A DNA stretch of 64,000 bases, from the NCBI RefSeq assembly GCF_965638725.1, contig NC_134949.1, positions 48,078,151 through 48,142,150 on the forward strand. Direction: 5' to 3'. A program made the translations under genes and the position numbers. The stretch's first letter is position 1. Each line of letters starts with the position of its first letter. Of this stretch, positions 1-64,000 are shown piece by piece. The notes under the pieces are model-generated. The model made no database searches, was not told where the DNA came from, and saw only the letters and a list, made by a program, of their open reading frames with translations. The DNA comes from Aptenodytes patagonicus. Its lineage: Eukaryota > Chordata > Aves > Sphenisciformes > Spheniscidae.

Positions 1-3000
1 CTACCCTCTTCCCTACCTTTTTAAAGGAGGAAAAAAAAAAAATCATAATATACTGTCTAGATCTTTGTTTTTTCTTCTGCATAGATGTTTTCCCTTGATG
101 TGTACTCCTCTTGGAGAGGTATTAGTTTTTAGTTATTATCTGTAATAAAAGTATTTATAAAAAATATATGTACTCACTAGGCAATAGAGTCTGAAAAATC
201 AAGTTTCTATGATCACTTAGTCTTTCATTTCTTTCACCCTTACGAATGTTTCTGTTACTGTCTGTATCTACTTTCAGTTCTTCCATGTTAGTTATCTCTT
301 CAGTCCAGCAGCCTAAGGTACGACATTCTAGTGTTCAAGGGTGTAGAGCTCTAGCACGAAGAGTTCTTGCTCAGGACATAAACAGAACCATGTAGCTCCA
401 GGGATCATAGGGAAAAAAAAAAAAATCTTGCAGATTTGGACTCATCCAGATGTTCTTTAAAAAAGAACACTTTTGGGAAATCAGTTTACAATATGATGAC
501 ATTCAGGCTATCAAAAAATCAACTGAAAAAATAGAGTATAGAATATTCAATGACTTTTTTCATTAACAAAAGTTATAAAGAAAACTCCTGTTGACAGGCA
601 ACCATTTCACAAAGTAATACTGTTCTTTGCAAGCTGAATGTTATATGTATTTTTCTCTGCTCATTGAGTACAGTTTCCTGCCACTAAATAACTGAGCTTA
701 ATTTCTCAATGTCAAACCACTGCTGATCCCTGCATTCCATGCCAGCTTTCAAAGCAGACTATTTGTTTTGCAGAAACTGTGTACAATATTTTATTAAAAA
801 GGCAGTTTTCTTATTCTTCCTACCAAATAAAATATATATATTTTTTAAAAAAGTAACTATTGCTCTGTTTATTCAACGTTTGTTAAATAGGAAATTACCT
901 TTTGATAACATATCCCTTTCTCTCTCACACACTTTTAGTAATATAAATCTTCACCTCCTAGTCTTTTTTGGCTAGTGACCATTACTCCAAGACACATTTG
1001 TGTCCCCCTACTAATTTATAAGTATAGGTATGCTAAAGTTCACATTTATTGATTGTTCTAATGTGACGAAGTCTCTACAAGCTACCCTTAGGTCCAAAAC
1101 AACAATGTTCAGAGATAAAAGAGTTTGGGATCCTTTCCCTTCCCTAAACAAGTCTTGTAATGTAATTCCATAATACAAAATCCTATCCAGCAGTTGATAA
1201 AATCTAAAGATTATCTGTAAAGCACAGAAAAATAAAAGCCTTTAAGCCACTTACACTGACTTCTGGCTTGTTATATCTCTACTTATGTATTAAGTAAACC
1301 ACCTAAGAACTAAAAATTACTGAATTAGCATTATCAGTATTTTAAGATTTGAAATACAAGCTTAGATCCCAACCTCAGAGTCATTCAGATTTTCCATTTG
1401 TTCTCATGCATATTTTCACTAGCAGTTCCATAATTTCTCATAACTAACAATGATTTTATTATAAAGTTGCAGGATTTTTTGAAATAGCAGAAATGTCAGA
1501 AGTATTAAAAAGCAGGTTTCATTCACATAGGGACTTTCAGGTTGGGGGATTGCATCTGAACCCAAATTGCATTCAGTGATTGTAGCATGTTCCCTCTAAG
1601 CTTTACACCTGAAGCAGATGGAAGAAGATTGCATCAGGAGATCAACCCTTTCAAATTACAATAGTTTATGATGCTCATCTGCATTTTAATCAGATATAAA
1701 GGATTTATTCCTGAAATACATCAAGAAACACTATTTTCACCTCCTGAAATGCATCAGAGAGTTTATAGCCAATCAAGTAAAATATGTTGCACATTTGCAC
1801 TTTGTATATCTTTCTCTCTGTTGTATGCAATATTACATGGATATAGGTGTTGGTGATTTTATTAGCAACTATATATAAGCCTATCAAAATAGAAACCAGA
1901 AAGTGATTTCATATGCCAAATCCACTTTGTTAAGGATTTAACTCCTGAGCTCAACAAAAAAGATGAATTTATAGTTACATTAGATACATCAGATAATGTT
2001 ATTTTATTCAAAATATAGGGTAATACAATACCAGCAGATAGATAAAGCAGATAATGTATTGTCAGAGACCAGGAAAACTGCATGATTTGAAGGTACAGAG
2101 AATTAAGACTTGTCATGTTTCTTCTTGTGACCAGAGAGAGCATGAATTGGAATTATTTTTGTCACACACACAGACTGAATAGCAAAATTCACAACCTGAA
2201 AAAGTATGTCTCATGTTCCTCACAAATAAGTACAAGACTGATATTGCCAAAATATTCCTATACTGATAATTATTTCAGGAAAATTGTTTTCTCTGTTGAA
2301 TTATAAACACCCTTTTTTTAATTCATAAACTAATAGTCAGTCAAGTATAAGTGAAATTCAATGGCCTAGAAACAACTGTGTATCAGCAGATTGTTAACAG
2401 TGACTTATTTAATCCAACTATTGGAGAAAATAAATTTAAATAAAAAATATTAAGAATCTATTTGCAAACCATGTTATCTGAAGAATGAGCTACTACTAAT
2501 GGGAAGCAAGGTTTTGGAAAAGGAATACAGAACAGAAACATCTCCATCACCTCATTAAAAAATTACCTGTATTGGTTGCCACAAATACTAGAGGTGGAAT
2601 AACTGATGATAATACCTATTAACACTAAATGAATGCTTGGTTCCTAAGTATATCCTTATCTTTTCATCATCCAATAAATTATTTTTCAAGTTTTGACTTG
2701 TTCTATTTATCTGGAGCATAAATAGACATAATGAGTCTTATTAGCTTCTAGGCTCAGTTTTGACAGGAGCTATTAACATGTGCTTCAAAAAGATATAAAA
2801 GTATAGTGCAATAATTAATTGACAGTAATCTGGATGAAAAAAACAACATCATCATAATACTAGGTTTGTGGTTCCAGTTTCCTAATAGTTTGGTACAGTA
2901 GGAGTATTTTTTTTTCTCCAGAGACTTTTCTCCTCTATCAACTTCTTGACACTAATATTAATGCACAATTAGTGCTTTTATTATTCTAGGTTATAGTCAT

Positions 3001-4021
3001 TCATTATGATGATTTTTACCATGCTTATGAGATTCAGGCAGAAGCCTGTTCAGTCACATTCCCTAAAGTTCCAAGATAAGTATGAACTCTGTTTCCACAA
3101 AGTATATTACAGTTTGACAGAGAACTATATGTTATTTTTTAATAGTGATACCTATATTGGACTGAGTGAATATAGGCCTTGTGTAATAATTAATTTCATT
3201 CCACTGAATTATCCAGTTCCTGTGTTCTTTTAGATAGAATTAGACATTAAACCACCAGTAGAAACTGTTAAAACTCTTGTTAAGATAACAATTGTTAGAA
3301 CATCCACTTAGCAACTTTTTTCACACTGCTTAGAATGGATGCATCATATTTCTAGAGTTATTTATTCTGTAGATTTGCATGTTTTCATAATACTGACAAG
3401 GTTTCTTATCTTAACATTATATGTAAGTATAATGACAGGTCAGTAGAATGTTGGAAGAAGCAACACACGAATGACACTTACAGTTTTAAGTCATGACAAG
3501 AGAGACATTACTTTCCTGGGAAAAACAAAGTTTTCAACAATTGATTTTACTAGTGTTATGAATTGAAATTGGCTTTTTCTGTGTCACTAAGGAAAAGATC
3601 AACAGAATAGATTTAAGCAGATATGAAATGAGGATAATGCTAGAAGAGAAGTTAACAGGCAAGTAAAAAGATTCAAACAGATCTCTGATGTCACTGTGTG
3701 CTAGTGGAAAAAGACATTCAACCCAGATTTCATTATTAATGGCATAGCAAAGTCAATCATAAGAATAAAAGCAGATGGAGGGGTGTGCATAATGTTGATA
3801 CAGCATTTCAGGAAAATATGTTTGCTTCAAAACAATGTGATAAAATATTTTGTAAATAACAACTTACATAGTTTAGAACATTATTTTTAAAACATTTTCT
3901 GTTTTATGAGTCATTCAACATTTTTTGCATAATCAAAGAAGCAGTTTCTATCAGGAGGATTTGGGAATTCTGTATAAAGATGAGGAAAGTTTTCCAAGTG
4001 TTTTCAAACACACAGACACAC
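1..4021. other. AT-rich unique sequence, no gene seen
   Basis: About 4 kb of AT-rich DNA with short homopolymer runs. The open frames here are all under 100 codons, with no recognisable domain, no codon-like composition and no repeat family that I can name. I see no exon, RNA gene or mobile element. Confidence 0.6.
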
Positions 4022-4522
4022 AATAGAATGATAGAATGAATGGTTTAGGTTGAAAGGGACCTTCAGAGATCATCTAGTCCAACCCACCTGCCATGAGCAG
4101 GGACATCTTTCACTAGACACAGGTTGCTCAGAGCCCTGTCCCACCTGACCTTGAATGTTTCCAGGGATGGGGCATCCACAACTTCTCTGGGAAACCTGTT
4201 CCAGTGTCCCACCCCTCATCATAAAAAATTTCTTCCTTATGTCCAATCTAAACCTACCCTCTTTCAATGTAAAATTGTTGCCGCTTGTCCTATCACTACA
4301 GGCCTTGGTAAAAAGTCTTCCTCCATCTTATAACCCCCCTTTATATATTGAAAGGCTGCAATAAGGTCCCCCTTAAAGCTTTTCTTCTCCAGGCTGAACA
4401 ACCCCAACTCTCTCAGCCTTTCTTCATAGGAGAGGTGTTCCAGTCCTCTGATCATTTTCATGGCTCTCCTCTGGATCCTCTCTAAAATGTCCATGTCTTT
4501 CTTGCACTGGGGACCCCAGTAC
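4022..4522 (-). mobile_element. CR1 LINE, 5'-truncated, decayed (about 500 bp)
   Basis: A CR1 retrotransposon copy on the minus strand, with its 3' end at the left. The left edge carries degenerate octamer-type repeats (ATAGAATG units) next to the CR1 3' UTR signature (GGTTGAAAGGGACC, then CATCTAGTCCAACCC). Reading leftward from about 4524, the minus strand encodes the ORF2 C-terminal region, with peptide pieces such as [20 protein letters not shown] and [12 protein letters not shown]. The frame is broken: codons from 4524 to 4264 run in one frame and the end of the protein (about 4267 to 4070, [11 protein letters not shown]) in another. The copy is therefore inactive and older than the copies at 30.6 and 41.8 kb. 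It resembles the copy at 60.6 kb more than those two, which suggests a separate subfamily. No clear target duplication is visible, as is usual for CR1. Confidence 0.93.
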
Positions 4523-6131
4523 AAGAGAAAAGTCTTCTTTTAATAAACAATACTCCTTGGAATATGTTGTATATAACTAGCCCTGAAAGCTCTTCTTATT
4601 GCTCTCATCAGAAACAAAAATGGTGATTTTTAAATTATTCATGAACTTTTTTTCTCCTTGAGGCAATATCTGACCCACAAATATGTAAAGGATGAAAAAT
4701 GACTTTCTGAGAGATAAAATAAATGCTGATTTATATAGCATTCATTTAATTCCTCTTGATTTATATCAGTGTTTTAAGTAAGAATTTTACATATCATGTT
4801 TACATATTATGTTTAGTATAAATTTACATATTATATTTAGTGTAAAGGACTATTACATAGATATTCTTTCTCTAATCTGTCTAGCAAAATCATTATACTT
4901 GATGACACTGGTTTTACTGAGGCTTATTTCACAAAAGACATCCAGCATCATGTAAATGACCAAGCCCTGACACAACAGCTTTATCAGTTTTGTGTTTATT
5001 TAACTCTTTCCATTTCACTTGATTATTTCAATTAGGGTTGGCCAGTCTTTGTTTTCTGCTTTAGAAAAAAAGAAACAAAAAACCCCAAACAAGCAAAAAA
5101 AATCAAAGAACTACACTTGCCTTATTTGTAAATCCAGAGATGAAGCAGGTTTCTTAGAGTTATACAGAACACCTCACTTTTCATTTTCCCTCCTGTCACA
5201 TCTAGTAGATTTGAAAACTTGAATTCTTGTTTTAATGATCCCAAGTCATACAGAGAAAAAAATTGTCTGCAATTCCACTGCTCTATTTCCTTTCTGTAGG
5301 TTTTTTTTTTTTAACTTACAACTTGGAAACTACCATGAACAAATTAAACAAAGCAATATGTTTTGAAACAGCTTACAAAAAGCCCCTCCCCTTGCAGATG
5401 TCAGATGTTTTAATACATAATATTAATAACAATGCCTACTAAATACAGAGGTCTCTGTTTTCTTAAAGTGATTTGCTTTAATGTTTAAAATTTCACTTAC
5501 CTTTTAACCTTGCCAAACCTAGCAGTTATCTGAAGGGTTTGACAATAAGTGTCAAGGTCACACAATGAAATCCAAGCTACAGCTGCTTCACTAAAAAGTC
5601 TCTGCAGAGAAAAAAGAAAGCCATGTAAATCTTTCAGAATACTTTTTTTTTCTCTCTCTCTTTTTACCTAGTGGTTCACTTTACAAAATCATTTTATTGT
5701 GTACAAAATAGCTAAACTTGGTCAGGTTAACATTCTCTTTCCTGGTGCTAACATGGGTTGATCCACACACTGTGAATGAATAATTCATGAGGAGAAAAAT
5801 TTTCAGAGAGTAAATGGATATTCTGGGGGTAGAACCACAGAATTTGCATTCCTTACATGTGGTGACTGTTCTGGGAGGATTCATACCCATACCCCTCATT
5901 GTTTCAGTGGAGCAGTGACATTTCCATGTGCATATAAAGATTAAAGCTGTAAAAGTGCAAGACAAAATTTGAATGATCCTTTTTTCAAACTAGAATAGAG
6001 CAGAACCATGGCTGTATATTATTTTTTGTTTCTCATTTATGTGATAAAGTGTTTTAGTGGTCTAGCAGACAAACATTTGCATGCAGTCCATTTAGAATGA
6101 TAAGAGAATGATACAATTATCATTCTGAATT
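4523..6131. other. AT-rich unique sequence, no gene seen
   Basis: Unique-looking AT-rich DNA. A short cluster of near-repeats built on TTACATAT lies at about 4790-4845, and short T-runs occur. The 94-codon minus-strand frame at 5681-5965 is cysteine-rich but has no recognised domain, and I treat it as chance. Confidence 0.5.
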
Positions 6132-6172
6132 ATGAATGGTTTGGGTTGGAATGGACCTTTAAAGATCACTTA
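6132..6172 (-). mobile_element. CR1 LINE 3'-tail fragment (about 41 bp)
   Basis: A very short relic of the CR1 3' UTR on the minus strand. The match runs from TGAATGGTTTGGGTTGGAA through ATGGACCTTTAAAGATCACT, the same arrangement found at the left edges of the CR1 copies at 4.0 and 60.6 kb. Just to the left, GAATGAT units at 6091-6126 look like worn octamer repeats. They also form a perfect 9-bp inverted repeat (6105-6113 with 6118-6126). No coding part remains. Confidence 0.75.
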
Positions 6173-9100
6173 GCTCTTTCTTGGTAAATTGCTCTTTTTA
6201 GTTTGTTTCTAAAAATCGAAATGAAATTTGAGGTGCTGTTTGGGAAGAAAAATACTTATGCTCTATAGCAGAGGAGGACTCAGATATTTAAGAATCACAG
6301 AAAGTCATGAACTAAGCTGTTCTTAATTGCTTCTCATCTATTAGTAGTTGCCTTTCCACTAAAACATGGTGCCTGAAGTTAAATGTGTCATGTGAGCATA
6401 CCATACATACTGTCATATGGAACCCATGAAGCACCACCATCTTCCCTTTAATAGATGTTTTCTAAACTGCAGAGTTTGAAAACTATCTTGATTGAAAAAT
6501 GGGGGCATAATGCATAAAGATTCAACTTTCCATGAGATGACAGGCCATTCAGGGAGAAATGAATTTATTTTCTATCAGCTCAAATCAAGCAAAAATATTT
6601 AGCTGAAATATTACAGCTCAGACTGCTACCCCCAGTGATAGGATACATCTAATTTTCATTTTCCTTTTGAGAACTATTTATGCTGACAAAATTAAATTTT
6701 TAATAGATAGAAAAATGTACTTCCAAATGTATATCAAAATGATTTTTTTAATGTCCCTTTACATTGGTCTTAGAAATATTTTTTTATGAGCCAAAATTTA
6801 CCAGCAATAAAACAAAATCCGATGAGGGGAACAATATAACAAAATTTACTGAACTTTCTAGTACTACAGTCTATCTATCCTATTCTCTGTGAGAGAGTGT
6901 TCTAGATTGGCATTTAAAGTGTAGATTAAGATTTTTGTTATGCATAACAAGAGACACTTTTAGAAAAAATGGCTCAAAGCTTGTAAAAGACAATTAAGAG
7001 ATCATGTATAAATCTAAAGTACTTCAGGTACTTTGAATTTGGATTTCTCACAGGTTCTCACAGGAGACAAGAGGAAGAATTTTGGGAGAGAACTTGAACT
7101 CCAAGTTCTTATCCCCTGTTGGGGCTAACAATTTATACACTGCACACAACAGGCAGAAGCATTCACAGAAATCTCACTATACATTTAATAAAGCAACCTA
7201 AACGGTATGTTAAATTTCAGTAGTTCTGTTATGTCTCTTGCTCAGTCTGCATATTTGATATTCTGTCTCATAGGATAGATACAGCGAACACTCCTGAATA
7301 CCATGATAAATTAGCAAGAACCATTATTGTCTAGGTATGCCTGTGCTTATACACAGGTATAAGCCCTTTCTTATACTCTTCTTCAGATTGTGGGGAATAT
7401 AAAATTACTTACCTAATTTAGGAACAAATTCCCACAAAAAAGGGCAGAATAACTGATTCTGAAGATGTGTATCAAAGACAAACATTTATTACTGCAACAG
7501 AATAACAGAACGCGTGCATAATTCAGCTGTTTCTTTCCTGTTTAAACATGCATAGAATCCCTAAGACTCTGTCTCTGTTGCAGAGCTTGCTGAACTTGGC
7601 TAGGTGCCTTTAAGAGACAAAGAACTTCAGACTTTTATTTCTTCTGTGACAAGAGTTACAGGTGTTCCTCCTGACCTGCTTAATTAACATTTTTTTGAAT
7701 AGCACCTTACTAATAACATCTCACAGAGCAGGTCAGATTTGTCCAGCAGTCACTCACCAGTTGGGTGCTGAACATCACTTTTCATGTAGAAAATAGTCTT
7801 GGAACTAGTAGACATAGGCTCATGTGACAGTATCAGACAATATAAGTCTATAAAGGTTTCTTGAAAAAGTATACAGCACAGATGAAGATCATCAGGTAAT
7901 ATGATAAACACAATGTTGTATTAGCAAACCAATTGTGGGGTTCTTTTAGTTAAAGTACAGGAAAAATGGAACTCATCAAAGTGAAAACAAAGTCAAAACA
8001 AAACCAGCTAGGGAGTCTCTCTCAAAAGACCCTATACATGTACCAGTACTAATTCAAGTTTATCCATAAAAGAAAGATTTCCCCTCTTCAATAATAGGTT
8101 TTATTTAAGTTCAAGATTTATGACTGAAATAAAACTATGATTCTTCTTTGGCTGAAGTTGCATTAAAATCAGAACTCACCATGTTCTTAAAATCTCTCTC
8201 TCTATGTATGTCTGTATAAAAAAATAAATAACAGGCCAACTTAGGTAAACTGTTTATGTGTCACTTTAATTTCTCAAACTTTGAGGAAAATAAACAACTC
8301 CATATACTTTGACTTAGAGTATGAATCTCCTACTGAAAGAATTTAAACTTTCTTTTTTTTTTTTTTTAGACACTTAGGAAAAAATATGCATTAGAAATTC
8401 ACATTATACACAATATTTATTATATAAAAAATGGCACTAATATCTTGAAGCAGCTCAAAAATTATAACTGATAGACAAACTAAAAAACACTGAAAACCAC
8501 CTTACCACTTTCATTGTAGTTGGATATTGGGACATATAAAGTCAGAGATTATGTTGAAGAGAAGTCTTTGAAAAGCTTAGACCAACTCTATCTACTGTCT
8601 GTAATTATTTTTAGGAGTCTCGGGAAAGAAAATGTAAGTTGGAATGAAAAAAAGCATATGTGTGAAATACAACCTCTGATCGACTGACATTATGAAAGTT
8701 TTCTTTCTACAAAAGAATTGGTAGGACAAAGTAGAGTTTATGGAAATAGGTTTATTCTGGCTATAGAGACACGTGTAAGTTTAGGGAAATTCATGATACA
8801 GCACCTACTAGTCTGTGTACTCTTGCAAGAGATGTACAATATCAGCAACTTAATCAGCACTGCAGAGAGGATAATGCTAATATTGATGTTCTTTGTTTAG
8901 TAACATTTGTCTTTCAATCATATATTTAAAAAATTCTAGTTATCCAACACTGAATAATCATTTAAGAATAGGATATTTGATACACAAATGGTATTTGGAA
9001 CTGAACAAGAAAGTCAAAGAAGAAAACAGGGATTGTTCTTAGTAATGTGTGCACATTACATGAGATTTTTTTGTTGCTGTCACTGAACCGCTGCTCATCT

Positions 9101-11604
9101 GGAGGCCACTATACATGATTGCCAGCCACCTGGTTCAGAAATATACAGGCATATGGCACAATTATTAATACTGACCCAAAGATATTGGAGTAAACATATT
9201 CCAAGTTTGTAAAAAACATTTGATAAATATTCATTTAACAAATGTAAACAAATGTGTTCTATTATAAATTCTGTTCTATAAACACACATGTTTCAGTGTC
9301 ATGAAAGACAACACATGTTGGCTTTCAGTGCCAAAGCAAAACCTCCTGAATGCCAGGAGTTCACTATAGTTTTGGGAGTTAAGCATATTATATCTATGAC
9401 TTTCAATGATATCGAATAAAATTAAATGGAAAGGAGAGCAGTAAAATAAAAATATAACATCATGCTGATCAGCATTCAAATACAAAATGTGGCTAAGCTC
9501 TGAATTAGCATAGCCATTTTGCAAATACGGATATAACTCTTAACGTGGTCTTAAACAACAAGCCAAAATTAATGAATGTATTAGAAACAAAATGGTAGAG
9601 ATGGCGACCACACTGATCAGAAAAGAAAAAGCCCAGATCTAAATGACAGTTAAAAAACCAAAAGGGCATTACATATTTTTAAAGAAATTTACTGAAAAAG
9701 AATTGAACAAAAAAATCCCAACATATCCTTATACCATCAAATACTTATTACGACACCCTTCTTCTACACTCCTAACATGTAGTGCCCCTATTACACAAAC
9801 TGGCTTTTGCAGCTGTGTATCAAGTATGTTAACACTCAGCTGTCTCTCATACTTCTTCCATTCACAAATCTTATTCCACATTTTTCATTAAGTGCATGAG
9901 TCAGTCTTTTACAAATGAGAGTTCCCCCAAATAATTTTATTGGAAATGCTTGTAACCTCTGAAAAGTCAGCCTTAATCTTTTAAGACTACACATGAACGT
10001 TATGGGATACATCTCCAACTAAGGTAATCAAAATCACCCAAGATGAGCTCTCACAGTAGTAGAGTGTCTGTAGCATCCACAGAAAGGACAATATTTATGA
10101 TATGTATGTTTCCAGTACAACTAATTGTACTTTAAATGAAATTTCTTGTGTCAGTTACAAGTCTCCAAAGAATTCACTATAAAAATAAAAGCCACTTTTG
10201 AAATGAAAATACTACAAAAATTTCAAGTGTTGTTTTCTTGTGGAAAGCTTTATAACTAATTTTTGAATCATTATTAATATCATGTTGCAATCAAACCTAT
10301 TTGCTGTTCAAAAAAATTGTTATAATTAAAACTCTTCATAGTGTCCTGATCTCATAACTTGTTTGTACCTTAGAATACAATTAGAAACCTTAAAAAACTG
10401 AGCTCTAAGATGTTTTAAAGTAAATGAATTATGCTTTAGTGGAGTATATATAATTATCCAGATATACTGTAAACTAATTGGGCTTGTGTAACTAGTGTTC
10501 TGCTCTTAATATTTATATTACTCTTCTACTTGGTTTTGATTTCTGTACTTGAAGAAGTAAAATTTGCTTTGATTCCTTCAGATCTATAGACAAGAAAATT
10601 ATAAAAGAAAAAAAATCTCTTTTTTGCATATTTCTTCACATCAGTTCTGAAAGCAAACTATACTGTTAGTGACAGATTCTAATGTATATTCTTGTTCTAA
10701 GAGTTAGGGAAAAAAAATACTCCTGATGTGAAACATACCTGACAATTAGTTTAAACAAGCAGTTCTCCTTATTAACCTACTAACAACCTTAGTTACAAGG
10801 GGACATGGAAGGTTGTAATGTGGGAGGTGGACTTTCTTTCATTCTCTAATGAGTCACAGAAACTGAAAAATCCTGTTAAAAATGTTACTGTTAATTAACT
10901 TATTCAGGAAAACAACGCTGAATAAAAATGAGGAAAACAACGCTGAATAAAAATGAAACTGTGACTAGGTGAAGAGCTGTCTCTAGGGGCCAAATCATGG
11001 AAAAGATATATTTCTAACCCTCCAGTTGTCAACCTTCATGTTAAATGTCCTAAAGTGAAGATTATAAGGTGAGAGCTATGGACAAACAAACCTAGAAACT
11101 ACTGAAATAGATTATTATATGTACATGTTATATGTAATTGTAATAAGTTATTAGCTACCAGCAGTTCCTGCTACTGGAAAGGACAACTCAGATGTTACAG
11201 ATAGAATTTTCACCTGTGTTTTAATAATGTAGTCAAACTAGTCTAAGAAAACTATAGGCAAAACTATGCATCGAGGGGGAAAAAAAAGTGTAAATGTGAT
11301 CGGTCTAGCCAGTGCAGATAAAACGTCAGTAAAGATTATGATCCACCTGTAGGTTTTATGATATTTCTTTTTAATTAATTGATTTCAGTCCAAATTAAAT
11401 GAAGTATTATTTGCCTCTCAAACTTCCCATGATAAAAGTATCCTAGCATTTTCCAGTTGCTCTTTCTCCTAGATTTTCCAAAAACAGATCTTCCAGTTTT
11501 AAGTTACAGCTCTGCAGCAGGAAGCACTGGAAGGATTATCATTCTTCCTGCTGTATAGATTGGTGCCAGCCCACGTTGCAAAAGAAGGAATACCAAGCAG
11601 TAAG
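6173..11604. other. AT-rich unique sequence with one short tandem duplication
   Basis: More than 5 kb with no supportable gene. Short open frames at 8718-8900, 9276-9524 and 9643-9891 lack domains or codon bias. A T16 run lies near 8351. The only ordered feature is the perfect 25-bp duplication at 10906-10955, listed separately. Confidence 0.5.
10906..10955. repeat. Perfect 25-bp tandem duplication
   Basis: The unit at 10906-10930, beginning AGGAAAACAACGCTG, is followed with no gap by an identical unit at 10931-10955. The exact identity implies a recent local duplication in otherwise unique sequence. Confidence 0.95.
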
Positions 11605-11930
11605 GTATGAACAAGTGATGGGAGGGTGTAAAGAAGAGAGAGGCAGACTCTCCTCAGTGGCACCCAGTGGCAGGACAAGAAGCATTAGACATAAATTGAA
11701 ATACAGGAAATTCCATCTAAGTGTGAGAAGAGACTTAACTGTGAGGCTGGTCAAACACTGGACCAGGTTGCCCAGAGAGGTTGTGGTGTCTCCACCCTTG
11801 GAGATATTTGAAACCTGGTATTTGAAGCCCTAAATGACCTGCTCTAGCTGACCCTGATATGAGCAGTGGAGTTGGACTAGATGATGTCCAGAGATCCCTG
11901 CCAACCTCAGCCACTCTGTGATTCCATGAA
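11605..11930 (+). mobile_element. CR1 LINE 3' fragment, different subfamily (about 325 bp)
   Basis: A plus-strand, 5'-truncated CR1 copy. It contains the block encoding the last residues of ORF2 (peptide pieces KFHLSVRRDL and [12 protein letters not shown], about 11710-11790). The CR1 3' UTR follows (GGTTGGACTAGATGATGTCC at about 11870), ending in a single worn octamer, GTGATTCCATGAA, at 11930. The GGTTGCCCAGAGAGG sequence differs from the equivalent position in the CR1 copies at 30.6 and 41.8 kb, so this belongs to another CR1 subfamily. An 85-codon frame (11576-11833) spans it, but its first part is not CR1-like and the last codons are garbled, so it is a decayed fragment. The 5' boundary is approximate, within about 30 bp. 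Confidence 0.88.
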
Positions 11931-14900
11931 ACAGATGTAGAAGCTCTGTAACATGGTCAAGTCACTCAAATTGTGGACCTTGAATTCCAGGGTGTTATGC
12001 TCCCAGGGGAGCTGTCACAGTATGCCAGGTTCAGGAATCCCTTGCCTACAGCCAGGGTCCTCAGTGTTTCCATGACTACTGGATCCAGGCTATAGCTTTC
12101 CCACATGCTTTCTTCCAAGCAAGACCCCAGCAACACTGGGAACTTGCAGCAAGGCATCAGGTGGTCCAGGAAGAGGCCCATCAGAATACTATCCTGAATT
12201 CAACTACTCCACAAAACATTTTGAATGAAACTTTTCAAAGATGAAACCTAGCCAAATCAAACCTCATCCTAAACTGCTGCAGCTTAATTACTTTATTTTA
12301 GTTTAAACTTCAGCTATTGAGGTTGATGTGTGCTTTGGCAGATAGCAACAGAGCAGGAATAAAGACAGAACATACTTTTTGTAAAACCAATCAAATTGTC
12401 AAAATCTTAAAACAAACAAACAAAAAACTCTTCTTCCAACCCCCTGCATTACCCAGTAAAGAGTACTTTGGTGACCTGTATCCTATGATATATACCAGTG
12501 AAGTCATTTATTTGGTTTATGCTGTCATGCTTGCCTTCAAGAGCCAAAACAAATGTCCAACATAAGAGTTTCTTAACCATATAAACAGGCAAACCTCTGT
12601 AAAGAGAAAAGAGTGTCATAACCTTTTATATTTACTACAAAAATAGAAACATTTTGCATAAGTTTATATGAATGTGTGTGCTCATATTAATCATACTAAT
12701 ACTATGTGCTTGTGTAAGAAATACATCATCTTAGAGGAGATAATTTAGTTTTCAAACTAGATAACCGAAAATATCAAGGTCCCGCAATCCTAAATTATAC
12801 CTGTTTTGTGGTCAAACTGCTTGTAACTGACTAGCAATGCAGAGTTCCATATTTTACTTTTGACTCTTCCCTTTTTAATCTGTCCTGATACTCTATTTCT
12901 TATTAGCATAACTGCTTAACTTTACTTATTTAAGCAAAAGATAACTTATTCTAATAAGCCAATTACAGGCTCATTAATGTCAGGCCTCTAAGGAAAGATC
13001 TATATCAGTTGTCTTTCATCATTCCCCTCTCAGACAGTTTCTTTCTTTTCCTCCTCCCTCAAAACTCTTCTGAAAGGATGAGAGGCAGCATGAGCACTTT
13101 ACTCATTTGCCACCTTTCCAGTGACCCCTACCATCTTTCTTTTTATACACTTTTCTTCCCAACTCTGTTATGGGTCAGCTTTATCTTCTATCCTTCACTT
13201 ACCTTGGAGATATCTTTCTTGTGTTTCATGAAAACAACTCAGACAAAATATTTAACTTTCTATTTCTAATTGACCCATAACTTCCCCATTGTGAAAGCTA
13301 TGTCACTTTTGGCGCTTCAATTTTCATTATATTTTGAGCATCAGTCTCCTCCTAAATGCAGTTCTCCTCTCTGACCCTAAGAGGAAAATTTCAGATTGCA
13401 TACAAACAGAAAAAGTGGCAAAAATACTTCTCTGAATTCTTTAGAAATTATTTACAGTTCTTCCTATCACACTGTAGCCCAACAAATCTTGCAGATAGAA
13501 ATCTGTGCATCAAAACACCATTCTGCCTGGTTTTCATGTAGGTTGTCTCAAGTGTATGAAAATTTTAATGTGGTTCACAAAAATAAGAGGGTTACTTCAA
13601 GGTTTCTGAATCCCCAAAAGAAAGATGTAGTTATAATACATTTGCATGCCTAAACAACCTGTGCACCCCAAGAATAATGGACTTTCTCCCTTTTGTGGTT
13701 AAGATAAAAGGATTTAGAGAAGCACAGTGATGCCTTATCTCACTCTATACTGAACTTATTGAAGGCTGAGGCGACTGAGAACCCTTGTCAATTCACTACA
13801 TTTTGTGGACACTTAATCCATTGTGAGCACTACATAGAACTACATTATTTATTTCCTTGTGACCTCTTTATATTGTATTACCTTTATATGTAAAGGGGTG
13901 GTCCTATAATTCAGCCTGGAGTTCAGTGTTATCTTTATTTCAATGTATTTCTACATCTTAAGCTCCTTAAACGATACACAATGTAAAACCTTCCCTAATG
14001 GGTCCCAGAGAGCAAGGCTGATAAAAGGTATTCATTTATCAAAAGCTCTACTTCAGCCATCAGCATGTTCATCGGTAATGACAATACTTTTTTAGTAGAG
14101 GCTCTCAGGAACTCAAGACGCTCATTAGAGATGCACTGCTGAATGACAACTGTATAAAGAAAGAAAAAGGTCACCTCATTGTTAATTGGTTGTCCATGTT
14201 GCGTCAGCAATGCTGACATATCTTACATCAAACTAATTGCCAGGCAGCAAAAGTGAAATGTTTCTCTAGATTCCGCACTCTTGATTAGCTATATTAGATA
14301 ATTAAATTATGTTAAAATATCATATAAAGAAAAGGTGCAAATCAAAACAGGAAATAAAAATTATGCACATAGAAAATATGGTTTTTCAGTTTGTATATGT
14401 TAAGTCTTTTGAAACTTTTAAAATTAACCTTAAAAGAAAATATAAGTATCTTTTACTGAAAATAGAGAACTTTAAGATTAATGATGTAATTTATTAAAGA
14501 AATAATGAAATAGGTTTTCATATAACTTGGGAAAAAGTTAGTGGTTACCTACAACAGTAAAAGACTGAATTTGATAATAAATAAGATTCCTCCAGTGCAT
14601 TAATATTCTGACATTTATTAAACAGCTTGACTTCTTTTGTAAGCATGTTCTCACCAGCATATTTTCATGTTACACTGAAACAAGACCTGTAATTTTATAC
14701 ACAATTTTTATTTCTTCCTCTAATCTCCATGTGGAAGTGTCAGTAAGCTTTCAGTGACAATCTTCCATTCCTTACACAGAACATTTCCAAAACACCAGAG
14801 TGTGAGAGGTAGCAACTCCCATCTCCCACAGCACTGAGTGGTTAAGTAGCTTGTGAACTAGGTCCTGTTGAGTTCAATGGCATGTTTTCATATCTCCTCA

Positions 14901-17900
14901 GTTTGGTAGATTTAACCCACAGTTTGAAACATCAGGTAGATGTAAGAAATATCATTGTTACAGTTACTTTAAAATGGATCAAGTATCACCTAGTTTACAG
15001 ACAAATAAGGAAAAATACACAAGATCAAAAACCATACCAAACAACTCCTGCAGCAGGAAGTTGCAGAAGCAATTTCATTGACAGAAAAACTTAATTTCAA
15101 ATTATTTGAACATTGAAGAAGATTTAGCTAATTTTATTATTTTCCAACTATTCTCAGCAGTGTTCATTCACCACTAATCTGAGTTACAGTAGCAAGAAGA
15201 ACTGCAAAGGAAAATCTCTCTAATGACTTGGACTCCAGAGATCCCAATAATCAATGTCTTAAAGTCTATTGAAATTAACCTTAAAACAAAACCAGAAACT
15301 TTACACAGGAAAATAAATAAATCATTAACTTTATAAATCTGTCTTAGGTGAGAGAAGAGATCAGTAATACAATTTTACAGGTCTAATTGTATTCCCAATC
15401 CATTGTGTTTGTTGGCTGTGGTTAGTAGAGGTAGTTTAATCTGTGCAAGTTCTCAGGGAGTTAATTTCAGCTATTACATGATTTATATTACTTAGGATGG
15501 AATTTCACATAAGATTGGTCTAAGAAAACACAGAAATAAAGTGCAGCATTAAAAGAACAAAAAGGAAACCACAGAAGTTAAGAAGTTTTAAAAAAGAGAA
15601 ACACTTTCAGGGAGTCAGCCCAGTTTTGCTGTAGGCAAAGCTAACACAACTGAGAGAAGATAGTGAAGACATTTTAGATAATATATTCAATGTAGGGCAA
15701 GATTAACGTAAGTCTGTTCTAGGGCCTCAGGGTAAAATTTGAGATCTTATATCCTAAAACACTGATAACTCTGGAAGAGTCTTAGAACCGGAGCATAGGG
15801 TTAGAAAGAGTTCTTACAATACAGTTCTTTACTGTAATACAAAAACAAAACCAAAATCCCTTCCTCACCAAGCACTTGCTAAAGAAAGACATTCCTGCGG
15901 TCTGCCAATATAGTGTGAGTTTCCTGTCTCTTAACTATTTGCACTTGATACAGTGAACATTATTAAAATGTAACTGTTACACTTTATGTGGGTTAAGTAC
16001 ACAATACAGTCAAAGTTAACAGTTTAATTTTTGCTTTGATTCCAGTGTATGTGACACAAATAGATAAATATGCCCAGAAGACAGAAAAACTCTGTGCAAC
16101 AGTCATCCTCAGTCTGTATGAGAACAGATTTTGTCTTTTAGTTGAAATTAGACTAGTTTAAATGGGCTAATTGTTGGTGTTCTTGCCCTGTATTCACTTA
16201 ATCCTTATTAATGAGAATTTTTCTTAAAAAGTGCACTAATCTACATACTCTTATGAAAATCCATTACCCTACCATAGTAATACACTTTGCTAATACACTT
16301 GGTTAAGATCTCCCCTAGGGATCTGCTGATATAACAAAACATTGCCTTGAAGCATATTTAGCAATATGGATGTAGAGTACTCTGACACCAGACCCCAGGA
16401 GACTGGGGTCTCGAAGACTGGAAGGTACCACCAGGGGAGTATAAACAAAACATCTCACAAATAGGATTGGTTTAGTCAGCCAAATCATGCTTTCTTTATG
16501 CTCTACAATCACGGAGGAACTGAGCTTAGTAGGCCTGTAGAAAGCAGCTGTTAAGATTGCATATTCAGAGAGTCAGAGTATTTTAATAAACATCTATAGT
16601 TATTAATGGTGTTTTAGCTGTTTCATGATGGTATACTTAATGCAGCACAGACTAACGCAGGGAAAACGACAATCTCCTAATGAACTCTTCAAAACTTCAG
16701 AAAAATATCCGCAACAACCTGATGCAAGTTAGAATACCTTACATTCAAGTCCTGCACCAGTACAACACATTTTACACCAAATTAGTTTGACTAATTACTA
16801 AGTCCTGGGAAAAAACTTGAGCTCAGAAGTTTAAGGTTTTTTAATCTCTGATTCATTACCTCTCCAAGGTCTGACTCCTTTTTTCCAGGAGTTAAATCTT
16901 GGTTTACTATTACCATTATTATGTGAGAAAGACCTAATTACTTAAAGAGCAGAAAAAAATATTGTTTGATTTAAGTGATTGGCTTCAGCTAGCAATTGTT
17001 AAGTACTGATGTGAAGAAGAAAAAAAAAAAGAGGGAAAACAAAATTCAATAAAGTTGTACTTAAGCCGTCAAAACTATAAATATACCATAAGGTGTTTTC
17101 TCCCCTCACTGAGTTACTTGAGGAGATCTATTCATATAAGGATCTTCATATAAGGAATTTTAAATATCCTTAGAAGAAAGTCAGTCATGCATACTTGACA
17201 GGCTGCTTGTCATCCAACAACAAGGAAACAGGACGCTTTATGCATAAACATTAGCATATAATGAAAATAGATCCCTGAAATAGCATGCTGAAAAATTTCC
17301 ATTATCCTAGAAATCTATACTGTAGTATAATGAAACAAATACACAAAACCTTAAGCAGTTATTTTTGTAAACATCAATTACAGATCACAGACTACTTAGC
17401 AAAACAATAACTAAAAAGGAAAGACTAAAGAATCCGTGCCATTCGGTACATTACACAGGCTGTAAGATGTGAAATTAGAGAAAAAGGGACATCACAGAAA
17501 CAATGGTACCAGAACAGAACTAGATTCGGTGACATTTCTGGGAAAACTAAAAAGATAATCATCAGTAAGGATATCAAGTTGTTAAAGGACAAAGGGTTTG
17601 CATCTTAATTCTTAAATAAGTTGCAATAATTATTTCAATACTAATTAAATTTTCATCACATGAAACATTTGTTGGCTCATGTCTTCATAACCTAAATAAT
17701 ATGAGAGGCAGAATTTTCTATTTATTAGAAATCAAAACAAATACTGAAAGACTTTGGAAGAACTCTGAATCTCATGCTCTGAATAATATCCCAAGTCCTC
17801 CTGTTTTTAGAGCAAGTGTATAGACTAGATAAGGACGACTTCTTGCTTGTCAAATCCCCATAGATTACCTTAATTTTAGCAGTTTTTTTAAAAATCAAGA

Positions 17901-18592
17901 CCCAGCCAGATTGCATTGTTCAGATTTTCATGTTGCTGGAAACATTTCACATTTTAAAATATTTAAACTACTCCAAGAGTAAGTAAGGGGAAAAAAAAAC
18001 AAAAAGAAAAAAGAGGTTCTTCAACAAGGTCATGTTAATATGCATGGGGTTTTTTAAGTGACAAAATAAGAAATGATTAAAGGTTTGACCTAAGTTTAGT
18101 TATAAACAGTTTTCTTAAACATATATATGTATAAGAATATACATATAAACAGAGAATGTCTAAACAGAGTTGTGTTCAAAAAGATTGTGAAAACAAGCAA
18201 AAAATTTGTTTTCACCAAATTTTTATCTATATGCAACTTCTTCCTAACAAAAATAGTATTAACAAAAACTTCTTCTTCCAATGTTTAGCATAATTTCAAA
18301 GCTGTGAAGCTTCATAGAGCTAAAACCAAAGTTACTCCCAGGTTACCTGTAGCTGACACCTCTTATGGATATTTCTCTTTTGTGTGTTGACTTTTTGGAT
18401 GCTCCATCTCTTTGGTGTGTAAATTACATGAATACACTGTGAATAAAGTGAGTCAGATTGTATCTGAAGCTTAAATGAATTGACCCTTAAAGCTTTGGTA
18501 AAATCCATATCAGGATTTCAATAGTTCTCACAGTTTATTAAGTCCTGGATTTTCTGTAAAAAAGTCTTAGAGCTCATACATCGAGGGGGTGC

Positions 18593-18624
18593 AGGTTAAT
18601 CATAAAGCAGGTTAATCATGAAGC
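18593..18624. repeat. 16-bp tandem duplication, one mismatch
   Basis: AGGTTAATCATAAAGC at 18593-18608 is followed directly by AGGTTAATCATGAAGC at 18609-18624. One base differs. Confidence 0.9.
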
Positions 18625-19776
18625 TAAAGCCAGAAACATAGACTCCAATCCAAAGTTTTGAAACTTCTTTATATCAGGGAGGAAGTTTCAGGCCCATCAG
18701 TGCGCTGCTCATTTGGCCTCACATATTCTTTCATCATGCAGCAAGGTCTGGACATAAAAAATGTGCAGTGCACCCTGCAGTTTCCTAAAATGCATGCAAC
18801 AGCATACTATTTTGCTTTCCAGGTATTTTTTTCATTATTGTATCAAACAAGAATGACTTTTCTGGCCAGCCACGCTCATAAAAAAAATAAAATATTATTT
18901 AAAAATTCAATATTATTTAAAAATTAAAAAGAATAAAAAAATAAAGAATAAAAGACTCTGCATCTCCATTTGGTATGAATAAGTACATGTTCGCAGATGT
19001 GGAGGTAGTTAATAGCAGATGGGGCTGAGCTACTCCATCTGATGGATCTGACAGAGAGAGATGGCACTCTGAAAGTGTTTCAAAACATGCTGTAATTTTG
19101 TCCACGTGAATCCCCTTTACAAGACATTAGAAATCCAAAACTACAGGTTATAGCAATAAGAAGGGGGTATGGATTCAGCTCACAGTTCTGCAGACCATTT
19201 CCCAGATGAACTGTTTGGACAGGAGGTTGGACAGGACAAGTCACTGAGTACCAATGACCACAGCTAATACAGAGTACAGCAATGACCTGCCTTCAAGAAC
19301 CAGGTATGGTGAAGGCCTGGTTTAGGCTGATGCTGAGATTATAGAAAAAGAGGAAGAAAGGCATCAGTTTGTGAGTCCTGAGAAGACCACTCTCTAGAGA
19401 GAATGGCTTGGGCAATCTGTGCCAGGAGGATCTAACAGTTCTCTCAAAGACTTGAACCAAATCTATGCATATACAAGATAGAGAACTACTCGAAAGACTG
19501 TGTTCAGGCAATAGTTGCTTTTCACAGATCTGTAGCTCCTATTCCCTTAAAATAAAATAAAAAACCCAACCTTATTTCAGAAGTGTCTTAAACTCAGTCT
19601 TAAACCCCTTAACCTGTCTTAAATCTCTTTCACATTGTTCTTGATGTGTGAAACCACTTAAACAGCAGTCCACAGGTACAAGAATGATCTAGAAAAAAAA
19701 CCACAGCAGTCCTGGGGAGATGATTTTGAATATCTGTTTTCTCACACTCTATGGTCTGTGGTGAAAAAAAAGAGTT

Positions 19777-19866
19777 AGATTCAATATCTGCATTGTGTAA
19801 GTCTTTCCAAGTGATTTGGGAATAGATTCAGTATCTGCATTGTGTGTTTCCAAGTGATTTGGGAAT
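19777..19866. repeat. Imperfect tandem duplication, 47 + 43 bp
   Basis: The unit at 19777-19823 (begins AGATTCAATATCTGCATTG, ends GATTTGGGAAT) is repeated at 19824-19866. The second copy has a 4-bp deletion and one substitution, so it is older than the perfect duplications nearby. Confidence 0.9.
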
Positions 19867-21284
19867 AGGGCAGTGGTCAGTCACCACCTAGACTGACAGA
19901 TTTCTGAACTCCACTGCATTCAGTGATTGACTCCAGCCACAATAGTACATCTTTGAGTGAAGCAAATTGGATTATTTCCTGAAAAGTAGGGGGAAAAAAC
20001 AACACCAAAACAAAACGCACTTTAAATTGTCTTTATCATACCTCCTAAAGCACTTTGTCATGTAGATAACATGGAACACCCATATCAAGGAAAGTTTAAT
20101 GGAGAAGCTACAAGAAATCCTTTGGTTTCCTTTCCTCTACCCTCCATCAACCTTCAGTGGGTGTAAATTATGAAATCTGAAGGATACTAAAATCATCTAT
20201 TTTCAGATTGCCACTGTGTTACTCAGAATCACCATTGAAAAAATAACCAACTATAACAAAGAGCAGATTTTTTTTTGTATTATTTGCTCGACATTTCTTC
20301 CACATTATTCAAAAGTTTGTGCAAGAAGCTGAGTACTTCTTTTGACTCTTACTGCTGGTAAAAGTACTCAGCAACTCACAAAAATCAAACCCTAGACTCT
20401 TTCACAGAGGAAAATTATATTCATCAGGAATTATAGAGGAAGATCTCCAAGACATTAAAAGAAAACAAAACACACAAGCAGTTGAAATATATTAAAAACC
20501 AAAAATATTTTTAAGTCAGTTGCACAAAATTTGCCCATCTGCTCCTCAGTCATCAGACTGGAAAATTGAAAAAGGCAAGCTCTGATAAGAACTATAGCTG
20601 AGAACACAATTTTAATTAAACTATGCTTTTGAGCTTTAAACTTCAAAATATGCTTCCAGTTTTCTGCATTTTAGAATTCTGTACACAGATGTGTATTAAG
20701 ACTCTGAAAATCAGATTTTTAAGATACCTTCTCAACAATGACAAAAGCAAGAATTTCCCAAGACCAAGCACTAACACTGTAGCGAATACCAAATAACCAC
20801 ACTTTCCATTTAGAAAATGAGAGAGATTGACTTTTTAGTAATCCCTATGTGCATCTCTGTAGCAAGAGGGATACACTGGAACTGAAAAAGTAGTATATTT
20901 GCAGGACTTTCATGAATCCACTTTGACAACATTTCAAGTCATTTTTCAATTGTTAACAATCTTACTTCGTCAGCTCTGGAACAAAAAAAACTCTACAAAC
21001 ACCACTAAGACAAAACTCAAAACTACTAGATGATGTGGAACCACCCACATAAAAATTGATACTTCCATGGAATTATGGCCTTGCTTATAGTGCCTGACAA
21101 CCTTGCAATAGGATGATTTGCTAATAATACCAGACACTGCTCTGAGACTTTCCTTTTAGCTCAAACAAAATCCCTGTAAGACTTCATTCTAAGCAAAGTT
21201 CAAATGCCAGCAAAACCTGCAGATTTTAATGACACTTGGAGTAAAAAGACTGATTTAATACCACTATGGGCTTCTACTATGTAC

Positions 21285-21320
21285 AAGGGAACTCTGAAAA
21301 TTAAGGGAACTCTGAAAATT
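21285..21320. repeat. Perfect 18-bp tandem duplication
   Basis: AAGGGAACTCTGAAAATT occurs twice without a gap, at 21285-21302 and 21303-21320, with no mismatch. Confidence 0.95.
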
Positions 21321-22020
21321 ATTTTATGTGGATTGCTAGTGTATTGCTAAGGGGCTTACAAGAAGCAGTGGTCATTTAGGGGATTTTGAGAAGTACAATC
21401 TTTATACAATAATATTAACTGAATTACCTTTTGAAGTTTTCCTAGAAGTATATTAGGTACATTTTCCAGCAGATCACTATTTGTTTAGTCTGCAGTTTTA
21501 TGGGGACGGAAAACTAAAACTCAGTGTTAGAGGTCATATTGAGTAAGAAGTGACAACAGTTACATTTTAGGCAAATCATTCTTTCTTAAATACAGTGAAA
21601 TATTAAACTAACACACTGAAAATATTAACTCCAGAAAAGTAATTAAATACTCCAGTATTAAACAATATATTACACTCCCTGATCTGCTTGTATTTTACAA
21701 ACCCTGATCCCTTTGTAAAGGGAAATATTACAATATTAACTTGCCTTTATAAAAAGTTTTACACGTATGATAAAAGTCACCAGAACCCAAAGCTCAAGTG
21801 ATTTAAATCTATCGGAAATTTCTGAAGCTGAATTATATAAAGCTCTCTTTACTCTTGTCCTAAGAAAGCTTGTTACATAGTATATAGAAAAAAAAAATGA
21901 GTAAATTTATTGGGTTTTTTAAATTTTGATTTCCACAAAAGTAGTAGCAATTACATTATTTTCCGCAAAGATATGCTTGCCTAAAATTTTTCTTCTAAAC
22001 CTTTGTGTTTAGAATAAAGT

Positions 22021-22056
22021 TTGCATGATGTACAAGGCTTGCATAATGTGTAAGGC
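22021..22056. repeat. 18-bp tandem duplication, diverged
   Basis: TTGCATGATGTACAAGGC (22021-22038) and TTGCATAATGTGTAAGGC (22039-22056) are adjacent and differ at three positions. Confidence 0.75.
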
Positions 22057-23611
22057 TGGGTCTGTTTCAGCTATGTACAGAGACAACACTTTCTGCCTGC
22101 AAAGCAAATCTTTTGTTTTCCTTAATCCTCTGCCTGTCAGATGAAATGTCTATTATATTTCCAAAGGTCTTGACTGGAAGAAGGTGAACTTGGTGTTCTT
22201 TTTTTCATAGTCTTAATCTTGAGGTAAATTGATCTTCATTAGAACAGACACCTGCTTTTCCTTTCAGCTTACAATGGATGTTTTCCTCAATTAACAAGGA
22301 TAGATAGCTGCTGAGGTGGCTAACATCCAATCAGACAAAGAATCAGTGGTTATGGAGTACTAGAGGAGGTGAAAAAGAAAGTGGTTTACTGGAAAAGAGT
22401 AACACCAGCTCACCTGCGCAGCCCATAGTATTCCTACTGGTGGTAAATGCTTCCTTTGGAGAGTCTAGCTGTCAGAGGCTTCTGACAGCTTTCACCGAGC
22501 ATAAGCTATTCTTTCAGGGAAAAAAAACCCAAACTGTCAATTATTATTTTTCATGCACAACCTAATTATGCAGAAAAAAAAAGAAAGAACTAGCCTACCT
22601 GGAACAGAGACATACGAGTGCTACTGCTTCCTACATGTACTGATTTCAGAATTGGGTCAGGTGTTTACTTGTTTGGGGTGAATTTGTAAGTAAATGAGGC
22701 AACTGGCTGTGTAATTTGGCATTTAATTTTCAGCATAATTTATTGGATTACTATAGCGCCTGGTGTCACTCTAAGCAGAAACATATTCAACTTTGTCCTT
22801 GGACTTTTACAACTCCCCACAAAAGATATGTGCTTGTGATGCCATAGGATCATGAGCAGCCATTAATTATGACAACTAAATGATCTTTTATATGCTTAAG
22901 CACTTGCTGGTGTATTGAATACAAGTTACAGTTCAAAAAATATAGTTTATCTTCCTTAGAAAAAAGTCTTCTACATAAAATAACCTGTTCACATTTTTTG
23001 TGAACTGTGAGCTACAGACAACCTAAGCACAGCAGAGAACAGGTGATTGCATGCTTTAGGTTCTTCTGTATAGTACATTAAGAAAAAATGTGAAATGACG
23101 TGACACTTCAGAGTGAGTGACATATATGAGGGGCAAGATGCCTCTAGCACTAAAAAACCTGAAATTTCTTAAGTAGTAGTAAATACAAATATAAATAAAA
23201 TCAGATAATTATTTGCTAGCGCACAACATAATTAATTTTCTATAAAACTTCATTCTAGCAAAGAAACAGAAATTGACTGCTAAATTAAAATTAGTGATTT
23301 CTTAACTACAAGGGATCCTATCCAGCTTGTATTAAGTTCCTGAGACATAATGAATATTACTTTAAATGACTAGTTTCACAGAACTAATAAACCTATCAAC
23401 TAACTTCTTAGAAACTATTTAAAAAACAGATTGATAACAGTTTAAGCTTATATATGTACACACATATTTTAGTAAAAATCCCCAAATTCTTAAAACTAGA
23501 AGGAAAGCAATTCTAATCATTAAGGGAAAAGAATTGTCTATGTTAATAAATTATGTATGTTTTACATGCAATAAACACCTTAAATATATAAGGAGAGGTG
23601 TCTTGAACTAA

Positions 23612-23616
23612 TAAAG
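23612..23616. repeat. Left target-site duplication of the 1.1-kb LTR
   Basis: TAAAG immediately before the LTR pairs with TGAAG at 24712-24716 immediately after it, 4 of 5 bases identical. A 5-bp duplication is typical of ERVL-type integration. One later substitution would explain the mismatch. Confidence 0.55.
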
Positions 23617-24711
23617 TGTATTGGGTTTGCGTGGCAAGGTTTTGATAGCGGGGGGGGCTACAGCACTGGTTTCTGTGAGAAGCTGCTAGAAGCCTCCCCC
23701 ATGTCTGATAGAGCCAATGCCAGCCGGCTCCAAGATGGACCCGCTGCTGGCCAAAGCTGAGCCCATCAGCGATGGTGGTCATGCCTCTGTGATAATGTAT
23801 TTCAGAAGGGGGAAAAAAACTGTGCAGAACAACAGAAGCAGAGAGAGGAGTGAGAATATGTGAGAGAAACAACGCTGCAGACACCAAGGAGAGTGGAGAA
23901 GGAGGGGGAGGAGGTGCTCCAGGCGCCGGAGCAGCGATTCCCCTGCAGCCCGTGGTGAAGACCATGGTGAGGCAGGCTGTCCCCCTGCAGCCCGTGGAGG
24001 TCCACGGTGGAGCAGATCTCCACCTGCAGCCCGTGGAGGACCCCACGCCGGAGCAGGTGGATGCGCCCAAGGGAGGCTGTGACCCCGTGGAGAGCCGGCG
24101 CTGGAGCAGGCTCCTGGCAGGACCTGTGGACCCGCGGAGAGAGGAGCCCACGCTGGAGCAGGTTTGGCGGCAGGACTTGTGACCCCGTGGGGGACCCACG
24201 CTGGAGCAGCTTGTGGAGAACTGCAGCCCGTGGGAAAGGCTCAGGTTGGAGAAGTCTGTGGAGGACTGTCTGCCGTGGGAGGGACCCCACGCTGGAGCAG
24301 GGGCAGAGCGTGAGGAGTCCTCCCCCTGAGGAGGAAGGAGCGGCAGAGACAACATGTGATGAACTGACCACAACCCCCATTGCCTGTCCCCCTGCACTGC
24401 TCGGGGGAGGAGGTAGAGAAATCGGGAGTGAAGTTGAGCCCAGGAAGTAGGGAGAGGTGGGGGGGAAGGTGTTTTAAGATTCAGTTTTTATTTTCTCATT
24501 ATCCTACTCTGATTTATCTGGTGATAAATTAAACTAACTTCCTCAAGTCAAGTCTGTTTTGCCCATGAGGGTAATTGCTGAGTCATCTTCCTGTCCTTAT
24601 CATGATTCACGAGCCTTTCGTTATATTTTCTCTCCCTTGTCCAGCTGAGGAGGGCAGTGATAGAGTGGCTTTGGTGGGCACCTGATGTCCAGCCAGGGTC
24701 AACCCACCACA
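23617..24711 (+). mobile_element. Solo LTR of an endogenous retrovirus (about 1,095 bp), GC-rich with internal repeats
   Basis: The element begins TGTATTGGGTTTGCGTGGCA and ends AACCCACCACA, so it has the TG...CA termini of a retroviral LTR. A near-perfect 5-bp duplication (TAAAG/TGAAG) flanks it. It stands out sharply from the AT-rich surroundings. A weak TATA-like stretch lies near 23793, and a degraded poly(A) signal (GATAAATT, expected AATAAA) is at about 24521. These set U3, R and U5 in plus-strand order. Between about 23,920 and 24,300 it holds a run of related short units built on CTGCAGCCCGTGG and CCACGCTGGAGCAG. No internal retroviral sequence follows, so it is a solo LTR left after recombination. 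From memory it matches an LTR type common in avian genomes, but I do not assign a family name. Open frames of up to 284 codons across it are by-products of its stop-poor composition. Confidence 0.85.
23926..24300 (+). repeat. Degenerate tandem repeats inside the LTR
   Basis: Within U3/R, about seven or eight related units of roughly 35-50 bp recur. The shared cores are CTGCAGCCCGTGG (for example near 23941, 23985 and 24025) and CACGCTGGAGCAG (for example near 24150, 24195 and 24288). Unit lengths vary and the copies have diverged. The array explains the high GC content and the stop-poor frames on both strands. Confidence 0.8.
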
Positions 24712-27700
24712 TGAAGTTACCTTTCTTCTCCATTGGCACAGCTATTTCTGTAGCGACCAGTCTGTCTGTCCAGACTGCGAAAAACTCTGCAAAATATTGA
24801 GGAGTATTCAAGCATATTAATAAGAAGCATTAAAAGTTGAATATATTTTTTGTTTCCTATTCAAGTCCTGTTTCAAGGAACTCAGTCGACTCAGTTTATC
24901 AAGGAGCTATTTTATGCAAAGTCTTTAAATACCTCTCTAGGGAACAGAAATTTCCCAATAGAGAGCTTTCCAGTCTGGCGTATAACGTTATGACAAAGCA
25001 TCAAGCTGGAGTAAAACTACATACACTGAGAATAAAAGTAGCTTTTTAAAAATTGTTATTTTTAATTTTTTTTAACAACAGAAGGCAATTATTCATTAGA
25101 ACCATTACCTAAGGCTAAGCTAAGTTCTCCATGACTGCAGTTTTTTAAAATCAAGATTTTGTTAGAAAGCCTCTAGTTCAACAGCAGTATTAAACATGCA
25201 ACAATAATTGGGTCTTTGATTTACTATAAAGGAGATCAGATTACATGATCAGCATGACCTTTTCTGACTCTATGAAGCCACTCAAAAAAAACCAAACAAA
25301 AATAAACTAAAATACATCAACCCAGCATTGACAAATGCAGACACCATACTAATTTTCCATAATATCCCATCCTTATCATAATCTTTACCCATTTTGTTGT
25401 TTCTTTGATGTTATATATTTTTAAAGAGAATGAATAGAAAACATGTAGATATATGTATGTTAGCATTAGTTGTTGGAGAAGACTGCAAACTTTCTAATAA
25501 ATGATAACAGAAAAATCTTTTGATATGGATTACACTAAACGCAACTAAAATTGTGTTGAGGATACATGTAGTAGCATACATATAGCATATACATACACAG
25601 CATACTGGTAATCTATCAGGACTTAAATAATGTACATATTGGTCTACTGTAAGAACAGTTATAATGCCAGCCAATTAAAAAAAAATAAATCTGCAACTAT
25701 TTTTAGTGAAGACAAAAAGAAATACAAAGAGAAATACAATATTATTAAAGACTTTATTTTTATATAGTTGAATTTTACGTGTAGTAGGAACCATGCCAGT
25801 AAAATTACAAGCCTACTGAAGAAACAGTTTGGTGTAGTTTTGAAAGATTCTCTCTGTTCTTCATTAAATGATAGTTTATTCTCTATCAACACCTTTTCAG
25901 CTCAAGTTAGGCCTCCACGACATAAAGAAAAAATAGTATCTGCCATACCAGTGTTTTATTTTGTAACCCTAGGATAGAAGTGGAAGAAAGGTTTGCTTGC
26001 TACCTGTATTCCTTTTTTCTCTAGAAGAGCTGAATTTTTATAGCTATGCTAAAAAGAATAAAAAAGTCTGTATTCTGTGAACACTTTTCTAATCACTTTA
26101 CAGCCAGCTTAGAGACATGAATTTAATAGACTCTTTTTTTTTTTTCCCCAACTGACCTGTTATATAGAGATACTAGCAAGCAACAACTATCTACTCACTG
26201 AGGAGCTGCTATATAATATTGAAATTATTTAAAATTTGTTTATATTTAGAAAAGTATTCTGCCCAGTGTAGAATGTTTCACCACTGATTATACTTAGATA
26301 TAAAACAGAAATTTAAGGATAAATTTGGGGGATATTGACCATTATTTTTGGAAAAACAGAAAATAGGCAACAGCAACCTTTCACCCCTTCCCTCAAGTCT
26401 CATAGCAGACCAATCCTCCTCACCTTAGTTAAGATTTTGACACATCTATTTCCACATATCCAATTTTTTTCTGTCATTTATGCTGCTCTCCGTTGTACAC
26501 ATAGGCACGCTCTGGGAATGTCTCAATCAGTCTCTGCCTGGATTCTTAATTTCCTTCAGACTTTACTTGTACTTTATTAGTCCTTTCTTAAGGTCATTTG
26601 TGTTTATCACATTGAGGCAGTCCCTTAATAACACGTTTTTTCTTTTAGATGACATTTTGTGAAAAATTGGAATAACATGTTCCATAACTTTTCAATAAGA
26701 AAAACTCAAAACTCAAGTTTTCTCCCCACAATAGAGAGTTTGATCTACCCTCTCTTTTTCTTTTTTTTTTCCCCCCAGATTAAAATAAGTATATATAAAC
26801 TGCATTCACATACTGTGTGGGGTAAGAGTATGAAAACATAAACATAAGTTTCATTGTCTCTCCTAGCAAGATTCTTCTCATTTCTCATACTTTTCCTGAA
26901 AACAAAATAATAAAAAAGTACCCTTTAAACAATATCAGCAATATCATCCTATTGTTGGAAAGTGAACGCTAAAGAATCTTTTAAAGGAAGTCATAATAAA
27001 TGCCAGCAATATTTGATATCACAACATACAAGCACAAAATGTAACCATACAATTACGTTCAGAGTTTACTGCTATTTAATTATGGGCCAAATATAAAATA
27101 AGATGAGACATGTTTCATCTTATTTGGTGTTAGAAATATGTATTTTCACTTGGTGAAAATAAAAACTGTCTTCTCCCACTATATCTCAAAGGTAGGCATA
27201 AGCTAATAATTACTAGCATTAATATAACTATATAGTTATACCTGTCATTTTTATTAAGTATAATTTTACCCACCAGGCAACTGTTTAAAACATCAATTTC
27301 AAATTTAGCTTTAAGGTACTCATCTAATTTATTTTCAAGCATATTCTCATTACTAAAATGATCTGGAATGAAACCTTCACACATTTCTAGTGCATAATGA
27401 ATAATTAAAAATAATGTTTAATTGCTATCTATGATGTTTTGGAAAAAGCACAATTTACATATTACACATTACTCTTTTTTTTTTTTTTCTTTTTCTTTAG
27501 GAACACTTACATTCTCTGCCAGACTGCAAATCCAATTTAAAGTTCTACTTCGATGTCCTCTCTGTTACCCCTTTTTCTTCATGTTGAGGTGATATATACA
27601 GAAAACAGTAAAAAAGCTTTTTAAAGCAGTCATTGGACAAACAATGATTGTGCATATTACGCTGGCAGATCTTTGTTCAGATGAAATACTATTAATACAG

Positions 27701-30600
27701 TCAAATAGCTATGACTCCAGCCAAAAAGTTTTAAAAGTCATGAACCATAGGGGAAAGTGCGTATCATATCTCCCAGGAGTGACCGCTTCAGAGGAAAACA
27801 GGCAAACGGGACTGAAGATTAAACTATTTCATCAGACATTAAAAACAAAAACAAACAAACAAAACAACAACAACAACAACAAATCACATATCTGAAGACT
27901 TGTTGAATTCTAAACCTACAACTGGAGTTTTAAAAAAGTTTGCTCTTAATCATCTAATAGAGAGGATTTAGTGGCCACCCTCAATTCCAAATGGGGAGAC
28001 GCATTTCCAGGAAAATATGATATCTGAAGAAACTAGAAAGCCTGCCTGGGCAGCCATAGGAGAGTCACTGCTCTGATCTTTTCAAAACAAAGAAAGCTGA
28101 TTACTGGATGGGTTTACTCTGGTAACATCCAAATTCAGTAGTTTGGAATGGCAATTAAAATAATTCTATAATTGCTTTTAATGACATTTTTAGACATCGA
28201 GATCATCTTCCCATAATGCTGGCATTTTGTGGACTCCAAAACTGAAATATTCTCCAGACTACATCTGTGTCCAGATTGTGTGAACACTAGCAGGTAAGAA
28301 TTTTAGCATGAATGTGAATTCTTTTTTTCCCTCTATTTGTCAGAGATTCTAAATCAATGATTTTTTTGAAGGCGGTTCTAATTACTGAATATTTTATTCT
28401 ACATTACAGATTTGCCTGCATAAGATTAAAAAGAAAAGTAAAGAAGGTCATTATTTGGTTAAGCAGCTGAAAAAATTCAGGCAATTCACATCAAGACTTA
28501 ATTTGCATGAAAGTTCAGGGTACTTTGGAATAGTAGCCTGACACTTGGTCTGCTGCCAAAGCACATATTTCTGTTTACCTTTTCTTTTTCATTAAAAAAT
28601 GCTTGTCAGTATAAGGAAAACACAGAATGTTAGAAACCAGAAATAACTGCACAAAGCATTGCTGAATCTGTCCAAGATCCCTATCAGGAACATCAGGTAT
28701 GATCTACCTCTTGCAAGAGTGACAGGAATGTTGCATTATTAATTGCTATCTCTGTTTCTTTAGAATAACTGACAACAGAAGTAATATTTGCAATTTAAGA
28801 AAAGCAAATGATGTTAATAGCAGTGGATTAATAGTGATTTGTCATTGGATTTGAATAAGCAAGGCACATTTATTTTAATCTTATAAATAAACATTTTGCT
28901 GGGACAGAGATCTATTCTTACCATTTTTTGCCACTTAAAGAGAATCTATAACTAAAATCTAGAATGCTTATTTTATTAAAAGAAGAGTTAATTAATAAGG
29001 CATTTATACTGATTAGATAAAGCCAGAATTTCCTTAGCTTTCATAGGTTTTCACTTAGCTTTTCTTACAGAATATTAGACAGGACAACAAATTGCTCAAA
29101 TTCTTTCATCTCATAAGAAATCTGAAAGTAATGCACCCCTCTCTTCAGAAGCTAGAGATGAAACTAGTATTATTAAAAAGACTTTTAGCAATAATAGAAG
29201 AAATTATAATAATAAATTCTCCAGCTTGACTCCCTTAAACATAAAGAATACATTTTCCTTTCCTAAGTAAAATAACCTAGACTATTCAAAAGACTTCAAT
29301 GAGATAAAAATCAGACTTTTCCATTTATTTTGTTCTTTTGAGGCATTTCTATGGGTAACATCTGGTTAAATCAGCCTCCTGGTATTCTAACCAAACATGG
29401 TCCAATATAACATAGTGATTTCTAGCAACAAAACCATTACTAGAAGTAGTACTTACCTTTCTACAAATTCAAAGAAAGAAAGTAAAAAGGCTCTTATGTA
29501 GCTGTACTTTATCACATGTAAATGCTAGCAAATTGCATTAATAACTGGAAGTGTTTGCCCATCATCACTGTATTAAGAGAAACTGAAGAACTGTTTACTG
29601 ATTTTTACTTTAGGAAATACCTACTTACTATTTAAAATCTTAAGAATGCCTGACTCAAAATGGGTAAAACTCGCAATGACATTGCCTTTCCTTCCACACT
29701 TGGTAAATGTGTTACAGCTCAGGCCCACAGAAATGAAATGACTCGTGTCTCCCCGGTCCAGCGCTCCCCACAGCACCCTGGGCGCGGGAACACCCTGAAG
29801 GAGAACATCCATCTCACAGACAATCTGGCCGCTCTGCACAGGGTTTCCTTCAATCTGCCAGTTTACACCATGTAACCAAAAGGACAGAAAGTTTTCTTGG
29901 AAATTTAACATCAGAAGAACATTTTTCATTGGGTTCCCTCCCCCCCAGATCATAAATGACATTGCATTGCTTGACTCTCAAATGCTCTCTGCAATTAGCA
30001 GTAAGCCACTGAGTTTCTGATAAGGAGATGTTAAGTCTGAATGACATATATTTGTTTTCAATTTAAATCCTAAATTTGCTATTAATCTGATATTAATCCT
30101 AATCTTAGTCTGATATTAATCAATTCTGTCTTGCCACTTCTTTCGATTGGCAGCTGAGCATTTCTATATGTATTTGTTGATTAACTAAATGCTTGACAGT
30201 AATTCTAAACTACAGTTTACATTCTGCCTTTTCCCACTACAGAAACAAAATTTACAAACTTCAAATTAAAAATAAATCCATGGTACACCAAGAGGCTCCA
30301 CTGAAGTTTTTCTATCTCCACTCACTTTTCTTCATTGTTTCTTAGGCGAAGATTAAGCCTGATGGTTTATAAAGCAAAGTTGGTATTGAAAGCTCAATAT
30401 TTTTTGGTTAGAGGTATGTAAAAAGAAGTTTCATTATTTCATTTGTAACTGACTTTAAGCAGTACAGAGTGAAACTGAGAAAAGCCAATTCAGTTAACAT
30501 GCCAATCAATAGAAAAGCTTTTGCTTCACAGATATTGGTTAATTTGTTTCATAAAAGACATTTCTGGAATAAATGTTCTGAGGAATCCAAGGATTTTTAA
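24712..30600. other. AT-rich unique stretch; one GC-richer patch
   Basis: Nearly 6 kb without a supportable gene. It contains an A-rich/CAA simple stretch at 27840-27882, a T-rich run near 27475-27500 and the GC-richer patch at about 29650-29870 described under findings. A strong splice-donor-like GCAG/GTAAGAA lies at 28290-28300. The short open frames have no recognised domains. Confidence 0.5.
27839..27882. repeat. A-rich simple repeat (AAAC / CAA units)
   Basis: A run of AAAAAC and AAAC units passing into CAA repeats ((CAA)5-6 at about 27863-27882). It has no flanking element to explain it as a retroposon tail. Confidence 0.85.
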
Positions 30601-31402
30601 GAATCATAGAATCATAGAATCATTAAGGTTGGAAAAGACCTCTAAAATCATCGAGTCCAACTGTCAACCCAACACCACCATGCCCACTAAACCATGTCCC
30701 TAAGCGCCTCATCTACTCGTCTTTTAAATACCTCCAGGGATGGGGACTCAACCACTTCCCTGGGCAGCCTGTTCCAATGTTTAACCACTCTTTCAGTAAA
30801 GAAATTTTTCCTCATGTCCAATCTAAACCTCCCCAGCCGCAACTTGAGGCCATTTCCTCTCGTCCTACCGCTAGTTACTTGGGAGAAGAGACCGACACCC
30901 ACCTGGCTACAACCTCCTTTCAGGTAGTTGTAGAGAGCGATGAGGTCTCCCCTCAGCCTCCTCTTCTCCAGGCTAAACAACCCCAGTTCCCTCAGCTGCT
31001 CCTCATAAGACTTGTTCTCCAGACCCCTCACCAGCTTCATTGCCCTTCTCTGGACACACTCCAGCACCTCAACGTCCTTGTTGTAGTGAGGGGCCCAAAA
31101 CTGAACACAGGATTCGAGGTGCGGCCTCACTAGTGCCGAGTAGAGGGGCACGATCACTTCCCTGCTCCTGCTGGCCACACTATTTCTGATCCAGGCCAGG
31201 ATGCCATTGGCCTTCTTGGCCGCCTGGGCACACTGCCGGCTCATATTCAGCCGGCTGTCGACCAACACCCCCAGGTCCTTTTCCGACAGGCAGCTTCCCA
31301 GCCTCTCTTCCCCAAGCCTGTAGCGTTGCATGGGGTTGTTGTGGCTGAAGTGCAGGACCCGGCACTTGGCCTGGTTGAATCTCATACAGTTGGCCTCGGC
31401 CC
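30601..31402 (-). mobile_element. CR1 LINE, young 5'-truncated copy (about 800 bp)
   Basis: A CR1 copy on the minus strand. Its 3' terminus at the left shows two to three clean octamer repeats (AATCATAG units at 30602-30625), followed by the 3' UTR signature AAGGTTGGAAAAGACC. Its 5' end is abrupt at about 31402, inside ORF2 (GGCCGAGGCCAACTG on the minus strand). By eye it is roughly 95% identical to the plus-strand CR1 at 41.8-42.6 kb, so both belong to one recently active subfamily. The remaining ORF2 frame is unbroken, see the separate entry. Such 5' truncation is the normal outcome of target-primed reverse transcription. Confidence 0.96.
30687..31385 (-). pseudogene. CR1 ORF2 C-terminal fragment (232 aa, open frame)
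   Basis: This is the end of the CR1 ORF2 protein: the tail of the reverse-transcriptase domain plus the C-terminal region. It begins [13 protein letters not shown], which follows the catalytic palm in full-length CR1, and continues through [52 protein letters not shown] and [17 protein letters not shown]. It ends [11 protein letters not shown]. The endonuclease and the catalytic YADD-type region are absent because the copy is 5'-truncated. The frame has no stop or frameshift over 232 codons, which points to recent insertion. The start Met is internal to ORF2, so this is not a gene start. No promoter is expected, and I infer that the fragment is inert. Confidence 0.9.
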
Positions 31403-32377
31403 AAGAAAAGCTCTATAATCTGTTTAAATGTGTAACAATGTCATTTCACTTCTGTATCCATAAGGAAAACGTCATTCGTACACACAGTGATGCCTGCCTG
31501 AGAAGTGAAAGATTAGAAGCAAGTGGGGAAAAAAACCAACACCTAAATAACAGAAAGCTTATAGAACAAAAATTGGTACAGAGGAGTGAGAAAGCCTCAC
31601 TTTAAACAAATAAACAAAAAAATATTCATTATGTTGTGTAAACACCCTAAAGTGCACTAGAATTACACTTGTGGCATGTTTTTTAAAATAAGTGACTTAA
31701 AAGTGAGAATGCAAATGCAAGACCAGACCACTAGAACACATTGCTTAGTAGCTTGACATCTTGTTCTCCTCAGAAAGGAAGCCCAAAAGAAGAAACCAAC
31801 TTTTCTCAACAAGTTTGTGTTATATATATAAAGGGAAGAGAATACCCAATAGAAGACATACCCATATAAATGAAAGTTGTTCAATTTTCAGAAAAGAATT
31901 CATTCACAGGCAGTAAAGATATTCTGATGAAACACTTGTGTGTTTATAAGCACATCACTAATAGAGCAGTATCTCCCCATAATGTCAACTCCAGCCTCGT
32001 CCTTCTTGAGGTTACTGCAATTACAATACAATTGACTGTACTCTTTCCTTGACTTAAAGACTTTGTCATCTCCTCATTAACCCTTTTCCATTTAATCTTT
32101 CTCCTCACCTTCCTTCCTTATGTTCAGAATTCCACAAATAATCCAAAGAGGTCTGGTCTTGGTCCCTTTCTTTTCTCCTTCATCTTATTTACAAATATGT
32201 GAACTACTATAACAGTATAGAAAATCTTTTTGCTATTCAAACCACTTCTTCCTGACTCAGCTGCTTTCTCCTTGTACTGACTAGCCATCAGCTTCACTTC
32301 CAATGACTCCAATGAAACTTACTGTTTCTTCTCAGACCATTGCCTCCTGCTTGTCATTACTATGGACAAAATACCTC

Positions 32378-32409
32378 CTTTTTTTTTCTTTTTTTTCTTT
32401 TTTTTTTGT
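32378..32409. repeat. T-rich simple tract
   Basis: Three blocks of T, each 6-10 bases long and separated by single C bases, ending in TTTTTTTTTGTTTT. The tract is low complexity and not linked to a visible retroposon. Confidence 0.85.
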
Positions 32410-33937
32410 TTTAAGGACACTGTCACATGTAACTACATCCTAAACCTTGACAATTCCTTTCACACAAAGAAAACAAATTACCTGAGTTATAACCTTTCCT
32501 GTAAGTCATCTTCTTTATCTAGACTATTACATGCTCACATTTCAGCCATGGTAATTCCTTTGCATTTGTCAAGACCAGATGAGGTCTTGTTCAACCAGTG
32601 ATATATTCAGAATTCTATTATAAACTCATTTATGTAGATTGCTCTTTTAAGCCAATCACATTTTTAATGCATTATTCTGTTGCTACTATTCAAGGACCAT
32701 TTCTCTTCAGTTTTAAGGAATGTCATAGCTTCTTTCTTATTCAATATCAAAGATATCAAGTGGCTCAGATTGCCCACTTCTATCACCTTTGACATATATT
32801 CTATATAAGGATTATATAGAAAGTATATATTCCATATTGTAAACTTTTCTCTGACATCTGTTTTGGATAAGCTTTCATTCAGCATCTGCAATATTAACAC
32901 TTTTTCTTCATTCACACTTTATTTTCCCATGATGCCTACAAAAAGCTTGAGAAGACTCTAGCCATCAGCGCTCTAGGATGACCAGCTGCCACACTGACTA
33001 GTGCTGCTCTTCTGATTCTTGTCCTACGTCTCACCGTCTGTCAACCTTTTCAGTCAGTCTTTATTCCCCACCCCTGGTTTCCGAGAATGATAAACACAAC
33101 ATAAACCTTGTCTGTCAATAGTGCCCCTAGGATTCTTGAGAATTAAGTAGTCTAAATAAATAACAAAAACAGAAATCCTGACACTGCAAACCACTTGTTA
33201 GGTTTAGTTATTCAAATGAGAATCTCTTCTTATAATGACTCAATATAAAAGTATATAATGAAAGTTTTCCTAATAAAATTTAATTACAAAATAGATAGGG
33301 AAATGCTGACAGGGAAAAAAAAAAAAAGCCCGTGTCTTTGAAATATGGAAGTTATAGGCAAAACAGGATTGCCACCTGAATAACTTTATATTATTTTCAC
33401 TGATGATCTTTCTTTAAGAAACAGAATTTTGGAAAAAATTATTAAAAAATTATAAAAAATATACTTCTGAAAGTAAGTCTGGTTGAGAAATTAAACTAAA
33501 TTGGACCTCATCTAGAAAATTACTGTGCCTCCTCTGCATTTTAGGTGCCTTATGCAGAACTGTCTCACATATAAAAAACTGCAGGTGCACACTAGTTATC
33601 AGAGACGTGTTTTTGTGAATCTCAAAATACATTCTTAAGAGCATTTCCAAAGTTTGTGACATCTCTTTCTTTTGAAACAATGTTCGAATCTTTGTTTTCC
33701 AGTACTAGGAGTTTCTCTGAAAACAAATCTGTCTTTTGTATAACAAAAAACCCTGTACCATATGCAGATGTAATTATTTTGTCTGATGCTGTAATTATTT
33801 CATAGAAAACCAGGTGAAATGTCCAAGAAAGTGTTATGGCCCACTTGGAGAGAAAAAAAAAAAAAAAGAAGCAGAGGGATTCAAGAAACACAGGTAGACC
33901 TTGTTCACATTCAAAGATTCCAATGAATTTAAGAAAC

Positions 33938-33981
33938 CAGAAAAAAACAAACAAACAAACAACAAAACAAACAAAAAAAAA
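33938..33981. repeat. A-rich simple repeat (AAAC units)
   Basis: AAAAAACAAACAAACAAAC followed by further AAAC and CAAAAC units. Low-complexity DNA of the same kind as at 27.84 kb. Confidence 0.85.
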
Positions 33982-35589
33982 CCACAGCGAAAACATGAAG
34001 TTGGATTTCCCTAAGAGATAATGTATGACTTCTGATTCTATCATAAAGGGGGGAAAAGTCTGACTTTTTACACACTCATTAAACAAAAAGAATCATATCC
34101 TCACTCAACTGTGGATCTGACCTAGTCTTTGAGAAAATTACAAATGCTGCAAATGGTTCAGCCAAAGAAGGGACATTAGAATAATACCAAGAGCCCATTA
34201 CTCCTTGTTCACTGTTCCTATATCAAGTTTAATTGGAATAAATCTCCTAATTGATTCCATGCAAATAGCTTATTTAGGTTGTGAACTACAGATCTGAGGT
34301 TTTAGCATCAGGTTTTGCAAGCAATGAAGTCATTGCATATAGACTTACTTTCTAATGGATCTCAAAGCACAAGGAAATCAAGGACAAAACCCTTTAGATG
34401 TACACAAATTCAAAAATGTTACACATTGAATACGTATATTACTTACTGAACATTAAGTATTAAAAACAGCTGTAATGTTTATGGCAGCTAATTCTTTTAA
34501 ATCTTACTATATTTCTCAAAAATGCCTGTAGTAGAGAAAAAACATAAAATAAGTCTTCCATAATGGTGTAGTGGTAGCTGGATTTTGGTACTAACTGATA
34601 ATTAATAATAATCATTAGCAGCTAATGTTAATTTTATATTGTTTGCAATACATAGGCATGAGCATCATATTTTCATGCTACGGTTTTCTCTGAAAAGGTC
34701 ATTTGCATGTAACAGATTCGGTCACTTTTTCTACATCTTCTGCTCAATTCCTTTTTCCCCTTAATGCAAATAAAACCATGAAACATACAAGTCTGGACAA
34801 AAATATTCTTGAAATTCTGTTATATGATTGAGCAAATACATTTAGACTAAATTCAATTTCAAGCCAGTGCTTACTGATCCCAATAAACTAAATACGTATA
34901 AGCTATAATTTTCTGCTTTTTAAATTGAAGCTTTTCAATATTCAAAAGAAATCATGCATAAGAAAAGCAGGTGAATAACTAGATAACACTGATATGGCTA
35001 TGAAACATCAATCAAATTATACAAAAAAATTACAGAAGATTGCCACAATCTGGAAAAGACTCTTGCTTGAACATTAGGAAGATGCTCCTTGTAGTTCATT
35101 CTGCATCTTCTACTTATATCTAATTATTCCTCACTTGTGTTTGGCAGCTGCAAACAAGGGAATAACTTTGCAAATTTCAGACACTAGAAACCAACATTTT
35201 GTTTGCAAAATCTTTTTGAACTATCCCTAAATACTTTTACATGGTCAAAATGAATGAATTCAGTCCACCAAATTTACTTCCTTTAGTCATGGGCTTCCTA
35301 AACAGCAGATTAATGTGTTTCTATGGAAATTGGATATGCTCCAGGCACCTGAATCTACAGGAAATAATTCAGAATTTGGTTGTGGAAGGATTAGTTAACT
35401 AATTTTATTTTAAAATATTATTTTTTAAGTCTAGGCCAAATTAATCCACTATAAATTACCTATCACTGGCTTAACATAACTTTGTCAGTCATTGCTCTAT
35501 GAGCAAATTCCTCTTTTTTATGTATTACTTCTAAAAGGTAATAGTTCATACATAACATTTTTTTAAAAGCTTGGCTATCTTTTACTGCA

Positions 35590-36215
35590 ATACACTTTCT
35601 AAATCCTTATTTTTTCCTGTGGCTCTTCTGAACACTCTCCAATCTTTTAATCCTCTTTTTGAACTCTGGGTGCCAGAACTGGACAAATGTCTATAAATTA
35701 TATACATTATGTAAGTTATATATAATGATATATAATTATATAACATATAATTATATAAGTTATACAAATACCATGTGCAACATTTTTTTGGCCATTTTCT
35801 TCATGGGAAACCAAATGATATATATCTGTCATGGAGTTCTTTTGTAGTCTATTGCTTATCCTCCATGGACTAAGTTTTTTCACAGTCACTGCTTCCTAAG
35901 ATGAAGGTACCTGTGCTGTGCGCATCCTTAGAATTCTTCATTTCTACACTAGTCAGTTTACACTGGGTTGCAATGACACACTTGCTGTTTCTATTAATCC
36001 TATCTGCTTAGTAATTCATAACACTGGCACGTTTAATCTCTTCTCTTCTTTATTGACTACACCTATCCCAATCTTCATCCCACATCCAAATTTCATCAGT
36101 GCCACTTCTGTGTTCCCTTTCAAGAAACAGATAAATATTTGATGAATACCACCAAAGCTATCAGTGATTCGTATAGAACTAAGATAGAAACACATCCATC
36201 AGCTGCTACACAGAA
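35590..36215 (-). mobile_element. Ancient CR1-family LINE relic, heavily diverged
   Basis: Several blocks in the right order and spacing resemble the reverse complement of an old sauropsid CR1 ORF2. CTTCTGAACACTCTCCAAT and GTGCCAGAACTGGACA occur at about 35626-35688. CAGTCACTGCTTCCTAAGATG lies at about 35883-35903. A CACATCCAAATTTCATCAGTG block at about 36081-36101 matches the segment encoding the LADDTK-like stretch before the reverse-transcriptase palm. AACACATCCATCA lies at about 36188. Between the first two blocks the sequence has been replaced or expanded by AT-rich palindromic DNA. The copy has no open frame and lacks its 3' end. It may extend rightwards to about 36.6 kb, but I cannot follow it by eye. 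It is far older than the other CR1 copies in the window. Confidence 0.6.
35696..35765. repeat. AT-rich palindromic simple repeat
   Basis: About 70 bp almost entirely of A and T, made of TATATAAT, ATTATATAA and TTATATA units that are largely self-complementary and could fold into hairpins. It lies inside the old CR1 relic. Confidence 0.85.
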
Positions 36216-37680
36216 AACATTTTCAGATATATCAGATGGTCTCCAAATTGTGGGTTTGATATGGTTTTTCTTCTTTAAATGCTTTGCAATGTTAATTCTA
36301 GTACCTTATAGCAGCTTATATGAATTTCTATAATCGAACATGTAACAAGTTTTTTATTAATAAAAAATTAAAGTTGATAAAACTATACTTCTTAGATCTG
36401 TATTAATCAGGATGAATTATTTTAAACATCTGTTCATTGTTCACTCTTGTTTAATCTGGTCATTATTACTTGTTCAGATCAGGATATTACTCAGCATCGA
36501 TATCAGGCCTGTTATTTCTCTCCTTCTTTAAAACATTGGTGGTTTTTTGTTCCATTTCTGTTGATTTTCTCTGCTATTCTACAATTTACAGCCACTAACA
36601 CAGGAAGACTTGGAAGTCTCAAATTCTTGGGTACTGTTTATCTGCATTCACAGACTTATAAATGCTTAAACCCAGTGTCACCATTAATATACAAGGGTTT
36701 TACTGTATAAAATGAAAACACATACGAAATAGGAATATATATGGAATTCTACCCAGTCACAGAAGTCACCTTGCCTTTTTTACTCTATTAAAAAAAAAAA
36801 CCAAAAAACCCCAACAATCTCCATCTTCTAATTTGCATACATCATGCTCTCAATTCTTCCTTAATTAAATAAAATCCATTAATTTTAACTTTCTAGCCAT
36901 GCAAATTTTCCAGCAAGTTTTAGGAATACCAATTAATTTTAAATTCCATATTCACAAACGAGCAGCTATAACTCTTATATTGTCCAGACTCCCAGTATTT
37001 ATACATATGCAATTAAGGATTCCTTCTCTTTGTATTTCTAGTTGTCTTGATTTATTGTTATTATTCATAACCTGGCTTTGTGCAGCAGCTCAGAAACTTG
37101 ACTTTCAGCTCAGTTTTATGTTAATTTCTTCCTTCTTTTTTACCCTTGCATTTTGTGTCAATATCTATTAAATTATTATACCAGTCAGCATGTTAGGTCA
37201 CTGTGAATAGTGGAGCAGATGGTTTATAAGTATCTGCAAATTTAACACATATGTATCTATGATTCATTCATACTTCTAGAAATTAAAGAACATTTAGGGA
37301 AGTAATACAAAGTTCTTTTAGAGATCTGCAGTTGATCCAAACCTTTTAAAACACTTGAGTTGTGTTTTGTCTTACTTTTTTTTCCACACAGAAACAGAAA
37401 ATATACACATCAAGCAGCTAGTAGTAATTGTTTTAAATATGTAAAGTATACAGTTTTATGATCAGTTCCACAGTTCTGGAGTTCAACCAATAATACTATT
37501 GAACAGTGCACACCGTATCAAACTAGGAAGGATCTTTACAGCAACAATTTTACTTTTTTAAAAATTTATTACTTTGCAGTATAAAGTTCTCCATTTCATT
37601 ACTAATCAGTCAAACCATGCAAACTTTTCAGGAATTTATTTAATACTTGGAATGAGTACAAAAATTATACTTCCTTACTC

Positions 37681-37707
37681 TGTGTGTGTGCGCGCATGCG
37701 TGTGTGT
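37681..37707. repeat. Alternating purine-pyrimidine (TG/CG) microsatellite
   Basis: (TG)5 followed by CGCGCATGCG and then (TG)3. The strict purine-pyrimidine alternation over 27 bp makes it a candidate for Z-DNA and for length variation. Confidence 0.85.
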
Positions 37708-38828
37708 ATTCCTCAAATAAGAAAAAGCTCTGATCAGAGATTAACTGAAGATAACTATTCAATTTCATGGGAACTTTCTGCAATGAAGGAAATCCACATT
37801 TTAAAATACCTTCATGAAAACACAAGAATGTTTATTCTCTCTCTTCCTTTCTGGGACAATGACAGTGGCCAAGTGTATACCAGAATAAGGAAAATCTTGA
37901 ATTAAAAATATTCAGTGAAGGAATATATAATGAGTTTATTGTGTTTACAGAACTAGATTACATCCACCAGGCTGTTTGGTAAGTCGGAATTATCTTTCCC
38001 TCACAAAATTATATTTTCAAGGAAGTAGACACAGAAGAATATTTCCTCAAAAGCTGCCTAATTAAAAAAGTGACAGCTTTGGTTAGAAATAACTCTGCAA
38101 ACATGAAAAACAAAAAAGGCTGTGCCAAAACAAATATCCAAATTAAAGATTTAAGATAAGCTTTCAAGTTACCAGTATGATCTGATTGTGCCTACACAGA
38201 AGAAATGAGCATTCTACTGCCACAGAAAAACAGATAAAAACAGAGGTTAGAAAGCAGTGATTGTGGATATAGAGAATAGCCATACACTAACTAAAAATTA
38301 AATTAAAACAGATTTTTAAGAAAACTTAATAATGTGTCATGTATAATGATGTCAAAAGACAACAAAGTCAAATTAAAAATTAGTAAATGTCAAAGTTAAG
38401 ATTATACAAACCACCACAATTTGCCGCCTTACTATGTATGCTTGATGATTGCTCCTTGAATACTAGTTACATGATTTCTTTCTCTTTACCTCTCCCAGCT
38501 GAAGTACAGGATAGACAGTTTTAACAGAACGTTAGGGTTTGGTTTTATGTTCATTCTTGAACTTATGATCATAGTTGCTGCATATCACTAAGATGTCTCT
38601 CTCAGAAGGTAATTATCCTCATGAACATTTTTGTTGTAACCACCGTGGCATAGAAACACTACACATTTAATAAATGTATATCTAAGCAAAGGATACAACA
38701 ATATTTTATAATATTTTTAACATTACTGTACACATCTTAGATTCTCCACAAATATGTGTTTTCACTATATACATAGGGAGTGCTTTGCACTCTGCCATAC
38801 TGTTCCCTTGCCTCTCTCTTCTCCTGTT

Positions 38829-38842
38829 CCCCCCCCCCCCCC
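38829..38842. repeat. C14 homopolymer
   Basis: Fourteen consecutive C, followed about 100 bp later by a C10 run (38944-38953). These are unusual in such AT-rich DNA. Confidence 0.95.
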
Positions 38843-41744
38843 TGCCGCCAACCGTGTGATTGCCTCTTCTTACACTGGATATGGAACTTACCTTACTGCA
38901 ATCCAGTTCAGGTGGCTAAGTGGAACAAAGACATAAGGTGATTCCCCCCCCCCGATTGGTTTTCTGTTGTGACTTGAACCCCCTTATCATGTGATCAGAT
39001 GAGCACCAAAAGTGCTTGATGGAAAATTCTTCATTGAATTCTGCATGTAACAATCACCTTTAACTCTCTGTATACATACATGCATGCATATTAAGATTTT
39101 TATGTTTTATCTATATATATATATTTGTATATGAATGCACATATTACATCTGGTACATGCAAATAATCAACACATAAAACCCTCAGATCATCACAACAGC
39201 AAAGCAAATCTCAAGAAAGTTTTGTCTCTGTTTACGTATCAAAACTTCACAGTGCTCTTAATGAAAAATATAAATAACACTTTCTGGTTTGAAATGGAAA
39301 GAGGTGACAAATACCCCACGGAATTTTCTGTGCAATAAAAATAGTAATTTTAACCTGAGATCTATTTACTAGTTAAATGAAAGTCTATCACTGCATTATT
39401 TGAACATTGTAGATATGAAATGGTGAAGCAGCATTATTTTGAAGATAAAGAGAAATATTTAGTTATGCAGCTATTTCAAGCCATTGAGGCAATCTCATTA
39501 TTTTCATCCTGGCTCTGTAATCTGTACCCATGATATCAAATCTTAAATTTAAAAAAAAATCAACATTCTTATTACTTTAGCTTGTGACTCTCAAGTTGCA
39601 GAACACTGTTTAGGAGGAAAAAAAATCAATTTTGAGTCACAATTAACAGAAGTGAGTTCAACAAGGTTGGATTATAGACCTGCAAAATCTCCAGAGCAGC
39701 TGGATAACATTTTATTGCATATGAATGTTTCTTAACTTTGCAAATATACTATCTGACATGAGTTTTCAACCTTCAGAAATGTTACATCCATTAAATTGTT
39801 TGATTTTACCAATAAGGAAGCACTGGCTCCATTATTGTTTTTAAATAAACTATTATAGGATTATTCATTATTTATAGATATTTTACCTGTAACTGGAAGT
39901 TTTTATGCCTAATACAGTGGGTTATCTATTTCAAAAAATGCTGAGATTTAGCAACAGTACAAGTGCATGCACAAATGGGCAATTAATAAAAAGGGAAATT
40001 TATAGTCTTCATGTAATTCAGAAGCCCCCTGCTATGATGTCCTGTACCTTAGCCTTTCCCTCCCTCCTTTTTGTACCTCTTCTAAATCTCGTTTTCCTTG
40101 TCTCAGTAAGCAATTTTTTGTGGGTTACAGAGACACATTTTAAGGACCTGTAAGGACTTGTTCTTCTAGAAGAGCAAAGGGGGAGGAGAGCGAGAGCAGA
40201 GGAGCTGTCTCTGGTGTGTGTTGTACACGTGGGCATCTTAAAGGGAAACCCATGTTATACACCAGAAAAATCACACTCAGAGTATTATTTAAAAGCACCC
40301 CCAGCAGCCAAAATATCAGCACACAAAAAATAGCTCCATTAACACACAAAGTACCACCATAGCTGGTCAGCCATCCTGAAGGCAGATTGGCAACATCTAG
40401 AAGATGGGGTCATGAGCTATGAACAACAAATATTTTCATGTATTTATTAATGCTGTCATTGCTCCAGTCTAAAGAAACAAAAGTAAAGTCAATGACAGAT
40501 CTTTTTCTCCATCTAAATTCATGTTCATTTTCTGCATTCCCAACGTATTTGACTGCTTTATTTTAAAGTGTTAGATTTACTATGTAAATTTGGATTCAGT
40601 TTGGTTTTGTGAGAGCAGCAGTCTGTAAGCCATTATAATACCTGTAATGCATTCTTGTTTGTTTCCACCTTGTCATGCACAGAGATCAAGACCACTTTCA
40701 GATGAAAAAATTGGTAGAAAGCATCGATTTTGAATGCAGAATTTATTGTTAAATGCAGCTTGTTGAAGAGCTATAAATTTTCACTAAAGGCTACTCAAGT
40801 CATGCCTAAAGGTACAGTTTTGACAAAAAGTGAATCAAGAGAACCTGTCATTGAACTGAAATATAAACAGCACCAAAAGACATAATCTAAAAAAAAAAAA
40901 AAGAGAAAGGATTTGCTCATATACAATTGGACCAATAAATCTAAACACATTCAGTTAATGAGTTTCTAAAGGGAAGACATTAATGTAAATCTAAACTTTC
41001 TAGAATTTCAGGATGAGAGAAGAGGGCAGTCTTTCAGTTTTCCTCAGCTGTACTTAAAAACTGTGTTTTCTGTTGAAGACACTGCACTTTATTACTAGCT
41101 TGCTATATTATTAACAGAATAATCTTTTAATATGTTTAAAGCCAGAAATTCTGTCAGCACAGTAATTACAAGGATCTTACTTATTCCAAACAACATTGTA
41201 GGTCACGGGACAAAATGTGAATTTATTATTCCAAAGACATAAAAATCCTGATTTGTTTTATGTAAAAAAGGGTATCGACAACACTCAGGAAGTTCACAAA
41301 GTGTACTTCCCCTATGCACCCATGTAATAGAACAATGGAATAATTTAAAGTGGCACCAATTCAAATAATCAACCAGAATATAATATATTTGCTGTTCAGT
41401 GAAGGACCTTTTCACAGATTTCTTCTCTACTTAGATTTCATTCATTTGGGCTTATTAGCTATATACTGTCATAAGGCAAGAGCGCTGAATAGAATTTATG
41501 AAGCTGATTACCAGACGCTTTAAAAGTCACCCAGTCTCTTTTTCACGCATAGGAGAGAATTATTAGCACTAGCATAACTAGCGTATGTTAAGGGATACTC
41601 TATTTTTTGGCTGTGTTACGAAAGGCAGCCTCTGAACACCAACCACTTTAAAAGTAATTCATATTTGATAAAGCTTGACACAAAAAAAAAAGTAGCTAAC
41701 TTATTATTTTTAGCTTTTTTATGTTATATAAACACTATCAGCGA

Positions 41745-41750
41745 GTCTCT

Positions 41751-41789
<39 letters not shown>

Positions 41790-41818
41790 AGTTGGTGGTT
41801 CGAGCCCACCCAGGGACG
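41745..41818 (+). tRNA. tRNA-Asn (anticodon GTT), fused to a CR1 body
   Basis: This 74-nt unit folds as a complete cloverleaf. The 7-bp acceptor stem pairs GTCTCTG with CAGGGAC, including one G-U pair, and G is the discriminator base. The D-arm region reads GCGCAATCGGTTAGCGC. The anticodon stem TTCGG/CCGAA encloses loop CTGTTAA, giving anticodon GTT at 41779-41781, read as asparagine. The T arm is GGTGG-TTCGAGC-CCACC. Both internal pol III promoter boxes are intact (A box TGGCGCAATCGG, B box GGTTCGAGCCC). A TTTTTT terminator lies 9 nt downstream (41828-41833). As I recall the vertebrate sequence, the only difference is one base in the variable loop. No CCA is encoded, so this is not a copy of a mature tRNA. 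It may be a functional gene or the head of a tRNA/CR1 chimeric insertion, because CR1 sequence starts at the terminator. Confidence 0.93.
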
Positions 41819-41827
41819 CAGCACAAC

Positions 41828-41833
41828 TTTTTT
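41828..41833 (+). terminator. Oligo-T pol III terminator at the tRNA/CR1 join
   Basis: Six T in a row, 9 nt after the tRNA discriminator base, fit a standard pol III terminator. CR1 homology starts within or immediately after this tract: the sister copy at 30.6 kb shares TTCAGCCACAACAACCCCAT. The last two T may therefore belong to either part. Confidence 0.8.
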
Positions 41834-42574
41834 CAGCCACAACAACCCCATGCAGTGCTACAGGCTTGGGGAAGAGTGGCTGGAAAGCTGCCTGGCAGAG
41901 AAGGACCTGGGGGTGCTGGTCGACAGCCGGCTGAACATGAGCCGGCAGTGTGCCCAGGCGGCCAAGAAGGCCAATGGCATCCTGGCCTGTATCAGCAATA
42001 GTGTGGCCAGCAGGAGCAGGGAACTGATCGTGCCCCTGTACTCGGCCCTGGTGAGGCCGCACCTCGAATACTGTGTTCAGTTTTGGGCCCCTCACTACAA
42101 GAAGGACGTCGAGGTGCTGGAGCGTGTCCAGAGAAGGGCAACGAGGCTGGTGAGGGGTCTGGAGAACAAGTCTTATGAGGAGCAGCTGAGGGAACTGGGG
42201 TTGTTTAGCCTGCAGAAAAGGAGGCTGAGGGGAGACCTCATCGCTCTCTACAACTACCTGAAAGGAGGTTGTAGCGAGGTGGGTGTCGGTCTCTTCTCCC
42301 AAGTAACTAGCGGTAGGACGAGAGGAAATGGCCTCAAGTTGCGCCAGGGGAGGTTTAGATTGGACATGAGGAAAAATTTCTTTACTGAAAGAGTGGTGAA
42401 ACATTGGACCAGGCTGCCCAGGGAAGTGGTGGAGTCCCCATCCCTGGAGGTATTTAAAAGACGTGTAGATGAGGCACTTAAGGACATGGTTTATTGGGCA
42501 TGGTGGTGTTGGGTTGCTGGTTGGACTCAATGATCTTAGAGGTCTTTTCCAACCTCAATGATTCTATGATTCTA
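41832..42574 (+). mobile_element. CR1 LINE, young 5'-truncated copy joined to the tRNA
   Basis: A plus-strand CR1 copy in the same orientation as the tRNA. It starts at CAGCCACAACAACCCCATGC, inside ORF2, runs through the ORF2 C-terminus (frame 41850-42533, unbroken) and ends with two clean octamers, ATTCTATGATTCTATA, at 42561-42575. By eye it is about 95% identical to the minus-strand copy at 30.6-31.4 kb, which extends about 75 bp further in the 5' direction. The 5' break here coincides with the T tract following the tRNA. There is no long target duplication, though TATA at 41727-41730 (before the tRNA leader) and at the 3' end (about 42572-42575) could be a 4-bp one. Confidence 0.95.
41850..42533 (+). 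pseudogene. CR1 ORF2 C-terminal fragment (227 aa, open frame)
   Basis: This is the end of the CR1 ORF2 polyprotein beyond the reverse-transcriptase catalytic centre. It begins [19 protein letters not shown], which aligns internally with the 232-residue fragment at 30.7-31.4 kb. It continues [76 protein letters not shown] and [18 protein letters not shown]. It has no stop or frameshift. The final residues after [10 protein letters not shown] differ from the sister copy because a base change moved the stop codon downstream. It lacks an endonuclease and palm motif. The apparent start codon is an internal Met, and translation is not expected. Confidence 0.9.
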
Positions 42575-45500
42575 TATTTTATTAGAATTTTCATGCAAAC
42601 TATGAATTAAATGTCTGTGACCTCAGGCCCTTAGATAGAAAAAGACCATGTAATTCATCACCTACCACAAATGTCTTACAGTACTATAAAGAAGATTAAA
42701 AATAAGGTGCAATTTGAACATTTGTCCATTGTTTCACAAGAAATATTTGCTTTACATATTTTTTCTATACCTAGGTCCCTACTGTTACACTGAGATATTA
42801 GTGACTGTCATCTAGCCTTGGCAAAATCATCAATATCAAGAAATAGGCAACACAGTTTATTTAAAGACATCTTACAGTGACTAGTTCAGACTTAATGGTT
42901 CCACTTGTATAAACTGAGGTTTGAAAAGACGATTACCACACTCAATACTTTGGGTATGGATTTACTTTTAAACTGCATCCTCTTGAATGCTTGACTGGGA
43001 AGAAAGGAGCTATTCCTTTGGAATATTGTCATTCAAGCTAACGTACACAAGATATTCCAAAAACTAATGGAATAGAGACCTTTTTCCATGAAAGACTGAA
43101 CAGGCCATTTTTAAATTGGAAAAGTTCTTCAGAAAAAAAAGAAAAAAAAAAAGGAATCAAAACATTTATGAATAGTGGAATTTAGTAGACAGCACACTTA
43201 GTATAAGTATTCTACTATTCTCTTCATACCATATATAACTATTAAAATGGAAAAGAACCTGGGTGCAGAAAAATCCCAATAAGCTGAAACATTTGAACCA
43301 TTCCAGCAAAGTTAAGATTATTGGTTGTCCATTTGAGTTTTTACCCTGCAAATAACTAGTGTAGAAAATCCAGTGGTTCACAGGACTGAAATCTCAACAA
43401 CTATTGCAAAAGAGCTAATAATTTCAATTATTTTTTCCAACTTATAATGCCATGTATTACATTTGCCAATGAGGAAGTCTCTGAAGGTTTAATTATCTAA
43501 ATTTGTGCCTGACTTGAGAGACAAACCAAGAGGTCATTAAATACAAACTAATGAATTAATTACTCTTCAACTTCTTCAAAGCAAAAAAAGAGAATCACCT
43601 ACAGTTCTTTTCTGTTTGTTTACAATGCTTCAACATCAGCCACATATGTGAATTACAAGGAAATCTGAGACAAGAAAATGGTGACTTTTGAGCAAAAAGG
43701 AGGTGTAAGAAGCAAGTAGTAAACTAAAGATATACTTTGGTTTGGTTTTAAATCTTCATGAGTAGTTTTATTTCTTCATGTGGTTCTGGAAAGAATGGAA
43801 GGAAACTAACATTATGTGCTACTGAAAGGATGAATATTTCCTCTATTTCATATCATTTCCAAATAAAGTTTGTTAGACTTATTAAATCAAATTTAAATGA
43901 AATCAAATTAAATTAAAAATCTAAATATTAACCACAGCCTCAATTCCCAAGCCCACTTGGAAAGCTGGATGGATTTTCCTAAGACAAACAGATTCTTGCA
44001 TGGATTGCAAATCTTCATGAAATAAAAAGAATTTCTAGTGAAAGTGTTTCCAGGGTATGGTTATTTTGCAGGTAAATGCAGAAATATAATTCTGATGGGG
44101 GTGTGCATGTGTCTTTGTTGGTTGATTTGCTATAGATCAATTATTTTTAAATATTTTGATGTGCTTCTTCACAAAAACATCCCAATCTTCACCCATTTAT
44201 TTGAGTAAAGATTTTGTTTTTAACATTCCTAATCGTGTTCTTAATGATCTCTGTAGGTAAAAGGTATGTGTTTAAAAGCCATATCTGAAATAAAAAAACA
44301 GAAGGAAAGAGTCAGTACAAACAGCTATTTGAAACTCCAGCACTTGTATTTGTATGTGATAGTGTGTTTATGTGCAAAAGAAGTCTGCTGGTTTAGGTAT
44401 GAGTGCTACACAAGTTCATTTCAATCACATTTAGTTTCTTCATTCTGTTTCATTCTGAAGGAACAAATTCATTCTGATCATTTCATCTATGGCTGAGAAA
44501 ATTGAACTCTAACAGATTGCAGCCCCAGAAGAAATTGCTTGGTGTTAGACCTGCAAGTAATTGTTAAACTCCCACATGCCTCAGGGGAGAAAGCATGTCC
44601 TTGATTAGAAAAACAAGTAGGGGGAGGGAGGGGATGAGAGAAACTATGCTTGTACTTAATGGGTATGGTAGCATTGTGTATTAAATGCTCTGGACAACTA
44701 AGTAATATTTTCTATTTTTAACTAGAATATTAATTCATATTTAAAGTAAATATTAATATTTAGAGCTTGTACTTTTTTCATACTGAAAGGTAGATATTCT
44801 TTTAATACAAAATGTGCTGTTAGTGAGCAGATAAACACACAATGCTAAGACACCTACTTCTATTCATTCTTATTCTCATTAAATTATATACTTCTGACAA
44901 CTCAGCAGTGAAGACAAGTTTAGTTGTTCTCTCCTGAAAAAAAATATATTGCTGAAAATTCAATCCATGGTAACAAGAACATTTTTATGGTTTCTAAGAT
45001 TGCAAAGCATATGATTATTGAAACTTGTGTGAAGGAGAACATTTTTCATATTTCTGATTATATTCCAAGTGAGACTCATTTACACACCAGTCAGCATGAA
45101 TGACAGAAGGAGAGTTGCAAAGGCCTAAATACATTCAAGACTCAAGATTTGTATGGGATCTTTCTTTGAACACAAAACTGTAAGTGATGTGTATACTGTG
45201 GCCATAATGATTTTTAGTTAATTAAAGGTATTTAGTGTTCATATTTGAAGATGGAAACAGTGCAATTATACTAGATCCCTAGAAATCTTTGTTGCTATTG
45301 AACAGAAGATATATAGCATAAATATTCTTGAACTTTCAGACTTTGACAAGTTAAACATGTGGGCAGAAGAGGAAGTAAATTTATGGGCTAGAGTTCCACC
45401 TAGCTTAGAAAGCTTCAAATAGTAACAGATGAAGCTCCTCTCAAAGCTAAGGAAGACTCTCTTTTTTCAATTTTTTTTTCCCCTAGATCACTAAATCATT

Positions 45501-48500
45501 GAGATTATATGCTAAATCATAGCATTGAGAAACTGCTATGTAGTAGTCCTCAGAGGAACCTGAGATTTAGGTTTGGGAAACCTAGAACATTTATTTCTAA
45601 TAATCTCCCTGTAGATTCCAAGCTTCTGACCCACACTTGTTTGGGATAATTAACTATCACACTCATCTAAGCAGCAGGAATTTAAATCTATCAAGTTTTC
45701 AAGCTTGACCCATGGCCTCTATTTTTCAGAAAAGTGTCTTAAGAGCCAAGTTACTCTAGATAGGGGACTTTCTTTAGCTCCAGGCTGCACTACTGTGAAT
45801 CAAAATTAATAGGAGCTTGACACTAAGATCTAATAGAAAGGGGAGCCCTTTAGCATTGGGAAAGCCCGATTTCTTTTCTTACATTCAGGGACTGACTGTA
45901 TGTTTTTCAAGCAAAAGTTAGAGGACAGAAGCGTATCCACATAAGAAGGAATCAAAGGATTTCCATTCTCAGAAGAAACCTTCCCAGATTAATGCAGATA
46001 CAGGGTGTCTATTGTTTATTCTCTCTCTAGCCTTATTACATCATGACTCACCTTCAGAAGAGTGACTCCATTTCATACTTCCTTGTAACCTGGTGGAAAG
46101 GATATTTTCTAGTAGAGCAACAACAAATGGGCTGAACCTCCATAAGTTCATTGAAAGCCAAAAGCCTGGACATCTCACTACCAAGACCACATATGAATTA
46201 AAAAAAATTATGTAAAGAAAAAAAGCACACTCTTTCTTTTGTTACATGTTTACCTGTAAAAGGAATTTTCTGAGTCAATTCAGTAAATTGAAATATATTG
46301 CTCTTATCAGCTAATTCTCTGCAGTTTGTAGCTCAGCAAAAGTCTTCAGTCCTTTTCTTTCCTTTTGTCTTATACAGTGACCCAGTGGCAGGCAGACTTA
46401 CCTCTTGGAATACTCTATAGCTCGTTAATGAGGATAAGAACACCCAAGAATAACCCCATCAAGCCACCTGGGATCCTTATATAATCAATATGAAGGAAGA
46501 TGTAGATGTTTAAACACCTGCTGTAAATTTCCATTGTTCCCAATGTTTTATCCTTTGAAAATTTATCTCTGCATATTTATCACCTCAGATACGGGTAATT
46601 ATTTTACTCTTATTGTATTTTAGGAAATCCTTCTTACTCCATTAAATTTTTAAGTTTTTCTCTTTCTTAAAGGAGGGCACCCAGCACTGAAAAAAGGTAG
46701 GCAACAGTATTAATAAGTCATAGTTTGATGTCAGTTGGTTCTCAAATAAGAAATTCTCAAAAAGCTAGTTGAGAATAAGTAAAGATATTTAAAATGATGG
46801 GCCAAATTTGCATGATAGTTTCAGATCAAATGAAAAAAAAAAGTTTGCTTGGAACTTGTAAGAAAAGTAGTAAGAAAAGGCTTCATGAATTGGAGGGTAC
46901 AGTATGAAGACACTGTTTATTGGAATCTGTAAATTCTTCCACTGCTTAAAAAAAGCACACCCCATTGTTCATTTCACACAGACTTCTCATTGATGCATCC
47001 CACTGAGTTTGTTTTTTTTAAATAATGCATATATTAACTTGCATATATTTAGACAAATATTTCAGTAGGATTCAGACCCAGTTATTCTTCCATATGACTG
47101 CCATATTCAGTGAACTACAGGGTCATTGCAACATTTTCCTGTCTGTAGTGCAAAAAAATAATTATACAAGTTAGAATGGATGCATTTTAACAAGAAGGAC
47201 TGTAACATTTTTTTTTTCCAGGAATATACAGTAGAGCTTTTATTTGAGAGGCACAGATGCAGCTTCATGTTAGCAAAAGAAAATTAAAAGGAAAGGTTTC
47301 CCCTTTTGTGAAGCATATGTTATTGTTGCTGAGCTACTGGATACAAGGAAAACACATTTTTCTCTTCTAGTTTTGTGAATTTTTGTTTCTTTTGCTACTT
47401 TTATCAGTCCAGGGTATTAAGGTAATCAAACCAAGAAAAAAGAATATTTAATAACTTAGAGAAATTGTTATTAACAATCTCCCTCTCTGCTAAATAATTT
47501 GTTAGCATGCCAAGCCACATTTTAAAAAGTTTTGATTTTTGGTATCCCAAAATACCTGACGTTGTTTTCAGGAGAAAAGTTATTAGCAAGTCAAGTACAG
47601 CATAGCTAGGCTCTAATATATCCTAAAATTGTAGAGTGGGACTGTATTGATCCATTTTAGTGTAACAAAAAAGGACCGATCTAAAAAATTCTAATTATAG
47701 GTATTGCAGTCATGAAATCAATAGCATGTTCATTTGCAAATAGCTGGAAGTATTCAAGTGTTTCTCAGAATTCATGGGGTTAAGCACAGTACTCCTATTC
47801 TAGAATTTTTTCTAACATTGACATTACTCACAGAGTTAAGAAAAGAGCACCACAGATGAGAAGTATAATTTGTTTACTGTACTTGTTTTCATTTCTCTGA
47901 ATCTATCAAGCACGTAAGACAAGAGGCATCAAATAAAGTAAAGCTATTAGTAAATGAACAAAAACTACCTGTTTCTAACCATTATGCTGTTAGGAAACTA
48001 ATGAAAAATACATTAAGGCACCAATAAACAACTAGGGTTCATTAAGACAAAAAAAAAACCAAAATTGGAAGTCACTTCATGAGAACATTGAAAACTAACC
48101 TCTTCTATTATCATTGCAAACTAATCTTAAAGCATTTATACTACCTTCCCTGCCATTTTGAAGGATTAATCATAATATGAAATGGCTTCAGACCTGCCAC
48201 TCACTCTTCCAGGTATAAGTCCAAGGTAACATCTGTAATTTTAAGTTCTTGAAAATTACTGTGGTTTGAGTTGTTATAAGTATATTGTATTGCCAATAGC
48301 CTTTGAAACGCCACTTAAAATAGCTATTTAAATATTGGCAGCCTATGTCTGCATATATTTATAATTAGATGTATTTACCTTGTTAAAACCTAGGAAAATT
48401 ACAACTTTCTGAATAGAAAAGTTAATACAGTGAATGCACTTACTTAACATTAAATTCTTTGGGTATTTAATAATAACACAAGTAAAAAAACAACAGCTCT

Positions 48501-50952
48501 TTGGATTACATTATTTCAACCACAAACTTTATTAACTAGTTTTTTTTTTAATTGTCTTACTGTATTTTCAGTACCTGATGCTATACACCGGGTTTCTGAA
48601 ATCCAAGAAAATTGTTGTATGGTAGCTGTAAAGATATTTTCTATTTTTTTCTAATCCTGAATTTTGTATCTGATGATCTTTTTTATCATTTTTTCAAATA
48701 TTGAAGACTTACACTCTGTTGCCCATGAGAAACAAAAATGCTGTTGTTCACTTTAACAGGATTTAAAACATATCAAATGTAATACTATTTTCAATAGACA
48801 TTTGTGCAGAACTAATATTTAATACAATAATCCAGCTAACATTCACAGCAACAGTATTTAAAAAGCAATTTTCACTAAATGTATGGAACTTGAAATGCTA
48901 AAACAAAAGCATTTAATAAATAATTCTATAAAAGAACTAAGCTTTTTTTCTGCTTAACTGCTATGATTCCTACTCTCTCTCAGTGTATATGGGACAGTGA
49001 ATTGGTTTCTGCTTTCATTGTAAGGTTTGAGCTGTACTGTTATTACAAATTCATATTGCTGTAGCTCAGAGAATAGTATCCCAATGAGACTTTTGCTTAA
49101 ATCATGACTCCAGGATCTGGTCTTCTTTTGATACAATAATGTGTTAATATATTATCAGGAAAAAGGAAAGGGAAACCAATTCCTACTTCACTGAAAAAAA
49201 CTACATCATTATCCCTTATCAACAGCAATTGTATGCATTTCCAAATGATTACTCAGTTTCACAAACACACAACAAAATTGAAACACAAAAATAGATACAG
49301 TAAAATTAAGAAAACAGTCAACCAAATATAAAAATTACTAGGTCCGATTTTCAACCTATTCATATTCAAAGAAGTTCCAAAACAGGATGCAGTGCAGTGT
49401 AGAAATTGAGTGACTTCAACTAAAAAAGGGGATTGAACCAGATGCTGTCCAATTTATCTTGAATACAGAAATCCTACAGGCACATTCTCAAAGGTTTTCC
49501 AGATTAATTTGAGGCAGTGAAAATTGCCTCAACTTCTATCCAAACAAGCAATGAAAGATTTTCTGAAGGTTTTCCTATTCTTATTCAAGTATAGAGTGCA
49601 TATCGAGACAAAATGCCTTTTCTTAGTCATGTTCTGGATCACCTTTTTATTATTTTGTAAAAAATTAAATTTTTGATATGGAAGAAGATTTGTTTGGTAT
49701 TTCATCTATTTGCTCTTTAATGAACAATTGGCCCAATATTTTATTTATGTCAGGCGTAAATAGTACAGCAGCTTTTGTTAAGTACTGTGGAAAACTCGGT
49801 TTCAGTTTTATACCCTCTTAAACAAATGGCAGTAATATAGGGCTAATTCTTCTTTCAGTGAAACTAGAAAGGAAAATTATTTATTCATAAGATATCGCAC
49901 AAAATTCATTAGCACAGCTGTTACTGCCTGCACAAAGAATTCCAAATGAACATGATGGGTTATAAATTTAAATTAAAATTGATTAGTAATGCAAATCTTA
50001 ATGACTGTGGAAACAGGACTATATAAAGTCATGACATTGTGTACAGTATTTCTCTCTCATGAGCTATTTTAAAAATATCTTTATGGGTAGTGCCAAACTG
50101 TATCTATGGAGGTATATCAGAAATGAGCCAAAACTCACACATCTCATTAGTGGCCAAAGAAGCCACTTAGTGAACCAACCTGTTAGTGTATACTCTGTGC
50201 CAGGGGAAACAGCCTTATTTAGCACTCTTTCCAGGGCACTTTCGGAATATGTAAATTATGTTTCTCTGGCTTCATTTTCATTGGTAGTTCAGTTAATGTC
50301 TTTAATGCTGTTAATATATCTACTTAAATGCTTAAGATCTCAAATTGTCTGTCCATTTCCAAAAGTGATAAACATACTGTCAGATACAGGTAAGGTATTA
50401 TTCTGCTAAAAATTGTTTTGGTAAAATGGACATATATTTTTCAATCTTTATTAGAAACGTGGTTGGTTAAGTTAGCTTTATAAAAGCATAATCAAAATTC
50501 ACATATTCAGCTCAATCCCAATTGGATCAATAAATCTTGTCTCTAATTAGAGCAGCCTTTGACACACATTAATTATATGTTACATTTAAAACATATTCAG
50601 AAATTACAGTGAGGAGAAAAAGTACAAAGCCATAAGAGGCAGACTGCAGTTTGAACCCATGATTTTCCTTTCTTTCTATTCTTTTGTCAGTGAGGTTGGT
50701 GTACTTCCCAGCCATGTAGATACTCAGTTGTACTTACATGTTGCTTTACGATCTGTAAGTCAACATTTAATTTTTACTGTTAGGATCTATGTAATGATTT
50801 TGACCAACATGCTAATATTCAAGTTCAAGGCTATGGATTTAATCCATCTTGATTATAACTTTAAGGTCATGTTCATGCTCAGGAAGGACTTTATGCAAAC
50901 TCCAAGAATTCTTAACAGACATTTATTTATGATCCCGAAAAAAATTACCTTC

Positions 50953-50976
50953 TTTTTTTTTTTTTTTTTTTTTTTT
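50953..50976. repeat. T24 homopolymer
   Basis: Twenty-four consecutive T. It could be the tail of an old minus-strand retrocopy, but no AATAAA-type signal or gene-like sequence follows to its right. Confidence 0.9.
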
Positions 50977-52786
50977 AATCAAATAACGGAGAGGAGTGTC
51001 TTACTCATTTAAATTTGTGGGTCCAGCAAATTCCTCTACTGAAGCAGCACAAGAAAAGCAGGGACAACTAATTAGGTAAAATTCTATGTAAAGCTGAGAC
51101 AAACAAGACATTCCTGAAATTATCAAACTGTTATATCTCTAAAAACTAAGCTACCCCTGCTGCTACCATCTATCTCAAAGGGCAAATTATCCAGCTTGTC
51201 TTTTCCCTTCAAAACAAATGATTAATTAAACTTTCAGCTTTTAACTGGGAGGACAGATTTACACTTAATTTTGTGGCTAGTTAACAGGAATAAGTTTCAA
51301 CGAAAACATACACTGCCAGTTCAAATGAATGAGGCATTATCTTGACCTTGCTGCTTCGTGCAGCAGGATTATTTCTCCTTTGAATATATATTTGTGATGT
51401 ACAGTATTTATTTAGATGGCAGACTACAACTACTCAACTTCAGGAAAAGTATTCAGGAAAAAAATCTGAAACAAAAATTAAAAAAAAAGCAAGTCCTTTT
51501 TGCAAGGTAGACATGAATTTTGAGAAATACGAGACAACTGGGCAGGACGTATAAAAAGTCAGATGTGAAGTGGGACAAGCATAAGAAGAAATGAGATACA
51601 GAAAGGAGTGGCATATCTTCAGTCTGGATCCCCATTCACTTTAAGTCTCACACTGAAAAGAAGGAAATAGCTTTTGGATGACTGATGTGTTGAAAAATAT
51701 GGGGAGGAAAACACAAAGTTAAGAGTGCATTATTTAGATAGGCAATAATAAAGATGTGAAAAAACAATGAAAATAATTTCTTATAAATAAATAAAAGCTA
51801 CATGAATATGTAGGTATGTAAAAAAGTTTCTATAGATCTAAAAAAGGGAGGAAAGCATAAGCAATTTGCAGATTTTGACACTTGCAAATTGCATGAGTCA
51901 TCCCAGAAGAGTGTCAATGAGAAATCTATACTATACAAGGTTGTAATTCTTTCTACATCACACGTTTTACAGAAAGGAAGGGTAGGACCAGATCTACTTT
52001 TAAAGTAGATTTAGGCAATTATAGGAAAAAAAAACCAAAAAACCTAGAACTATTTTTTTCTGATTGTGTATTTCTGGGTCATGAACATAGGATCTAAAAA
52101 AGATATAAAATAATTCTGAATTAAAAACACAGAAATATAAAAATGGAGCCAGGTTCAGGTAGCTAAAACTCAGTTAATTAGAAAGAACAAAAATGCTTTA
52201 CTGTTTGATATGCAACCATTAGGGCAGAAAGAAGCTTAGAGAAAAATGTAAATCCAAAGAGTTAGCAATTCACTCGGTCACTCCATTGAAAATCATCAGT
52301 TCATTCAATCACTGTTCACTTTTCTATGAAATATATTTGTGCATCATTGTTTCCCATTCAGCTAATAATATGAGGGCTATCTGTGCACCATCTGTTAATC
52401 TTCCAGGGAACAACTTTGATATAACCAGTTTCATTGTGCAAGTGTTAAATAGGCTGAGCATTGGTTCTTTCACAGTCCTTACACCTTGCATTTCAAACAG
52501 CAACTGAATGAGAAAAGTGAAGTTATTCCATCAGTTGAGGTTCTTTTGGTCAGCTGTCTCCTCACCTGACAATATGTACAACCAGCTGCCTAAAATTTCT
52601 GTATAAAAGCTGTTTTTATTTTTATATCAGCATTTCCACACTGCTGAATAATAACAGAAATTCGAGGCCTTGCAATTCTACTGCTAGGGGAGAAAAAAAA
52701 TCAGAAGTTGGAAAATACAGTTTGGCTATAAGTATAACGTGTGCTATCTACACATTATATGACATGCACGAAATACCAGGCAGGAT

Positions 52787-52787
52787 T

Positions 52788-52818
<31 letters not shown>

Positions 52819-52822
52819 TTTT
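52787..52822. repeat. (TTTA)n microsatellite, about 9 units
   Basis: Nine clean TTTA units with no interruptions. The length suggests that it is polymorphic. Confidence 0.95.
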
Positions 52823-55800
52823 ATAAATACCATCTGCATATTCAAGATTGGCTGTCAAATACTGATACTAACCAAAAACCAAAAGATGTTTTTTGTTTTT
52901 ATTGCTTCTTCTCGTTTTTTTTTAATGTCAAAGGATTGGGGAGAGCACTGGTTTTATCCAAACTTATTAATCAGTTTCACATAGGTGATCCTCCAATGCT
53001 TAATGTTTATGCCCATTGGGGTGGGATCTATTCCAAATACTCATCAATTTTGCCATATAAAGAAATAAAATGATGTTTAAGAACAGGATCATCAACATTA
53101 TAAAGAAAAATAAGACACGGTAAGGGAAAATAATGAAGTGCTGTATCACATTTGATCATGTAATAACTTAAAGGGTAGAATTTTGCTGTCAAATGCAGAC
53201 ACTGTGCAGAACAAATGTTTTCTATCCAGGATCTTCAATGGAAAGAAGATAAAATAGACTGACATGTAATGTAAAATCAAATTTCAAAGGAAAAAAAAAA
53301 AAAATTTTCCCCATCCTTCAAGGAATATATTTTTGTTTCTCACTTTGACTGTGAACTTCTTCAAACATCTCAGGCCTTTTCTAAAATGAAAAATTCAAAG
53401 GAATTTGAGGTAAAGCTACTTGCCTTAAATTACAAGTTTAAAGATTAGATGACCTTGAAGACATTTCAGCTCTTCAACTGAAATAAATAATATAGATACT
53501 GGACCTGAGGAAAGCTGAATAGTACACAGCAGGATGTCTGAATCTTAAAATATACTGCTGCCTCTAAAACCCTGTGATACAAACATGCATCAATTTGGAG
53601 TCAGAAATAAAAGAAATAAAAGAAAAAATAAGAAGATTCCAAGAATTCTTCTTGTTGAATAAAAGCCTCTTGCTGATTATAAATCATGGAAAATTAAAAA
53701 CAAGCAAATATATGGTCATCTTTAAATCTTCAACATTTTCTGGATGAAATTTCAGAACACTTCTAAAACACTTTAGTAGTGCAATTTTGAGTAGTTACAC
53801 TTCACTTTCATAATAAATATTGTCAAACAGTATCATTTGGCACGTTGTCATCCCTGACTTTTATGCACATAAATATTTTTAGGATCTGTGACTGTATCTC
53901 TAAATCTAAAGGATGATATCTTAAATTCTTAAGCATACATTTCCATGTTATGAAGAAGGCACTCAACTGGACATCCTTATCTTCTTGTTTGCCAAAATAA
54001 ACAAGAATTTGGATTAAGAATAAATATACAAAACCACAACTTTTCAATTTGAGCAACTGTCTTTGTCAGTAATGGCCCTGGGTATATGTTTAAAATTATT
54101 GTTAAGCCTTAGGCTTCATGAGCCTAAGGACTGAGGGGAAACAACATTAACAACGTAAAAAAAAATATGGAATCAAGAGACACAGAGTAAAATTCTTCTT
54201 AAAAAAAAAAAAAATCATGTACATCAATCAATCTCTGTGTTAATGAAGAGTTGTTAAAGTAACCAAGGTTTTATGATAAAATAGAATTGAAAATGAAAGT
54301 GGAAGGAAAGTGAGCAGGACATTTTGTCATTTAAGCCTTGAAGCAAATGATAAGAAGCAGTGAAACAGAAGCCTGGCAAAATGTTAGAAGGAATGCTAAT
54401 AAGGCAAAAATAGTGTTCAGATAAGAAAGTTCACTAATGAACCTTTATAGGTTATAAATACTAAATTAATAGTGACAAGACTAGCAGGTAACTGATAAAA
54501 GAAGAAAAAAAAAAAAACAAGAAAAAAGAAATCTAAGGAAGATCATTTCACATCAGATTGTCCACACCTTGTGCATCACTGGCTACTAAGGAAATAATTG
54601 AGTTTGTCTGGTAGTGATAGTTTTAAAACAAATAGACACAGGATATTAAAGGAATATTGAAGTATTGGACACGTGCTTTCCTTACATACCATCAAAACTG
54701 TTCTCTCCTGATAAAGAGTAAAGATAAGTAAATCCTGAGGCATGTGATGCCTATGGCAAACATCTAAAATAAAATAATCAAATTCAGCAACCTTAAGTCA
54801 TATTTAAAATCTTGTTATAAAATTACTTAAACCTTTAGCCTTAGCTATACCATTTTAAAGACAAAATCTACTTCAACTGCAATGATTGTATAGGCAAACA
54901 AGGTAATTTTATTTTAATTTATTTAATATAGCTCAGGACGTGTAAAGAGATTTTAGGCTGACTGATTACACTTACCCTTTTTTTAAGGCCTTTACTGGGG
55001 TATATTTTCTGTATTAGATGTTTGCCTTTACTATTTTTTATCCCCTTTCCTTCCATCTTTTGAATTACATATAACTTTATGGTCTTTTATACACCTATTC
55101 ATAGACCTGGAACCATGTCCTAGAGAATGCCAGAAGTTCCAATCTGCTCCCAGCTCTGCTAGAAATCTATCTTTTCTCTGATGCATTCTACCCTTAAGAC
55201 CTTGTTACGCTTCAGTTGTAAATTTATGTGTACAGTAAATCAACCTATACTGTTTCCAGCCTATGCTTTTAGACTGTTAATGGAAAGTCACAGTTTACCT
55301 CATATATTGTGTCATGTTCTGTTACAATATTTCAGTATCTCTATTTCTTAGGACTGGCTGAGAAACAAAAAATTTCCAAAGTTTTGACATCAGTTTCTAT
55401 CCACCAATAAAAAAGTTGACATTTTCCATGGGAAAAGAAAAGAAAGCAAGAATTCCTCTAATGATGTACTGAAGTGGCTAGCAAATTTCTCCTGGATGGA
55501 TGAAAGTTCAAGATCTATATGACCTTATTAAGAGTAGAGACTCAATTGCTGCTCACCCATCTGGTGATGAAGCAATGTTCAGGCTGTAAAGGTAGTTACT
55601 TCCTCTTGTTGATGTTATTTTCTATATGTTATCAAATATTCCAGAGAAGAATGAAAAGCTGAAAAATCATGAATCTTTTATCTATTTTATAGGAATATCA
55701 CCTGGCAGAAAAGAAACCCAAGCGATCTCACTGTACCAAATCAGAGAGAGAGAGAGCTTTGTTCCTAGGGCTCTTACAGTCCAGAAACAACCTTTTATTG

Positions 55801-58800
55801 TTGTTCTTTTCTCAGAGGGTTTGTATACAGATATGACAAGATATTTAGTCTTGGACTCAGGAAAGCTTCCACGATGATGTTTCTATTAAAACAGCTCTAT
55901 TTTCATGAAAGGATATATTTTCAATAACCTGACATTTTCCAATATTTTTAAAATAATTCTCAACCATATCTGTTATATAAATCATACATAATATAAAAAC
56001 AGTGAGAATATAATCTAAATTTCTATCATCACAATAACCTTGCATGACTAAATTCTCATTTGAAAGCTGCAAACAGAATATCATATGTAGTACAGGAAAC
56101 ACAGAATAAGACTTTATTAATATTAGCTCACCGTCAAAATATTCATTACTGTTCTTACACACTGTGTGGAAATAATCTTTAATATCCCCAAAAACAGCAG
56201 CCTTTCAGCTCTTATGAAGAATGATTCCTTTTTCACTTTCATAAATAAAAAGCAAACTGCTAGTTACTTATACATACATTTACACATACCAAAACAAAAA
56301 CAAACAAAAAACCAAAGGAATTGTATGCAATTATTCAGCTAGGTTAATCTTTACAAAATTAAATCAGGAACAGACAAAGTAAGTAAAATGCTACAGAAAA
56401 AGTAAACTGCACTTAGGATCCCTATCGTCTCTTTGAAAAGTTGTTTTTAACATGTCATGTACTGATTTTTCTGTTGATGTTTATTATTATTGTAAAAGAA
56501 CTGAAATAATAGAAATTACTGATTTTAAAAACATGTTCCAACAACAACTACCAAACATAGCTGCTGTCGTAAAAGTATGTTTATAACAAAAGACCGGTGG
56601 AGTGGATCAGTTAGTTAAGTAGAAGGAAATAAAATCTTTCAGTTAATGAGTTACCTACCTCAAAGATTGAGCTGTTTCAATGACGACGTCAAAAATAAGG
56701 CTTAAATTATAAGAACCCATTAATAGCCTAGATGCTTCCAAGAGTGCTCTTTTCACGGAATGTATAGAGGTCTATTTTCTGTCTTTTTCCCCCATTTTTT
56801 AATCATTAATCCATCATTTTATAGAATACCGTATGCTTATTTTTTATAAGATCCTAGTTATTACTGTTCTCACTAATCATACTAATATTCTACCTTGTAT
56901 ATTCTGCACCTACTGTTAAACCAAACCATAGAGCTAACTCTGTCTGCTCAAATGAGTAGTCCTCTGCACCTTCACAGTCACACTTACAAGCATATGCAAT
57001 AAATCCTTCTTCTGTGTTGATAAAATGCTAATTGTGATAAAATTATCTTTGAGGCATATGTGCAGGTCTCTCAGTGAGAGGTGACTGTCACTTGAGAATG
57101 GGGAACCTGCAGTGTCATTGACAACTGTAATCAGAAAATAAATTGTTCTTTTTCCTTTTATTTTCTTTTTTCCACTTGAAAGCATGTGTAATGAAGTCTG
57201 AGTCATGACTGACTCATGTTCCTCTCTGGAAACAAATTCATTGGTAAACGAAAACAACTATAAAGAACAGAAACAGAGGCTACAGGATCTGTAGAAAAAA
57301 TCAGTATTTTATTTGGAGCTCATCCTAAGATACCAAATGCCTTGACTAAAAAGACTTCATTCGTGGCAAATGATCCAAACTAGATAATACATGTTTTCTT
57401 CTTATGATGTTTTCTCTTGGCCCACCAAGGGTCAGACTTGTACAGACTTAATGGACTATCATTGTTCTGGTTATCAGTTTTCAAGTCTTGCGCTCTCTCT
57501 GTTGCATTTGATGGCTTTACCATTCTGCTAGGTGACATGTTGACTACCAACTATCTCCGAATGATTTCATGAGACAATCTGAGTGTTTATTCCTTCTATT
57601 TTTTTGAGTATTCAGATCTTGAAAAATCCCTTATGAGTCCCAGTATTACTAAAGAGACTTCTATTTTAATTTTCTGAACAGGAAAAATAACATTATTTAA
57701 AGACAGTGTTTGGGAAATTGTCTAAACAATTCCAGGCCCAGAAACAAGATAGAATTATTGTTAAAAAATATTTTTAACCATAGGAATATTTCAGCTTTTA
57801 TAAATTCTCCATTTTTACAGTTTAATAAGGCAAACTGGTGGAATCAGAACAAGAACTGAGCTGTAATTAAGTTGTACATGAAATAGTATGACAATGACTA
57901 GAAATATGTTGAGCTCATTTAAAATTTTTGAAAGCAAATAAAAGTGTTCTAGGCTTTGCCACTGTAAATGTCATATAATTTTGTTCATAATGGTAATGCC
58001 CAGTACATCTTTCAAACATCTTATAAGTGAGAAAAAACATACCAGAAAATACATCCTATAACCTGTGTGAAAAATGTGTAAAAATTTGAAAGAAGAAAAT
58101 AAAGTTGAAAAACTATGGTTACTCATTTCTGGATGTCACATGAAATCTTTAGGTCAGAAAAGGTTCTAACCATCAGATCCAGATGAAAAGCTGTGTCTCT
58201 CTTTGGACAAATTGAGAGAGACTTCCCTCTGATTTTCAAGTGTCCTTGTTTTTACAAGTATGCTCATGCATATGCCAAGTGTTCTCAAGTCTCCTTTGCA
58301 CTGAAACAAGCAGAGATAGAGACGAAACTTGCGTGTATGCAGATAACAGGTCTCAGATTTGACACTCAGGCATCATTCTGTTCAGCAGCAGAGGCCAGAG
58401 GGAATACAGAGAAAAAAATCTAAGAACCAAAAATATATACTAGATATGCCAGTTAAAAATGTATAACCATATACACTGTGGTAAAAGGTGTGCTGTAAAT
58501 TTAATGAACAAACTTACTTACAGTTATGATTGAACTGAACAGTAATGTTAAAACTCACTGGGCAAATTAACAGACAGAAGAAAGAGATACCAATATGCAA
58601 CTAATTTTGAGAGAGATGTATATATTTTCAACTGAAAGCATGAAATAAAACAATTTTACTTCACCTCATCTTCGTGCTACAAACATTAGACCCTTACATT
58701 GACAAATATTTCCACACGGATTATGAACTCTACAATTATTTGTATATTGTATATTGTTTGTCTTTCCTCCAATTCAGTTATGTTTGATAAGACCAAAAGA

Positions 58801-59432
58801 GGCTTGCCAAACCTATAGTATGCTAGATATATCCAATTCTATCCAACATGTCACCAACTGCATTCTACTTAGAGCTTCTCAGACATGAGTACATATTTAA
58901 CTGTAGATTTACCTGCACATATAATTTCACCTCTATTTATATAACAGATAAAACTGTGATCTCTTTGTCTCTCATGTGACACTGAAAGGGCAAAATAGCT
59001 TTCTGAAGAAAGGTTTCTGGGCACCCATGATAAACCAGCAATGACCTTCTTAACCTCTGTCGTCCAGTCAGAGGTTTAGTTCTCTCCTTCCCCAAGCTAT
59101 ACAATGAAAATACATTACCTCTTATTATATGTGTGTGTGATTTTGCTTAAAGTACACAGCATTCTTGTCACAGGTGATAATCAACCTGTGAAAATGAGAT
59201 CCTGTAGCTATATGACAAGTGGACACACACATGTCACATCATTCCTGACCAAGGCCTTTGATGCAGATAACACCATATACTATTCATATGCACTCTTGCT
59301 TTAGCAATATCCTGTTGAGCTTCTCCTGCCTCTTATTTTCCACATGACTATAGTTATTTAACTTAGAGAACATACAGACATGATTCTTGTAGCTTTTGGG
59401 TTTTTACTCCTATTCAGAGATTTTGGAACTTT

Positions 59433-59437
59433 CTAGG
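59433..59437. repeat. Left target-site duplication of the 597-bp LTR
   Basis: CTAGG precedes the LTR and is repeated exactly at 60035-60039 directly after it. The 5-bp length fits ERVL-type integrase. Confidence 0.9.
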
Positions 59438-60034
59438 TGTCCTGGTTTCAGCAGGGATAGAGTTAATTTCCTTCCTAGTAGCTGGTACAGTGCTGTGTTT
59501 TGGATTTAGGACGAGAACAAAGTTGATAACACACCGATGTTTTAGTTGTTGCTAGATAATGCTTACACTACCCAAGGACTTTTCAGCTTCCCATGCTCTA
59601 CAGACTGAGAAGGCTGGAGGTGCACAAGAAGCTAGGAAGGGGGCACAGCCAGGACAGCTGACCCAAACTGGCCAAAGGGATATTCCATACCACATGACAT
59701 CATGCTCAGCATATAAAGCTGGGGGAAGAAGAAGGAAGGGGGGGGACGTTCGGAGTGATGATGTTTGTCTTCCCAAGTAACCATTACGTGTGATGGAGCC
59801 CTGCTTTCCTGGAGATGGCTGAACACCTGCCTGCCAATGGGAAGTAGTGAATGAATTCCTTGTTTTGCTTTGCTTGCGTGTGCAGCTTTTGCTTTACCTA
59901 TTCAACTGTTTTTATCTCAACCCACAAGTTCTCTCACTTTTACCCTTCCAATTCTCTTCCCTATCCCACCGGCGTGGGGGAGTGAGTGAGCGGCTGTGTG
60001 GTGCTTAGTTGCCGGCTGAGGTTAAACCACAACA
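59438..60034 (+). mobile_element. Solo LTR, ERVL-type (597 bp)
   Basis: It begins TGTCCTGGTTTCAGCAGGG and ends GGTTAAACCACAACA, with a perfect 5-bp target duplication CTAGG on both sides. That makes the LTR complete and the insertion intact at both ends. A TATA box (ATATAAAG, about 59711) lies in U3, and a GC-rich AAGGGGGGGGACG block follows. The first 165 bp are about 90% identical to the LTR at 62,826, by my count about 17 differences, so both belong to one family. That LTR leads into ERVL-like coding sequence, which identifies this one. No internal sequence is present, so the provirus was lost by LTR-LTR recombination. Frames of 60-75 codons inside it are not genes. Confidence 0.93.
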
Positions 60035-60039
60035 CTAGG

Positions 60040-60565
60040 CTGAAGTATTTATGAAGAGAATGTGTCTTTACTATGTGATAAAATAGATGGGTTTACGGGA
60101 ATATAATTGGATGTAGGGTTTGTGGGTTTTTTTTTAAAGGTCAGTGGAATAATTTATACTTTTAACTTTAGTAATAGAAAATAAAGATTTAAAAAAATTA
60201 ATGCAATATTTAGATACCTTATTTGAATGTTAATCCACATACTTCTAAAGGCCTACATCTGAAACTATGACATTAAATATTATACCAGGTTTTAATTTCG
60301 GGTTTAATTTCATTTTTAAAATAAGTGCTCAGTTAAACTTGTTTCTTTTTTTTTAATTAGTAATTTTAAATGAGCATGTAATGTTCTATTTACAAATTCT
60401 AAAAGAAATAACAGTGATTTACAGTGTCCGCTCTCCTTCGAATGATATTAACTATGTGACCTAAAAAAATATGACCTATTGACATGCTCAATTCCTGTGG
60501 ACAGAAAAATGTGAGTGTTAAAATAACTGTTGTGATGAAAGACAAAGTCTTTACAGGTTATGTAT
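60040..60565. other. Short unique spacer between LTR and CR1
   Basis: About 525 bp of AT-rich DNA with T-runs (60129-60136, 60347-60355). I see no gene and no repeat family in it. Confidence 0.6.
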
Positions 60566-61332
60566 CATACAATCATAGAATAGTTTGGGTTGGAAGGGAC
60601 CTTTAAAGGTCATCTAGTCCAACCCCCATCCCTTGGGCAGGGACATCTTCAACTAGATCAGGTTGCTCAGAGCCCCGTCCAACCTGACCTTGAATGTTTC
60701 CAGGGATGGGGCATCCACCACCTCTCTGGGCAACCTGTGCCAGTGTTTCACCACCCTCAGTGTAAAAAACTTCTTCCTTATGTCTAGCCTGAATCTACCC
60801 CCCTTTAGTTTAAAACCATTCCCCCTTATCCTGTCCCAACAGACCCTGCTACAAAGTCTGTCCCCATCTTTCTTATAAGCCCCCTTTAAACATTGAAAGG
60901 CTGCAATAAGGTGTCCCTGGAGCCTTCTCTTCTCCAAGCTGAACAACCCCAACTCTCTCATTCTTGCCTCATAGGAGAGGTGTTCCATCCCCCTGATCAT
61001 TTTCATGGCCCTCCTCTGGATCTGCTCCAACAGGTCCATGTCTTTCCTGTGCTGACAACTCCAGACCTGGATGCAGTATTCCAGGTGGGGTCTCACCAGA
61101 GCAGAGTAGAGGAGCAGAATCACCTCCCTCAACCTGCTGGCGATGCTTCTTTTGATGCAGCCCAGGATACGACGATTGGCCTTCTGGGCTGTGAGCGCAC
61201 GTTGATGGCTCATGTCCATCTTTTCATCCACCAGTACCCCCAAGTCCTTCTCGGCAGGGCTGCTCTCAGTCCCTTCATCCCCCAGCCTGTATTGGTTCTG
61301 GGGGTTGCCCCAACCAGGTGCAGGACCTTGCA
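60566..61332 (-). mobile_element. CR1 LINE, 5'-truncated copy, second subfamily (about 770 bp)
   Basis: A minus-strand CR1 with its 3' end at the left (CATACAATCATAGAATAG, worn octamers), followed by the 3' UTR signature GTTTGGGTTGGAAGGGACC. It ends on the right at about 61332, within ORF2 (TGCAAGGTCCTGCACC on the minus strand). The wording of its 3' region (GGGGCATCCACCACCTCTC) matches the copy at 4.0 kb rather than those at 30.6 and 41.8 kb, so it represents another subfamily. ORF2 remains open for 226 codons. Confidence 0.95.
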
Positions 61333-61333
61333 A
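60653..61333 (-). pseudogene. CR1 ORF2 C-terminal fragment (226 aa, open frame)
   Basis: This is the ORF2 C-terminal region of the second CR1 subfamily. Recognisable pieces in order are [96 protein letters not shown] and [19 protein letters not shown]. The first residues ([18 protein letters not shown]) arise from the variable segment before the conserved block, and the start codon straddles the truncation point. The endonuclease and catalytic palm are absent. The frame is unbroken but truncated, and I infer that it is inert. Confidence 0.88.
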
Positions 61334-62825
61334 TGTATATTAGCTACAATTTGCAAATACTAATGTTAGGATTAAGAAAATAAATTTGCTGACTAAGGAA
61401 GCTTATTCCTAACTTAGTGGATGGGATTTGAAAGTATCTGGTCTACTGAGCCTGAAGCAATTAAAAAAGTAAGATTAGGTGATTATAAGTGGATTTTTCT
61501 AGGACAGTGTTTTAGGAGATGTAATTGCATTTGACAATGCACTACAAAATTAAATCACTACTTTTCAAATTTAGGGTGAAAATTTTAGTTCTTCTGGGAC
61601 TGAAGTTTATTTAAATTCTTGCTTTATTAAATTCCCACATTTAAAAGCAGAGACATATAATAAAAATGTACATTTCCATCAATAGGAAAGCCAGCTAACT
61701 ATAACAAACTCATATTCTTGGAAGGAATATTTTCAGTTAACATATTTATTGGTTTAACAGCCTTTAATAAACATATTCTTGAAATCTTTTTCATTTTACT
61801 GAACAGCTGACAATACCTATGTTTTGATCCAGGTACTCAAAGGACAAGAATGGCTATATTATTATAGACTTCTTAAGGTAGTATTAATTTTACACTAAGT
61901 AAGGATTTTCCCTTTGAAAATGTTTTCTGTGACATTTGAACCCGTATGCTCTTTGATGGTCCAAAGAATTTTCATGTTTGTATTGATGAATTCAGTCCCT
62001 AAAGGAGATACTCACAATTTGTTTTGCAATTAATCATGTTCTGTTAAAACAATATCTGCATTAAATTAATAGTGGTTCTTATATAAATCATAACATGTAA
62101 ATACCTTTTGAACTACTACCACTGCAAAATGGAATTATACTATTGATTTTTCACGCTGACAGGTTAGTAGGACACAGTTCAAATAAGCTCTAATTGAAGC
62201 CAAGAAAAGGATGAATCTATTCAAGCATCAAGAATAGAACAAAATACTGATTTAGTGGAACAGCAAATTAACAAGCTAGGGGACCTGTCTGCAGATCACA
62301 TTTCATATAAGATTAATTCCTGGTGCTCCAGAATGGATTGAAACATTCAATTACAATAATTAGCAGCAATTTTGCCCCCTACCAGGATTCAAGAGTGGGA
62401 AAGTTACTTTATGAAATGATTGCTCCCAAGAGAACCTGTGAAAATAAATTCAAAGAGGAGGAAGTATATAAAGAAGCTGCTCACTGCAGGAATTCAGGGT
62501 TCTCTGCCACTTGAGTGACAGTACATATGAATGATATCTGCCCATGCCATATCAGAGTGTTTATTACAAATCACTGCTGCTCTCACAATTTGTAAAGCAG
62601 ACAGGATGAATCAAGTAAACAAAGGAAGACCAGATCACCTCCCTTGTTATTTGATTAACCATATACCATTACCACTACATTTAATGTTAAAATGTTATGT
62701 AAGTATAAAATATTTATAGAGATATCCTAACTATAATCAATATGGGCAACTGGGTTGCAATTTTCAAAACATAAAGGACCTACACAAAAACTGTGTGGAC
62801 CTCGATAAAATTCTTTCTTCCATTG
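61333..62825. other. AT-rich unique spacer
   Basis: About 1.5 kb with no recognised gene or repeat. The open frames at 62323-62514 and 62531-62719 lack domains. The interval around 62337-62390 is moderately complex sequence with two AATTA/TAATT motifs, which is not enough to call an enhancer. Confidence 0.5.
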
Positions 62826-62991
62826 TGTCCTGGTTTTGGCAGGGATAGAGTTAATTTCCTTCCTAGTAGCTGGTACAGTGCTGTGTTTCGGATTTAGGAT
62901 GAGAACAATGTTGATAACACACTGATGTTTCAGTTGTTGCTCAGTAGTGCTTACACTAGTCAAGGACTCTTCAGCTTCTCATGCCCTGCCA
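62826..62991 (+). repeat. Truncated 5' LTR of the ERVL-type provirus
   Basis: The first 165 bp or so of the LTR. Counting against the solo LTR at 59,438, about 17 positions differ, so roughly 90% identity. The TATA region and everything downstream have been lost, so this LTR should have no promoter of its own. Confidence 0.9.
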
Positions 62992-63261
62992 GTGGCTGTG
63001 GAGAAACTGCTGGAAATGCTAGCCAAGAAACTGTTCCGGGAATTCCAGCAACTCAAAGAGGATATGTCCTACTCCCCACCTGTACGGACCAATATCTCAG
63101 CCATTAGGAGAAAGTGTCCCTCTGCTCAAGAGAGTGGATATAGTGGATACACACCATGGGCCACCCTGTCGATTTACCTACGTGACCACGGAGAGGACAT
63201 GAGGAAGTGGGATGGAAAACCTACCTCAACCCTAGAGGCATGCGTACGTGAGTTGCAGTGA
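62992..63261 (+). pseudogene. ERVL-type gag, C-terminal fragment
   Basis: The tail of a Gag polyprotein in the frame that ends with TGA at 63259-63261. A 104-codon frame begins at 62947, but its first 15 or so codons are LTR sequence read through the deletion junction. Real gag begins near VEKLLEMLAKKLFREFQQLK. Further recognisable pieces are YTPWATLSIYLRDHGEDM and a final STLEACVRELQ, which I recognise as typical of avian ERVL Gag ends. No CCHC zinc knuckle follows before the stop. Most of the protein, including the N-terminal matrix region and the bulk of the capsid, is deleted, so the fragment cannot make particles. The next frame (protease) is offset by -1 relative to this one. Confidence 0.8.
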
Positions 63262-63368
63262 AAAACAACCACAAAAGGGGGTTCTTCCAGGAAAATTACT
63301 ATTCCAGTTTCCACTGAGCAGTTCCCCAGACAGAGTAGAAGGGCTGATTTTACTTCCAATCTTAATAA

Positions 63369-64000
63369 AGGGGCTTTGATTTGCATTTACAAAAAGTGAG
63401 TAACAGATACTATAACCAGGACCAGAGGGGCCCTGCCTCCAACCAGGTAGAGGAAAGGGACAACCGGGTTTACTGGACTGTGTGGACTCAATGGCCTGGC
63501 TCATCAGACACACAGGAGCATAAGGCTCTAGCAGACACCAGTGCACAGTGTACCCTAATGCCATCAAGCTATAAAGGGGCAGAACTCATCCGTATTTCTG
63601 GGGTGACAGGGGGATCCCAACAGCTAACTGTGTTGGAGGCCAAAGTGAATCTAACTGGGAATGAGTGGCAAAAGCACCCCCTTGTGACTGGCCCAGAGGG
63701 TCCGTGCATCCTTGGCATAGACTACCTCAGGAGAGGGTATTCCAAGGACCCAAAAGGGTACAGGTGGGCTTTTGGTATAGCTGCCTTGGAGATGGAGGAA
63801 ATTAAACAGCTGTCCACCTTGCCCGGTCTCTCGGAGGACCCTTCTGTTGTGGGCTTGCTGGGGGTTGAAGAGCAACAGGTGCCAATCGTCACCACAGTGG
63901 TGCACCGGCAGCAATATCGCACCAACAAAGACTCCCTGATTCCCATCTGTAAGCTGATTCCTCAACTGGAGAGCCAAGGAGTGAACAGCAAGACTCGCTC
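63369..64000 (+). CDS. ERVL-type pro-pol, partial (protease and start of reverse transcriptase)
   Basis: An open frame that follows an in-frame TAA at 63366-63368 and remains open to the window edge (210 codons). It lies in the -1 frame relative to gag, as expected for Pro-Pol made by frameshifting, although this copy no longer has an intact gag overlap. The retropepsin-like aspartic protease is recognisable by the active-site motif LADTSAQ (Asp codon 63534-63536; DTS where DTG is usual) and the second conserved motif ILGIDYL at 63708-63728. After about 63,880 the sequence VHRQQYRTNKDSLIPICKL leads into the N-terminus of reverse transcriptase. The YxDD region would lie beyond the window. The frame is intact, but the upstream deletion means that the element as a whole is defective. 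The function is a decayed host-resident retroviral enzyme with no inferred host role. Confidence 0.85.

Follow-up and report, generated by a model that had tools for sequence, protein, structure and literature searches.

A tRNA-Asn precursor joined to a young CR1 retroposon in Aptenodytes patagonicus: a probable template switch from LINE RNA to a Pol III transcript

Introduction

How does a complete tRNA come to run, without a single intervening base, into the body of a truncated LINE? tRNA-headed SINEs are thought to originate in the transfer of a LINE enzyme from its LINE RNA to a tRNA, and by the time the founders of such families come into view, amplification has normally blurred the junction. 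A locus of Aptenodytes patagonicus at which a tRNA-Asn(GTT) is followed directly by a young CR1 retroposon raises the question afresh. It lies within a 64-kb stretch of DNA (the window; C1:48078151-48142150 of a 1.352-Gb assembly of 618 contigs), and positions given here without a contig are those of the window. The original prediction offered two origins for the pair: the CR1 reverse transcriptase exchanged its CR1 RNA template for a pre-tRNA not yet processed, or a CR1 landed in the terminator of a tRNA gene already present. It also saw in the product a possible precursor state of a SINE.

Results

Structure of the locus

The sole tRNA of the window is a tRNA-Asn(GTT) on the plus strand, found by both ARAGORN and Rfam, the latter with 67.7 bits against a gathering score of 29; we place its end at 41818, whereas ARAGORN places it at 41819. 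The tRNA continues through its trailer and a T6 run into a 5'-truncated CR1, all in one orientation and with no extra bases, and the gapless arrangement first described is confirmed. The bounds initially proposed, 41741 to 42574, captured the pair, but a 6-nt leader takes the start to about 41739, and the end lies at about 42575. The features are as follows.

41739-41744, plus strand: pre-tRNA 5' leader, CAGCGA, the same as in the source gene; 5' boundary of the insertion
41745-41818, plus strand: tRNA-Asn(GTT), full cloverleaf with A and B boxes
41819-41827, plus strand: pre-tRNA 3' trailer, CAGCACAAC, where the source gene reads CAGCGCAAC
41828-41833, plus strand: T6, the junction of the two templates, with 4-5 T's from the pre-tRNA U-tail and the remainder from CR1
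41832-42575, plus strand: 5'-truncated CR1 LINE, comprising the C-terminal part of ORF2 and the 3' UTR
42561-42575, plus strand: CR1 3' microsatellite, ATTCTATG-ATTCTAT, which conforms to the octamer ATTCTRTG

The first C of the leader (C41739) could match the source by chance. With its intact structure and both internal promoter boxes, the window copy may constitute an additional tRNA gene copy.

The source gene

A genome query with 41729-41833 yielded seven tRNA-Asn loci, all seven candidates having been scored in a search that more diverged copies may escape. The comparison with the species' own tRNA-Asn genes that had been suggested at the outset was productive: the best non-self locus, C1:203146685-203146778, which lies on the same contig 155 Mb off, corresponds to window 41739-41832 with 2 mismatches in 94. 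The leader CAGCGA shows no differences, the tRNA differs at one base (41790 in the variable loop, G in the source and A in the window), the trailer also differs at one base (41823), and the T run is T5 followed by G in the source and T6 followed by CAGCC in the window. The probability of such agreement by base composition is 1e-4 for the leader and 1.7e-7 for 13 of the 14 trailer and T bases. Beyond the 6 nt ahead of the tRNA on one side and the T run on the other, the similarity ceases, and the window flanks (500 bp 5' and 1000 bp 3') gave no blastn match at E 0.01 to the 10 kb around the source gene. Since nothing outside the leader-to-T-run stretch is common to the two loci, the shared piece is bounded like a Pol III transcript. 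With the transcript ends of the source gene taken from the DNA sequence, its bounds are those of the Pol III primary transcript, and the tRNA part answers to a single identified gene from the leader through tRNA and trailer to the T run, with nothing from beyond.

The surroundings of the two loci also differ. CpG-rich surroundings are expected for a working tRNA gene, and the source has a GC content of 0.56 and a CpG observed/expected ratio of 0.93 within 500 bp on either side, as against a GC content of 0.33 and ratios of 0.44 and 0.14 in the 500-bp flanks of the window locus.

These comparisons bear on the second of the proposed origins, in which a tRNA-Asn gene was already in place and received a CR1 in its terminator. 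Such an insertion would suit a site that is T-rich on both sides, with a TTTT repeat at 41828-41833 and 42577-42580, and at another locus, L015, a CR1 did insert exactly beside a tRNA-Asn. Yet the nearest tRNA-Asn relative has only transcript-bounded sequence in common with the site, and the AT-rich flanks are unlike those of the source gene. Moreover, rough arithmetic leads us to expect ~0.04 same-strand CR1 starts of any age per genome within a 3-bp tRNA-terminator target, the inputs being 169 tRNA genes per bird (PMC8044554) and more than 200,000 CR1 copies (PMC2169234). We therefore consider an insertion into a pre-existing terminator very improbable.

The CR1 part

In a genome search with 41700-42600, the listed non-self CR1 matches (39, from the best 40 of 4924 candidates) were 96-97% identical, in keeping with the earlier description of the element as young; its family is presumably CR1-E/J-like. 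Thirty of these 39 matches begin at query base 133 (window 41832) and the other nine at 137-139 (41836-41838), and none of the 39 extends upstream of 41832. All seven of the CR1 paralogs that were fetched continue upstream past the point of the junction, with the sequence ...CTGCACTTCGGCC in five and CTGCACTTCAGCC and CTGCACTTGGGCC in one each; their bases at the junction are CACTTCGGCC (five), CACTTCAGCC (one) and CACTTGGGCC (one). The element is thus accompanied by highly identical, dispersed copies reaching further 5', as befits a CR1, and to judge from these copies it is a real and young one. The upstream sequence of the paralogs and the match starts together place the first bases of the CR1 part, TTC, within the T6 run. 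The final one or two T's of the run are on this evidence CR1's own, and T4 or T5 of a U-tail plus one or two CR1 T's would give the observed T6. The CR1 part accordingly starts within the T run, with zero added bases and in sense orientation.

Four other CR1 stretches were found in the window by blastn. The CR1 at 30593-31349 on the minus strand aligns with 94% identity over 757 bases, and here too the match begins at window base 41832. This within-window comparison gives 39 differences in 743, of which 14 are assigned to the junction copy and up to 11 more are ambiguous (14 to 25). Counted against paralogs, the changes on the CR1 side number 9 in 743, these being positions at which at least seven of eight paralogs disagree with the window copy.

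At the protein level, among the best 120 of 8000 scored matches to the CR1 part, those of the Adelie and emperor penguins lead by identity (92%, query coverage 100%), and the top scores belong mostly to the wood stork. Pfam returned no families for eight open reading frames of the window, CR1 parts included. As for the tRNA-CR1 junction appearing as a mispredicted bird protein, the tRNA-encoded peptide motifs searched for occur in none of the 229 proteins among the matches listed (best 120 per list). In viral and prokaryote collections the tRNA-trailer pattern, the tRNA-Asn core pattern and the CR1 3'-end pattern had no matches, and the CR1 protein gave three stretches with no confirmed relative; in phage records only a phage tRNA matched.

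A probable single insertion

The two halves of the locus fit most readily into one chimeric insertion, in which the CR1 reverse transcriptase left the CR1 RNA and continued on the U-tail of a pre-tRNA-Asn that had not been processed; we put the probability of this reading at roughly 0.88. The enzyme would have started target-primed reverse transcription at the 3' end of the CR1 RNA, copied leftward for ~740 nt as far as ...TTCAGCC, shifted to the 3' U-tail of the unprocessed tRNA-Asn precursor and copied it through to its own 5' end, after which the fused product would have been sealed into an AT-rich site. Before the insertion that site would have read ...AAACACTAT joined directly to ATTTTATTAG... 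We infer both that the two parts were made by one event and that the enzyme jumped while reverse transcription was under way, at the cDNA stage. Three features by which template switches of the U6/L1 kind are recognized are present: a small RNA lies 5' of a truncated LINE in the same orientation, the copy of that RNA runs to the natural 3' U-tail, where the LINE takes over immediately, and the flanks of the small-RNA part show no similarity by blastn to those of its source gene. The similar divergence of the two sides, 2 in 94 for the tRNA and 9 in 743 (or 14 to 25 in 743) for CR1, is in rough agreement with one event. Of the two origins first proposed, the template switch is strongly favoured, as the locus shares with the source gene a stretch bounded like the transcript and nothing outside it.

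It could also be imagined that the two parts arrived separately, with a tailless retrocopy of the pre-tRNA inserting first and a CR1 landing later exactly at its 3' end. Pre-tRNA retropseudogenes that lack a LINE part are indeed known for L1 (PMC4476161, citing Schmitz 2004). A two-step history would nevertheless require a second insertion at the exact end of the RNA, in the same orientation and of similar age, and a bare dispersed retrocopy with no neighbouring repeat is seen in none of the seven tRNA-Asn loci; we find this scenario scarcely credible.

In a third scenario the pre-tRNA was ligated to a broken CR1 RNA ahead of reverse transcription. For RNA/LINE-1 chimeras in sense orientation, one report names RNA ligation beside template switching as another route (PMC13174262), and the two routes are indistinguishable from DNA. 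The T count, as weak evidence on the other side, allows one shared T, which would suit a jump by microhomology, although zero overlap fits equally. On balance, ligation strikes us as unlikely.

Three short repeats, TTTTAT (6 bp), TATAT and CTAT, were considered as target-site duplications and rejected, since none of them exceeds what chance would yield in flanks so rich in A and T. CTAT (4 bp) lies at the expected boundaries, with 42572-42575 repeating 41735-41738, and arises in 15% of random sites, as does the 6-bp repeat in another register. The lack of a significant duplication counts against a chimeric insertion as such, but avian CR1 is described as being without target-site duplications (PMC2169234), and for such an element the lack need be no objection.

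Other tRNA-Asn loci

The seven tRNA-Asn loci comprise the source gene, four that run into CR1 in the same orientation (window included) and two copies of a larger repeat (L014 and L015). The search for further tRNA-Asn and CR1 pairs that had been recommended therefore turned up three more loci, while the exact tRNA-trailer string of the window stayed single. At C2:153874185-153874259 (minus strand), the trailer AGCTCCCTTTT is followed by AA and then by a CR1 of another subfamily, the CR1 homology beginning 14 nt past the tRNA. The loci at C2:144550980 and C19:408819 are 92% identical over 165 bp, a stretch that takes in the end of the leader, the tRNA, its trailer and the 3' tail of a CR1, and their flanks are unrelated. 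When this unit was used as a query, 25 of the 34 tail-only matches started at one base, which marks the start of CR1 in the unit. A T4 run is absent from both units. A genome pattern consisting of an intact B box and, 40-70 nt later, the CR1 tail had two exact matches, these same two loci, and none for the reversed control. The pair look like a short, terminator-free, SINE-like unit of which two copies survive.

In L015, the 3' end of a CR1 immediately 5' of the tRNA-Asn directly abuts it, and L014 holds an uninterrupted paralog; at a tRNA-Phe locus, L031, a same-strand CR1 lies 22 nt downstream. CR1 can therefore land beside tRNAs by chance, an observation that counts against the chimera reading. 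A control set was formed by 89 tRNAs in 40 fetched loci, 82 of them non-Asn and mostly drawn from the best 63 of 52,212 candidates; for the tRNA-Phe query, 27 of 27 candidates were scored. A same-strand CR1 within 25 nt of the tRNA 3' end was found for four of the seven tRNA-Asn (L012 being the fourth) versus one of the 82 others (L031), with a Fisher P of 7e-5 in a comparison that is biased, as the non-Asn tRNAs are mostly ordinary genes and some are clustered copies.

The SINE question

The head of the window copy carries A and B boxes, as that of a tRNA-headed CR1 SINE would. The remainder of the unit departs from such a SINE: a T6 at unit position 84 and T4 runs at 337 and 801 interrupt what should be readable by Pol III, the CR1 part is ~743 bp where a short tail would be expected, and in place of many junction copies the tRNA-trailer pattern of the window has one exact match genome-wide (control 0). 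With a single junction string and a terminator between head and body, the locus was rejected as a member of a SINE family, and the suggested precursor state finds no support. Because T6 should stop Pol III and the junction occurs once, the window copy is probably a dead end.

Discussion

The fusion appears to preserve the kind of accident thought to give rise to new mobile elements. Its junction is fresh, the gene that served as its source is identifiable within this genome, and the RNA that was copied is by its bounds the unprocessed precursor with leader and U-tail, which as a template points to a nuclear, pre-processing RNA pool. A fusion made by CR1 is also a route by which birds can gain an intact copy of a tRNA gene. 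Given that fusions with and without a terminator occur in one genome, the loss of the terminator as a gate between chimera and SINE becomes testable.

It is tempting to go further and to speculate, tentatively and with more doubt than conviction, that the CR1 reverse transcriptase has recurrently been drawn to the U-tailed, unprocessed pre-tRNA-Asn in this bird. There would then have been at least three independent fusions, namely the window locus, C2:153874185-153874259 and the ancestor of C2:144550980 and C19:408819. Fusions with the terminator intact would have remained single, and the terminator-free one would have been re-mobilised, leaving two copies as the beginning of a SINE family, so that the terminator at the junction would decide the fate of a would-be SINE.

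No account of a pre-tRNA-Asn/CR1 chimera turned up in the open-licence papers searched, and two tRNA-Asn strings had no match in the literature searched. Related events are already known in the form of U6/L1 chimeras, TguSINE1 and PittSINE. In the U6 snRNA/LINE-1 chimeras (Buzdin, Garcia-Perez; PMC4476161), as in the window, a complete, U-ending Pol III RNA is joined in sense orientation at its U-tail to a 5'-truncated LINE; the window locus differs in having a pre-tRNA with leader and trailer, a CR1 and no significant duplication. The same paper reports such joints for a lizard's L2 and RTE elements as well and mentions a turkey U6 copy adjoining a CR1-like element, which an assembly gap left unresolved (PMC4476161). 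The primate tRNA/LINE-1 chimeras (PMC13174262) likewise have a tRNA joined to a LINE in one insertion, but their 21 loci are mostly antisense tRNA halves attributed to twin priming, whereas the window has a full sense pre-tRNA with its U-tail. Avian tRNA-like sequences in transposable elements (Ottenburghs 2021; Highlight PMC8044554) resemble the window copy as tRNA copies spread by mobile elements, and the Highlight is without CR1 chimeras or junctions. The passerine TguSINE1 (tRNA-Ile) and PittSINE (tRNA-Asp) also combine a tRNA head with a CR1 tail, and for the PittSINE head template switching has been proposed (PMC5729268). These, however, are multi-copy SINEs with a short CR1 tail (PMC5729268), whereas the window locus has an Asn head, a 743-bp body, a terminator between the two, a junction present once and an identifiable source gene.

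Other tRNA sequences beside CR1

Among the tRNA-Asn loci of this genome, two have a tRNA-Asn head that is followed, after a spacer of ~15 nt, by a CR1 3' tail of ~75 bp, and a third also stands before a CR1:

C2:144550980-144551151, SINE-like unit, tRNA-Asn head and CR1 tail (L054)
C19:408818-408979, SINE-like unit, tRNA-Asn head and CR1 tail (L055)
C2:153874185-153874259, minus strand, tRNA-Asn (L012)

L054 and L055 look like two copies of one SINE-like unit; their flanks are unrelated, and no T4 run was found within either unit. At L012 the tRNA-Asn is older, and is followed by AGCTCCCTTTT, AA and then a CR1 that belongs to a different subfamily and has the tRNA's orientation.

Two further tRNA-Asn loci, L014 and L015, are paralogs with 86-88% identity across ~2 kb, the tRNA-Asn being included in the repeat. 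In L015, an insert of ~1 kb with CR1 at its end is placed exactly at the 5' end of the tRNA-Asn, and the uninterrupted counterpart of this insertion site is present in L014, with an overlap of 4 bp.

In the window itself, otherwise AT-rich sequence is interrupted at 23930-24209 by tandem repeats that are rich in GC and have 39- and 52-base periods.

tRNA-Phe and tRNA-Lys copies

Two tRNA-Phe copies, 14 kb apart, have their leader and trailer in common:

C2:1361346, tRNA-Phe copy (L030), same-strand CR1 beginning 124 nt 3' of the tRNA
C2:1375181, tRNA-Phe copy (L031), same-strand CR1 beginning 22 nt 3' of the tRNA

The 13 tRNA-Phe-like copies dispersed across 88740-1744964 of contig C29 look like a repeat array; 12 have an identical score, 90% identity, against the gene on C25. 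Finally, each of the tRNA-Lys(CUU)-like copies (L032, L042-L045) is followed by similar sequence, approximately GGACTGTCGTGGTTTAACCTCAGTC, which we take to resemble the start of an LTR.
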